51,315 nt of DNA from the NCBI GenBank assembly GCA_030614785.1, contig JAUWTJ010000024.1, positions 1-51,315 of the forward strand, in the 5' to 3' direction. Position numbers and translations under genes: made by a program. This document shows, piece by piece, positions 1 through 51,315 of the stretch (positions are counted from its first letter, which is position 1; the number at the start of each line of letters is the position of its first letter). This DNA comes from Alphaproteobacteria bacterium (lineage in GTDB: Bacteria > Pseudomonadota > Alphaproteobacteria > M2410). The notes beneath the pieces were generated by a model. That model was not told the DNA's origin and did no database searches. It saw only the letters and a program-made list of their open reading frames with translations.

Positions 1-47
1 AGAGCCTTGATGACGATCTCCGCGCCGCTGAGCTGTGTCTCGGTCAT
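1..47 (-). CDS. ilvB: acetolactate synthase large subunit, 5' end only (partial)
   Basis: Only the first 15 codons are present and the gene runs off the left edge. The reverse strand reads MTETQLSGAEIVIKA, which resembles the N-terminus of the thiamine-diphosphate acetolactate synthase catalytic subunit (LSGAE followed by a hydrophobic helix). A Shine-Dalgarno-like AAAGGA lies just before the ATG at 47. Placing ilvB directly downstream of miaA, with serB divergent, matches a gene order known in many alphaproteobacteria. The identification rests on a very short peptide plus this order, so it is probable rather than certain. Confidence 0.6.
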   Translation of the reverse strand, partial: MTETQLSGAEIVIKA

Positions 48-100
48 AGTCCTTTACCTTTGGTCTTTCGTATCACTCTTCGCACTTGCACAATACCAGG

Positions 101-126
101 GCGCCCGCGACGGGCGCGGGCGAAAT
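101..126. terminator. GC-rich hairpin between miaA and ilvB
   Basis: GCGCCCG and CGGGCGC (101-107, 111-117) form a 7-bp stem with a three-base loop. An alternative pairing is CCCGCG with CGCGGG (104-109, 115-120). No uninterrupted T-run follows on the minus strand, so if miaA transcription ends here the signal is weak. It could equally be an attenuator-like structure ahead of ilvB. Confidence 0.25.
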
Positions 127-144
127 TTTGCGCACGCTACCCCG

Positions 145-1089
145 TCATTTCGGCAAGGTCAACCCGGAATCTAAAATATTTGCAAAGATATCGTTAATTT
201 TTGTTTCCATTTCTTGCGTCTCTATACGATTCCACGTAATCATCTGGTTTCGAAACCAGGTCATCTGGCGCTTGGCAAAGCGGCGGGTTTTGGTCTTTAT
301 CTCTGTGACCGCCTCTTCGAGGCTGATTTTGCCGCACTGCACTCTGATCAGATCCTCAACGCCAAGAGCCTTCATCAGAGGAAGATCCGGATCCAGACCT
401 CGCTTAGCGAGAGCCTCGACCTCCTGCATGGCGCCTGACATTACCATCGCATCGAAACGCCGCTCGATCCGGTCATAGACCCATTGCCGCTCTGGGGCCA
501 ACACGATGCGGGCAAACATGCCTTCAAAGGGTTTTTGCCTCGGCTTTTGTTGCCATGAGGTCAGAGGTTCATCGGTTGCCCGAAAGACCTCAAGAGCCCG
601 CATGAGCCTTTGGGGATCCGTTGGACCAATCCGCTCGGCTGATGCCTCGTCTACCTTGCGAACCATTTCATACAACTCGGCAAGGCTCTGCCTGTCAGGA
701 ATACCGCGCACCTCTTCGCGAATATCCGCCGGGATTTCAGGCATCGGTGAGATCCCCTCACTGAGAACACTGAGATACATGCCGGTGCCGCCAACGAATA
801 TGGGAAGGCGCCCCGCCCCGGTGACTTCGATGGCGGCCTGTGTCGCCGCGGCCGTCCAGTCGCCGACCGAAAAGGCGGTGGAGGCCGGCACGGTCCCATA
901 AAGCCTGTGAGGAACTCGCGCTTCATCTTCGGGGCTGGGCCGCGCTGTCAGGATTCGAAGTCCTTCATAGACCTGCATGGCGTCCGCGTTGATAATGGTG
1001 CCCTTCAGCCGCTCGGCAAGCCCCAACGCAACGTCGGACTTGCCGCTCGCGGTCGGTCCTGCAATAAGGACAGCGCTTATTGGTTCCAT
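145..1089 (-). CDS. miaA: tRNA dimethylallyltransferase MiaA
   Basis: This cytosolic enzyme transfers a dimethylallyl group to N6 of A37 in tRNAs that read codons starting with U. The P-loop GPTASGKS lies at residues 11-18, followed by NADAMQVYEGLRILTARPS (the INADAMQ/Y region) and the VGGTGMYL motif, all typical of MiaA. I chose the ATG at 1089 (314 aa), the usual family length. The frame stays open further upstream, but that extension would run antisense into serB. A GTG at 1101 is the only other reasonable start. The gene is divergent from serB with about 48 bp between starts, and ilvB follows on the same strand after about 100 bp. Confidence 0.93.
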   Translation of the reverse strand: MEPISAVLIAGPTASGKSDVALGLAERLKGTIINADAMQVYEGLRILTARPSPEDEARVPHRLYGTVPASTAFSVGDWTAAATQAAIEVTGAGRLPIFVGGTGMYLSVLSEGISPMPEIPADIREEVRGIPDRQSLAELYEMVRKVDEASAERIGPTDPQRLMRALEVFRATDEPLTSWQQKPRQKPFEGMFARIVLAPERQWVYDRIERRFDAMVMSGAMQEVEALAKRGLDPDLPLMKALGVEDLIRVQCGKISLEEAVTEIKTKTRRFAKRQMTWFRNQMITWNRIETQEMETKINDIFANILDSGLTLPK

Positions 1090-1137
1090 AGTCGTCGTCA
1101 CGCTTTCAAAGTCACTCCAGATAATTAATGGCCATTC

Positions 1138-2052
1138 ATGACCGAGACACTCGTCCTCACCGGCAAACCCGGCAGTAAATCCGTTACCCCCGCCCTCGTC
1201 TCTGACGCTCGCGCCGCGCTCGCAACAGCTGGCGCCGATGTGAGCGACGCCAAGGCGCTGGCCCCGGATGACGCGTCGGAGCTTGGCTTTCGGGGGCTCC
1301 AACCCAAAGACGCCTCAGAGGTTTTAGCCGATATTGCCGCAAATGTACCGGTTGATTTTTCTGTTGTCCCCTCGCAAGGCCGACGCAAGATGCTTTTGGT
1401 CGCCGATATGGACTCCACAATAATCACCGCAGAGTGTATCGACGAACTGGCCGATTTTGCGGCTCTCAAGGATCAGGTCTCAGACATCACCGAACGGGCC
1501 ATGCGCGGTGAACTTGAATTTGAAAGTGCCCTTCGTGAACGCGTCGCCCTTCTCAAGGGGCTTCAAACCTCAATCCTGCCAAAGGTCTTCGAGGAGCGGA
1601 TTGAGCTGACCCCCGGGGCAAGAGAACTCGTTGCTACCATGAACGCTGCAGGCGCTTTTACAGCGCTGGTCTCGGGCGGATTTTCATTCTTTACCTCACG
1701 GGTCGCAAAGCTCGTCGGCTTTCAGTTTGAACAGGCCAACGCACTCCGTGAGGAAAATGGCGCTCTGACCGGCAAGGTTGGCGAACCGATCCTCGGACGC
1801 GATGCGAAGAAAGCGGCGCTTGGCAAATTTCGCGACGAAAGAAATCTCGACATCTCTGCGACCATGGCCGTGGGCGATGGCGCCAATGATCTCACCATGA
1901 TCGAGGAGGCCGGGCTCGGCGTCGCCTTCCGCGCCAAGCCCCTGTTGGCTGACGCGGCGGACGCCCATATTCAACATGGAGACCTGACAGCTCTGCTTTA
2001 CCTGCAGGGGTACAGGATTGAGGAATTCCAGGCTGTTTCGAGCCCGACGTAA
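1138..2052 (+). CDS. serB: phosphoserine phosphatase SerB
   Basis: This HAD-superfamily phosphatase performs the last step of serine synthesis, hydrolysing O-phosphoserine. HAD motif I is DMDSTII with the nucleophile D90 and acid D92. The motif III lysine lies in GRDAKKAALGKF, and motif IV is GDGANDLTM. The 304-aa length, with about 80 residues before the catalytic domain, matches the bacterial SerB form with an ACT-like N-terminal region. The start is the ATG at 1138; no strong Shine-Dalgarno is visible, and the region is shared with the divergent miaA promoter. The acyl-CoA dehydrogenase follows on the same strand after 75 bp. Confidence 0.95.
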   Translation: MTETLVLTGKPGSKSVTPALVSDARAALATAGADVSDAKALAPDDASELGFRGLQPKDASEVLADIAANVPVDFSVVPSQGRRKMLLVADMDSTIITAECIDELADFAALKDQVSDITERAMRGELEFESALRERVALLKGLQTSILPKVFEERIELTPGARELVATMNAAGAFTALVSGGFSFFTSRVAKLVGFQFEQANALREENGALTGKVGEPILGRDAKKAALGKFRDERNLDISATMAVGDGANDLTMIEEAGLGVAFRAKPLLADAADAHIQHGDLTALLYLQGYRIEEFQAVSSPT

Positions 2053-2127
2053 TCACCTCTCTCGACAACTCAGACACCCTCACCTAATCTCGGTTCCGAA
2101 GAAAATCGCAGAGGGAGGTCTTGCCAC

Positions 2128-3330
2128 ATGGATATGTCACTCACGCCTGAAGATGAAGCCTTTCGGCAGGAAGTCCGCGAGTTTATCGCTGACAATCTTG
2201 ACTCTGCCCCCCTGCAAGAGAGGCTCTACAGCTTTTACACTGAAGAAACCATCGTCAAAGACTGGCAGTCGAAGCTTTTCAAAAAAGGCTGGATTGCGCC
2301 CGGATGGCCGGTGGAATATGGCGGAGCCGGGTGGACCGAGACGCAAAAACACATTTTTCACGAAGAGACCGCACTCGTGGACGCGCCCCACCTTTCCGCC
2401 TTTGGCCTCTCGATGGTCGGTCCGGTTATCTATACTTTTGGGAATGACGAGCAAAAGGCGCAGCATCTGCCGAAAATACTCAGTGGAGAGATGAACTGGT
2501 GTCAGGGATATTCGGAACCTGGATCCGGGTCTGATCTTGCTTCTCTCAAGACAGCGGCAGTGCGCGACGGCGAAGATTACATTGTTAACGGCCAGAAGAT
2601 CTGGACGTCAAATGCACATTTTGCCGACTGGATTTTCTGCCTCGTGCGAACCAATCCCGATGTCAAGAAGCAACAAGGCATATCCTTTTTGCTCATCGAC
2701 ATGAAGTCGCCGGGGATTGACGTGAAGCCAATCGTTACCATCGACAACGACCATCATCTCAATGAAGTGTTTTTCAGCGATGTGCGTGTGCCGGCTGCCA
2801 ACAGAGTTGGCGAAGAGAATATCGGCTGGACCTATGCAAAGTTCCTGCTTGCCAATGAACGCACCGGCATCGCCGGTGTCGGCTCAACCAAACACTGGAC
2901 CAACCGGTTAAAGGTCATTGCCGGGATGGAGCCCTTCGGAGATGGTAAGAAGCTTGGTGATGACCCCGCCTTTCAAACGAAACTTGCAGACATTAAAGTC
3001 AAGCTGTCCGCTCTTGAGTACACAAACCTGCGCACCCTTGCGGAAGTTGCCGCCGGACGGGATCCGGGACCCGGATCCTCAATGTTGAAGATCCTCGGGA
3101 CGGAGGTCGCCCAGGCCATGCAGCACCTGACCATGGAAGCCGCTTCTTACTTTGGCATGCCGCTGATTAAACATGTCCCCCGCAGTCTTTCGAACATCGA
3201 CCAGCCTATCGGTCCCGGCTATTGGTCCGACGCCTATTCTTCCATGGCTATTGGTCGGGCCTCGAGCAACTATGGTGGAACCAATGAAGTGCAACGTAAC
3301 GTCATCGCAAAAGCGGTGCTCGGTCTCTAG
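2128..3330 (+). CDS. acyl-CoA dehydrogenase family protein
   Basis: A 400-aa flavoprotein with the full acyl-CoA dehydrogenase fold: N-terminal helical domain (about 1-120), middle beta domain with YSEPGSGSDLASL and the FAD-contact stretch GQKIWTSNAHFADW, and C-terminal helical domain ending YGGTNEVQRNVIAKAVLGL. It should oxidise an acyl-CoA to the trans-2-enoyl-CoA and pass electrons to ETF. The position of the MCAD catalytic glutamate (YEGT) is Gly383 here, as in the large FadE-like/pimeloyl-CoA dehydrogenase group. Glu244, in ANERTGIAG, is a candidate alternative base (inference). The substrate cannot be assigned. A strong AGGGAGGT Shine-Dalgarno lies 7-8 nt before the ATG. It probably forms an operon with the small membrane protein 14 bp downstream. 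Confidence 0.92.
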   Translation: MDMSLTPEDEAFRQEVREFIADNLDSAPLQERLYSFYTEETIVKDWQSKLFKKGWIAPGWPVEYGGAGWTETQKHIFHEETALVDAPHLSAFGLSMVGPVIYTFGNDEQKAQHLPKILSGEMNWCQGYSEPGSGSDLASLKTAAVRDGEDYIVNGQKIWTSNAHFADWIFCLVRTNPDVKKQQGISFLLIDMKSPGIDVKPIVTIDNDHHLNEVFFSDVRVPAANRVGEENIGWTYAKFLLANERTGIAGVGSTKHWTNRLKVIAGMEPFGDGKKLGDDPAFQTKLADIKVKLSALEYTNLRTLAEVAAGRDPGPGSSMLKILGTEVAQAMQHLTMEAASYFGMPLIKHVPRSLSNIDQPIGPGYWSDAYSSMAIGRASSNYGGTNEVQRNVIAKAVLGL

Positions 3331-3344
3331 GAAGGAATAATTGT

Positions 3345-3713
3345 ATGGATAAAGTGTTTCGCGGTCTGGCGGGTCTTGTCGGTCTGTTTTTTGTCGCATC
3401 CGGTCTCCGGTGGATCATTGATCCAGGCGGCGCGGCTACTGGACTTGGTCTGCCGCTGCTTGACGGCCTTGCGCGCAGCACCCAGATAGGGGATCTTGGC
3501 GCGTTCTTTTTTGCCGGCGGTACGTTGGTGCTTCTTGGTGTCTGGAAACAAAAGGCCGAATGGTATCTCGCGCCCGCTCTCCTCGTCGGAACGGCTGCGG
3601 TTTTCCGCATCCTGGCGAGCCTCATTCAGGGTGCCGAGCTGGCGCTTCCCTTCATTATCATTGAAGCGGTCATGACGGCGATTTTGTTGATGGCGGCAAA
3701 AACGGCAGAGTGA
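3345..3713 (+). CDS. small four-helix membrane protein (DUF4345-like)
   Basis: The 122-aa protein is almost entirely hydrophobic, with four predicted membrane segments (about 6-25, 45-67, 73-93, 97-117) and short polar links. Gly/Ala-rich helices and the SGLRWIIDPGGAA segment resemble the uncharacterised DUF4345 family. That match is by pattern and is uncertain. AGGAAGGA lies 7-8 nt before the ATG, overlapping the stop of the preceding acyl-CoA dehydrogenase, so the two are probably co-transcribed. No catalytic motif is visible and no function is proposed. It ends 31 bp from the convergent nirC gene, with no clear terminator between them. Confidence 0.75.
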   Translation: MDKVFRGLAGLVGLFFVASGLRWIIDPGGAATGLGLPLLDGLARSTQIGDLGAFFFAGGTLVLLGVWKQKAEWYLAPALLVGTAAVFRILASLIQGAELALPFIIIEAVMTAILLMAAKTAE

Positions 3714-3744
3714 GCTGCTCGGGTACTCACCCTGCCCTCTACTG

Positions 3745-4566
3745 TCAATCGGCTGCCAGGCCGCTCTTGATGATTTTCTCGGATGGCTCTTTCTCCGTCG
3801 GGCGACCTGCCGCCACCCAGTAACCAAGGCCCATGAAAATGGCGCCGGAGAAAACATTTCCCAGCGTTACCCAGACCAGGTTCCGCGCCGCGCCAACTAT
3901 CGAAACAGTCTCAGCGTGCTCGGAAAGCAGGGCGACGGAAAACACCGTCATATTGGCGATGGAATGCTCAAACCCTGTCGCGATGAAAGCAAACAAACAC
4001 CAGAAGATGATGATGCATTTGGCAGCATCGTTTGTGGTTCGTGAAGCACTCCAGATGGCAAGACATACCAACCAGTTACACAGCACGCCGCGAACAAAAA
4101 GTTCGATGCCGGGTGCCGACATTTTTTTGGCCGCCACAGCATGGATTAGATCCTGTCCGCCCGCCTGAAGGACAACGCCGCCACCAGCGACGACGAACAA
4201 TGCGCCAAGCAGGACCGAACCGGCCAGGTTACCTGCCCACGTCATTCCCCAGGAACGGAGTACATCAAGATTGCTGATCTTACCGGTCAGCCGGCCAATA
4301 GTCATGTACATGGTATGGCCTGTAAAGAGCTCCGACCCGGCAAACACTACCAGCGTCAACGCAATTCCAAAACTACCCCCCATCACCAGGCCGCGCACTG
4401 AAGGATCAACTCCCTGCCCGACCGAGAAGATAAGGAGTATCCCCATGCCGACATACGCCCCGGCCATCATTGAAGCGACCCAGAAGCCAAGCGGGTTTTG
4501 CGTGATAAATTTGATCTTGGCTATGGCAATTTCACCAAGTGCACTAATGGAGTCATCAAGGGTCAT
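3745..4566 (-). CDS. nirC: formate/nitrite transporter family channel, probably nitrite uptake (NirC/FocA type)
   Basis: This inner-membrane pentameric anion channel of the FNT family has 273 aa and six membrane helices. Family signatures are AGSELFTGHTMYMTIG (second helix region, Omega-loop side) and GFEHSIANMTVF, which carries the conserved pore histidine. I chose the ATG at 4566, preceded by AGAGGAACGCTTG; a TTG one codon earlier is also open. Divergence from nirBD, under what looks like a matched sigma-54 promoter, argues that the transported ion is nitrite rather than formate. That is inferred from context, because the family signature alone does not separate them. It is convergent with the small membrane protein on its 3' side. 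Confidence 0.88.
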   Translation of the reverse strand: MTLDDSISALGEIAIAKIKFITQNPLGFWVASMMAGAYVGMGILLIFSVGQGVDPSVRGLVMGGSFGIALTLVVFAGSELFTGHTMYMTIGRLTGKISNLDVLRSWGMTWAGNLAGSVLLGALFVVAGGGVVLQAGGQDLIHAVAAKKMSAPGIELFVRGVLCNWLVCLAIWSASRTTNDAAKCIIIFWCLFAFIATGFEHSIANMTVFSVALLSEHAETVSIVGAARNLVWVTLGNVFSGAIFMGLGYWVAAGRPTEKEPSEKIIKSGLAAD

Positions 4567-4669
4567 CAAGCGTTCCTCTTCACTTTCTTGTTAGCAATAC
4601 TTGCATTTTCACCACATGATTTTTCCTACTTATACTGATTACATCACACAGCGCTTCTCCTAACTCTTC

Positions 4670-4685
4670 GCAAGCCTTGTGCCAA
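4670..4685 (-). promoter_or_regulatory. sigma-54 promoter for nirC
   Basis: On the minus strand the sequence is TTGGCACA-AGGC-TTGC, which matches the RpoN consensus TGGCAC-N5-TTGC with invariant GG and GC at the correct 10-bp spacing. Transcription would start near 4658, giving a leader of about 90 nt before the ATG at 4566. It mirrors a second sigma-54 promoter on the plus strand facing nirB. Confidence 0.7.
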
Positions 4686-4810
4686 CCGCCTGGAACCTAA
4701 CTTTTTACGCATGTTTGGCAGAGTTTGGGGATTTCCAAATCACAGCCCCGGTCCTATTGGAACGACAAGTGGCTTCGCTGCTCAAGAAACGCCCAGCGAC
4801 CTTGTTGCGT

Positions 4811-4827
4811 TGCACAAATTCCTTGCA
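4811..4827. promoter_or_regulatory. candidate NtrC enhancer site shared by nirC and nirBD
   Basis: TGCACAAATTCCTTGCA is 17 bp long, the size of the NtrC dyad (TGCACC-N5-GGTGCA). It keeps TGCAC in one half and TGCA in the other, but the inner bases are imperfect. Its centre lies about 118 bp upstream of the predicted nirB start and about 160 bp from the predicted nirC start, a usual enhancer distance. The sites and spacing are seen; NtrC binding is inferred. Confidence 0.45.
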
Positions 4828-4908
4828 GCTCCTGGCGACGGGATCTATTTCCTGGTTCAAAATTCACAACTATCGGCAGGACTCTCACGATTTTTTCTAC
4901 TTCCCACG

Positions 4909-4926
4909 GTTGGCACGTGCCTTGCG
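4909..4926 (+). promoter_or_regulatory. sigma-54 promoter for nirBD
   Basis: TTGGCACG-TGCC-TTGC (4910-4925) is a full match to the RpoN consensus, with GG at 4912-4913 and GC at 4924-4925. The predicted start is near 4937, about 46 nt before the nirB ATG. The rest of the 416-bp gap between nirC and nirB holds the opposing sigma-54 promoter and the candidate NtrC dyad. I see no further gene in it. Confidence 0.8.
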
Positions 4927-4982
4927 AAGGAGTGAAGAAAATCGAAAACATTACACCGAAAGGAAAGTGGGGACAGCCGCGT

Positions 4983-7436
4983 ATGAGTGTTATTGAGAAA
5001 GAAAGACTGGTGGTTATCGGAAATGGAATGGCGGGCGTTCGGACCCTGGAAGAGCTCTTGAAGATCTCTCCGGATCTTTATGACATTACTGTCTTCGGTG
5101 CTGAACCCTACGGAAATTACAATCGGATTATGCTTTCACCGGTGCTGGCAGGTGAAAAAACTATCGACGACATCATGCTCAATGATGATGATTGGTATGA
5201 TGATAACAATGTAACGCTTCACAAGGGCAAAACCGTCACGCGCATTGACCGAAGACGAAAAACGGTTTCATCGTCGGATGGCCTCTGTGTGCCTTATGAC
5301 CGGTTGATCCTGGCGACAGGGAGCAAACCGGTTATCCTTCCGATTCCCGGAGCGGATCTGCCAGGTGTGATCACCTTCCGCGATGTTCACGATGTTGACC
5401 TGATGATTGAAAGTGCGGCGCACAAGGCTAAAGCTGTGGTCATCGGCGGCGGACTGCTCGGGCTTGAGGCGGCCAACGGCCTTGTGAAGCGGGGCATGGA
5501 CGTGACGGTTATTCATCTGGTTGACACGCTGATGGAGCGCCAGCTCGATACTCAGGCCGGCTTGCTTTTGCAAACCTCCCTTGAAGAACGTGGTCTCAAA
5601 TTTCTCATGGGAACCGCAACCGCAGCGATCCTGGGCACAACGGGTGTTGAAGGCGTGTCGTTCAAGGATGGCACCAGCCTTGAAGCTGATATTGTTGTCA
5701 TGGCTGTCGGCATTCAGCCCAATACGTCTTTGGCCGAAAGCGTCGGTGTTCATTGCGAACGCGGTATTGTGGTCAATGACACCTTGCAAACCTACGATCC
5801 GCTGATTTACGCGGTTGGCGAATGTGTCCAGCACCGCAATGAGGTCTACGGCCTTGTTGCCCCCCTCTTTGAGCAGGCGAAGGTTTGCGCCAATCACCTC
5901 GCACATAAGGGCTTTGCGACCTATCACGGCTCCATGACTTCGACAAAACTCAAGGTCACGGGCATCGACCTCTTTTCGGCGGGCGACTTTGAGAGCGGCC
6001 GCGGCAAGGAAGAGATTGTGCTCGGCGATCCCGGCGGCGGCAGATACAAGAAGCTCGTCATAAAGGAAGACCGGCTGGTCGGCGCTGTGCTCTACGGGGA
6101 TACGGTCGATAGTGCATGGTATTTTCAGCTGCTGCGCGATCAAACTGATATCTCCGAAATACGCGATCAACTTATGTTTGGTGAGGCACGGCTGGGTGAC
6201 TCCGGTCATGGAGGAGTAAATTCGGCGGCTGCCATGAGCGACCACACCGAAGTGTGCGGATGCAACGGGGTTTGCAAGGGCGAGATTGTTGCCAGTATTG
6301 AAGAAAACAAATTGACAACCCTTGATGAAGTTCGCGCCCATACCAAAGCGTCTTCCTCATGCGGCTCGTGCACCGGAATTGTCGAGCAACTCCTCGCGGC
6401 GGCGATCGGCGGAGACTATTCTCTAACGCCAAAGGAAAGCCCCCTTTGCCCTTGCACGGACTACACTCACGACATCGTGCGTAATACAATCTTGAATCAG
6501 GGACTGAAGACCATCCCGGAAGTCATGAGGTTTCTCGAGTGGCGTGAGCCTGACGGTTGTCCAAAGTGCCGCCCGGCACTTAATTACTACCTCTTGTGTG
6601 CCTCGCCCGATACCTATGTCGATGATGCCCGCTCACGCTTTGTCAATGAACGTGTACATGCCAACATCCAGAAGGACGGAACCTACTCGGTCATTCCGCG
6701 CATCTGGGGCGGCGACACGTCGGCGGCGGATCTGCGCGCCATCGCCGAAGTGGCGGAGAAGTTCAATATTCCGACAGTCAAGATAACCGGAGGCCAGAGG
6801 ATTGCCCTCTTTGGTGTCCGCAAGGAAGACCTGCCAGCGGTCTGGCGTGATCTGAACAAGGCGGGCATGGTCTCCGGACATGCCTATGGCAAGGCGCTGA
6901 GGACCGTGAAGACCTGTGTCGGGTCCCAGTGGTGCCGCTTCGGAACCCAGGACTCCACGTCGATGGGCATCGATATCGAACGCATGACCTGGGGCGCGGG
7001 GACACCGCATAAATTCAAAATCGCTGTCTCGGGGTGCCCTCGCAATTGCGCCGAGGCGACCATCAAGGACTTTGGTGTGGTCGCCGTTGACTCGGGCTGG
7101 GAGCTACATATCGGTGGCAATGGCGGCATCAAAGTCCGCGCCACTGACCTCCTGTGCAAGGTCTCGACAGATGCCGAGGTCAAGGAATATTGCGGGGCCT
7201 TCATGCAGATCTACAGAGAGGAGGGTCACTATCTCGAACGCACCGCGCCCTATATCGAGCGGGTCGGTCTTGCCTATCTGAAACGGAGGATTGTCGAGGA
7301 TTCGGTCGGCAGGGTCGAGCTCTTTAAGCGCTTCCTCTTTTCCCAAACGTTCGCCCAGATTGACCCCTGGGCCGAGGACGAAACACCCGCGGCGGAATTC
7401 CAGCCGCTCGGCCTTAAGGAGCCTGTAGACGCATGA
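4983..7436 (+). CDS. nirB: NAD(P)H-dependent assimilatory nitrite reductase large subunit NirB
   Basis: This cytosolic enzyme reduces nitrite to ammonium with six electrons from NAD(P)H. Domains in order: FAD-binding (VVIGNGMAG, residues 10-18), NAD(P)-binding (VVIGGGLLGLEAA), a BFD-type [2Fe-2S] domain (C425-G-C427 to C431, then SSCGSC), a nitrite/sulfite reductase ferredoxin-like half-domain, and the siroheme-[4Fe-4S] site (C645 and C651, then C685 and C689 in SGCPRNCAE). The 817-aa length is normal. The ATG at 4983 is chosen because MSVIEKERLVVIG begins just before the FAD fold; the frame is open upstream but would include the promoter. It overlaps nirD by 4 nt (ATGA). No nitrate reductase or siroheme synthase lies nearby, so nitrate reduction, if present, is encoded elsewhere. 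Confidence 0.97.
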   Translation: MSVIEKERLVVIGNGMAGVRTLEELLKISPDLYDITVFGAEPYGNYNRIMLSPVLAGEKTIDDIMLNDDDWYDDNNVTLHKGKTVTRIDRRRKTVSSSDGLCVPYDRLILATGSKPVILPIPGADLPGVITFRDVHDVDLMIESAAHKAKAVVIGGGLLGLEAANGLVKRGMDVTVIHLVDTLMERQLDTQAGLLLQTSLEERGLKFLMGTATAAILGTTGVEGVSFKDGTSLEADIVVMAVGIQPNTSLAESVGVHCERGIVVNDTLQTYDPLIYAVGECVQHRNEVYGLVAPLFEQAKVCANHLAHKGFATYHGSMTSTKLKVTGIDLFSAGDFESGRGKEEIVLGDPGGGRYKKLVIKEDRLVGAVLYGDTVDSAWYFQLLRDQTDISEIRDQLMFGEARLGDSGHGGVNSAAAMSDHTEVCGCNGVCKGEIVASIEENKLTTLDEVRAHTKASSSCGSCTGIVEQLLAAAIGGDYSLTPKESPLCPCTDYTHDIVRNTILNQGLKTIPEVMRFLEWREPDGCPKCRPALNYYLLCASPDTYVDDARSRFVNERVHANIQKDGTYSVIPRIWGGDTSAADLRAIAEVAEKFNIPTVKITGGQRIALFGVRKEDLPAVWRDLNKAGMVSGHAYGKALRTVKTCVGSQWCRFGTQDSTSMGIDIERMTWGAGTPHKFKIAVSGCPRNCAEATIKDFGVVAVDSGWELHIGGNGGIKVRATDLLCKVSTDAEVKEYCGAFMQIYREEGHYLERTAPYIERVGLAYLKRRIVEDSVGRVELFKRFLFSQTFAQIDPWAEDETPAAEFQPLGLKEPVDA

Positions 7437-7753
7437 GTGACTGGATTGACGTATGTGACCTTGAAGACGTTCCCCTTCTGGGGTCGCGTGTTCTGAAGAC
7501 CGGAACCATCGACATCGCTGTTTTCCGCACCTCGACGAATGAGGTCTATGCGCTGGAGAACAAGTGCCCGCACAAGGGTGGTCCCCTTTCAGAAGGTCTC
7601 GTCCACGGAAAGCAGGTCACTTGTCCACTTCACTCCCGCGTGCTCAATCTTGATAATGGGACGGTTGTGGCTCCTGATGTCGGCTGTGTCCGGACTTTTG
7701 CCACCAGAGTGAACGAAGGGCGCATAAAACTGAAGGTGACGGATAAGGGTTAG
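7433..7753 (+). CDS. nirD: nitrite reductase small subunit NirD (Rieske-type)
   Basis: A 106-aa Rieske-fold protein that partners NirB. The cluster-binding pattern is intact: C45-P-H47 and, after 16 residues, C64-P-L-H67. Many assimilatory NirD proteins lack these ligands, so their presence suggests that this one binds a [2Fe-2S] cluster. The start overlaps the nirB stop (ATGA), indicating translational coupling. The stop codon overlaps the stop of the convergent degP gene by 4 bp, leaving no room for a conventional terminator. Confidence 0.95.
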   Translation: MSDWIDVCDLEDVPLLGSRVLKTGTIDIAVFRTSTNEVYALENKCPHKGGPLSEGLVHGKQVTCPLHSRVLNLDNGTVVAPDVGCVRTFATRVNEGRIKLKVTDKG

Positions 7754-9294
7754 CCTTCCTGATTCTGCACTGCAACGAAGGCGCGACTGCCGCCCCGGTT
7801 CAACATCAGAAGGATGGGGCGTGACTGGCCGCGCCGGGTAACTTCATTGACCAGTGTCTTGACAGACTTTGGTGATGAAACCTGCTTTTGACTGACCGCC
7901 TGAATGACGTCGCCGGGCTGAATTCGACCCGAGGCATTGCTACTCTGATCAACCGCCACGACGAGGACGCCCTTGATGTCCTTGTTGATCGCAAAGCGCG
8001 TGCGCAGCTCAGGGGTTAAGGCGACGAGCTTGAGCCCCATAATGTCGATCGCGGATTTGAATTCAGGTTCAGGTGATTTTTCTGCAGCGGCGACCTGGAT
8101 CGGCGTTGACTTCATCCTGGCGACGTGAACAACCAACGTCTTGTTCTTTTCATCGCGGAGAATTTTGACTTTGACGTCCGAACCGATTTCGGAGTCAGCC
8201 ACCGCTCGCGGCAGATCACGCATGGTCTTGATCTCCGATACGCCAAACTTCAGGATAATGTCGCCTGATTGAAAACCGGCTTTCATGGCGGGCCCGTCTT
8301 TGGTTACTTCGGAGACGAGGGCGCCTTCTGATTTATCCAATCCGAGACTTTGAGCGATATCATCCGTTACCTGCTGGACACGAACACCCAGCCATCCGCG
8401 ACGGGTCTCACCGAATTCCAGGAGCTGACCGACAATTTTTTTAACCTGGTTTGACGGAATGGCAAATCCAATTCCGATTGACCCACCTGATGTGGAGAAG
8501 ATGGCGGTGTTCACACCGACAACATGACCATCCATGTCAAACAGTGGACCGCCCGAATTTCCTTGATTGATTGAAGCATCGGTTTGTATGTAGTTGGCGT
8601 AGGGCCCGCCGCTTTCAAAGTCACGGTTACGCGCCGATATAATCCCGGCTGTTACAGTGCCGCCAAGACCAAACGGGTTGCCGATGGCCATGACCCAGTC
8701 ACCCACACGGGCGCTCTCTGAGTCAGAAAATGTCAGAAACGGCAATGGTGTCTTCGACTTCACCTTGAGAACCGCAATATCGGTTTTCTCATCGCGGCCA
8801 ACGACCTCTGCATCAAAGCTCGTACCATCACTGAGTGACACTTTGATCGAGTCTGCCCCTTCGATGACATGGAAATTTGTGACAATCGTGCCATCTGCAT
8901 CAATGATAAACCCTGAACCCAAGGCAGCTGCCCGGCGCGGACCGCCTGCCCCGCTTTCCGGGCTGTCAAAGAAATCCTGGAAGAGATCATCAAAAGGAGA
9001 GGTCTTGCCCCGAGGCGCACCCTGATCCTCCGCCTTCTCAATAACCTGTTCGGTTGAGATATTGACGACGGCCGGAGAAAACACTTCGGCCAGATCTGCA
9101 AGATTTTCCGGAGCACCGCGAGCGAAGGCGGCCGGAGCGCTCTGCAGCCATACCCAGGCGGTAAGGAAAAATACAATGAACCAGCCAATTGTCCGGCGCG
9201 CGTCCCCACCAGAAGATCGATCAATTTTCCCGGCCATCTCACCTTCCGGTGCACCGCATTCGTTCTCCGATATTACCGCCGTCAGTGCGTTCAT
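7750..9294 (-). CDS. degP: periplasmic serine protease/chaperone, DegP/HtrA (Do) family
   Basis: This envelope quality-control protease degrades or refolds misfolded periplasmic and outer-membrane proteins. The trypsin-like domain carries His142 (TNFHVIEG), Asp172 (KTDIAVLK) and Ser247 (GNSGGPL). Two PDZ domains follow (about 305-395 and 415-510). A signal sequence with a hydrophobic core at about 36-52 ends near AFARG. The ATG at 9294 has AGGACAGGG in front and gives 514 aa with a long n-region. An ATG at 9237, just after GGAAGGTGAG, would give a more ordinary signal peptide and is a real alternative. It lies downstream of hflKC but behind a terminator, so it probably has its own promoter between 9295 and 9510. 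Confidence 0.95.
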   Translation of the reverse strand: MNALTAVISENECGAPEGEMAGKIDRSSGGDARRTIGWFIVFFLTAWVWLQSAPAAFARGAPENLADLAEVFSPAVVNISTEQVIEKAEDQGAPRGKTSPFDDLFQDFFDSPESGAGGPRRAAALGSGFIIDADGTIVTNFHVIEGADSIKVSLSDGTSFDAEVVGRDEKTDIAVLKVKSKTPLPFLTFSDSESARVGDWVMAIGNPFGLGGTVTAGIISARNRDFESGGPYANYIQTDASINQGNSGGPLFDMDGHVVGVNTAIFSTSGGSIGIGFAIPSNQVKKIVGQLLEFGETRRGWLGVRVQQVTDDIAQSLGLDKSEGALVSEVTKDGPAMKAGFQSGDIILKFGVSEIKTMRDLPRAVADSEIGSDVKVKILRDEKNKTLVVHVARMKSTPIQVAAAEKSPEPEFKSAIDIMGLKLVALTPELRTRFAINKDIKGVLVVAVDQSSNASGRIQPGDVIQAVSQKQVSSPKSVKTLVNEVTRRGQSRPILLMLNRGGSRAFVAVQNQEG

Positions 9295-9510
9295 GACCCT
9301 GTCCTGTTCCCGTTATCCATCCCACCGGCTTGCACTGCGGAGACCCACGCTCCAAATCAAGCCATTAACCCTGTACCTGACAATTGTGGGCCAAATTGGG
9401 CCCCAAGTCTGTCAGCTTCCCACCCTTATGAGCAAGATCCTTGCCAGTTTTTACTGTCCATTGCGCGGACACTTCAGGTGCTGATACGGAGAAATATCGC
9501 CCGGAATAGC

Positions 9511-9542
9511 AAAGAGGGCAGCTTCACAAGAAACCGCCCTCT
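9511..9542 (-). terminator. terminator after hflC
   Basis: AGAGGGC (9513-9519) pairs with GCCCTCT (9536-9542) around a 16-nt partly paired interior. Read on the minus strand, the stem is followed by TTTGCTATT. It lies 30 bp past the hflC stop and separates the hflKC operon from degP. Confidence 0.6.
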
Positions 9543-9573
9543 TATTATGGAACACTCTTCTTGTTAAATGCGC

Positions 9574-10443
9574 CTATTTCCTACCCTTGTCGCTCCCGAA
9601 GTACTTGAAGAAATCACCGTCAGGCGAAAGCACCATTGTGGTGTCATCGTTGTTCAACGCGGTGCGATAGGCTTGCATTGATCGATAAAACTCAAAGAAC
9701 TCGGGATCCTTTGAAAAGGCTGCAGCGAAGACCTTGTTCCTTTGAGCTTCACCTTCACCGCGCATAATATCGGCTGTCTTTTGAGCTTCAGCAATGATGA
9801 TAGTGCTGTCACGATCTGCCTTTGATCGGATTTCCTGCGAGGTCTTTTGACCCTGGGCTCTTTGTTCCGCGGCCTCTCTCTGACGTTCAGCAATCATCTG
9901 CTGAACCACGCCTTCAGTATTCTGGCGTGGCAGATCGACCCGAACAATCCGAACATCAACCACTTCAATGCCGAGATCGGCCGTGCTCCTGGAGCTGTCT
10001 GCGGCAATGCGCTGCATGATCACAGCGCGTTCTCCCGACAGTACTTCCTTGACAGAAATTTCACCAAGTTGGCCACGCAAATTTGCTTCCAGGATAGGGT
10101 CAAGAAGCCTCTGCAGGCCGCGTTCATCTGAAACACGTTGATAAAACTTCAAACCATCTATGATCTTGTAGCGCACAATGGCGTCCACAATCAGACGATT
10201 GGTGTCACCCAGAATGACCTGGCGCTCCGGCAGATCATAGCGCAGCAGTCGCTTTTCGCGGTACACAACATCTTGCAAGATCGAACGTTTGAAGTAGAGA
10301 CCGGCTTCGTCGTGAACCGCCTTTATTTCACCAAACTGGAACAACAGGGCCTGCTGGCGTTCGTTGACTGTATAGACCGACGTCACTGCTACAAAGGTCG
10401 CAAAACCAAGCACAGCAAGAAGGGTAACTGTCAATTTCTTCAT
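9574..10443 (-). CDS. hflC: HflC, membrane regulator of the FtsH protease
   Basis: An SPFH/band-7 protein of 289 aa. With HflK it forms the periplasmic cage that surrounds and modulates the FtsH protease. The single N-terminal membrane anchor is at about residues 4-22 (LTVTLLAVLGFATFVAVTSV). The SPFH domain covers about 20-190, and a charged coiled-coil stretch (QREAAEQRAQGQKTSQEIR) precedes the C-terminal region. Length is normal for the family. The ATG has a GGAG Shine-Dalgarno. It follows hflK by 21 bp in one operon and ends at a hairpin terminator. Confidence 0.96.
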   Translation of the reverse strand: MKKLTVTLLAVLGFATFVAVTSVYTVNERQQALLFQFGEIKAVHDEAGLYFKRSILQDVVYREKRLLRYDLPERQVILGDTNRLIVDAIVRYKIIDGLKFYQRVSDERGLQRLLDPILEANLRGQLGEISVKEVLSGERAVIMQRIAADSSRSTADLGIEVVDVRIVRVDLPRQNTEGVVQQMIAERQREAAEQRAQGQKTSQEIRSKADRDSTIIIAEAQKTADIMRGEGEAQRNKVFAAAFSKDPEFFEFYRSMQAYRTALNNDDTTMVLSPDGDFFKYFGSDKGRK

Positions 10444-10464
10444 GTCTTTCTCCTTACTCTACGT

Positions 10465-11532
10465 TCAGTTTCGATTTGGCTTGGAAAGTTCTTTCAGCGG
10501 AAGGTAGGGAACGACCCCCGAGCCATCGTTTTCAAGAATCATTTTGGGTGTCCCCTCGAAGACATCTTCCATCGTTTCAAGGTAGAGCCTTCGACGCGTT
10601 ACGTCGGGCGCCAAACGATACTCATTGTAGACGGAAGTGAAGCGCTGGGCCTCACCCTCAGCTTCCCGGATGACCTGTTCGCGATAGGCCTCAGCCTCGG
10701 CAACAACACGTGCTGCCTGACCTTCAGCCTCCGGAACGATCTTGTTACGATAGGCTTCAGCCTGGTTTTCCATTTTGGTTCTGTCAGCACGGGCGGTTGT
10801 CACATCAAGATAAGCATCAACAACAAGAGGATGAGGGTCAACTTTCCCGAACTTGACCTGGGCGATTAAAACTCCAGCGCCGTAGGAATCAAGAATTCTT
10901 TGCATTTCCGCCTTGACCTGCTCCTCAGCTTCCTGGCGACCACGCTCGGAAATGTTGGAGAACGTACTGCGTCCCACGACTTCGCGGACCACACTTTCGG
11001 CTGTTGTCTTGATCACGATTTCGGGAGTGGCAACGTTGAACAGGAATTCGCGCGGATCAGCGACAATCCACTGCACGTTGAACTGGAGGTCAAGAATATT
11101 ACTGTCACCGGTCAACATGCGGCTTTCGCGTTCCGTCGCCCCGATTTCGATATTCTGTTGGCTCTCGGTCTTGACGACGAAAACCGACTGAACCGGCCAG
11201 GGCAGGTGATAGCGCAGACCAGGATTAGTCGTCGTAAGATGCTTTCCGAATTGCAGGACGACACCGCGCTCATCTGTTTCCACCCGATAAATACCGGTCA
11301 AAAGATAGACTGCAGCGACGACCAGAAGAACCAGCGCCACGCCCATACCGCCGCCGGGAACGCCGCCCTTGAGGCGCTCTGCGCCCTTGCGCAATAATTC
11401 ATCAAGATCCGGTGGCTGCTGAGGCCCGCGTCCATTGCCGCGTCTACCGCCGCCGCCGCCTGGCTGGTTGCCCCACGGGCCACCGCCGCCGCCATTACCG
11501 CGATTACCGCCATTCTGGTCGTTCCATGGCAT
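10465..11532 (-). CDS. hflK: HflK, membrane regulator of the FtsH protease
   Basis: The 355-aa partner of HflC. Residues 1-45 form the Gly/Asn/Pro-rich N-terminal tail typical of HflK (MPWNDQNGGNRGNGGGGG and onward). One membrane segment lies at about 63-80 (GMGVALVLLVVAAVYLLTG), followed by the SPFH domain and a long coiled coil with repeated EAEAYR/EAEGQAAR units. GAGGAG lies 9 nt before the ATG. The gene is divergent from mrp with about 244 bp between starts, the same neighbourhood seen in other alphaproteobacteria. Confidence 0.96.
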   Translation of the reverse strand: MPWNDQNGGNRGNGGGGGPWGNQPGGGGGRRGNGRGPQQPPDLDELLRKGAERLKGGVPGGGMGVALVLLVVAAVYLLTGIYRVETDERGVVLQFGKHLTTTNPGLRYHLPWPVQSVFVVKTESQQNIEIGATERESRMLTGDSNILDLQFNVQWIVADPREFLFNVATPEIVIKTTAESVVREVVGRSTFSNISERGRQEAEEQVKAEMQRILDSYGAGVLIAQVKFGKVDPHPLVVDAYLDVTTARADRTKMENQAEAYRNKIVPEAEGQAARVVAEAEAYREQVIREAEGEAQRFTSVYNEYRLAPDVTRRRLYLETMEDVFEGTPKMILENDGSGVVPYLPLKELSKPNRN

Positions 11533-11561
11533 GGCTATAGTCTCCTCTTTAAAACTTCAAA

Positions 11562-11601
11562 TGCACCCAATGGTGCACTGGCTGATCAACGAATCGTTGA
11601 T
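11562..11601. repeat. two adjacent inverted repeats in the hflK-mrp divergent region
   Basis: TGCACC-CAAT-GGTGCA (11562-11577) and ATCAACG-AAT-CGTTGAT (11585-11601) are perfect dyads separated by 7 bp, within 70 bp of the hflK start. Each could be a protein-binding operator or an RNA hairpin in the hflK leader. The first has NtrC-like half-sites, but its spacer is 4 rather than 5 bp. Confidence 0.4.
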
Positions 11602-11776
11602 ATCAGGCTCCCGGGCGTTATATGACAGTCCACCGACCGGCGCAACGAAACCCGCCAAATAAGCCAATTCTGACCTGCCTGCGATCCTGTACAACGCCCG
11701 AAATCCGCATATGGGTATCGCTGCACAAGGATCAACCGCAATTTGTCAGAAAGATACAGAACTCCACTGGAGGAAA

Positions 11777-12913
11777 ATGCAAATGAAGTGGCCCTTCGCA
11801 AAGAACGCCGACAGATCGGGAAACACCCCGTCCCTTGAAGGGGAAATTGATATCATCCTCAGGGAACATGCGCCCGAGGGTTCACTCGAGTCCATGTCCG
11901 GCGAAGGCGGCGATGTCTTCATTGTCCTGGCCATAGATCCGGCTGATGCGAGCAAAATGGAAGCCAAAGTCCAGGTCTGCGAGCGCGAAATCGTCGCCCT
12001 CAACGGCGTTTCGTCAGTAAAAATCATGCTGACCGCTCATTCGGAGACACCGTCGGCACCCCAGGCGCATACCCCCCCGTCGCCACCTTCACCGCCGCCA
12101 CCAACCCCGTCATCCGGGGGTGGCCACAGACCGCTGCCGACAGGGTCACCCGGCGCACCGCTCGGTGAAATACTGGCCGGTGTGAAAAGGGTCATTGCGG
12201 TCGCCTCCGGCAAGGGCGGCGTCGGGAAATCGACCGTCTCCGTCAACCTTGCCCTCGCTCTCAAGGCAAAGGGTCTGAGCGTCGGCCTGCTTGATGCTGA
12301 CATTTACGGGCCCTCGCTGCCGGTCATGCTCGGTGTTAACCGGAAACCGGACTCCGACGGCGACAAACTGCTGCCGCTGGAAGTCTATGGACTGAAAACC
12401 ATGTCGATCGGCTATCTCGCCGGCGGCAAGATGGCGATGATCTGGCGCGGCCCCATGGTGATGGGAGCGCTGGGCCAAATGCTCGGCGATGTCGACTGGG
12501 GTGAACTGGATGTGATGATTGTCGATATGCCGCCCGGAACCGGCGATGCCCATTTGACCCTTGTGCAAAAGGTAAATCTCAGCGGCGCCGTTATCGTCTC
12601 AACACCGCAGGAAGTTGCCCTGGCCGATGCGCGGCGCGGCATCGCCATGTTTGAACGAACCGATGTGCCGATCCTCGGGGTCATCGAAAACATGAGTTAT
12701 CTTGAATTGCCCGATGGCGAGCGTCTCGAGATTTTCGGCCACGGCGGTGCGAGGACCACAGCTGAAGAGACCGGCGTGCCCTTCCTCGGCGAAATCCCGC
12801 TCGACATGAAGATCCGCGAGCACGCCGACAGAGGAACACCTGTCGTCATTGCGGAGCCAGACAGTGCCCAGGCGAAAGTCTTTCTCGACATTGCAGACAA
12901 ATTGATCAGTTGA
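11777..12913 (+). CDS. mrp: Mrp/ApbC-family iron-sulfur cluster carrier ATPase
   Basis: This P-loop ATPase transfers [4Fe-4S] clusters to apoproteins such as complex I and other dehydrogenases. An N-terminal FeS-assembly (MIP18/DUF59-like) domain covers about 12-95, followed by a proline-rich linker (PPSPPSPPPPTPSSGG). The ATPase domain has the deviant Walker A GKGGVGKST starting near residue 145, and DMPPGTGD. The usual CxxC before IFGHGGA is absent (YLELPDGERLEIFGHGG), as in many alphaproteobacterial homologues. The ATG at 11777, preceded by GGAGGAAA, gives 378 aa; the frame is open for another 22 codons with no good start. It converges with the Lrp-type gene. Confidence 0.93.
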   Translation: MQMKWPFAKNADRSGNTPSLEGEIDIILREHAPEGSLESMSGEGGDVFIVLAIDPADASKMEAKVQVCEREIVALNGVSSVKIMLTAHSETPSAPQAHTPPSPPSPPPPTPSSGGGHRPLPTGSPGAPLGEILAGVKRVIAVASGKGGVGKSTVSVNLALALKAKGLSVGLLDADIYGPSLPVMLGVNRKPDSDGDKLLPLEVYGLKTMSIGYLAGGKMAMIWRGPMVMGALGQMLGDVDWGELDVMIVDMPPGTGDAHLTLVQKVNLSGAVIVSTPQEVALADARRGIAMFERTDVPILGVIENMSYLELPDGERLEIFGHGGARTTAEETGVPFLGEIPLDMKIREHADRGTPVVIAEPDSAQAKVFLDIADKLIS

Positions 12914-12934
12914 GGAAAAAATCGTGGAGCCCGA

Positions 12935-13420
12935 CTATTGAGCGTTCAGGAAGTCGACCGGAATGCCCGGTTCGTCCTTTGATGTGCGGATCGTCAGCGA
13001 GGTTTTTACGCTGTCGACATTGGGAGCCGAGGTCAGCTTTTCGGTGAGGAAGGTCTGGAACGTCGCCAGATCCGGCGAAACGACCTTCAAAATGAAATCA
13101 ATTTCACCGTTCAGCATGTGACATTCACGAACCATCGGCCAGTCCTGGACCATGCCCTGGAAAGCAACCAGATCGGCTTCGGCCTGGCTGTTCAGCCCGA
13201 CCATCGCGAAGACTGTCACCTGAAATCCCAACGCCTGCGGATCAAGCGCGGCGTGATACCCGTGAATATACCCCGCCTCCTCCAGCGCGCGGACACGGCG
13301 CAGGCACGGCGGAGCAGAAATTCCGACCAGCTTCGACAAGGCCACATTGGTAATGCGGCCGTTGTTTTGCAGCTCAGTCAGGATCTTGCGATCTATTTCA
13401 TCGAGTTTGGTAGATGGCAT
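12935..13420 (-). CDS. Lrp/AsnC-family transcriptional regulator
   Basis: A 161-aa feast/famine regulator. The N-terminal winged helix-turn-helix is at about 6-60 (LDEIDRKILTELQNNGRITNVALSKLVGIS), and the RAM effector-binding domain is at about 70-150, ending with the FLTEKLTSAPNVDSVKTSLTIR segment. The RVRALEEAGYI recognition region is typical of Lrp-type proteins. The ligand is probably an amino acid, but which one cannot be read from sequence. It is divergent from the ELM1-like gene, with 95 bp between starts that would hold any autoregulatory site. No Shine-Dalgarno is evident upstream of the ATG. Confidence 0.92.
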   Translation of the reverse strand: MPSTKLDEIDRKILTELQNNGRITNVALSKLVGISAPPCLRRVRALEEAGYIHGYHAALDPQALGFQVTVFAMVGLNSQAEADLVAFQGMVQDWPMVRECHMLNGEIDFILKVVSPDLATFQTFLTEKLTSAPNVDSVKTSLTIRTSKDEPGIPVDFLNAQ

Positions 13421-13515
13421 AGCAGCAATAAATATAGGAGTAGCACGGGCTTTTCAATTCATATATTACCCAAGTCAGTAACTTTCTTACTGGTTTGGAT
13501 AACAAAAGCGCTGAC

Positions 13516-14523
13516 ATGGCCGATACGGGTGTAATTTGCTGGGTCCTTTCTGATGGACGCAAAGGCATGGAGAACCAGTGCCTCGGCCTGGCGGAACGCG
13601 TTGCTGATGAAATCGGCAATCTGACCGTCGCCATAAAACGTATCCAACCACACGCGCCCTGGAAATGGTTGCCCGAGAGTATCCTGGGCCAACCGTGGCC
13701 CTTTCCCTTCGCGGCACTCCGCCAGGACGGCGACACTCTTGTGGAACCATGGCCGCACCTCCTCATCGCATGTGGCCGCAAGACCGTTGCCTATTCTGCC
13801 GCCATAAAGCGACGCTCGCACGGCCGTACCTTTGTTGTGCAACTCCAGGACCCGCGCCTGAGCCCGCGCTATTTTGATCTGGTGATCCCGCCAAAACATG
13901 ACCATCTGACCGGAGACAATGTGCTGCCGATTCTCGGGAGCCCCAACCGGATCACCCCGGGAAAACTGGCGGATGGCACCAAACAAGCAGAAGGTCTTTT
14001 CGATGCTTTGCCCCGTCCCCTTGTGGCGGTCCTGATCGGCGGTTCAAGCAGGCACTTTACTCTCGACCTTGAGGTCATGGATGACCTGGCGGCCAGACTG
14101 GCTCGCCTCGCAAGTGACGGCTACGGCCTCATGATCACCACATCGAGGCGCACAGGAACGGCGCAAGAGGACCTGCTTCGCTCCAGGCTTCAGGGGCCGA
14201 ATGTTCATATCTGGAACGGGGTCGACCCGAATCCCTATTTCGCCATGCTCGGGCTTGCCGACCACATCATGGTGACCGAAGAGTCGACAAATATGGTCAC
14301 GGAGGCGGCGGCGACCGGCAAACCGGTTCACGTCATCGCGCTCAAGGGCCGCTCGCCCAAATTTGCCCGTTTCCATGCCGAGATGAAATCAGCCGGGATC
14401 ACGCGGATCTTCGATGGCATTCTCGATAGCTGGCACTATGAGCCGCTCAATGAAACCGGACGAGCCGCGAAAGTAGTCGCCAGTCACCTGAGATCGAATT
14501 CCATAATCCATACTGATTCTTAA
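13516..14523 (+). CDS. ELM1-like protein (DUF1022, 'mitochondrial fission ELM1' family)
   Basis: A 335-aa protein resembling the bacterial ELM1 group named after plant ELM1. It has an N-terminal WVLSDGRKGMENQCLGLAE motif, a central GRKTVAYSAAIKRRSHGRTFVVQLQDPR block and a C-terminal glycosyltransferase-B-like half (LGLADHIMVTEESTNMVTEAAATGKPV). The C-terminal half resembles nucleotide-sugar-binding folds, so an envelope glycosyltransferase role is possible. No activity is established from the sequence. I chose the ATG at 13516 (MADTGVICW); a TTG seven codons upstream is also open. Neighbours give no clear pathway. Confidence 0.82.
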   Translation: MADTGVICWVLSDGRKGMENQCLGLAERVADEIGNLTVAIKRIQPHAPWKWLPESILGQPWPFPFAALRQDGDTLVEPWPHLLIACGRKTVAYSAAIKRRSHGRTFVVQLQDPRLSPRYFDLVIPPKHDHLTGDNVLPILGSPNRITPGKLADGTKQAEGLFDALPRPLVAVLIGGSSRHFTLDLEVMDDLAARLARLASDGYGLMITTSRRTGTAQEDLLRSRLQGPNVHIWNGVDPNPYFAMLGLADHIMVTEESTNMVTEAAATGKPVHVIALKGRSPKFARFHAEMKSAGITRIFDGILDSWHYEPLNETGRAAKVVASHLRSNSIIHTDS

Positions 14524-14606
14524 CCATAACCATGGATAATCGAACCTGAAACCCGGCGTTTTGACCAGCCTGCGGGGACGGCGAAAACAAGAGTTCGAGA
14601 GGATCC

Positions 14607-14771
14607 ATGTCCAGAAATTCCATTGAGTTCAGTTACTCAAAAAGCGATGGTCCAAGGATAGAACTTGGTGGCAAGACACTGTTTTTTATGATGTTTCTGT
14701 GGTCCACGTTGACCTGGGCGTCAGCCGTCTGGTGTGGTTATAATCTACACAACTGGTTGAATTACTACTGA
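14607..14771 (+). CDS. 54-aa single-membrane-segment protein, unknown
   Basis: This small ORF starts at an ATG 6 nt after GAGAGG. The N-terminal 24 residues are polar (MSRNSIEFSYSKSDG). One hydrophobic, aromatic-rich segment follows (about 25-44, LFFMMFLWSTLTWASAVW), then a short Asn/Tyr-rich tail ending WLNYY. It fills an otherwise empty 349-bp gap between the ELM1-like gene and trxB. A TTAACCAT element, a CtrA half-site in many alphaproteobacteria, sits at the end of the upstream gene. I do not recognise the protein. The good ribosome site and clear membrane segment make it plausible. Confidence 0.55.
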   Translation: MSRNSIEFSYSKSDGPRIELGGKTLFFMMFLWSTLTWASAVWCGYNLHNWLNYY

Positions 14772-14872
14772 TTTCCGTCCCGGCCCGCTTTCCCCTCTTG
14801 CACCCGGGGCCGCGCCCTATTACCTGATACCTCGATATCGAGATTGGTAAATGTTCAAAAAGGGCCCGCGAC

Positions 14873-15814
14873 GTGGAAACCCATTCAAAAACCCTCATTC
14901 TGGGCTCCGGCCCGGCTGGCTATACAGCCGCCATCTATGCCTCCAGAGCCATGCTGGAACCCGTGCTTGTGTCCGGCCTCACGCCGGGCGGACAGCTTAC
15001 GATTACGACCGACGTCGAGAATTACCCCGGATTTGCAACTGCGGTTCAGGGACCGGACCTCATGGAGCAGATGCGGCTTCAGGCCGAGAACGTCGGTACA
15101 AAGTTCGTCAACGATCTCATCGTCAAGGCAGACCTGTCGCAACGTCCCTTTCGCCTCACCGGCGACGGCGGCGACGTTTATACCTGCGACACGCTGATCA
15201 TTGCCACAGGCGCAGAGGCCAGGTGGCTGGGCCTCGCATCAGAAGCCAAATTTCAGGGCTACGGTGTTTCGGCCTGTGCAACCTGTGACGGATTTTTCTA
15301 CCGCGGCAAGGAAGTTATCGTCGTTGGCGGCGGCAATACCGCTGTTGAGGAGGCTTTGTTTCTGACCAGCTTTGCATCAAAGGTAAAGCTGGTTCATCGC
15401 CGCGACGAACTCAGGTCCGAGAAAATCCTTCAGAACCGTCTCCTCAAGAATGAAAAGATCGAAGTCCTTTGGGACACGGGCCTGGAAGAAGTTCTCGGCG
15501 ATGAAGACCCTCTCGGAGTGACCGGTGCGCGACTCAAGAATGTAAAAACCGGCGATACGTTTGACATTCCGATCGACGGCGTCTTTATCGCCATCGGCCA
15601 TGCCCCGGCGACCGATCTCTTCGCAGGACAACTGGAAACCAAACAGGGCGGTTATCTGGTAACGGCGGCGGATTCAACAGCCACCAACATTCCCGGCGTC
15701 TTTGCTGCAGGAGATGTCACGGACGACATTTATCGTCAGGCCGTGACCGCAGCCGGCATGGGGTGCATGGCCGCGCTTGAAGTAGAAAAGTATCTGGCGG
15801 AACTTGAAAGCTGA
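14873..15814 (+). CDS. trxB: thioredoxin-disulfide reductase TrxB
   Basis: This FAD- and NADPH-dependent enzyme reduces oxidised thioredoxin in the cytosol. FAD motif GSGPAG lies at 11-16, the redox pair C135-A-T-C138 is followed by DGFF, and the NADPH motif VGGGNTA is at 151-157. The late FAD motif is VFAAGDVTD. The 313-aa length is normal. Translation must start at the GTG at 14873, since no ATG is in frame upstream before a stop; AAAGGG lies about 8 nt before it. The LysR regulator follows after 21 bp, the trxB-lsrB pairing seen in rhizobia. Confidence 0.96.
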   Translation: METHSKTLILGSGPAGYTAAIYASRAMLEPVLVSGLTPGGQLTITTDVENYPGFATAVQGPDLMEQMRLQAENVGTKFVNDLIVKADLSQRPFRLTGDGGDVYTCDTLIIATGAEARWLGLASEAKFQGYGVSACATCDGFFYRGKEVIVVGGGNTAVEEALFLTSFASKVKLVHRRDELRSEKILQNRLLKNEKIEVLWDTGLEEVLGDEDPLGVTGARLKNVKTGDTFDIPIDGVFIAIGHAPATDLFAGQLETKQGGYLVTAADSTATNIPGVFAAGDVTDDIYRQAVTAAGMGCMAALEVEKYLAELES

Positions 15815-15835
15815 AAATAAAGCGAGGCTGACCCG

Positions 15836-16735
15836 TTGCCCTCACTCGACTGGGACAAACTAAGAGTATTTCACGCCGTGGCTGAAGCCGGGTCGCTGAC
15901 CCGTGGCGGCAACACACTGGGTCTCAGCCAATCAGCCGTCAGCCGCCAGATCAGTGCGCTGGAGGATAATCTTGGTACATCACTTTTTCATCGCCATGCA
16001 CGCGGACTTATTCTGACCGAGCAGGGCGAGGAACTGTTTCGTACAGCTCGTGAAATTTATGGCAAAATCGCTCGCGCCGAAAGTATTCTCAAGGATAAGA
16101 AGGACAAGCCGTCGGGCGATCTGCGTGTCACGGCGTCGGTCGGCATCGGGTCCACCTGGCTGACACCGCGCCTCAAGGAATTTATTGAAGTCTATCCAGA
16201 CATCTGTATAGATCTGATTCTTGAAGATCGCAGTCTGGACCTTGGGATGCGAGAAGCCGATATCGCACTTCGCCTGCAAAAGGCTACCCAACCGGATTTA
16301 ATCCAGCGACGGCTCTTTTCTGGCGGCTATCATATCTATGCGTCTGTTGGCTATCTCGACAAATTCGGCACGCCGGCGACTACGGAGGCTTTGCGTGAGC
16401 ACAAAATTGTCCTGTATGGCGCCCATACGGACCTGCCTTTCAAGTTCATGAACTATATCGAGCAGGGTGGCGACCCCAAGGCCAGGCCGATTCAGCCGGT
16501 CCTGCGGATCAACAGCATTTACGGGATCCTGAAAGCCGTTGAGAGCGGCATCGGCATTGCGGCCCTGCCCGACTATATCGCCTTTGGCAATGAGCGCGTG
16601 GTCCGGATCCTGAGGGACGTCGAGGCCCCGATCATGGAGACATATTTCGTCTACCCCGAAGAACTCAGAAACTCAAAGCGCGTGGCTGTTTTTCGCGACT
16701 TTCTGATGGAGAAGGTCAGGGAATGGCAATTCTGA
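15836..16735 (+). CDS. lsrB: LysR-type regulator, LsrB/VtlR type
   Basis: A 299-aa LysR-family regulator. The winged helix-turn-helix is at about 5-64 (LDWDKLRVFHAVAEAGSLTRGG, then LGLSQSAVSRQISALE), followed by the two-lobed effector domain (about 93-295). Its position directly after trxB is that of Sinorhizobium LsrB and Brucella VtlR, regulators linked to oxidative stress, symbiosis/virulence and control of AbcR sRNAs. The start is a TTG, supported by the conserved MPSLDWDKLRVF N-terminus. Only one cysteine, C124, is present, so disulfide sensing within one subunit as described for LsrB is unlikely. The orthology call rests on gene order plus family. Confidence 0.8.
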   Translation: MPSLDWDKLRVFHAVAEAGSLTRGGNTLGLSQSAVSRQISALEDNLGTSLFHRHARGLILTEQGEELFRTAREIYGKIARAESILKDKKDKPSGDLRVTASVGIGSTWLTPRLKEFIEVYPDICIDLILEDRSLDLGMREADIALRLQKATQPDLIQRRLFSGGYHIYASVGYLDKFGTPATTEALREHKIVLYGAHTDLPFKFMNYIEQGGDPKARPIQPVLRINSIYGILKAVESGIGIAALPDYIAFGNERVVRILRDVEAPIMETYFVYPEELRNSKRVAVFRDFLMEKVREWQF

Positions 16736-16830
16736 AGTTCCGGGTCGGTCTTTGGTATGCGCGCATAGCATAGCTGATCTGAGTATTTTGCAATTGTTAC
16801 TTCGCAGATGCAGCATTATGTAGTGTTCAT

Positions 16831-17012
16831 AGCGTTCCTCAAGACGCTTACATCTCACGGCACAGTCCTTGAGATGTTGCCGAGGAATTTGTACCTCCCC
16901 TGGTGATTTTTCGGCTGTTTGTAACCCTCCCCCGGGGTTATGAACCCTGAGCACCCAAATGCCCGATCCGTTTCCTCCCTCCCTTTTAACGGATCGGGCG
17001 CCCTCGGGTGCC
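16831..17012 (+). ncRNA. candidate AbcR-like trans-acting sRNA downstream of lsrB
   Basis: The 371-bp gap between lsrB and pyrE has no convincing ORF but carries ordered hairpins: AGCGT/ACGCT (16831-16848), CATCTCA/TGAGATG (16851-16876), TAACCC/GGGTTA (16922-16940), and a strong 12-bp stem (16961-16972 with 16988-16999) inside an outer GCACCC/GGGTGC clamp (16951-16956 with 17006-17011). Three anti-Shine-Dalgarno CCTCCC runs sit at 16894, 16927 and 16974; the last two lie in hairpin loops. In Sinorhizobium the AbcR sRNAs, whose CCUCCC/UUCCC loops block ribosome sites, lie just downstream of lsrB. Ends are approximate, no clear promoter was found, and the 3' U-run is weak. Confidence 0.5.
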
Positions 17013-17067
17013 GAAATTTCTTACGTCTGCTTCGCGTTTGCAACATAACTTTGCAGATGAATCACGC

Positions 17068-17073
17068 TATAAT
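17068..17073 (+). promoter_or_regulatory. -10 element upstream of pyrE
   Basis: A perfect TATAAT lies 34 bp before the pyrE ATG, so transcription would start near 17080. No good -35 hexamer lies 16-18 bp upstream (the bases there read ATAACT). Confidence 0.4.
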
Positions 17074-17106
17074 TGTCATACTGTGACGAATTTATTGGTG
17101 TGAGCT

Positions 17107-17629
17107 ATGCAAGAGATAAAACTGGCACAGGCAATTGCCGAGGCAGCCCAGCTAAAAGGCTCCTTCGAGCTGCGATCCGGTCAGACCTCGGACACCTATT
17201 TTGACAAATACCGTTTCGAGGCAGACCCCGCCTTGCTTGCAGAAATCGCGAGCCACATGGCCCCTCTCCTGCCAAAGAACACAGAGGTGCTTGCGGGGCT
17301 CGAGCTTGGCGGCGTTCCTGTCGCAACAGCCATCTCTCTTGCAACCGGTCTGCCGCAAATTTTCGTCCGCAAGGCGCGAAAACCCTATGGCACAAAGCGG
17401 CTGGCAGAAGGGCCGGACTTTGCCGGGAAACACATCACCATCGTTGAGGACATCATCACCACTGGCGGCGCTGTCATAGACGCGGTCAAGGAACTTCGCC
17501 GACGGTGCGCTGGTATCCGAGGTGGTCTGCGTGATCCTGAGGCAGGAAGAGACGCCCCCAAGCTTAAGCGACCTCGGGCTCAATGTGGTGCCGCTCTTTC
17601 GGTTGGGTGATCTTTCATTGTCTAACTAG
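17107..17629 (+). pseudogene. pyrE: orotate phosphoribosyltransferase PyrE, interrupted by a one-base frameshift
   Basis: PyrE converts orotate and PRPP to OMP in pyrimidine synthesis. The first frame reads normally through the flexible loop (RKARKPYGTKR) and PRPP motif (VEDIITTGGAVIDAVKELR). From about 17499 it turns into an Arg-rich tail stopping at 17610. Shifting by one base at CTTCGCC-GAC restores a coherent C-terminus, beginning DGALVSEVVCVILRQEETPP, continuing NVVPLFRLGDLSLSN and stopping at 17627-17629. The joined product is about 173 aa. Everything else looks intact, so this is a very recent lesion or a sequencing/assembly error, not a decayed gene. No slippery heptamer suggests programmed frameshifting. 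Confidence 0.85.
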
Positions 17630-17687
17630 AGCGCTGCGGTCGGTCATCGACGTTTTGCAGACAGACGACCTTCCTGTCAGAACCTGC

Positions 17688-17966
17688 TTATCGGCCCACC
17701 GCCATCCGCAACAGCCGAGTAGCCGCAAGGAACCAGACGAAGAGCAGAAGCAACTCCATTACAATTGTGAAGGATTGCAGAAACCCTGTGAGCGATAGAT
17801 GCAGTCCGTAAAAGACGGACACCAGCCCGCCAAAGGAGCCAAGCAGGTCCATCACGTCTTCACTGAATCCCCTGACACCTATATGGCGCTCGACAATTGC
17901 AAGCGCCGCCGCCAGAAACATGGCTAGTGTGAACACTCCCGCAGCAAATAGTCCAGCCTGCCTCAT
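17688..17966 (-). CDS. 92-aa membrane protein, unknown
   Basis: A small hydrophobic protein with membrane segments at about 5-24 and 66-88, and a weaker one at about 40-62. A short polar stretch, ERHIGVRGFSED, lies between, and the C-terminus is basic (RLLRMAVGR). GGGGGCAATT immediately precedes the ATG. It lies 81 bp downstream of aspC on the same strand and may be co-transcribed with it. It is convergent with pyrE. I do not recognise the family and no functional residue stands out. Confidence 0.65.
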   Translation of the reverse strand: MRQAGLFAAGVFTLAMFLAAALAIVERHIGVRGFSEDVMDLLGSFGGLVSVFYGLHLSLTGFLQSFTIVMELLLLFVWFLAATRLLRMAVGR

Positions 17967-18047
17967 AATTGCCCCCGTTTCCCCCCGTCACCATGCAAAG
18001 TCTAGTGCCAGCCGAGAGAGAACGCAAATTTGGCAGACAATGCCGGA

Positions 18048-19253
<1,206 letters not shown>

Positions 19254-19485
19254 CTAACTCCTTATGGCGGCAATCAGGTTTTGGGAGACGCATGCGTCGC
19301 CAAGCCAATAACGAGATTTGACCCGCATGGCAATCAGGAATTGCTGAAATTCACCGCGTTTCACCGCCCCAACATTGCCCCGATTTGGCCGCAGATATCT
19401 TATTGCGGTCACACGATTGGACACTTTGCGGCGTTTAAAGGCTGGCACACGTTTTGTGTCCACCGGATTTCAGAAAGTCAGCCCC

Positions 19486-21747
19486 ATGTTTGTTCAGCGT
19501 CGAAGGCCCGTTTTCCCGACTGTCATTTCATCCTCTTTCATTTTTTCAATCCTGCTGGCCCTGAGCTTCTGGCCGCCGGTCCCCTTCGCACAGGCGCAGG
19601 AGATAGCAGCAGAGCCAGCCTTCGTCAGCGCCAGCCCTCGCACCATGACGCCCGGTGAGGCGACCAGCGGCACTCTGCTGTTTCGTGCCGTCGAGGAAGG
19701 CCGCTACATCCAGGCACCTCTGGAGGCCTCTGACGTAAAGATCGAAGTGACAGGACTTGCCGCGCGCACCAAAGTCACCCAGAGCTTCTACAATCCAACA
19801 CAGGGCTGGCTCGAAGGCATCTACGTCTTCCCGATGCCCGAAGACGCCGCGGTCGATACCCTCAAGATGCAGATCGGTGATCGGTTCATTGAAGGCAAGA
19901 TCAAGGAACGGCAGGAAGCCAAGCGGATCTATGAGGCGGCGAAGGCCGAAGGCAAGAAGGCCAGCCTGCTGGAGCAGGAACGGCCCAATATCTTCACCAA
20001 TTCGGTTGCCAATATTGGTCCCGGTGAACTGGTCGTCATCCAGATCGAGTACCAGCAGGGATTGAAGATTGAAGACGGTGAGGTGCGGCTTCGCTTCCCT
20101 ATGGTTGTTGCGCCGCGCTTTAATCCCTCCGCCGAAGTCCAGATGGTCTCGCTCGGCACAGATGGCTTTGGCGCGGGCACTGGCCAGGACCCGGTTCCTG
20201 ACCGGACCCGCATCACGCCCCCGGTGATTGATCCGGCTACCGTGCCTGATGGCACCATAATAAATCCTGTTACCCTTGAGGTCACACTGCGCGCCGGGTT
20301 TCCACTCGATGGGATCGTCAGTCCCTTTCACGCTATCGTAAAAAAGAAAATTGACCGGGACACGGTTTCGATTCAGCTCGGAGCGGAGGCCACTCCGGCC
20401 AATCGCGATTTTGAGCTTGTCTGGAAAGCAAAGCAAGGCAAGGCCCCGACCGCCGCGCTGTTCAAGGAACACTATAATGGCGAAGACTACATTTATGCAC
20501 TTCTCACGCCGCCTGTCTCACTGGATAAAGTGACCGCGCGGCCACGCGAGGTTATCTTCGTCATCGACAACTCCGGCTCCATGGGTGGCACCTCAATTCG
20601 GCAGGCCAGGGAAAGCCTTCTGCTGGCGCTCGGACGGCTTCAGCCCACCGATCGGTTCAATGTCATTCGCTTTGATGACACGATGGAAACGGTGTTTGCC
20701 TCACCTGTGGCCGCCGATGCCGAAAATGTCGGTTTCGCCCGACGCTTTGTTGCAGGGCTTGAGGCGCGCGGGGGCACGATGATGTTGCCAGCTCTCAAGG
20801 CGGCGCTGATTGATCCTGCCAACACGGATACACACTATTTGCGCCAGGTTATCTTCCTGACCGATGGCGCCATTGGCAACGAGGATCAGCTTTTCAGCGA
20901 AATCGGGAAGAACCTTGGACGTTCCCGGCTGTTTACAGTCGGCATTGGCTCTGCGCCCAATTCTCATTTCATGAGCAGAGCCGCAAGCATCGGGCGCGGG
21001 AGCTTTACCTATATCGGTGACCTGGCTCAGATATCAGCCCGCATGGGCGAGCTGTTCGCCAAACTTGAGACGCCGGTGATGACTGATCTTCGGGCGAGTT
21101 TTCCGGAAAAGGCGAATGCGGAGGCCTGGCCGAACCCGCTGCCCGATCTTTATTCCGGCGAGCCCGTACTCCTCACCGCAAAATTGTCCGGTGCAAAGGG
21201 CAAGCTTGTTATCGACGGGCTGTTCAACGGAAAACGCTGGGCTGTGGGTCTTGATATGAAAGATGCAAAGTCTGGCTCCGGTATCGCCAAAATCTGGGCG
21301 CGGCGCAAAATTGCATCACTTGAACAATCGCGTTTTGATGGACAGTCGCACGAAGAAATCGAGAGCGGCGTTCTTACGACAGCTCTGGATTACGGACTTG
21401 TCAGCCGACTGACCAGTCTGGTGGCGGTTGATGTGACACGAAGCAGACCCGAGGAAAGCGCTCTGAACAGTACACATGTTCCAGTGAACTTTCCTGATGG
21501 CTGGAATTTCGACAAGGTCTTTGGCAAGTCCATGGCACCGGTCAGCACTCTTCGGGCACAAGGCACGGGGCAGTCGCAACAGTTTGCTCAAGCCATAGCA
21601 AGTGATGCCTTTGCGCCCCCCGCCAGCAAAGGCGTCCAGTTGCCAAAGGGAGCGACCTCTATGGAGCTGCAGCGGATGATCGGTCTGATCCTGTTGCTGC
21701 TATCAGCAACCGTGTTCCTCGTTTGGCGCCGAAAGGTCAGGACGTGA
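19486..21747 (+). CDS. marine proteobacterial sortase substrate: VIT and von Willebrand A domain protein
   Basis: A 753-aa secreted protein. It has a signal peptide (basic MFVQRRRP, hydrophobic 12-30, cleavage near AQA-QE), a VIT domain at about 45-190 (SQSFYNPTQGWLEGIYVFPMP), and a vWA domain at about 355-530 with a complete MIDAS start D361-NSGSMGG. The C-terminus has a sorting-signal layout: L719-P-K-G-A, a hydrophobic span (about 730-746) and a basic tail (RRKVRT). It matches the family paired with Gram-negative sortases, related to inter-alpha-trypsin inhibitor heavy chains. The sortase overlaps the stop codon. I chose the ATG at 19486, since upstream in-frame sequence lacks a signal-like start. 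Confidence 0.9.
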   Translation: MFVQRRRPVFPTVISSSFIFSILLALSFWPPVPFAQAQEIAAEPAFVSASPRTMTPGEATSGTLLFRAVEEGRYIQAPLEASDVKIEVTGLAARTKVTQSFYNPTQGWLEGIYVFPMPEDAAVDTLKMQIGDRFIEGKIKERQEAKRIYEAAKAEGKKASLLEQERPNIFTNSVANIGPGELVVIQIEYQQGLKIEDGEVRLRFPMVVAPRFNPSAEVQMVSLGTDGFGAGTGQDPVPDRTRITPPVIDPATVPDGTIINPVTLEVTLRAGFPLDGIVSPFHAIVKKKIDRDTVSIQLGAEATPANRDFELVWKAKQGKAPTAALFKEHYNGEDYIYALLTPPVSLDKVTARPREVIFVIDNSGSMGGTSIRQARESLLLALGRLQPTDRFNVIRFDDTMETVFASPVAADAENVGFARRFVAGLEARGGTMMLPALKAALIDPANTDTHYLRQVIFLTDGAIGNEDQLFSEIGKNLGRSRLFTVGIGSAPNSHFMSRAASIGRGSFTYIGDLAQISARMGELFAKLETPVMTDLRASFPEKANAEAWPNPLPDLYSGEPVLLTAKLSGAKGKLVIDGLFNGKRWAVGLDMKDAKSGSGIAKIWARRKIASLEQSRFDGQSHEEIESGVLTTALDYGLVSRLTSLVAVDVTRSRPEESALNSTHVPVNFPDGWNFDKVFGKSMAPVSTLRAQGTGQSQQFAQAIASDAFAPPASKGVQLPKGATSMELQRMIGLILLLLSATVFLVWRRKVRT

Positions 21748-22355
21748 GCCGTTTGTCCCGCGCACTAAAACCCCTTGCCGGTCTCCTTCTGGTGGCCGGC
21801 ATCGGGCTTTTCGCCTCATCTTACTGGATCGAGGCCAAAGCCGTTGTTGCCCAGGTCCTGCTCGAACAAGCATGGGCGGCAACTCTGGAAGGTGAAGGAC
21901 CCGTCAAGGCCTGGAGCTGGGCGGACACCTGGCCCGTTGCCGCGCTGGAAGTGCCGCGGCTTGGCAGACGCGTGATTGTTTTAAAAGGCGCTTCGGGCGA
22001 GGCCATGGCCTTTGCCCCCGGACTTATGGACGGAACGCCCCTGCCCGGTGCATCAGGCACGTCCATTGTCGCAGCGCACCGTGATACGCACTTTGAATTT
22101 CTTCAGGATGTTGAGATCGGCGACAAGATCCAGGTGACCCTGGCCGATGGAACCGTGACATGGTTCGAGGCAACAGATCGCCGAATTGTTTATGCAGATC
22201 ATTCAGGCATTGAAGTGGTAGCCGGTGACGGCCGTCTCGCACTTGTCACGTGTTTTCCCTTCGGGGCAATGACCTCGGGTCCCTTGCGATTCGTCATTAT
22301 TGCTGAACGCATCAAACCTGGCGACAGACTTACGAGACAATCAACATCGCGATAG
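21744..22355 (+). CDS. class GN sortase (marine proteobacterial type)
   Basis: A membrane-anchored cysteine transpeptidase of 203 aa, with an N-terminal membrane segment at about 10-28 and a periplasmic catalytic domain. The triad is visible: His112 (VAAHRDTHF), Cys170 (LALVTCFPF) and Arg182 (GPLRFVI). It starts at a GTG that overlaps the stop of its presumed substrate (GTGA), preceded by AAAGGTCAGGAC, so the pair is translationally coupled. Its 3' end overlaps a small antisense ORF by 26 bp. In Gram-negatives such sortases usually have a single dedicated substrate. The acceptor nucleophile in this envelope is unknown. Confidence 0.92.
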   Translation: MSRLSRALKPLAGLLLVAGIGLFASSYWIEAKAVVAQVLLEQAWAATLEGEGPVKAWSWADTWPVAALEVPRLGRRVIVLKGASGEAMAFAPGLMDGTPLPGASGTSIVAAHRDTHFEFLQDVEIGDKIQVTLADGTVTWFEATDRRIVYADHSGIEVVAGDGRLALVTCFPFGAMTSGPLRFVIIAERIKPGDRLTRQSTSR

Positions 22356-22467
22356 TACCAACAACCACCCAGGCGCCAAAATTGAATCCCATCGCCACCA
22401 CCAGTTCCGTATTGAAACGCCGCCTGTTTTCGCGATCTGTCTCGTGCCGACCGTGCATATAAGCCAT
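22330..22467 (-). CDS. 45-aa single-membrane-segment protein, unknown
   Basis: A small ORF with ATG at 22467, preceded by GGGAG nine bases upstream. The N-terminal half is strongly charged (MHGRHETDRENRRRF), followed by one hydrophobic segment (about 22-44, ELVVAMGFNFGAWVVVGTIA). Its 3' end overlaps the sortase gene antisense by 26 bp. It lies in the only gap between the sortase and rhlE. I do not recognise it. Codon pattern and ribosome site support expression, but there is no homology evidence. Confidence 0.5.
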   Translation of the reverse strand: MAYMHGRHETDRENRRRFNTELVVAMGFNFGAWVVVGTIAMLIVS

Positions 22468-22482
22468 TAATCATACTCCCAC

Positions 22483-22743
22483 TTGTCTGGATGGCCTCAT
22501 TGTGTCCGGGTGGGACACTTTGAGACCCTTTTTGAAGTCCTTAACAAGTGGTTAGCAAGAACAGTGCCGGTTGAGCCCGGTGCTGCCATACGCGCCAACT
22601 CCACCGGCCAGACACCGGGAAAACAACCCCGAATCCAGCGGAAGCCTGCCTCAAGTGAAATCAAATTTGACAGCGCCCGATTAAACCGTATTGTCGCGCT
22701 CAAACGCACGTATGACCGGGGAAAAGCCTCGGTAAGAGGCTAA
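22483..22743 (+). CDS. possible small basic protein upstream of rhlE
   Basis: An open frame of 86 codons that begins with TTG and lacks any ATG. A GTG 11 codons in (GHFETLFEVL) is another possible start. The product is basic, with a C-terminal KFDSARLNRIVALKRTYDRG stretch and no membrane segment or recognised motif. It ends 11 bp before the rhlE ATG. It may simply be open rhlE promoter DNA; I list it because the gap is otherwise unexplained. Confidence 0.25.
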   Translation: MSGWPHCVRVGHFETLFEVLNKWLARTVPVEPGAAIRANSTGQTPGKQPRIQRKPASSEIKFDSARLNRIVALKRTYDRGKASVRG

Positions 22744-22754
22744 AAAGGCACCCC

Positions 22755-24251
22755 ATGAGTTTTGATACACTAGGACTTGGTGACAGCGTTCTGTCTGCTG
22801 TCAAAGACGCTGGCTACACAGAGCCAACCCCCATTCAACGCGACGCTATCCCGATTGTTCTGTCCGGCAAGGACCTGCTGGGTATTGCCCAGACCGGCAC
22901 CGGCAAGACCGCATCCTTTACGCTGCCCATGATCGAGAGGCTGTCTACGGGCCGGGCGCGTGCCAGAATGCCACGCTCGCTTATCCTCGAGCCGACCAGA
23001 GAGCTGGCGGCCCAGGTTGCCGAGAACTTCGAGACCTATGGCAAGAATACCAAGCTGACCATGGCGCTTCTCATCGGCGGCGTCTCCTTTCAGGAACAGG
23101 ACCGGAAACTTGACCGCGGTGTTGATGTTTTGATTGCGACACCTGGCCGTCTCATGGATCACATGGAACGCGGCAAGGTGATGCTCAACGGCGTCCAGAT
23201 CCTTGTTGTTGACGAAGCCGACCGCATGCTTGATATGGGCTTCATTCCGGACATTGAAAAGATCTGCAAACGCGTTCCCTTTACGCGCCAGACTCTGTTC
23301 TTCTCGGCGACGATGCCGCCGGAAATTCACAAACTGACACAGGACTTTCAGCAGGCGCCGGTCAAGATCGAAGTTGCGCGTAAATCCATGGCGGCCGATA
23401 CGATTGATCAATCAGTGGTTTATTGCTCGTCAAAGGATTTCGAGAAACGCGACGCGCTTCGAAAGCTCATTAAGAGTGAAACAGAGCTCACCAACGGAAT
23501 TGTCTTTTGCAATCGCAAGCGCGATGTTGACGTCGTCGCCAAATCCATGTTGACGCATGGATTCAAGGCCGCCCCCCTGCACGGCGATCTCAATCAGCGC
23601 CTGCGCATGGAGACCCTGGGCAAATTCAAGTCAGGTGAGGTTGAATTCCTGATTGCCAGTGATGTCGCCGCCCGCGGTCTTGATATTCCGGCGGTCAGCC
23701 ATGTCTTCAATTTTGACGTCCCAACCGTGGCGGAAGATTACATCCACCGGATCGGCCGCACCGGCCGGGCAGGCCTTACCGGCACGGCGATAACCTTGGC
23801 GACCAGGGCAGAACGCAAATATGTCGAGGCCATTGAGGCGCTGGTGAAACACGAGCTTCGACAAAGGGAAATTGACGGCGTTGGTCAAGACGCAGCTGGC
23901 ACCGACGACACACCTTCGCGCGGTCGTGGACGCGGTGGTCAGGGTGGGCCACGCAACAAGAGCGGCGGTGAGAAAAGCAGTGCTGGCGGGCGCGGTGGAC
24001 GCAGCCGTGGCGGCCGTGGTCGAGGCGGCGATAAAACCTCTTCTGCGGAAAGCCGTGCTGACAAGCCAAAATCAGACGCTGCTCGCCCCGAGGCCAAAGA
24101 GGCATCTGGCAACAAGCCGCAACGAAAAGACGTAAAGCCGACGCGCTCACGCAGGGAAAAGCCTGCCAAAGACGACAGATCCAAAAGCACGAGCGACAGC
24201 CACATGCCGGCCTTTCTCATGAGTTCGTCAAAGCCCAAATCTGAAGAATAG
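22755..24251 (+). CDS. rhlE: DEAD-box ATP-dependent RNA helicase, RhlE type
   Basis: A 498-aa RNA helicase for RNA turnover or ribosome assembly. The Q motif (YTEPTPIQRDAIP), Walker A (AQTGTGKT, about 45-52), PTRELA, TPGRLMDH, VDEADRMLDMGF, SAT, and the C-lobe motifs ARGLDIP and HRIGRTGRAG are all present. Residues from about 385 form a long Arg/Gly- and Lys-rich tail (RGRGRGGQGGPRNKSGG and similar), an RNA-binding extension common in RhlE proteins. AAAAAGG lies upstream of the ATG. It converges with dnaE, with only 5 bp between stops and no terminator visible. Confidence 0.93.
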   Translation: MSFDTLGLGDSVLSAVKDAGYTEPTPIQRDAIPIVLSGKDLLGIAQTGTGKTASFTLPMIERLSTGRARARMPRSLILEPTRELAAQVAENFETYGKNTKLTMALLIGGVSFQEQDRKLDRGVDVLIATPGRLMDHMERGKVMLNGVQILVVDEADRMLDMGFIPDIEKICKRVPFTRQTLFFSATMPPEIHKLTQDFQQAPVKIEVARKSMAADTIDQSVVYCSSKDFEKRDALRKLIKSETELTNGIVFCNRKRDVDVVAKSMLTHGFKAAPLHGDLNQRLRMETLGKFKSGEVEFLIASDVAARGLDIPAVSHVFNFDVPTVAEDYIHRIGRTGRAGLTGTAITLATRAERKYVEAIEALVKHELRQREIDGVGQDAAGTDDTPSRGRGRGGQGGPRNKSGGEKSSAGGRGGRSRGGRGRGGDKTSSAESRADKPKSDAARPEAKEASGNKPQRKDVKPTRSRREKPAKDDRSKSTSDSHMPAFLMSSSKPKSEE

Positions 24252-24256
24252 CCGGG

Positions 24257-27200
24257 TTAAAGTTCCTCGACATCCACAACGCCGGCAACCGATTTAACTG
24301 CGCCTTTGAGCGTCGGGTCGATGGTGTAAAATCCTGGCAGTTCGATTTCCACCTCGCGGCTGGTTTGCGGCAACATGAGGACAAGGCCAATCTTGCCTCT
24401 GCCCTTTGGCTTGTCTTTCGTGACCTGCTCAATGCGGGTCCGGATACTTGCCAGAGGCTGGGGAGAGTCGAGGAAAATTTTGAGAGCCCCTTGGGTATTC
24501 GCAGCCACCTCGTCAAGCATATCGACATTTTTCATGAGGAACTTCGGGCCTTGCTCCTCACCCTCTGCCGAGGTTTCCCACTGAACATCAACCGAAGCGA
24601 CAATATTGTTGCCGGTCTCCAGCTTGTCGCGCACCTGTCTCAGGACGTCAGCAAAAACCATCACTTCAAACTGACCGGTCGGATCCGTCAGGGTGACGAA
24701 GGCAATCGGATTGCCCCTCGCCGATTTGCGCTCGGAGACGGCAATGATCGTGCCGGCAAGTTTGGTGCTGCGGCTCGACCGGCGCGTCGATGTGATGACA
24801 TCTGAATAGCTTTCGACCCGTGCCAGTCTGAGTGCTTTTTGATAGCCGTCCAGCGGATGACCCGAAAGATAAAACCCGATAGCCTCATGCTCGCGCGTCA
24901 ACCGGTCCAGCGGCAGCCACTCCTCGACGTCGGGAAGCGGCGGGTTTTCAACCTCGATGCCGCCGTCGCCGAAGAGGCTCTCCTGGGAGCTTTGCCGCTC
25001 ATCGGCTGCCAGACTGGCGTGACCGGTGATCGTATTGGCGGCTGCAAAAATTTGCGCGCGATTTGGCACCAGGCTGTCGAACACACCGGCCTTGGAAAGA
25101 TTTTCAACGGTGCGGCGGTTGATCATCTTTGGATCGACCCGGCGCGCGAAGTCAAAAACATCTGTAAACGGACCGCCCGTCTCGCGTTCCTCGACAATAT
25201 GCTCCATGGCATGGCGGCCGACATTCTTGATTGCGGCCAGGGCATAGAAGATCTCACCATCGGCGACCTTGAAGTCTGCTTCGGAGCGATTGATATCCGG
25301 TGTATTGACCTTGATCCCCAGACGCAGGGCCTCCTGGCGAAGGATGCTCAGTTTGTCGGTATTGCCCAGATCAAGGCTCATGGAGGCGGCCATAAACTCG
25401 ACCGGGTAATTGGCCTTGAGATAGGCGGTTTGATACGAGACCTGGGCATAGGCCGCAGCATGAGCCTTGTTAAAGCCGTAGGACGCAAATTTTGCCAGTT
25501 GATCAAAGATCTTCTCGGCGGTGTCGTGGTCAATCCCGCTTCTTCCCGCGCCTTCAATGAACCGGTCACGATGCACCGCCATCTCGGAGGCAATTTTCTT
25601 GCCCATGGCGCGGCGCAGCAGATCCGCTTCGCCAAGCGAATAACCGGCAAGATCCCTAGCAATCTGCATGACGTCTTCCTGATAGGTCATGACGCCGAAG
25701 GTTTCATTCAGAATAGGCTCAAGCGACGGATCCAGATATTCCGGCTCTTCGCGCCCGTGCTTGCAGGCAATGTAGCGCGGGATGGAATCCATCGGCCCTG
25801 GACGATAGAGCGCGACGAGGGCGATGAGATCCTCGATCCTGTCCGGCTTCATCTTGCGCAGCAGGTCCTGCATGCCGGTGCCTTCCACCTGGAAGATGCC
25901 AATGGAGTTGCCGGTCGACAGCATCTCAAAGGTTTTCACATCGTCAAAGGGAATCTGATCGGTTTTGATCGTGATATCGCGCGCCAGAAGATGCTTCTCT
26001 GTCCGGGCAATTACCGTGAGAGTTTTCAGCCCGAGAAAAGCGAATTTAACGAGACCGCCAGGCTCGACCCATTTCATCGGAAACTGCGTCACCGGCATGT
26101 CGGAGCGCGGATCGCGGTAGAGCGGTTCGAGCTGCTGCAATGGTCGGTCGCCAATCACCAGCCCTGCAGCATGGGTCGAGGCATTGCGAAAAAGTCCCTC
26201 AATCTTGAGCGCAAGATTGAGCATGGTCTTGATGACTTCTTCTTCGTCGGCCGCCTGGCGAAACCTTGGTTCCATTGCCATCGCGTCCTTGAGGCCGACC
26301 TGCTTGCCCGGCGTATTGGGGATCATCTTGCAGAGCCGGTCGACCACCGGGTACGGCACCTGCAACACGCGGCCAACGTCGCGCAGCGCCATGCGGGCCT
26401 GGAAGGTACCGAAGGTTATGATCTGCGCGACCCGGTCATAGCCATATTTGTCCTGCACATAGGCGATCACCTCATGGCGGCGCTCCTGGCAGAAATCGAT
26501 ATCAAAGTCAGGCATCGACACGCGCTCTGGATTGAGGAACCGTTCGAAAACCAGATCAAAGCGCAAGGGATCCAGATTGGTAATCTCGAGCGCCCAGGCG
26601 ACCACCGAGGCAGCCCCGGAGCCCCGCACGCCAACCGGAATATTCTGCGCCCGCGTCCACTTCATGAAATCAGAAACGATGAGGAAGTATCCCGGGAAAT
26701 TCATGCCGTTGATTGTATCAAGCTCGAATTCGAGCCGAGCAAAGTATTCCTCCCTCGTGGCGTAAAGCTCGTTCTCCTCAAGCAACTTCGTCAGCCCGGC
26801 CTCGGCCTGATGGCGCAGGATATCCGCCTCGCTGTCGCCTGATCCATCGGAATAACCGGGCAGGATCGGGTCAATGGATTTGGGCCGCCAGGACACGCGC
26901 CGCGCAATTTCGAGCGTGTTCTCGATCGCTTCGGGCAGATCGCGGAACAGAACCTCCATCTCCCTGGGGCTCTTGAAATAATGCTCCGGTGTCAACCGGC
27001 GCCGGTCGTCCTGCAGAACATAGGAGCCCTCCGCGATGCACAGCAGAGCATCGTGGGCCTCGAACATGTCGGGGGCCGGAAAAAACGGCTCGTTTGACGC
27101 AACCAGCGGCAGCCCGTGTTCATAGGCAAGATCAATCAGCCCGGCCTCGGCGACCTGTTCTTCCGGGCGGCCATGGCGCTGCAACTCCACATAAAGATGG

Positions 27201-27736
27201 TCAGGAAAGGCGTCCGCCAGATCGAGCAGAATTTTCTCGGCCTGGTCTTTCTTGCCATCGACCAGCATCCGGTCGACCGGACCCTGCGGACCGCCGGTCA
27301 ACAGGATCAGGCCTTCGGCATGCTTTTTCAGCAGCTCAACGGATATATGCGGAATTTCGGTACCGTCGGTATCGAGAAACGCCCGACTCGAAAGCTCCAT
27401 CAGGTTGAGGTAGCCCAGTTCGGATTTGGCCAGCAGCGCCACATGGGCCGGTTCGATCTGCTGATGGGCGCGGGCGCCGCCATAGGCCTCATTCGACTGC
27501 TCGCCAAACTCGGGAAACTCGACCAGCGTCGTCATGCCGATAATCGGCTGCACTCCGGTCTTTGATATCTTCTCGGAAATCTCCAGCGCACCAAACAGAT
27601 TGCCGGTGTCGGTAATGGCCACGGCGGGCATGTCATAGCGCTGGCAAAGCGGCGCTATCTCCTCAATGCGGACGGCCCCTTCAGCGAGGGAATACGGGCT
27701 GTGCACCCGTAAATGTACGAAGTTCGCATGGGTCAT
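24257..27736 (-). CDS. dnaE: DNA polymerase III alpha subunit DnaE (replicative)
   Basis: The 1159-aa replicative polymerase. It has an N-terminal PHP domain (VHLRVHSPYSLAEGA, AITDTGNLFGALE), the palm/fingers, a helix-hairpin-helix region and a C-terminal OB fold (SRSTKLAGTIIAVSERKSA). Two catalytic aspartates are in MPDFDIDFC (D412, D414). The third, which in E. coli is D555 in KFDFLGL, is replaced: codon 566 is GCT and the block reads VKFAFLGLKTL. This would be expected to cripple polymerisation and may be a base error. I chose the ATG at 27736 (MTHANFVHLRVHS); the frame extends ten codons further to a GTG. It closes the conserved mce-proS-lolCD-dnaE neighbourhood. Confidence 0.95.
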   Translation of the reverse strand: MTHANFVHLRVHSPYSLAEGAVRIEEIAPLCQRYDMPAVAITDTGNLFGALEISEKISKTGVQPIIGMTTLVEFPEFGEQSNEAYGGARAHQQIEPAHVALLAKSELGYLNLMELSSRAFLDTDGTEIPHISVELLKKHAEGLILLTGGPQGPVDRMLVDGKKDQAEKILLDLADAFPDHLYVELQRHGRPEEQVAEAGLIDLAYEHGLPLVASNEPFFPAPDMFEAHDALLCIAEGSYVLQDDRRRLTPEHYFKSPREMEVLFRDLPEAIENTLEIARRVSWRPKSIDPILPGYSDGSGDSEADILRHQAEAGLTKLLEENELYATREEYFARLEFELDTINGMNFPGYFLIVSDFMKWTRAQNIPVGVRGSGAASVVAWALEITNLDPLRFDLVFERFLNPERVSMPDFDIDFCQERRHEVIAYVQDKYGYDRVAQIITFGTFQARMALRDVGRVLQVPYPVVDRLCKMIPNTPGKQVGLKDAMAMEPRFRQAADEEEVIKTMLNLALKIEGLFRNASTHAAGLVIGDRPLQQLEPLYRDPRSDMPVTQFPMKWVEPGGLVKFAFLGLKTLTVIARTEKHLLARDITIKTDQIPFDDVKTFEMLSTGNSIGIFQVEGTGMQDLLRKMKPDRIEDLIALVALYRPGPMDSIPRYIACKHGREEPEYLDPSLEPILNETFGVMTYQEDVMQIARDLAGYSLGEADLLRRAMGKKIASEMAVHRDRFIEGAGRSGIDHDTAEKIFDQLAKFASYGFNKAHAAAYAQVSYQTAYLKANYPVEFMAASMSLDLGNTDKLSILRQEALRLGIKVNTPDINRSEADFKVADGEIFYALAAIKNVGRHAMEHIVEERETGGPFTDVFDFARRVDPKMINRRTVENLSKAGVFDSLVPNRAQIFAAANTITGHASLAADERQSSQESLFGDGGIEVENPPLPDVEEWLPLDRLTREHEAIGFYLSGHPLDGYQKALRLARVESYSDVITSTRRSSRSTKLAGTIIAVSERKSARGNPIAFVTLTDPTGQFEVMVFADVLRQVRDKLETGNNIVASVDVQWETSAEGEEQGPKFLMKNVDMLDEVAANTQGALKIFLDSPQPLASIRTRIEQVTKDKPKGRGKIGLVLMLPQTSREVEIELPGFYTIDPTLKGAVKSVAGVVDVEEL

Positions 27737-27860
27737 GGGGTAAAATCCAATGAAGACATCTGACACAAACCATCGGGGGCAAGCCCCTCCCTGTCACGCA
27801 GATTTTCAAGATATCCACAACATATTGGGCGACAAAGACTTCCGACAATCATTTTCAATT

Positions 27861-27975
27861 CCTCATCCTGAGGAAGGTGCAAAGCGCCTGTCTCGAAGGG
27901 TGAAAGGCCCGAATATCTGCCCCTTGTTCGCCTCGCCTCCTTCGAGGCTCGTTCCACTCGCACCTCAGGATGAGG
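27861..27975. repeat. REP-like inverted repeat, family A (CCTCATCCTGAGG)
   Basis: A perfect 13-bp inverted pair, CCTCATCCTGAGG (27861-27873) and CCTCAGGATGAGG (27963-27975), encloses a second pair, CTCGAAGG and CCTTCGAG (27892-27899, 27939-27946). This looks like the intergenic palindromic repeats common in alphaproteobacterial genomes. It lies between the 34-aa SOS ORF and dnaE and can fold into a long hairpin, possibly ending or weakening transcription into dnaE. Confidence 0.7.
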
Positions 27976-28016
27976 TCGGCGATTGCTTCAGGCATTCAGC
28001 CAATCGGGAAACGCGT

Positions 28017-28121
28017 TCAGATCTGGCCGCTCGACGGCAGAACCACCGCCCAGAACAGCACCAGAGAAATCAACCCGCCAAAACAAACAGTGTCAGCAAC
28101 ATATCCATAAACATTTCTCAT
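28017..28121 (-). CDS. 34-aa single-membrane-segment peptide, predicted SOS-induced
   Basis: This tiny ORF has a near-ideal ribosome site, AGGAGG, 8 nt before the ATG. The peptide has a short N-terminus (MRNVYGYVADT), one hydrophobic segment at about 12-29 (VCFGGLISLVLFWAVVL) and a short polar end (PSSGQI). Its promoter has a consensus -35 and is flanked by two perfect LexA boxes. By size, topology and control it resembles SOS-induced membrane peptides such as Caulobacter SidA (a division inhibitor) or E. coli TisB. No sequence similarity to either is claimed. It sits upstream of dnaE on the same strand, separated by a REP-like hairpin. Function is unknown. Confidence 0.6.
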   Translation of the reverse strand: MRNVYGYVADTVCFGGLISLVLFWAVVLPSSGQI

Positions 28122-28152
28122 GGCTCTCTCCTCCTGTGTTATCGAGGACTTC

Positions 28153-28181
28153 ATGTTCTGTTTTTGTTCCCATTTTGTCAA
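28153..28181 (-). promoter_or_regulatory. promoter of the 34-aa SOS ORF
   Basis: On the minus strand, TTGACA (28181-28176) is a perfect -35. After 17 bp comes GAACAT (28158-28153), a weak -10. The predicted start is near 28146, about 25 nt before the ATG. The -10 and spacer overlap one LexA box and the -35 abuts the other. Confidence 0.6.
28155..28169. promoter_or_regulatory. lexA box: LexA (SOS) box 1
   Basis: GTTC-N7-GTTC (GTTCTGTTTTTGTTC) is an exact match to the alphaproteobacterial SOS operator. It covers the spacer and -10 of the small-peptide promoter, so bound LexA would block RNA polymerase. Confidence 0.75.
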
Positions 28182-28196
28182 GAACAAAAAAGGAAC
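28182..28196. promoter_or_regulatory. lexA box: LexA (SOS) box 2
   Basis: GAAC-N7-GAAC (GAACAAAAAAGGAAC) is the same operator in the opposite orientation, 12 bp from box 1 and directly upstream of the -35. Two perfect boxes this close suggest tight repression or cooperative binding. Confidence 0.75.
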
Positions 28197-28252
28197 ACTT
28201 ATGTCTCGAGAGAAAAAGGCGCAGATGCCACGGTCTGAATCAGATTGAATGA

Positions 28253-28337
28253 GTCATCCTGTGGCTCGACCACGGTATCCGGAACGGCGAACGCAGAGTC
28301 TGAAACCCTGGATCCCGTGGTCGAGCCACGGGATGAC
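28253..28337. repeat. REP-like inverted repeat, family B (GTGGTCGAGCCAC)
   Basis: Two 23-bp arms (28253-28275 and 28315-28337) are inverted copies with one mismatch. Each arm is itself a near-palindrome around GTGGCTCGACCAC. The element lies 14 bp past the lolD stop and could end lolD transcription. The rest of the 28122-28351 gap holds only the SOS control region; I see no other gene. Confidence 0.7.
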
Positions 28338-28351
28338 GGCAAGGCTGACCC

Positions 28352-29054
<703 letters not shown>

Positions 29055-29062
<8 letters not shown>

Positions 29063-30383
29063 AACGCAAGGCCTCGACCGGATCGATGCGCGCCGCTTTC
29101 CAGGATGGATAGAAGGTCGCCAGAATGGACAGGGTCAGCGCGATGGCCACCACGGCCAGGGTTTCATTGTTGTTCATCTCGGCGGGCATCTGGCTGAGGA
29201 AATAGATTTCGGGATCAAAAATCGTCGTGCCCGTCAGCCACATAATAAACTGCCGAACGCCCTCGATATTGGCGCAAACCACGACGCCCAGAAGGAACCC
29301 GAACAGGGTCCCGACAATACCGATGCTGGCCCCGGCGATAAAGAACACCCGCATGATGGTTCCCCGGGTGGCTCCCATGGTGCGCAGGATCGCGATGCCT
29401 GCGCCTTTGTCCTTGACCAGCATGATCATGCCGGAAATCACGTTCAGGGCTGCGATGAGAATGATCATGGTGAGGATCAGGAACATCACATTGCGCTCGA
29501 CAACAAGCGCGCTGACAAGGCTTTGATTGACCTGCTGCCAGTCATAGATGCGCAGCGGCATGCCAAGTGTTTCGAGGATTTCAAGCTTCTGCTGCCTGAC
29601 CTTGTCCGGATTTTCGACCATGACCTCAAGCGCGCTCACGCCGCCCTTGTGATCGAAGAACAGCTGGGCCTGCGGCAGCGGCATGAAGATCACCGCATTA
29701 TCAAAGTCCGACATGCCGACCTGAAAGATGCCGACGATGGTATAGGCCTTGCGGCGCGGCGCTGTGCCAAAGGCCGTCGAAGGGCCACGCGGCGACAGGA
29801 TGGTCAGCCGGTCGCCCAGCCCGAGACGCAAGGTCTCCGCAAGCCCCCTGCCGACGATAATGGAGTGGCCGCCCTTGAAATCCTCAAGCGAGCCTTCGAT
29901 CATTTTGGTTGCCACCAGATCGATTTGCTTCAAATCATATTGTGAAACGCCGCGCACCAGCGCGCCGGACATGGTGTCGCGTCCCTGTGCCATGACCTGG
30001 GCCTCGATCAGCGGCGTGACCCGCACGACCCCGTCGATGCCGCGAATAATGCCCGCGACGGGCTCATATTCCTCAAGTGTGACGCCCTGCCCCTGAACGA
30101 CAATATGACCCTTGAAGCCAAGAATCTTGTCAAGCAGCTCTGTACGGAAACCATTCATCACCGCCATGACGATAATAAGAACAGCGACGCCCAGCATAAT
30201 CCCGGTAAAAGACAGGATAGCAATGACCGAAATGAAGCCTTCTTTCCGCCGGGCGCGCAGATAACGCCCCGCCAGCATCCATTCAAAGGACGAAAACGGG
30301 CGCACTGTGGTGTTGGCCGTGCTGTTGGCAGTGGTGTTGGCCGTGGCATTGGCCGTTGCGTTCCCGTTTCGGGCAGCACTCAT
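29055..30383 (-). CDS. lolC: lipoprotein-releasing ABC transporter permease LolC/LolE
   Basis: A 442-aa inner-membrane permease with the MacB/FtsX-type layout: one N-terminal helix ([22 protein letters not shown], about 52-73), a large periplasmic domain, and three C-terminal helices. The conserved [14 protein letters not shown] and the terminal [16 protein letters not shown] are typical. A single LolC/E-type protein in this locus suggests a homodimeric LolCD system. Residues 8-26 are a low-complexity insert of (N-x-T-A) units encoded by a 12-bp tandem repeat, absent from homologues I know. The ATG overlaps the proS stop (ATGA) and has GGAG 8 nt upstream, so the insert is probably translated. 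Confidence 0.94.
30306..30362 (-). repeat. 12-bp in-frame tandem repeat in the lolC 5' end
   Basis: About 4.75 copies of a 12-bp unit (consensus AACRCCACGGCC on the coding strand) encode [19 protein letters not shown] at residues 8-26. Copies differ at one or two bases. Because the unit is a multiple of three, copy-number change would alter tail length without breaking the frame. Confidence 0.8.
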
Positions 30384-31711
30384 CGGGCCTGCTCCACCAT
30401 GGCGACGAGTTTTTGGGCGGCGGCGTCGAGGCTGATGTCATCGCGCTCGCCGGTTGCCCGGACCTTGAGCTCGGCCTTACCGTCTTTCAGTCCGCGCGGA
30501 CCGATGATGAGCTGCAAGGGAATGCCGATCAGGTCCATTTTGGAAAACTTCGCCCCTGCCCGCTCTGATGTGTCGTCGTAGAGAACTTCAATTCCGGCCG
30601 CGCCGAGTTCATCATAGAGCGCATCGCACGCTTTGTCCGTCGCCTCGTCGCCAGCTTTCAGATTAATAAGACCAACTTCATAGGGCGCCACTGACATCGG
30701 CCAGATGATGCCGTCATCGTCATGGCTCGCCTCAATGATCCCGCCCACCAGACGCGAGACACCAATGCCGTAGGAGCCACCTTCGACGAAGACATCCTTG
30801 CCGTCCGAACCAGCCACGGTGACATTCATCGGCTCTGAATATTTGGTGCCAAAGTAGAAGATGTGACCGACCTCGATGCCGCGCGCGGTCAGGCGATCCG
30901 CTTCGGCAACCTTTTCAAATTCGACCGCATCATGCATTTCATCGGTCGCCGCATAATAAGAGGTACGCTGATCAACAACGCTCTGAAGATCGTCATCTGC
31001 GATATTGCGGTCCGGCGGGGCCATTTCAACAAGCGCCTTGTGACAAAAGACCTCGCTCTCGCCGGTATCCGCCAGAATGATAAATTCGTGGCTGAGATCG
31101 CCGCCAATCGGCCCCGGGTCGGCCTTCATGGGAATGGCGCTAAGCCCCATTCGAGCGAAGGTGCGCAGGTAGGCGAGGAACATCTTGTTGTAGGAGGTGC
31201 GCGCGGCCTCTTCGGAGACATCAAAGGAATAGGCGTCCTTCATCAGGAACTCGCGCCCGCGCATCACGCCGAAGCGCGGCCGGATCTCGTCGCGGAATTT
31301 CCACTGGATGTGATAGAGGTTCATCGGCAACTGCTTGTAGGAGCGCACGCTCTGCCGGAAGATGTCGTGGATCAGCTCTTCATTGGTGGGACCATAAATC
31401 AGATCACGGTCCTGACGATCCTTGATCCGGAGCATCTCCTGACCATAATCATCATAGCGCCCGCTCTCGCGCCACAGATCCGCCGACTGGAGCGTCGGCA
31501 TCAGGACCTCGACAGCGCCCGCGTGATCCTGTTCCTCGCGGACAATCTGTTCGATCTTGCGCAGCACCCTTTGGCCCAGCGGCAACCACGAGTAAATCCC
31601 GGCAGCCGATTGTTTGACCATACCGGCTCGCAACATGTAGCGGTGCGAAACGATTGTGGCCTCCGCCGGCGTCTCCTTTTGAGTAGGAGCAAGATATCTG
31701 GACAAGCGCAT
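30380..31711 (-). CDS. proS: prolyl-tRNA synthetase, alphaproteobacterial short form
   Basis: A class II synthetase charging tRNA-Pro. Class II motif 2 is [25 protein letters not shown] and motif 3 is [12 protein letters not shown]. The C-terminal anticodon-binding domain covers about 350-443. At 443 aa it lacks the roughly 180-residue INS editing domain of E. coli ProS, as is normal in alphaproteobacteria, so Ala-tRNA-Pro clearance would need a separate factor such as ProXp-ala/YbaK. It heads the proS-lolC-lolD operon with a 4-bp overlap into lolC. Confidence 0.96.
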
Positions 31712-31837
31712 GGAGGGGTCTTTCTTGATTTCGGGTCATCGCTGCGAACCGCCAGGTTCGGGTATCGCTCCCTTGTATGGAAATCCTGGCGTGAATTCAA
31801 TCGCTTGTGCAGGTTTCCCGGCATTTATGACACGGCC

Positions 31838-32377
31838 TCAGGGGCGGTCTCTGCAATACGCGATCAACCGTTTCTGATCGTCATTCAGCAGCCCCTTGCC
31901 ATTGATGAGGATAGACCCTGTCTCAAGATCAATTTCAATTTCGGCAAAAGGTGTCTCCTGCCGCAAGTTGGGGTGCCTGAGCAATCGCCTCGACACACCG
32001 GCTATTATGCTCCTGGGCAGTTCCAGATCATAAGTGCCGTTGAGATCTGCCGGGACGACAGGCTTGCCATGAACATCAACGCCAGGCTTGTAGGCAACGT
32101 CGGCATCGGGGATATGCCGCGTAAGCCAGCGACAATCATCGTCATTAAGGCCGAACGTCGGATCCAGATCCACCTCGGGCAAAGGCGGCGTCGGCGTAGC
32201 GACAGTCGGCGCTTCGACCACCGGTGCCGGATCTTCCTTGATCTCGACAACCGGCGCAGGGCGGTCCATGGCGATATCGATCTCAACCGGCGTGCGGTCC
32301 TGATTGGCCCAGAACCAGACTGCAAGAGCGATTAACCCGGCAAAGACAAGAATAAGGAAAACGTGAATTGGTCTCAT
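31838..32377 (-). CDS. membrane-anchored periplasmic protein, unknown
   Basis: A 179-aa protein with one N-terminal membrane helix (about 6-24, VFLILVFAGLIALAVWFW). An acidic, Pro/Val-rich linker follows (about 28-72, with PAPVVE repeats). The C-terminal domain of about 105 residues has cysteines in DDDCRWLTRH and near the end (AYCRDRP), which could pair in the periplasm. I do not recognise the family. It sits upstream of proS on the same strand with a 126-bp gap and is an addition to the usual DUF1467-proS order. No Shine-Dalgarno is obvious before the ATG. Confidence 0.75.
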   Translation of the reverse strand: MRPIHVFLILVFAGLIALAVWFWANQDRTPVEIDIAMDRPAPVVEIKEDPAPVVEAPTVATPTPPLPEVDLDPTFGLNDDDCRWLTRHIPDADVAYKPGVDVHGKPVVPADLNGTYDLELPRSIIAGVSRRLLRHPNLRQETPFAEIEIDLETGSILINGKGLLNDDQKRLIAYCRDRP

Positions 32378-32623
32378 GGAGCGGTAGTTTAGCGCGGCGC
32401 TGTTAGTACCGAGTTAACAGCAAAATAACCGAACAAATAATGGTTCCGATCCGGATGTAACTGGCAGAAAACAGCGATTTGTTACACGTCTTTAGAAATT
32501 TTTAACCGTTTCGAAAAAATATGCCTCCGGCAGCCATTTTTTTGGTGACAATTCGTCAGGTTCTTACTAACGTCCCCTTGCTGCACAATAAAAAGAACAA
32601 TAATAACAACAAAAACGAGCAGC

Positions 32624-32657
32624 AAAAAAAGGGGCCGCATTCCAGAGGAAGCGGCCC
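32624..32657 (-). terminator. intrinsic terminator, minus strand
   Basis: Read on the minus strand, an 11-bp stem (GGGCCGC-TTCC with GGAA-T-GCGGCCC, 32657-32632) is followed by one C and then seven Ts. It probably ends the mce-DUF1467 transcript. It doubles as a hairpin inside the plus-strand RNA candidate. Confidence 0.7.
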
Positions 32658-32744
32658 AAGTTTAGGGAGGAAACGCCATTAAGCGTTGGTTTAAGGGACA
32701 GTAGTCCCTGTCACCTCCACAAACATGGCAGCGAAAACATACCC

Positions 32745-32781
32745 AGGCAAGGCTCAACTCTGTGGCCTTGCCTATTTTTTT
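32745..32781 (+). terminator. intrinsic terminator, plus strand
   Basis: AGGCAAGGC (32745-32753) and GCCTTGCCT (32765-32773) form a 9-bp perfect stem with an 11-nt loop, followed by A and seven Ts. No plus-strand protein gene precedes it for over 8 kb, which argues that a non-coding transcript ends here. Confidence 0.75.
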
Positions 32782-32890
32782 GCATTTTTCCCACTAACCG
32801 TGTGATTTTAGTCAACAATTTCCGGCAAAGATTAACGAGCGTTAACCCTTTTATGGTTGATCCGGGACTTTTTGGCCCGTTTCGAATCAA

Positions 32891-33133
32891 TTATGGAGCG
32901 AATCCAAAGAGGTCCCATGTCACTATGACGTAGGCCACTGTGGTCAAAGCTGCGGCCATGACCGAAGTCAGCAGGATCTTCTTCTTCCAGTTCAAACCAA
33001 CGGGCGCACTTGCCACGGTGCCATGTGTGACATCACCGGCTTCTTCCTGCGTCACCTGGCCAAACGGCAGGACGACGAAAAACGACAGCCACCACAAAAT
33101 GACGTAAACCAGGATTACTGTTGGCCAACCCAT
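32891..33133 (-). CDS. DUF1467 family membrane protein
   Basis: An 80-aa protein with two membrane helices (about 4-22 and 53-74). The intervening loop contains LPFGQVTQEEAGDVTHGTVASAPVGLNWKKK-like features (read in two parts: LPFGQVTQEEAGDV and GTVASAPVGLNWKKK) that match DUF1467. The ATG at 33133 follows GGGAG by 7-8 nt; the frame continues upstream into the spacer before mce but without a credible start. It lies 26 bp downstream of mce, the standard alphaproteobacterial arrangement. Function is unknown. Confidence 0.85.
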   Translation of the reverse strand: MGWPTVILVYVILWWLSFFVVLPFGQVTQEEAGDVTHGTVASAPVGLNWKKKILLTSVMAAALTTVAYVIVTWDLFGFAP

Positions 33134-33159
33134 TGGGATCTCCCTTAACGTGCGGCCTG

Positions 33160-33564
33160 TCAGACCTGTTCCAGTTCGACCAGAGTTCCGCAGAAATCCT
33201 TGGGATGAAGGAATACAACAGGCTTGCCGTGGGCGCCTATCTTCCAACCGCCGCCGCCCAAAACCCGGGCACCGCCCTCTTTCATTTTCGTGATCGCGGC
33301 ATCAATGTCCTCAACCTCGTAACACACATGATGCATACCGCCTGAGCCGTTGTTTTTCAGGAAATTAGCGATCGGTGAGTCCTCGCCGAGAGGCTCAAGC
33401 AGCTCGATCTTGGTATTGGGGAGTTCGACGAAGACAGTGCTAACGCCGTGATCGGGCTGCTCAACAACTTCTGAAACCTTGCCGCCCAAAACATCCCGGT
33501 AAACCGCCGTTGCTGCGGCGATATCCGGTACAGCAATAGCAACGTGGTTAAGTCGTCCAATCAT
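33160..33564 (-). CDS. mce: methylmalonyl-CoA epimerase
   Basis: A 134-aa vicinal-oxygen-chelate enzyme that interconverts (S)- and (R)-methylmalonyl-CoA, linking propionyl-CoA breakdown to succinyl-CoA. It has two glyoxalase-like beta-alpha-beta modules. Metal ligands fit His in LNHVAIAV, His in GGMHHVCYEV and the terminal Glu in GTLVELEQV. The ATG at 33564 is preceded by GAGGAG at 8 nt; the longer open frame upstream has no such site. It forms an operon with DUF1467. Confidence 0.93.
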   Translation of the reverse strand: MIGRLNHVAIAVPDIAAATAVYRDVLGGKVSEVVEQPDHGVSTVFVELPNTKIELLEPLGEDSPIANFLKNNGSGGMHHVCYEVEDIDAAITKMKEGGARVLGGGGWKIGAHGKPVVFLHPKDFCGTLVELEQV

Positions 33565-33648
33565 CGAAAGCTCCTCTTTTGTACAAAGAGTGTTTTCCTG
33601 CTCATAGCAGTCCGGGCCCTCCCTTGTAAGAGGAATTCTCATATTCTG

Positions 33649-33700
33649 GCCGCTCAGGCCCGCCGCTCGGACTGGCGCTCAGGCTGGTCGCTCAGGCTGG
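33649..33700. repeat. imperfect 13-bp tandem repeat
   Basis: About four copies of a unit near CGCTCAGGCTGGN lie head to tail in the mce-histidine kinase divergent region; the last two copies are almost identical. No gene uses it. It may be slipped-strand expansion in non-coding DNA. Confidence 0.5.
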
Positions 33701-33800
33701 CGGGGGTGCTTTTTGAGGGCAAATTAAGCTTCCTTTCATCCCGATGCGCTAGAAATGACAATCATAGATTTGGTGGGAGGCGGGTCTACACCCCTGCAGC

Positions 33801-35312
33801 ATGGCAATGTTTGACGACGAAAAGGCCGGGAACGCGGAAAATTTGGTCCTCAGGATCAAACCCGACGGAACCTTGCTTGCCGTCACGCCAGGGACCAATC
33901 CGATCAAACTCGTCGATCCGCTTGCAATCGGCGGCTCCATAAACACTCATATCCATGAAGAGGAGCAAGCGTCCTTCCTGCAAAACTGTATCTGGGTCGC
34001 AGGTGCCGCCGAGCGGAAGGTCACTTTGCAGATGCGGTTTTGCAAGGGATCTAAATGGTGGATCCTGGTCAACGCCAGAATTGAACACGGCTCAAAGGGC
34101 GCGCTTAAAGTCCTCGTTGAATACGACGACGGCGCTTCAGCAAAGATGAATGAAGCACAGCTTTCCAATCTCGTGGAAGCTTCAAGTCAGGGTGCGGTGG
34201 TCATCGGTCCTTCGGGACCATCCTATATCAATCAGGGCTATGCTCGCCTCATTGGTTATGATGACATCGAAGAGCTGCTCGCAAGTCACGACTTTGAATT
34301 AGGCCGCAACATTCATCCCGACGATCTGCCGATGATCTTGAAAAGAGTCGAGGCTCGCCTGAAAGGCGAAGATGTTCCCGGAACCTACAATTGCCGTTTC
34401 ATTCGCAGGGATGGAGAGGTCATCTGGGTTGAGATCATGGCCAGCCGAATTACCTGGGACGGTGAACCGGCTTCTCTGTCCTGGATAACTGACATTACTG
34501 ATCGCAAGAAAGCGGAATACGAAGTCGGAGAGTTTACCCGACAGTTGAACGAGGCAAGGCGCGCTGCAGAACGAGCCAGCCAGGCAAAATCCGAGTTCCT
34601 TGCAATGATGAGCCATGAAATCCGAACCCCTCTGAACGGCGTCATCGGCATGACCGAGGTTCTCAAGCTCTCGGATCTCAGCGAAAAACAACACTCCATG
34701 GCAGAAGTTATTGAAAGTTCCGGACGCAGCCTGCTCGAAATTTTGAATAATATTCTCGACCTGTCAAAGCTGGAGGCCGGCCACACGGAGCTGCATGAGG
34801 ATGTGATGGATCTGCACGACGTCGTTTCGTCGGTTGTGCGTGTCATGCTGCCGATTGTCGAAGGAACATCGATCAACCTCAAGACTGATTTCGGCCCCGA
34901 CCTTCCCGACTCTATATTTTGCGATGGCGGAAAACTACAGCAGGTGCTGAACAATTTCGTCGGAAATGCACTGAAATTCACATCAGAAGGCAATGTCACG
35001 ATCCGGGTGTCGAGACCACAGATTGATGATGGACATGACCGCATCCTCTTTGAAGTCAAGGATACCGGGATAGGTATCAAACCGGAGACGATCGGCAAAC
35101 TTTTCAACCGTTTCGTTCAGGCCGACAGCTCAACGTCCAGAAAATTCGGAGGAACCGGCCTCGGTCTGGCAATATGCAAAGAGCTTGCTACCCTGATGAA
35201 TGGAGAGATCGGGTGTGAAAGCATCGAGAACGAAGGAAGCACGTTCTGGATCGCCTTGCCTGCTCGGGACATGGAATTCGGCACCGTCGATCAGACATCC
35301 AGCGCAAGTTGA
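33801..35312 (+). CDS. soluble PAS-domain sensor histidine kinase
   Basis: A 503-aa kinase without membrane segments, so it senses in the cytosol. A poorly defined N-terminal domain (1-115) is followed by a PAS/PAC domain (about 120-240, ending SWITDITDRKKAEYEV), a coiled coil, HisKA with phospho-acceptor H272 (MMSHEIRTPLNG), and HATPase_c with N box (NFVGNALKFT), G1 (VKDTGIGI) and G2 (GGTGLGLAICKEL). No receiver domain is fused and no response regulator is adjacent, so it is an orphan kinase here. It is inserted on the plus strand between rnj and mce, which are otherwise close neighbours in related genomes. Confidence 0.92.
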   Translation: MAMFDDEKAGNAENLVLRIKPDGTLLAVTPGTNPIKLVDPLAIGGSINTHIHEEEQASFLQNCIWVAGAAERKVTLQMRFCKGSKWWILVNARIEHGSKGALKVLVEYDDGASAKMNEAQLSNLVEASSQGAVVIGPSGPSYINQGYARLIGYDDIEELLASHDFELGRNIHPDDLPMILKRVEARLKGEDVPGTYNCRFIRRDGEVIWVEIMASRITWDGEPASLSWITDITDRKKAEYEVGEFTRQLNEARRAAERASQAKSEFLAMMSHEIRTPLNGVIGMTEVLKLSDLSEKQHSMAEVIESSGRSLLEILNNILDLSKLEAGHTELHEDVMDLHDVVSSVVRVMLPIVEGTSINLKTDFGPDLPDSIFCDGGKLQQVLNNFVGNALKFTSEGNVTIRVSRPQIDDGHDRILFEVKDTGIGIKPETIGKLFNRFVQADSSTSRKFGGTGLGLAICKELATLMNGEIGCESIENEGSTFWIALPARDMEFGTVDQTSSAS

Positions 35313-35386
35313 GGCAAATCGATCTCATGGGTGACGTGGTCGCCGTCCACATTCCGGAATCCGCAGGAAACTAAAAGGACCCTGCC

Positions 35387-37075
35387 TCAATCCTCGACGC
35401 GGAATATTTCGATCATAATCTGCGGGCGCTTGCCCCAGGCGAATTTGAGCCGGGACCTGATGGCCCGTCGCACTTTTTCCTCGACCGCCCTGTCTTGCTG
35501 ACGGTCGCGCGACAACATATCATCAAGGGCGCTGGTGACGTCGTCACTTAAGGTCTCGTAGAGTGTTCTGCCTGAAGCCCCCCGGGCGTCTGGCAGTCCA
35601 ACGCCTGTAATGCGGGCATCGTCGAGCATCTCGCCTGCGTCAGTCATGACAAGAGCGGCAAACACTACCCCCTGCTCGGCAGTTTTCTTGCGATCACGCA
35701 TTGAGCCTGCGCCTGAGGGAACCAGAATATTACCATCGAGATGCAGCCGCCCGTGGGGGACTTCGTCAATGACCTCAGCCGGGCCCGGAGCGAGACGGAT
35801 AAGCCCCCCGTTACCGGTCATAACGGTTTGCGGAACCTGGAGAGATTTTGACAGATCCATATGCTCTCTCAAGTGCCGCATTTCACCGTGGACCGGAACC
35901 GCAATTTCCGGTCTGACCCACTGATACATTTGAGCAAGTTCATCGCGGCACGGATGGCCCGACACATGGATAAAGGCATCATCAGCGGCGATAACCCTGA
36001 CACCATTTTCGACGAGCCGTTCCTGCATGATATGGATGCTGCGCTCGTTTCCGGGAATGACCCTTGACGAAAAGATCGCCGTGTCACCCTTCTCCAGGAC
36101 GACATTCTTGTGATCGCCGCGCGCAATCCGACCAAGCGCTGCGCGGTCTTCACCCTGACTACCGGTACACAGATAGAGCACCTTGTCCCGGGGCAAATAC
36201 CCTGCCTCGTTTTCATCGACGAAATCGGTGAAATCTGTGAGATATCCGTTGTCTTTGGCGGCCGCGACAATCTTGATCATGGAGCGCCCGACAAGGCAGA
36301 CATGTCGATCATTTTCCCGGGCTGCATGAAAGGCACTATCGAGACGCGCGACATTGGAGGCGAAAGTTGTCAGCGCGACCCGGCCGTTTTGTCCGGCGAC
36401 CACTTCAACAAGGCTTTTACGCACATCCGCCTCGGAACCGCTTTGACCTTCCACGAAGACATTGGTGGAATCGCAGATCATGGCGAGAACACCTTCCTCG
36501 CCCAGGGCCTGGATCTTTGATGCATCGGTTACATCGCCAAGAACCGGATCCGGATCGATCTTCCAGTCGCCGGTGTGGAAAACCGTTCCGAGCGGCGTAC
36601 GGATAATCAAACCATTGGGTTCAAGAATTGAGTGGGTCAGGGTCACGAGCTCTATTTCGAACGGCCCAAGCGTAAAGGCGCTATCGAGGTCGACCGTATG
36701 AAACGGCACCTCGCCCTGAAGCCCGGCCTCGGCCAGTTTTGAGTGAACCAGAGACGCTGTGAAGGGCGTGGCATAGACCGGGCATTGAAGAAACGGCCAC
36801 AGATGCGGCACGGCACCAATATGATCTTCGTGACCATGGGTCAGGACAATACCCAGAAGATCATCCTTGAGGTCAACAATAAATTGCGGGTCTGCCATGA
36901 TGAGATCGACACCCGGCGTCGTGTCGTCGCCGAAGGTTACCCCGACGTCTACAACAATCCACTTGCGCGCATGTGGTGGCCCAAAGCCAAAGACATTAAA
37001 ATTCATGCCTATCTCACCGCAACCACCAAGCGGGAGAAAGACGAGCTCATCATTTTTTGTTGCGTCTGCCTTCAC
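35387..37075 (-). CDS. rnj: ribonuclease J
   Basis: A 562-aa metallo-beta-lactamase/beta-CASP nuclease with 5'-3' exonuclease and endonuclease activity on RNA. The metal site H80-G-H82-E-D84-H85 (LTHGHEDHIG), HTGDWKIDPDP and the beta-CASP elements (GRSMIKI, SGHPCRDEL, VHGEMRHL) are present. The C-terminal domain covers about 450-562. The start is a GTG 3 bp after the coaX stop, because no in-frame ATG precedes the conserved LVFLPLGGCGEIGMN. It belongs to the nuo-birA-coaX-rnj series and is probably translated from the same messages. Confidence 0.95.
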   Translation of the reverse strand: MKADATKNDELVFLPLGGCGEIGMNFNVFGFGPPHARKWIVVDVGVTFGDDTTPGVDLIMADPQFIVDLKDDLLGIVLTHGHEDHIGAVPHLWPFLQCPVYATPFTASLVHSKLAEAGLQGEVPFHTVDLDSAFTLGPFEIELVTLTHSILEPNGLIIRTPLGTVFHTGDWKIDPDPVLGDVTDASKIQALGEEGVLAMICDSTNVFVEGQSGSEADVRKSLVEVVAGQNGRVALTTFASNVARLDSAFHAARENDRHVCLVGRSMIKIVAAAKDNGYLTDFTDFVDENEAGYLPRDKVLYLCTGSQGEDRAALGRIARGDHKNVVLEKGDTAIFSSRVIPGNERSIHIMQERLVENGVRVIAADDAFIHVSGHPCRDELAQMYQWVRPEIAVPVHGEMRHLREHMDLSKSLQVPQTVMTGNGGLIRLAPGPAEVIDEVPHGRLHLDGNILVPSGAGSMRDRKKTAEQGVVFAALVMTDAGEMLDDARITGVGLPDARGASGRTLYETLSDDVTSALDDMLSRDRQQDRAVEEKVRRAIRSRLKFAWGKRPQIMIEIFRVED

Positions 37076-37078
37076 GTT

Positions 37079-37864
37079 CTAGCACGCCCTGACGTGGGCA
37101 GAATTACGACGATACAGTTCGACAAGCCCCCGAATAGTAATGTCCTGGTCGACGTGGTCAATGACGTCCGTGGCATTGCGGAAGAGCGCCGAAAGTCCGC
37201 CGGTGGAAATCACTGTCATCTCTTCCTCACGTTCGATTTTAATGCGAGCAACAAGGCCTTCAATCATTGCGACATAGCCCCAGAACACCCCGGACTGCAT
37301 GGCGGAAACGGTATCCGATCCGATAACCGCCTGCGGCCGCGCAATGGCGACGCGAGGCAATTGAGCGGCGGCCTGATGCAGTGCCTCAAGCGACAGGTTG
37401 ATCCCCGGCGCGATAATCCCACCTTCATAGGCGCCGTCCGCGTGCACGACATCAAAGGTGGTTGCTGTCCCAAAGTCGACAATAATCAGGGGACCGTCAT
37501 ACTTGATATGAGATCCGACGGTGTTGACGATCCGGTCAGCACCGACTTGTGAAGGTTGCGCAATGCGCACTTCAAACCCCAGATCAACATTGCCCTGACC
37601 GACCACAAGAGGCTCGGTGTTGAAGAACCTCCGGCAAAGGGACTGAAGATTAAAGAGTGTCTGAGGAACAACCGTCGAAATAATACAGGCGTCAATATCC
37701 TGTTGGTCAATTCCATCGAACGCCAGCAAATGATGAAGCCAGACAAGATATTCATCGGCGGTGCGCGAGCCTATGGTCGAAATGCGCCATTGGCCTCTGG
37801 TTTCCTTGCCATCGTGGACAGCGAAAACCGTATTCGTATTACCTGCATCGATCGCCAGTAGCAT
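37079..37864 (-). CDS. coaX: type III pantothenate kinase CoaX
   Basis: A 261-aa ASKHA-fold kinase that makes 4'-phosphopantothenate, the first step from pantothenate to CoA. Family motifs are [13 protein letters not shown] (phosphate loop), QVGADRIVN and [12 protein letters not shown], with [23 protein letters not shown] following. The ATG at 37864 is clear. It sits between birA and rnj, as in many alphaproteobacteria. Confidence 0.96.
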
Positions 37865-37897
37865 TGCGCCAGATCCTGATCTTAAAATCCCGAGGTG

Positions 37898-38641
37898 CTA
37901 AACAAAGAAGACTTCACCGGCGGTTATCTTGCGGATCGATCCATCGCCCTGTTCTATCACTAAAGCACCCGTTTCGTCCAAGTCTGTAAACGTTCCAGTG
38001 ACGGTTTCGCTGCCAAGGCGCGCTTCAATCAGCTCGCCCTGGCCTTTGGCCCTGTCCAGCCAGGCGGCGCGAACCGAGGGAAATCCCTCATCAATCCAGT
38101 TGCGATAGCGCTTTGCAAAGGCCGCTGCGAGGCGTTCCAGGAACTCAAGGGACGTCGGCGGGGCTATACCTGCCGCTTCCAGGGATATTGCAGGATAGGG
38201 CATATCTTCGGGGTAAAAGGTCAAATTGACACCGCAGCCGATCGAGAGCCAGTCCAGCTTGCCGCCCGCAGAAGCCGTCGACTCCAGTAAAATACCGGCA
38301 ATCTTCTTGTCATCAAACAGGACATCATTTGGCCATTTGAGCTCAACTTGCCTCACCGGGGAGAATGCTTGCAGGACATCGGAAAGAGCAAGGGCGGCCA
38401 CAAAGGAAAGCTCGGCGCCCTTGCCGGCATCGCAATCAGGCCGCATGAGCAGTGTTGCGCTGAAATTACCCTCCCGGGCAACCCATTCCCTGCCACGCCG
38501 GCCTCTTCCGGCTGTCTGAACGGCTGTCCAGATCCAGACCGCCAGGTCGTTTTCGGCAAACCAGTCTGCGGCCATATCCCGAGCGAAGTCAGATGTACTG
38601 CCCAGCTCCGGGAAACCCAGGAAGGTAAATCCGTCCGGCAA
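37898..38641 (-). CDS. birA: biotin-[acetyl-CoA-carboxylase] ligase BirA (monofunctional)
   Basis: A 247-aa biotin protein ligase that attaches biotin to the carboxylase carrier protein. Catalytic signatures are QTAGRGRRGREW (biotinyl-AMP loop), KWPNDVLF with its catalytic-site lysine, and KIAGILLE. There is no N-terminal helix-turn-helix, so it cannot act as the biotin repressor. The only credible start is the TTG at 38641, since no ATG or GTG occurs in frame between it and the upstream stop. It lies 47 bp after nuoN. Confidence 0.92.
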   Translation of the reverse strand: MPDGFTFLGFPELGSTSDFARDMAADWFAENDLAVWIWTAVQTAGRGRRGREWVAREGNFSATLLMRPDCDAGKGAELSFVAALALSDVLQAFSPVRQVELKWPNDVLFDDKKIAGILLESTASAGGKLDWLSIGCGVNLTFYPEDMPYPAISLEAAGIAPPTSLEFLERLAAAFAKRYRNWIDEGFPSVRAAWLDRAKGQGELIEARLGSETVTGTFTDLDETGALVIEQGDGSIRKITAGEVFFV

Positions 38642-38688
38642 ATTTGGTGCTTCAGCGATAGACGAGCCCTCCGGTCAGTCGATGAGGG

Positions 38689-40185
38689 TCAACCCGCCCC
38701 TGCAGCAATGGTCACAGGGACAATCGACCGTGCCGCCACATCGGCCCATTCAAGAGGGAATCGCATGACCAGCATGAACAATACTGTGAATATTCCTGAT
38801 ACCGCAAGAAGACCGCGATGGGCAAGCGGCATCGGCTTTTTGAAAGATCCGGCCGGCTCATCAAAGAACATAACCTTGACTACGTTAAGGTAGTAAGCGC
38901 AGCTGATCACACTGGCAATAAAGCCCAGCACCGCCAACCACGCATAGCCGGCCTCAATCGCTGGCAGGAAGACAAAGAGTTTTCCGAGGAACCCGGCAAG
39001 CGGAGGGATGCCGGCCAGCGAAAACATCAAAAAGAGCAGTGTCCAGGCAACGACGGGTTGCGTCCTCGACAGTCCGGCCAGGTCGGAAATCTTTTCGACC
39101 ATCCCCTCCTTGCGCCGCATGGCCAAAATGCAGACGAAAACACCGACCAGCGTTACAAGGTAAATCAGCATATAGATCAAGACGCCCTGAATACCGGCAA
39201 CGGTTCCCGCAACAAGACCAACCAGCGCGTAGCCCATGTGGCCGATCGAGGAATAAGCCATCAGGCGTTTGATATTGCTTTGGCCAATCCCGGCGAAGGC
39301 GCCCAGAAACATGGAAGCAATGGCCAGAAAGACGACGATTTGTTGCCACGGGGCGGAGCCATCCACGGGAGGAAACGCGCCCATGGTCACGCGGATGATC
39401 AATGCCATAGCTGCAATTTTCGGTGCCGCCGCAAAGAAGGCCGTCACCGGTGTCGGCGAGCCCTCATAGACATCGGGTGTCCACATGTGGAACGGCACAG
39501 CGGAAACCTTAAAGGCCAACCCGGCCAGCAAGAACGTCATACCGAAGATCACGCCCATATTCTCGCGGTTATCAAGTCCTTCCGAAGCAAAGGCGGCGAT
39601 TGAGGCAAAGTTTGTGGATCCGGTAAAGCCATAAATCAGCGAGGCACCGTAGAGCAACAAGCCTGATGACAGCGCGCCGAGGACAAAATACTTCAATCCG
39701 GATTCCGAGGAGCGCAAGCTGTCACGGTTATAGGCGGCCAGGACATAGAGCGACAGGCTCTGGAGTTCAAGTCCCATGTAGAGGACAATGAGATCATTGG
39801 CGGAAATCATCAGCAGCATACCAACTGTCGCAAGAATAACCAGAATCGGAAACTCAAACCCGCCGATCTTTTCAGTCTTCAAAAAATCGAACGACATCAG
39901 GATCGCGACCGCTGATCCAAGCAGGACAAGATACTTCATGTAAACCGCAAACGGGTCCACCAGGGTCGACCCGTTAAAAGCGCTGGCACTCTGCGGCCCG
40001 ACCGCAACCAGAAACCCGGTAACCACGAGGGCTCCTACACTCAGAAGACTAACCAGAGGGAGCCCCTTGTCGCCGCGGAAGACGCCAATCATCAAGAGCA
40101 CAAGGGCGGCAATCGACAATCCGATTTCCGGTGTCATGATCGAAAGCGATTGCCCGAGGCTGACCGTGTTTTGCGTAACGTCCAT
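38689..40185 (-). CDS. nuoN: NADH-quinone oxidoreductase subunit N
   Basis: An antiporter-like proton-pumping subunit of the complex I membrane arm, 498 aa with about 14 helices. The conserved Glu is in YMGLELQSLSLYVL, the discontinuous-helix lysine in LAFKVSAVPFHMWTPDVYEG, and a further lysine in SNIKRLMAYSSIGHMGYA. It is the last nuo gene, followed by birA, and lies 18 bp downstream of nuoM. Confidence 0.97.
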   Translation of the reverse strand: MDVTQNTVSLGQSLSIMTPEIGLSIAALVLLMIGVFRGDKGLPLVSLLSVGALVVTGFLVAVGPQSASAFNGSTLVDPFAVYMKYLVLLGSAVAILMSFDFLKTEKIGGFEFPILVILATVGMLLMISANDLIVLYMGLELQSLSLYVLAAYNRDSLRSSESGLKYFVLGALSSGLLLYGASLIYGFTGSTNFASIAAFASEGLDNRENMGVIFGMTFLLAGLAFKVSAVPFHMWTPDVYEGSPTPVTAFFAAAPKIAAMALIIRVTMGAFPPVDGSAPWQQIVVFLAIASMFLGAFAGIGQSNIKRLMAYSSIGHMGYALVGLVAGTVAGIQGVLIYMLIYLVTLVGVFVCILAMRRKEGMVEKISDLAGLSRTQPVVAWTLLFLMFSLAGIPPLAGFLGKLFVFLPAIEAGYAWLAVLGFIASVISCAYYLNVVKVMFFDEPAGSFKKPMPLAHRGLLAVSGIFTVLFMLVMRFPLEWADVAARSIVPVTIAAGAG

Positions 40186-40203
40186 GAACCTGTCGTTCCT
40201 GTT

Positions 40204-41748
40204 TTACAATGCTGCGCCGAGCGTCAAAACGCCGGCTTCATGGGCCGCGCGTGCGGCATTAACCTGTTCAATAAGATGGGTCACAGACGCGTCCATCCGG
40301 TCAAGGAATGGCATCGGATAGAAACCCATCCAGATTGTAATGAGCACGAGCGGAATGAGGATGGCTGCCTCACGCCGATCAAGATCGAGAATGTCTTTGA
40401 GGCTGTCTTTGGTGAGTTCACCAAAGATAACCCTGCGATAGAGCCACAGCGCATAGGCCGCACTGAGGATCGCGCCGGTGGTGGCAAACATCGCAACCCA
40501 GGTATTGACCTGGAAGGCTCCGACGAGAACCAAAATCTCACCGACAAAGCCGCCGGTTCCGGGAAGTCCCGCATTGGCCAGCGTGAAGACCATAAAGATC
40601 GCGGCATAGAGGGGCATGCGGTGAACCAGCCCGCCATAGGCGGCGATATCCCGTGTATGCATCCGGTCATAGATGACACCGACGACCAGGAAGAGCGCGG
40701 CTGAGACGATGCCGTGACTGATCATCTGATAGATCCCGCCTTCAATGCCCTGAACGGTCACTGTGAAGATCCCGAGGGTGACGAACCCCATGTGAGCGAC
40801 CGATGAATAGGCAATCAGTTTCTTCATGTCTTCCTGCATCAGCGCGACCAAAGACGTGTAGACAATTGCCATCACGCTCAGAACGAAGATGAAGGTCGAA
40901 AAATAGTCAGAGGCAATCGGGAACATCGGCAGTGAGAAGCGCAAGAAGCCATACCCACCCATCTTCAGGAGGATCGCTGCCAGGATCACAGACCCCGCCG
41001 TGGGCGCCTCCACGTGAGCGTCCGGCAGCCAGGTATGAACTGGCCACATGGGCATCTTTACTGCGAAAGACGCGAAAAATGCCAACCACAGCCAGGTCTG
41101 ATGCTGGGGCGAAAACCAGCTCGTGCCATTCGGCGAAAGACCAGGATCAAGCAACACTGCAATGTCCGCCGTCCCCGCTGTTACATACATCGAGATCATG
41201 GCAACCAGCATGAGGAGCGAACCGAGCAGCGTGTAGAGGAAGAACTTGAAGCTGGCATAAACCCGGCGCTGACCACCCCAGACCCCGATAATGAGGAACA
41301 TGGGAATGAGACCGGCTTCAAAGAAGAAGTAGAACAGGACCAGATCAAGCGCGCAGAACACGCCGATCATCAGCGTTTCAAGAAGGAGAAACGCCAACAT
41401 GTACTCACGCACACGGGTGGTGACCGATTTCCAGGACGCCAGAATACAAATTGGCATCAAAAACGTAGTCAGGATCACGAACATCATCGAGATGCCGTCG
41501 ACACCCATATGATACGTGATGTTGTTGCCGAGCCACTCGCTCTGCTCGACGAACTGGAACTCAGCCGTCGTGGCATCAAAGCCAAAAAGGATCAGCAGCG
41601 ACAGAATGAACGTAAAGACTGTTGTGAAAAGCGCTATTGCCCGGATATTGCGATCCCCTGCCTCCGAAGCACTGGGCGCAATCAAAATGAAGATGCAGCC
41701 AAGCAGAGGCAGGAAGGTCACAAGAGTAAGAATAGGAAGGTCGCCCAT
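40204..41748 (-). CDS. nuoM: NADH-quinone oxidoreductase subunit M
   Basis: A 514-aa antiporter-like complex I subunit. Key residues are the Glu in [15 protein letters not shown], the Lys in [22 protein letters not shown] and [16 protein letters not shown]. Its start overlaps the nuoL stop by 1 bp (TGATG), consistent with translational coupling. Confidence 0.97.
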
Positions 41749-43721
41749 CAGTGTGCTCCCCCTGCAAACATGAGGTACGTGATCAGAGCTGCAACACCAA
41801 CCAGCATGGCGAAGGCATAGTGGTAGAGATAGCCGGACTGCATGGCAACGGCCCGCCGCGTCACGTTCAACACAACGCTCGTTACGCCATCAGGCCCGAA
41901 GCCATCGATAATTTTTCCATCTCCGGTCTTCCACAGGAAGCGGCCCAGCCGCTTTAAACTCCGCACAAACAGGAGATCATATAGCTCGTCGAAGTACCAT
42001 TTGTTCTTGAGGAACTTGTACATCAGGCTGTCAGTGGTCGCGGCAGCCTTTTGTGTGCGGGCAAAGTGGCGGATATAGAAGTGGAACGCCATGGCAAGCC
42101 CGATGATGGTCACAACAAACGGCGCCCAGATGACCCACGGATGCGTGTTCTTGATCTCATGAGCATTGTGCAGAACTTCGTGCGTCTGACCATGGATCGG
42201 GAAAGCATCGCCCCAGAATGTCGTGAGGGTTGTCGATGTGAAGGAACCGTAGAAGAGATAGCCGGCAAATGCCGCTCCCAAAGCCAGGATGATCAAAGGA
42301 ATTGTCATCACCCAGGGGCTCTCGTGGACGTGGCCCATGACTTCCTTTGAAGCGCGGGGCTTACCCTCGAAGGTGAGGAACAAGAGCCGCCATGAATAGA
42401 ACGATGTCATCAGCGCCGCAGCAATACCCATCCAGAAGGCGTATGTGCCTTGTGTCGTGCCAGCGGCAAAGGCCGATTCAATGATCGCGTCCTTGGAGAA
42501 GAAGCCCGCCATTCCAATTTGTGTAAACGGTATGCCAAGCCCGGTCAGCGCGATGGTGCCAACCAGCATGAGCCCGAACGTCAGCTGGATCATGGGCCGC
42601 ATGCCGCCCATGTTACGCATGTCCTGCTCGTTTGACATCGCATGGATCACAGAGCCTGCCCCGAGAAACAGCAGTGCCTTGAAGAAGGCGTGTGTGAAGA
42701 GATGGAACATGGCGACCGGATAGGCCGAGACGCCTGCGGCAAAGAACATGTAGCCCAGTTGCGAGCAGGTCGAATAGGCAATGACCCGCTTGATGTCATC
42801 CTGGAAGAGCCCGATGGTCGCGGCAAAGAACGCTGTCGATGCGCCAACGACAGTCACCACCATGAGCGCCGTGGGCGCAGCTTCAAACATGTAGGACAGG
42901 CGGCAAACCATGAAGACGCCAGCGGTCACCATGGTCTCGGCATGAATAAGCGCCGACACAGGAGTTGGGCCCTCCATCGCGTCAGGCAACCAGGTATGCA
43001 GGAAGAGCTGCGCAGATTTCCCCATGGCCCCTACGAACAGAAGGAGACAGATGATGGTCATCGCATGGAAATCCCAGCTGAGGAAATGGAAGACCTCATG
43101 TTCCTTGCTGTGAACCTGGGTGAAAATGCTTTCAAACTCGACGGTTCCGAACACCACAAAGGTCGCCAGGATCCCGAGCACGAAGCCAAAGTCGCCAACA
43201 CGGTTGACCAGGAAAGCCTTGATCGCCGCCGCGTTCGCAGACGGTTTATTATACCAGAAGCCGATGAGCAGATAAGAGGCAAGGCCGACGCCTTCCCAGC
43301 CAAAGAACATTTGCAGGAAGTTCGAGGCGGTCACCAGCATCAGCATGGCGAAGGTAAAGAGTGAGAGATAGGCAAAGAACCGTGGGCGATGCGGATCGTG
43401 GCTCATATAGCCAATGGAATAGATGTGAACCAGACAGGAAACCGTGTTGATCACAACCAGCATCACAGCCGTCAGACTATCGATCTTGAGCGCCCAGTCG
43501 ACCTGGAAGTCGCCAGAACTCATCCAGGTGGCGATCGTCAGGACCATATCCACCTGATTGCCAGTTACATCAAAGAAGACGACCCAGGACAGAACCGCGA
43601 TAATGACCATGAAGGTGCAGGTCAAAATTTCAGCCGCGCGTGGTCCCCACATCTTGCCGGCAGGAATGGCCAGCATCGCACCAAGCAGGGGCAGCAAAAC
43701 TATGAGTTTGTAAGTCAACAT
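41748..43721 (-). CDS. nuoL: NADH-quinone oxidoreductase subunit L
   Basis: The largest antiporter-like subunit (657 aa), at the distal end of the membrane arm. Signatures are [39 protein letters not shown] and [11 protein letters not shown]. The C-terminal extension (about 510-657) corresponds to the long lateral helix and final membrane segment that clasp NuoM and NuoN. It follows nuoK by 12 bp. Confidence 0.97.
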
Positions 43722-43733
43722 TTCTTTCTGACC

Positions 43734-44042
43734 CTAGCCCTTCATCGAATGGATATCTTCAACCGCGATGGACCCGCGGTTTCGGAAGAAGACTACAAGA
43801 ATAGCCAAACCAATGGCTGCTTCGGCAGCAGCCACAGTCAGCACAAAGAGCGCGAAGACCTGCCCGACCAGATCGCCGTTAAAGGCGGAAAAGGCAACCA
43901 GATTGATATTCACCGAGAGCAGCATGAGTTCGATGGACATCAAAATAATGATGACGTTCTTGCGGTTCATAAATATGCCAAGCGTCCCTATTGTGAAAAG
44001 GATCGCCGAGATCGTGAGATAATGTTCAATACCTATTGTCAT
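43734..44042 (-). CDS. nuoK: NADH-quinone oxidoreductase subunit K
   Basis: A 102-aa three-helix subunit. The conserved membrane glutamates are in [10 protein letters not shown] (helix 2) and [13 protein letters not shown] (helix 3), part of the proton path. The start overlaps the nuoJ stop by 4 bp (ATGA). Confidence 0.97.
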
Positions 44043-44641
44043 ATTCCCTGCCCCGGTTTGACATCAACGAGCTCAACGGCCTCATCGCGTGTGCGAGCCA
44101 CCTGCGCTGCAATATTTTGCCGCTTGATACCTGGCCGATGATAGAGCGTCAGAACGATGGCCCCGATCATGGCGACAAGCAGGATCATTCCAGCGGTCTG
44201 GAACATCAAGAAATAGTCGTCGTAAATGAGATTGCCGAGTGCGCGCGTATTGGAAACCTGCCCGACCGCAATCTCCTCAAGGGACTTTGCGCCTTCAGCG
44301 CTGCGCGCACCGAAGGCAAGCAGGAGTTCAAAGAGCAATATGACGCCGACGGTCGCCCCTGCCGGGAGGTTCTGCATCATACCCTGACGCATCTCGACAA
44401 AGTCGACGTCAAGCATCATGACGACAAAGAGAAACAGCACAGCAACAGCGCCCACATAGACGACGACCAGAAGCATGGCGAGAAATTCGGCGCCCAGCAG
44501 AACAAACAGACCTGCCGTGCTGAAGAATGTCAGAATGAGAAAGAGCACCGAATGCACTGGATTGCGCGAGGAGATCACCAAAAGACCACCGGCGATCGCA
44601 ATACTGGCGAAGACATAAAAGGCTATCGCGACGAAGCTCAT
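44039..44641 (-). CDS. nuoJ: NADH-quinone oxidoreductase subunit J
   Basis: A 200-aa, five-helix subunit of the complex I membrane arm. The conserved [17 protein letters not shown] segment is the pi-bulge helix TM3. The C-terminal about 40 residues are polar and cytosolic. It begins 58 bp after nuoI and overlaps nuoK. Confidence 0.96.
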
Positions 44642-44699
44642 TATCTGCTCTCTCTTCCTTCTTCACTTGCCTGTTACCAGGCTCAATTAGTTGCGCAAA

Positions 44700-45188
44700 C
44701 TACCTGTAAGGCGCGTCGAGTTCGAGGTTCCTGGCAATTTCGCGTTCCCAGCGCTCACCGTTCCCCAGCAGCTTCTCCTTGTCATAGAAGAGCTCTTCGC
44801 GGGTCTCGGTGGGCGTTTCGAAATTTGGCCCAAGAACAATTGCATCCACAGGACAGGCTTCCTCGCAGAAGCCGCAATAAATGCACTTGGTCATATCAAT
44901 GTCATAGCGGGTCGTCCGCCGCGATCCGTCATCGCGTTCTTCCGCCTCGATGGTAATGGCCAGTGCCGGGCACACCGCCTCGCAAAGCTTGCAGGCAATG
45001 CAGCGCTCTTCCCCGTTAGCATAGCGACGCAGCGCATGTTCGCCCCGAAAGCGAGGCGACAGGGGGCCCTTCTCGAAGGGATAGTTCACCGTTGGCTTGG
45101 GCTTGAAGAAATACTTCATGCAAAGCCGGAACGCTGTAATGAATTCCAGCAGCAGGAACGATTTGAATATGGCAACAGCTCTGGTCAT
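44700..45188 (-). CDS. nuoI: NADH-quinone oxidoreductase subunit I
   Basis: A 162-aa ferredoxin-like subunit carrying clusters N6a and N6b. The eight ligands are C63, C66, C69, C73 and C102, C105, C108, C112, in two CxxCxxCxxxCP motifs. The amphipathic N-terminus ([18 protein letters not shown]) docks on the membrane arm. It lies 22 bp downstream of nuoH. Confidence 0.98.
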
Positions 45189-45210
45189 ATTTTCTCTCTG
45201 GCTCCTGCCG

Positions 45211-46248
45211 TTACATTGCCGCCGGGACGTCTGCCCAGATCAAATCCGGCCAAATCGTCACAACACCGCCCACAAGGACAACGAAAAGGAGTGATAGCGG
45301 CAGGAAGACTTTCCAGCCAAGACGCATCAACTGGTCATAGCGATACCGTGGCACCATGGCCTTGACCATGGCGAACATGAAGAAGACCATGCAGACCTTG
45401 AGCACAAACCAGAAGACTCCTGGAATAAACCCGAGGAATTCAAATGGCGGCAGCCAGCCGCCAAGGAACAGGATCGTGGTCATGGCGCACATCAGCACGA
45501 TGTTCATATACTCGGCGAGCATGAAAAGCAGATAGCCGGTCGATGAATATTCAACCTGATACCCGGCCACAAGTTCGGACTCGGCCTCCGGAAGATCAAA
45601 CGGCGGCCGGTTGGTCTCGGCCAGGGCCGAGATAAAGAACATGATGAACATCGGGAAAAGCGGGATCGCGAACCAGATATTCTGCTGCGCATTGACGATG
45701 TCGGTAAGATTGAGCGATCCAACCAGTAGCAGAACCGTGATCAGGATGAACCCGATGGAGACTTCATAGGACACCATCTGCGCTGCCGAACGCAGTGCGC
45801 CAAGGAATGGATATTTTGAGTTTGAGGCCCAGCCGCCCATGATAATGCCGTAGACGCCGAGCGAGGAGATCGCAAAAAGATACATGACACCGACGTTGAT
45901 GTCGGCAATGACCCACGTGGCAGAGACCGGGATAACGGCCCATGCCCCGCTCGCCAGCGTAACAGAGATCAAGGGCGCAAGGAAAAAGACGCCCTTGTTG
46001 GCCCCAGCCGGAATGATCACTTCCTTAAAGACGAACTTGAGGAAGTCGGCAAAACTTTGCAGCAGACCAAAGGGTCCAACAACATTTGGCCCCCGGCGCA
46101 ACTGAACCGCTGCCCAGATCTTGCGGTCGGCCACAAGCAGAAAGGCAATCGATAACAGCAGGACCACAAGCAGGATCAGGCAGAAAGAGAAGTCCAGGAC
46201 AACCCGGCCCAACGGCGTTTGATAAAATTCAACCATTGCTTCAACCAT
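45211..46248 (-). CDS. nuoH: NADH-quinone oxidoreductase subunit H
   Basis: An eight-helix subunit (345 aa with the chosen start) that forms much of the quinone chamber. Conserved loop residues are in [39 protein letters not shown] and [20 protein letters not shown]. The ATG at 46248 lies inside the nuoG stop region (8-bp overlap). A second ATG at 46236 ([10 protein letters not shown]) is equally possible. The open frame upstream of both overlaps nuoG and is not expected to be translated. Confidence 0.95.
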
Positions 46249-48328
46249 TGGTCCCCGATGCCTCCGCTGTTTTGGCCCGGTTTTGACCATGAACAAAGAC
46301 CGCACTGCACTCAGCCATAATCTCCGACGCCCGAGCGATCGGATTGGTCAGATAGAAGTCTGTGACAGGTGAGGCAAACCCCATGTCGCCGACGGCGCCC
46401 GAAACACCAACTGAACCCAGATCAAGAGAATTGCCCTCAGGCGCTGTATTGGCGGAACCAAAATGCGGGTGAGCTTCGATCATGGCAGCAACCAGTTCGC
46501 CCTGGGTCTTCCATGGCAGCGGCTTTCCGATGACACCTGACAGAGCGCGAAGGATAGACCAGTCTTCCTTGGCCTCACCCGGGGGATAAACCGCGCGCCG
46601 TCCGTGTTGGACCCGACCTTCGGTATTGACCCAGATCGCATTCTTTTCTGTGTAGGCCGCGCCCGGGAGAACAACGTCTGCCGCATGCGCACCTGCGTCG
46701 CCGTGGGAGCCCTGATAAATTACAAAGGCGCGAGACAGACGGCGCGTCTCTATTTCGTCGGCACCGAGGAGATAGACAACTTCAATATCGCCGCCTTCGA
46801 CACCGGTCAGGATATTGGCAACATCGTGCCCGCCTTCGCCCGGCACAAGACCGAGGTCGAGACCGGCAACACGCGCCGCTGCGGTATGCAGAACATTGAA
46901 ACCGTTCCAGTCCTCGCTCACCATGCCAGTCGTCTCGGCAACCTTTGCTGCCAGGCTGAGAATAGCGGCGCCATCGGCGCGAGCAAGAGCGCCCTGGCCA
47001 ATAATGAGCATCGGGCGTTTGGCGTTTTTCAGCACAGACGCGAAACTGTGATTGCCATCGGCAATATCTTTAAGCGTTGCCGGACCTGCGCCCAACTGAT
47101 CCACATCGTAGGTCAGATCGTGCACTGCGCCGACATTTCCTATTGGCATGTTCGAGGCGGCCCAGGCCTTGCGGATGCGCGCATTGATCAGCGGCGCTTC
47201 ATGGCGCGGGTTTGTGCCGATAAGAAGCAGTGCGTCTGCATCTTCAATGCCGGCAATCGTGGTGTTGAAGAGATAGTTGCTGCGAGGCCCCTTGAGCTTG
47301 GCACCATCCTGGCGACAATCAACATTCGGACTTCCAAGACTATCCATTAACCCCTTAAGGGCATACATGCTCTCCGCACAGACCATATCACCGGCAATCG
47401 CAGCAACCTTTGATCCTTCAAGACCCTTGAGCTTTTCAGCAATCGCGGCAAAGGCCTCGTCCCATGTGGCAGGCTCAAGCTTGCCATCGCGGCGCACATA
47501 GGGCTTGTCGAGACGCTGACGACGCAGACCATCCCAGATGAACCGCGTCTTGTCCGAAATCCATTCTTCGTTCACGTCCTCATTGAGGCGCGGAAGAATG
47601 CGCATGACTTCGCGGCCACGGGTATCAACGCGAATATTGGATCCAACGGCATCCATCACATCGACCGTCTCGGTCTTCTTGAGCTCCCAGGGCCGCGCCT
47701 TGAAAGCGTAGGGCTTGGACGTCAAGGCTCCGACCGGACACAGATCGATTACATTGCCGGAAAGCTCTGAGTCGACCGCCTTGTCGAGATAGGAGGTAAT
47801 TTCAGCGCTTTCACCGCGGCCAATCAGACCCATATCGGAAATCCCGGCCACTTCTGTCGTGAACCGAACGCACCGCGTGCAGTGAATGCAGCGGGTCATA
47901 ATCGTGCGGATCAGCGGCCCGAGATCCTTGTTGGTTACAGCCCGTTTGTTCTCATCGTAGCGTGAGCCGTCGACACCAAAGGCCATGGCCTGGTCCTGCA
48001 AATCACATTCACCGCCCTGATCACAAATCGGGCAATCCAGCGGATGGTTGATCAGGAGAAATTCCATCACCCCGTCGCGTGCCTTCTTGACCATCGGCGT
48101 ATCGGTATGGATTTTCATGTCCGGAGCGCACGGCATGGCGCAGCTGGCAGCCGGTTTGGGCGGCCCGCCTTCAACTTCCACAAGACACATCCGGCAGTTA
48201 CCGGCAACACTCAGGCGCTCGTGATAACAGAACCGCGGGATTTCACGGCCCGCAAGCTCGCACACCTGCATCACCGTCATGCCCGGTTCATATTCAACCT
48301 CAATGCCGTCTACTGTCGCTGTTGGCAT
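46241..48328 (-). CDS. nuoG: NADH-quinone oxidoreductase subunit G
   Basis: A 695-aa iron-sulfur subunit. The N-terminal [2Fe-2S] domain has cysteines in [19 protein letters not shown]. The HxxxC cluster motif is [18 protein letters not shown], and a ferredoxin-like [4Fe-4S] site is CIHCTRC with a later LCPVGAL. A molybdopterin-oxidoreductase-like but cofactor-free C-terminal region follows. I chose the ATG at 48328 ([16 protein letters not shown]), 4 bp past the nuoF stop with GGAG upstream. Thirteen open codons before it overlap nuoF. Confidence 0.96.
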
Positions 48329-48332
48329 CAGT

Positions 48333-49616
48333 TCACTCCGCTGCAACTTGGCCCGCATTGGCATCAATGCGGTCTTCGATTTCTTTCCGGAAATGCCGGA
48401 TCAACCCCTGGACCGGCCATGCAGCCGCATCCCCGAGGGCACAAATGGTGTGGCCTTCGACCTGTTTGGTCACGTCCCACAACATATCAATTTCAGATTT
48501 TTGCGCTTCGCCTTTTACAAGACGTTCCATCACGCGCCACATCCAGCCGGTGCCTTCGCGGCACGGCGTACACTGGCCACAGGACTCGTGTTTGTAGAAA
48601 GCGGCAAGCCTTGCAATGGCTTTTACAATGTCCGTAGACTTGTCCATGACGATCACAGCCGCCGTCCCGAGACCTGACTGCACCTCTTTCAGGGAGTCGA
48701 AATCCATCAAGACTGTGTCGCAAATCTCTTTTGGCAGAAGCGGAACGGAAGACCCGCCGGGAATAATAGCCAGCAGATTATCCCAGCCACCACGTACACC
48801 GCCGGCATGGCGCTCGATCAGCTCACGCAGGGAGATGCCCATTTCTTCTTCCACATTACACGGATTATTCACGTGACCGGAAATCGAAAAGATCTTTGTG
48901 CCGGTATTGCCAGGGCGTCCAAGGTTGTCAAACCATGACGAGCCGCGCCGTAAAATGGTCGGGGCGACGGCAATACTCTCAACATTGTTGACCGTTGTCG
49001 GGCAGCCATAGAGCCCCATATTGGCCGGGAACGGCGGCTTGAGACGTGGCTGGCCCTTCTTGCCTTCGAGGCTTTCCAGCAGCGCAGTTTCCTCGCCGCA
49101 GATATAGGCCCCTGCCCCGTGGTGCAGATAGATGTCATAATCCCATCCCGAGCCGGCAGCATTCTTGCCGAGAAGCCCGGCTTCATAGGCTTCATCGATT
49201 GCCGCCTGGAGACGATGGCGAACTTCGATATATTCACCGCGCAGATAGATATAGCAGGTGTTGGCTCCCATGGAGAACCCGGCAATCAGGCACCCTTCGA
49301 GCAAGATATGCGGATCGTTGCGCATGATCTCACGGTCCTTGCAGGTGCCAGGCTCGGACTCGTCTGCATTGACAACCAGGTAATGTGGACGTCCGTCATT
49401 TTCCTTTGGCATAAAGGACCATTTGAGGCCGGTCGGGAACCCCGCGCCGCCGCGACCGCGAAGACCAGAGGCCTTCATCTCGTCGATGATATAGTCGCGA
49501 CCCTTTTGGATCAGGCCGCCGGTATTGTCCCACGCGCCGCGTTTGCGCGCGCCCGGAAGACGCCAGTCGTGCAGGCCATAAAGGTTTGTGAATATCCGGT
49601 CCTTGTCCTGAAGCAT
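48333..49616 (-). CDS. nuoF: NADH-quinone oxidoreductase subunit F
   Basis: The 427-aa NADH-oxidising subunit. The FMN/NADH region is [16 protein letters not shown] (51-66) and [16 protein letters not shown]. Cluster N3 ligands are C346, C349 and C352 ([11 protein letters not shown]) and C392 (HTICALG). Its start shares one base with the nuoE stop (TAATG). Confidence 0.98.
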
Positions 49617-50236
49617 TATTCAGCGCCTCCATAAAGGGCAGGATCGCTGAGCGATGTCAGTTCACCAAACGGTTCGGAACTCTTGCGTCCTTTTTGGGAA
49701 CCCGGTGTAACGTCCTTGCCCTCGGCCAGCGCGTCCAGAATCTCAGCCATGATGGTTTCGTCAAGATCCTCGAAATAATTATCGTTGATCTGAACCATCG
49801 GCGCATTGGCGCAGGCCCCGAGACATTCAACTTCCATCCAGGAGAACTTGCCGTCCTCGGACAGGGTGTTTGCCGCCCTGGCGATTTTGTTCTTGCAGAC
49901 TTTGACGATTTCGTCGGAGCCGCGAAGCCAGCACGGCGTAGTCGTACAGACCTGGACGAAATGCTCACCCACCGGCGCGGTATTGAACATGGTGTAAAAA
50001 CTCACCACTTCGTAGACACGGATCTCGGCCATATCCAGCATGTCCGACAGATAGCGCACCACGGCGGCATCAACGTATCCACCGTTTTCCTTCTGGGCTT
50101 CCCACAGAAAGGGAATGACGCAGCTTTGCTTGCGATCCGCCGGATATTTTTCCAGCTGCTTTTTCGCCCACTCAAGCTTGGGAGCGGAAAACGCGAACGC
50201 TTCGGCGCTGTCTTTTGTTATTTTCGATATGGCCAT
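49616..50236 (-). CDS. nuoE: NADH-quinone oxidoreductase subunit E
   Basis: A 206-aa thioredoxin-like [2Fe-2S] subunit (cluster N1a) with ligands C97, C102, C138 and C142 (VCTTTPC, VECLGAC). It has a C-terminal extension of about 40 residues past the core domain, as in other alphaproteobacteria. It lies 35 bp downstream of nuoD. Confidence 0.97.
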
Positions 50237-50271
50237 ACGTGAGCCCTTAAACCTTTACGAATGCCGGCTAA

Positions 50272-51315
50272 CTACCGGTCGATTTCTCCGAACACCGCAT
50301 CAATCGTCCCGATAATCGCGGGAATATCTGCCAGCTGATGGCCTTTGGACAAAAAGTCCATCGCCCCGAGATGAGGGTATCCTGGCGCCCTGATCTTGCA
50401 GCGATAAGGCTTGTTGGTTCCGTCGGACACCAGATAGACACCAAACTCGCCTTTCGGCGCTTCAATCCCTGCGTAAACCTCGCCTTCAGGCACGCGGAAC
50501 CCTTCCGTATGCAGCTTGAAGTGATGGATCAACGCTTCCATGGAATTCTTCATATCCTCGCGTTTTGGCGGCGTGACCTTGCCATCCTCTGCCGCGACGG
50601 GACCTTCGGGCATTTTCTCGATGCACTGACGAATAATCGAGACGCTCTGGCGCATCTCTTCCATGCGAACCACATAGCGGTCATAGCAATCGCCGTTCTT
50701 GCCAACCACAACCTTGAAGTCGAGTTCGCTGTAACACTCATAAGGCTGCGCGCGGCGCAAATCCCAGGCGGCACCGGTACAGCGCACCATGATCCCGGTA
50801 AAGCCGCGGGCCAGGGCTTCATCAAGGGTGAACTTGCAGATATCAACATTGCGCTGTTTGAAAATGCGGTTGTCTGTCAGCAGCCCTTCGATGTCATCCA
50901 GAACACCCGGAAAACTCTCGCACCAGGCCAGAATATCTTCGGCCAGCCCCGCAGGCATATCCTGATGGACACCGCCCGGTCGGAAATAGGCGGTGTGAAG
51001 CCGGGCGCCGGAAACGCGCTCGCAGAAAATCATCAGCTTTTCACGTTCTTCAAAGCCCCACAGCGGCGGCGTCAGCGCCCCAACATCCATGGCCTGTGTG
51101 GTGACATTGAGAAGATGATTCAGGATCCGGCCAATTTCGCAGAACAGAACACGCAGATACTGGCCGCGCTTTGGCACCTCGAGGCCGAGCAGTTTTTCAA
51201 CAGCCAGACAGAACGCATGCTCCTGGTTCATGGGCGCGACATAGTCCAGCCGGTCAAAATAGGGCAGCGCCTGCAAGTAGGTCTTGTGCTCGATCAGCTT
51301 TTCGGTGCCGCGATG
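50272..51315 (-). CDS. nuoD: NADH-quinone oxidoreductase subunit D (partial, 5' end off the window)
   Basis: The C-terminal 347 residues of the 49-kDa quinone-site subunit. The reading frame is open to the last base and starts mid-protein with [18 protein letters not shown], which belongs to the [NiFe]-hydrogenase-like N-terminal core (quinone-site His region). [11 protein letters not shown]-type ([13 protein letters not shown]) and the C-terminal [34 protein letters not shown] (seen as [16 protein letters not shown] and onward) are characteristic. nuoC, B and A should lie just beyond the right edge. Confidence 0.97.

Follow-up and report, generated by a model that had tools for sequence, protein, structure and literature searches.

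In the 51,315-nt stretch of alphaproteobacterial DNA analyzed here (the window), a gene for a 34-residue membrane peptide is located between lolD and dnaE, behind a promoter with two predicted LexA operators. This gene is probably the syntenic ortholog of Caulobacter sidA and, by analogy with SidA, a candidate damage-induced division brake. The assignment is based on the shared locus, because LexA-boxed 29-aa ORFs precede dnaE in Caulobacter-like genomes, SidA is 29 aa long and dnaE of C. crescentus is CC1926 (PMC1839093). SidA (CCNA_02004; PMC10769358) is an SOS-induced, LexA-controlled division inhibitor of the inner membrane, which interacts with FtsW (PMC4211646). There is strong support for a real small membrane peptide under the predicted SOS control: throughout the class, this locus repeatedly shows the promoter architecture together with a small hydrophobic ORF.

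The peptide gene, its promoter and the host LexA regulon

The peptide ORF extends from 28017 to 28121 on the minus strand (ATG start, 34 codons and stop) and encodes MRNVYGYVADTVCFGGLISLVLFWAVVLPSSGQI*; an ORF is present at the same place in relatives. Eight nt before the ATG a ribosome binding site AGGAGG is located (28130 to 28135, minus strand), and ribosome sites were also found in the relatives. The ORF and its ribosome site had been described in an earlier note on this DNA and were confirmed by the sequence. The one hydrophobic segment recognized there corresponds to a single hydrophobic helix of residues 4 to 27 in an AF2 prediction from the single sequence (mean pLDDT 87). Both the length of 34 aa and the predicted helix are in line with the size and topology of SidA, i.e. 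about 30 aa and one transmembrane helix.

The upstream neighbor defining the locus is lolD (28352 to 29062, minus strand), which was assigned by synteny and by TIGR02211 with an E-value of 4e-77, below the curated cut-off of this model. Downstream follows dnaE, the gene for DNA polymerase III alpha (24257 to 27736, minus strand; NF004226, 1409 bits). The peptide ORF is therefore located beside the replicative polymerase gene, as the earlier note had stated and as is the case for sidA. The ORF and dnaE are 280 nt apart, with a dispersed repeat in between. This repeat is a palindromic element of about 114 bp (27862 to 27975) with the ends CTCATCCTGAGG; it has 35 genome-wide matches with 70-92% identity. 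A 28-bp inverted repeat (28253 to 28337, 93% complementary) lies between lolD and the peptide promoter; it may be the terminator of lolD or a further dispersed repeat.

The promoter contains a perfect -35 element TTGACA at 28176 to 28181 on the minus strand. From a spacing of 17 bp the sequence GAACAT (28153 to 28158, minus strand) is the presumed -10 element; it is weak, with three of six matches, and lies partly inside the inner LexA box. Owing to this poor -10 element the promoter was absent from the list of a promoter scan. Two exact GTTC-N7-GTTC boxes are present, GTTCTGTTTTTGTTC at 28155 to 28169 (predicted operator 1, plus strand) and GTTCCTTTTTTGTTC at 28182 to 28196 (predicted operator 2, minus strand). 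As in relatives, operator 1 lies between -35 and -10; it overlaps the spacer and the -10 element, whereas operator 2 abuts the -35 element and faces operator 1. The boxes are separated by 12 bp with TTGACA between them, and together they form an imperfect 16-nt inverted repeat round the -35 element. The -35 element and both boxes were thus found as originally described.

Single boxes are common by chance: the whole genome contains 101, compared with 116 for the reversed control, and the window contains 4 versus 2.0 expected. The facing pair is a rare pattern, which was detected in 12 of 385 class genomes; the reversed control was found in one genome among those listed. Within the window genome the pair occurs once, at the peptide promoter.

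The host genome encodes one LexA, which scores over the curated cut-off, and the lexA promoter carries its own box GAACCAAACTAGAAC directly after TTGACG. AT-rich exact boxes were also identified near uvrA/ssb, whose products are recognized as UvrA and SSB by NCBIfam models, and upstream of a cluster that includes the genes for an ImuB-like polymerase and for a second DnaE (dnaE2). The ImuB-like protein of this cluster gave weak matches to Pol IV models. Since lexA, uvrA/ssb and the imuB-dnaE2 cluster carry the same box, GTTC-N7-GTTC is very probably the LexA operator in this host, the function that the motif had been assigned before. With a lexA gene in the host and two exact predicted boxes, the peptide gene resembles sidA in having a LexA operator in its promoter.

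The locus in relatives and across the Alphaproteobacteria

The comparison within the family included three relatives. In one of them, G003, the order is lolD, GTTCGCAATTTGTTC-TTGACAGAAACA-GAACAAAAAAGGAAC, ribosome site, the ORF MTMTPKMIEPILETLSLTGLMGVFVFWLGVAQSGAPF and dnaE. The earlier note had proposed to check relatives for a conserved box pair, and G003 repeats the double box with a gap of 12 bp, identical to that of the window genome. In a second relative, G001, the contig starts inside the ORF; the nine codons (stop included) shared with G003 show four synonymous and one non-synonymous codon differences. A direct search with the peptide in 59 relatives revealed the window only, the remainder being weak chance matches.

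The region upstream of dnaE was read in about 130 genomes of the class, plus named genomes; the class sample was drawn from the best dnaE matches and the counts are not prevalence figures. The arrangement of lolD, LexA-box promoter, ribosome site, a single-helix ORF of 29-47 aa and dnaE was found at about 90 loci. At least 13 families have a boxed hydrophobic ORF in the slot between lolD and dnaE, and additionally Methylopila, with an imperfect box, and Ca. Raskinella. Exact boxes between -450 and -150 from dnaE were present in 19 of 74 testable loci, compared with 0.35 in dinucleotide shuffles, and all of them are on one strand. In most of the box-positive loci the box is immediately followed by a hydrophobic ORF of 31-47 aa that has a ribosome site (for example MADWIKDTAALLVLGAVMWSGFALTAAAQAVH and MITDFVKDFLALSSVVGVLWAVTIWSPVLGNALA). 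A looser harvest comprised 94 entries once evident false ones had been removed; a few of them show the window locus more than once. Of the 94 entries, 59 carry TTGAC followed by a box whose start is no more than 25 nt away. The gene is absent at this locus in two Rhodobacterales-type genomes and in SAR116 genomes, in which lolD is directly adjacent to dnaE. No credible match was obtained for 22 family peptides in Pfam and NCBIfam, and no model there covers the family.

As reference to find Caulobacteraceae we used a CtrA sequence that we take to be that of C. crescentus, and the CtrA of four genomes is 100% identical to it. These Caulobacter-like genomes and related ones have LexA boxes and 29-aa ORFs before dnaE, and in the Caulobacter-like genomes the slot is, like in the window, the one between lolD and dnaE. 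The ORFs of the Caulobacter-like genomes show a median dN/dS of 0.28 and a third-position excess, which indicates purifying selection, and they are taken to be SidA by length, locus and control. The sidA gene of C. crescentus itself is presumably CC1927, next in tag number to dnaE; a literature search did not find this tag for sidA.

Several variants were observed at this or other loci. In family f5 (L215-L244) the slot holds peptides of the type MW[LIF]KDAAAG, and in many cases a second, near-exact box faces the first, like in the window; an assignment of f5 to the Caulobacteraceae was rejected, with a CtrA identity of only 77-80%. In family f16, facing LexA boxes are located directly before hydrophobic ORFs of 32-35 aa (L056, L057 and L058 in G150, G327 and G018). 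These ORFs are apparently leaderless and lie near a gyrB/parE-type gene, and the G327 peptide beats all of its own shuffles against the Caulobacter-type profile. In nine loci of other families (L100, L104, L107, L110, L116, L119, L151, L156 and L189) an exact GTTC-N7-GTTC precedes dnaE by 53-80 nt; its strand is the same in every case, and no peptide is present. In these families dnaE itself may be LexA-controlled.

The similarity of the peptides was analyzed with profile HMMs and 283 decoy peptides, which had been cleared of real family members from other loci. Using the HMM of the Caulobacter-type 29-aa ORFs, 8 peptides of other families outranked all decoys (best E 9e-7). With the whole-family HMM the window peptide reached a weak score of 7.0 bits, which was matched or exceeded by one of the 283 decoys and by 9 of 2000 own shuffles. 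The G003 peptide obtained 7.6 bits, with one decoy higher and 7 of 2000 own shuffles reaching this score. Because of these weak scores the family membership of both peptides rests more on locus, promoter, size and topology than on the letters.

Function and alternative explanations

By analogy with SidA, the function that best fits the window peptide is that of a division checkpoint. The rapid sequence change leaves room for an altered target, and a membrane peptide encoded at the sidA locus and induced by SOS could have diverged to act on something other than FtsW/FtsN. The weak similarity to the family would agree with such a divergence, but locus, promoter, size and topology are conserved and nothing points to another target, so that we consider it unlikely. 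To a similar degree improbable is a membrane toxin of the TisB kind, which would cause depolarization and dormancy instead of a block of the divisome. Comparable size, a single hydrophobic helix and SOS control would fit such a toxin; however, the net charge of the window peptide is about zero and the locus matches sidA. Moreover, Rfam revealed no relation to TisB/IstR RNA and no IstR-type antisense RNA beside the window gene, the few matches being chance hits to miRNAs well under the threshold, and for the toxin proposed in the earlier note nothing was found in support. Similarly unlikely, finally, are operators that serve dnaE and place the replicative polymerase under SOS control, with the ORF incidental or a leader peptide. 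The ORF and dnaE are on the same strand, read-through from the peptide promoter into dnaE is possible and some other families have the dnaE-proximal box without a peptide, but the hydrophobic ORF and its ribosome site persist across families, purifying selection acts on the ORF in Caulobacter-like genomes, and in the window the spacer with its repeat separates it from dnaE.

The peptide had originally been proposed to be an undescribed SOS checkpoint or toxin, with SidA as an analogy. The SOS-controlled membrane peptide is retained, with the checkpoint favored, whereas a stand-alone undescribed system is not, as the gene occupies the sidA locus. The likeness to SidA also holds, and by the shared locus SidA is more than an analogy, namely a probable ortholog.

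For the division checkpoint we infer that LexA binds, that the gene is induced and translated, and that the peptide inserts into the membrane and blocks division, as follows. In undamaged cells LexA would occupy the two operators, which bracket the -35 element and fill the spacer between -35 and -10, and would keep the promoter shut. After DNA damage RecA would trigger cleavage of LexA, the promoter would open and the 34-residue inner-membrane peptide would be made. Like SidA, the peptide would then most likely bind to the septal wall-synthesis complex (FtsW/FtsN) and hold back constriction until repair ends.

With somewhat less confidence we favor the wider view that a large part of the Alphaproteobacteria has as its ancestral SOS division checkpoint a LexA-controlled micro-peptide encoded between lolD and dnaE, a counterpart of SulA that was overlooked since the ORFs are tiny and fast-changing; some lineages would have similar LexA-boxed peptides elsewhere, e.g. 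near parE. Literature searches found no paper taking SidA beyond Caulobacter, and among the papers searched the spread of the sidA-type gene slot at dnaE across the Alphaproteobacteria appears to be new. For most Alphaproteobacteria division arrest after damage is not described in these papers. With the combination of lolD, LexA box and dnaE the inhibitor can easily be located in many genomes, also in those lacking annotation, and the roughly 90 natural variants could be used to map how such a peptide meets FtsW.

Comparison with known systems

TisB of E. coli is likewise a small, hydrophobic and SOS-induced peptide, but it is a type I toxin with an antisense RNA. YneA, ChiZ and SosA are small damage-induced membrane inhibitors of division (PMC13396833); they belong to other phyla, are larger and are encoded at different loci, and no sequence relation to them is claimed. 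DidA of C. crescentus is also a damage-induced single-pass division inhibitor. In contrast to the window peptide it comprises 71 aa, is SOS-independent (DriD) and targets FtsN (PMC4211646). The closest counterpart is SidA. The window peptide differs from it in length (34 versus 29 aa) and has weak sequence similarity, and its gene has two facing operators round the -35 element, whereas Caulobacter-like genomes show other arrangements. Both have in common the LexA-box promoter, the position at dnaE, a size of about 30 aa and one hydrophobic helix.
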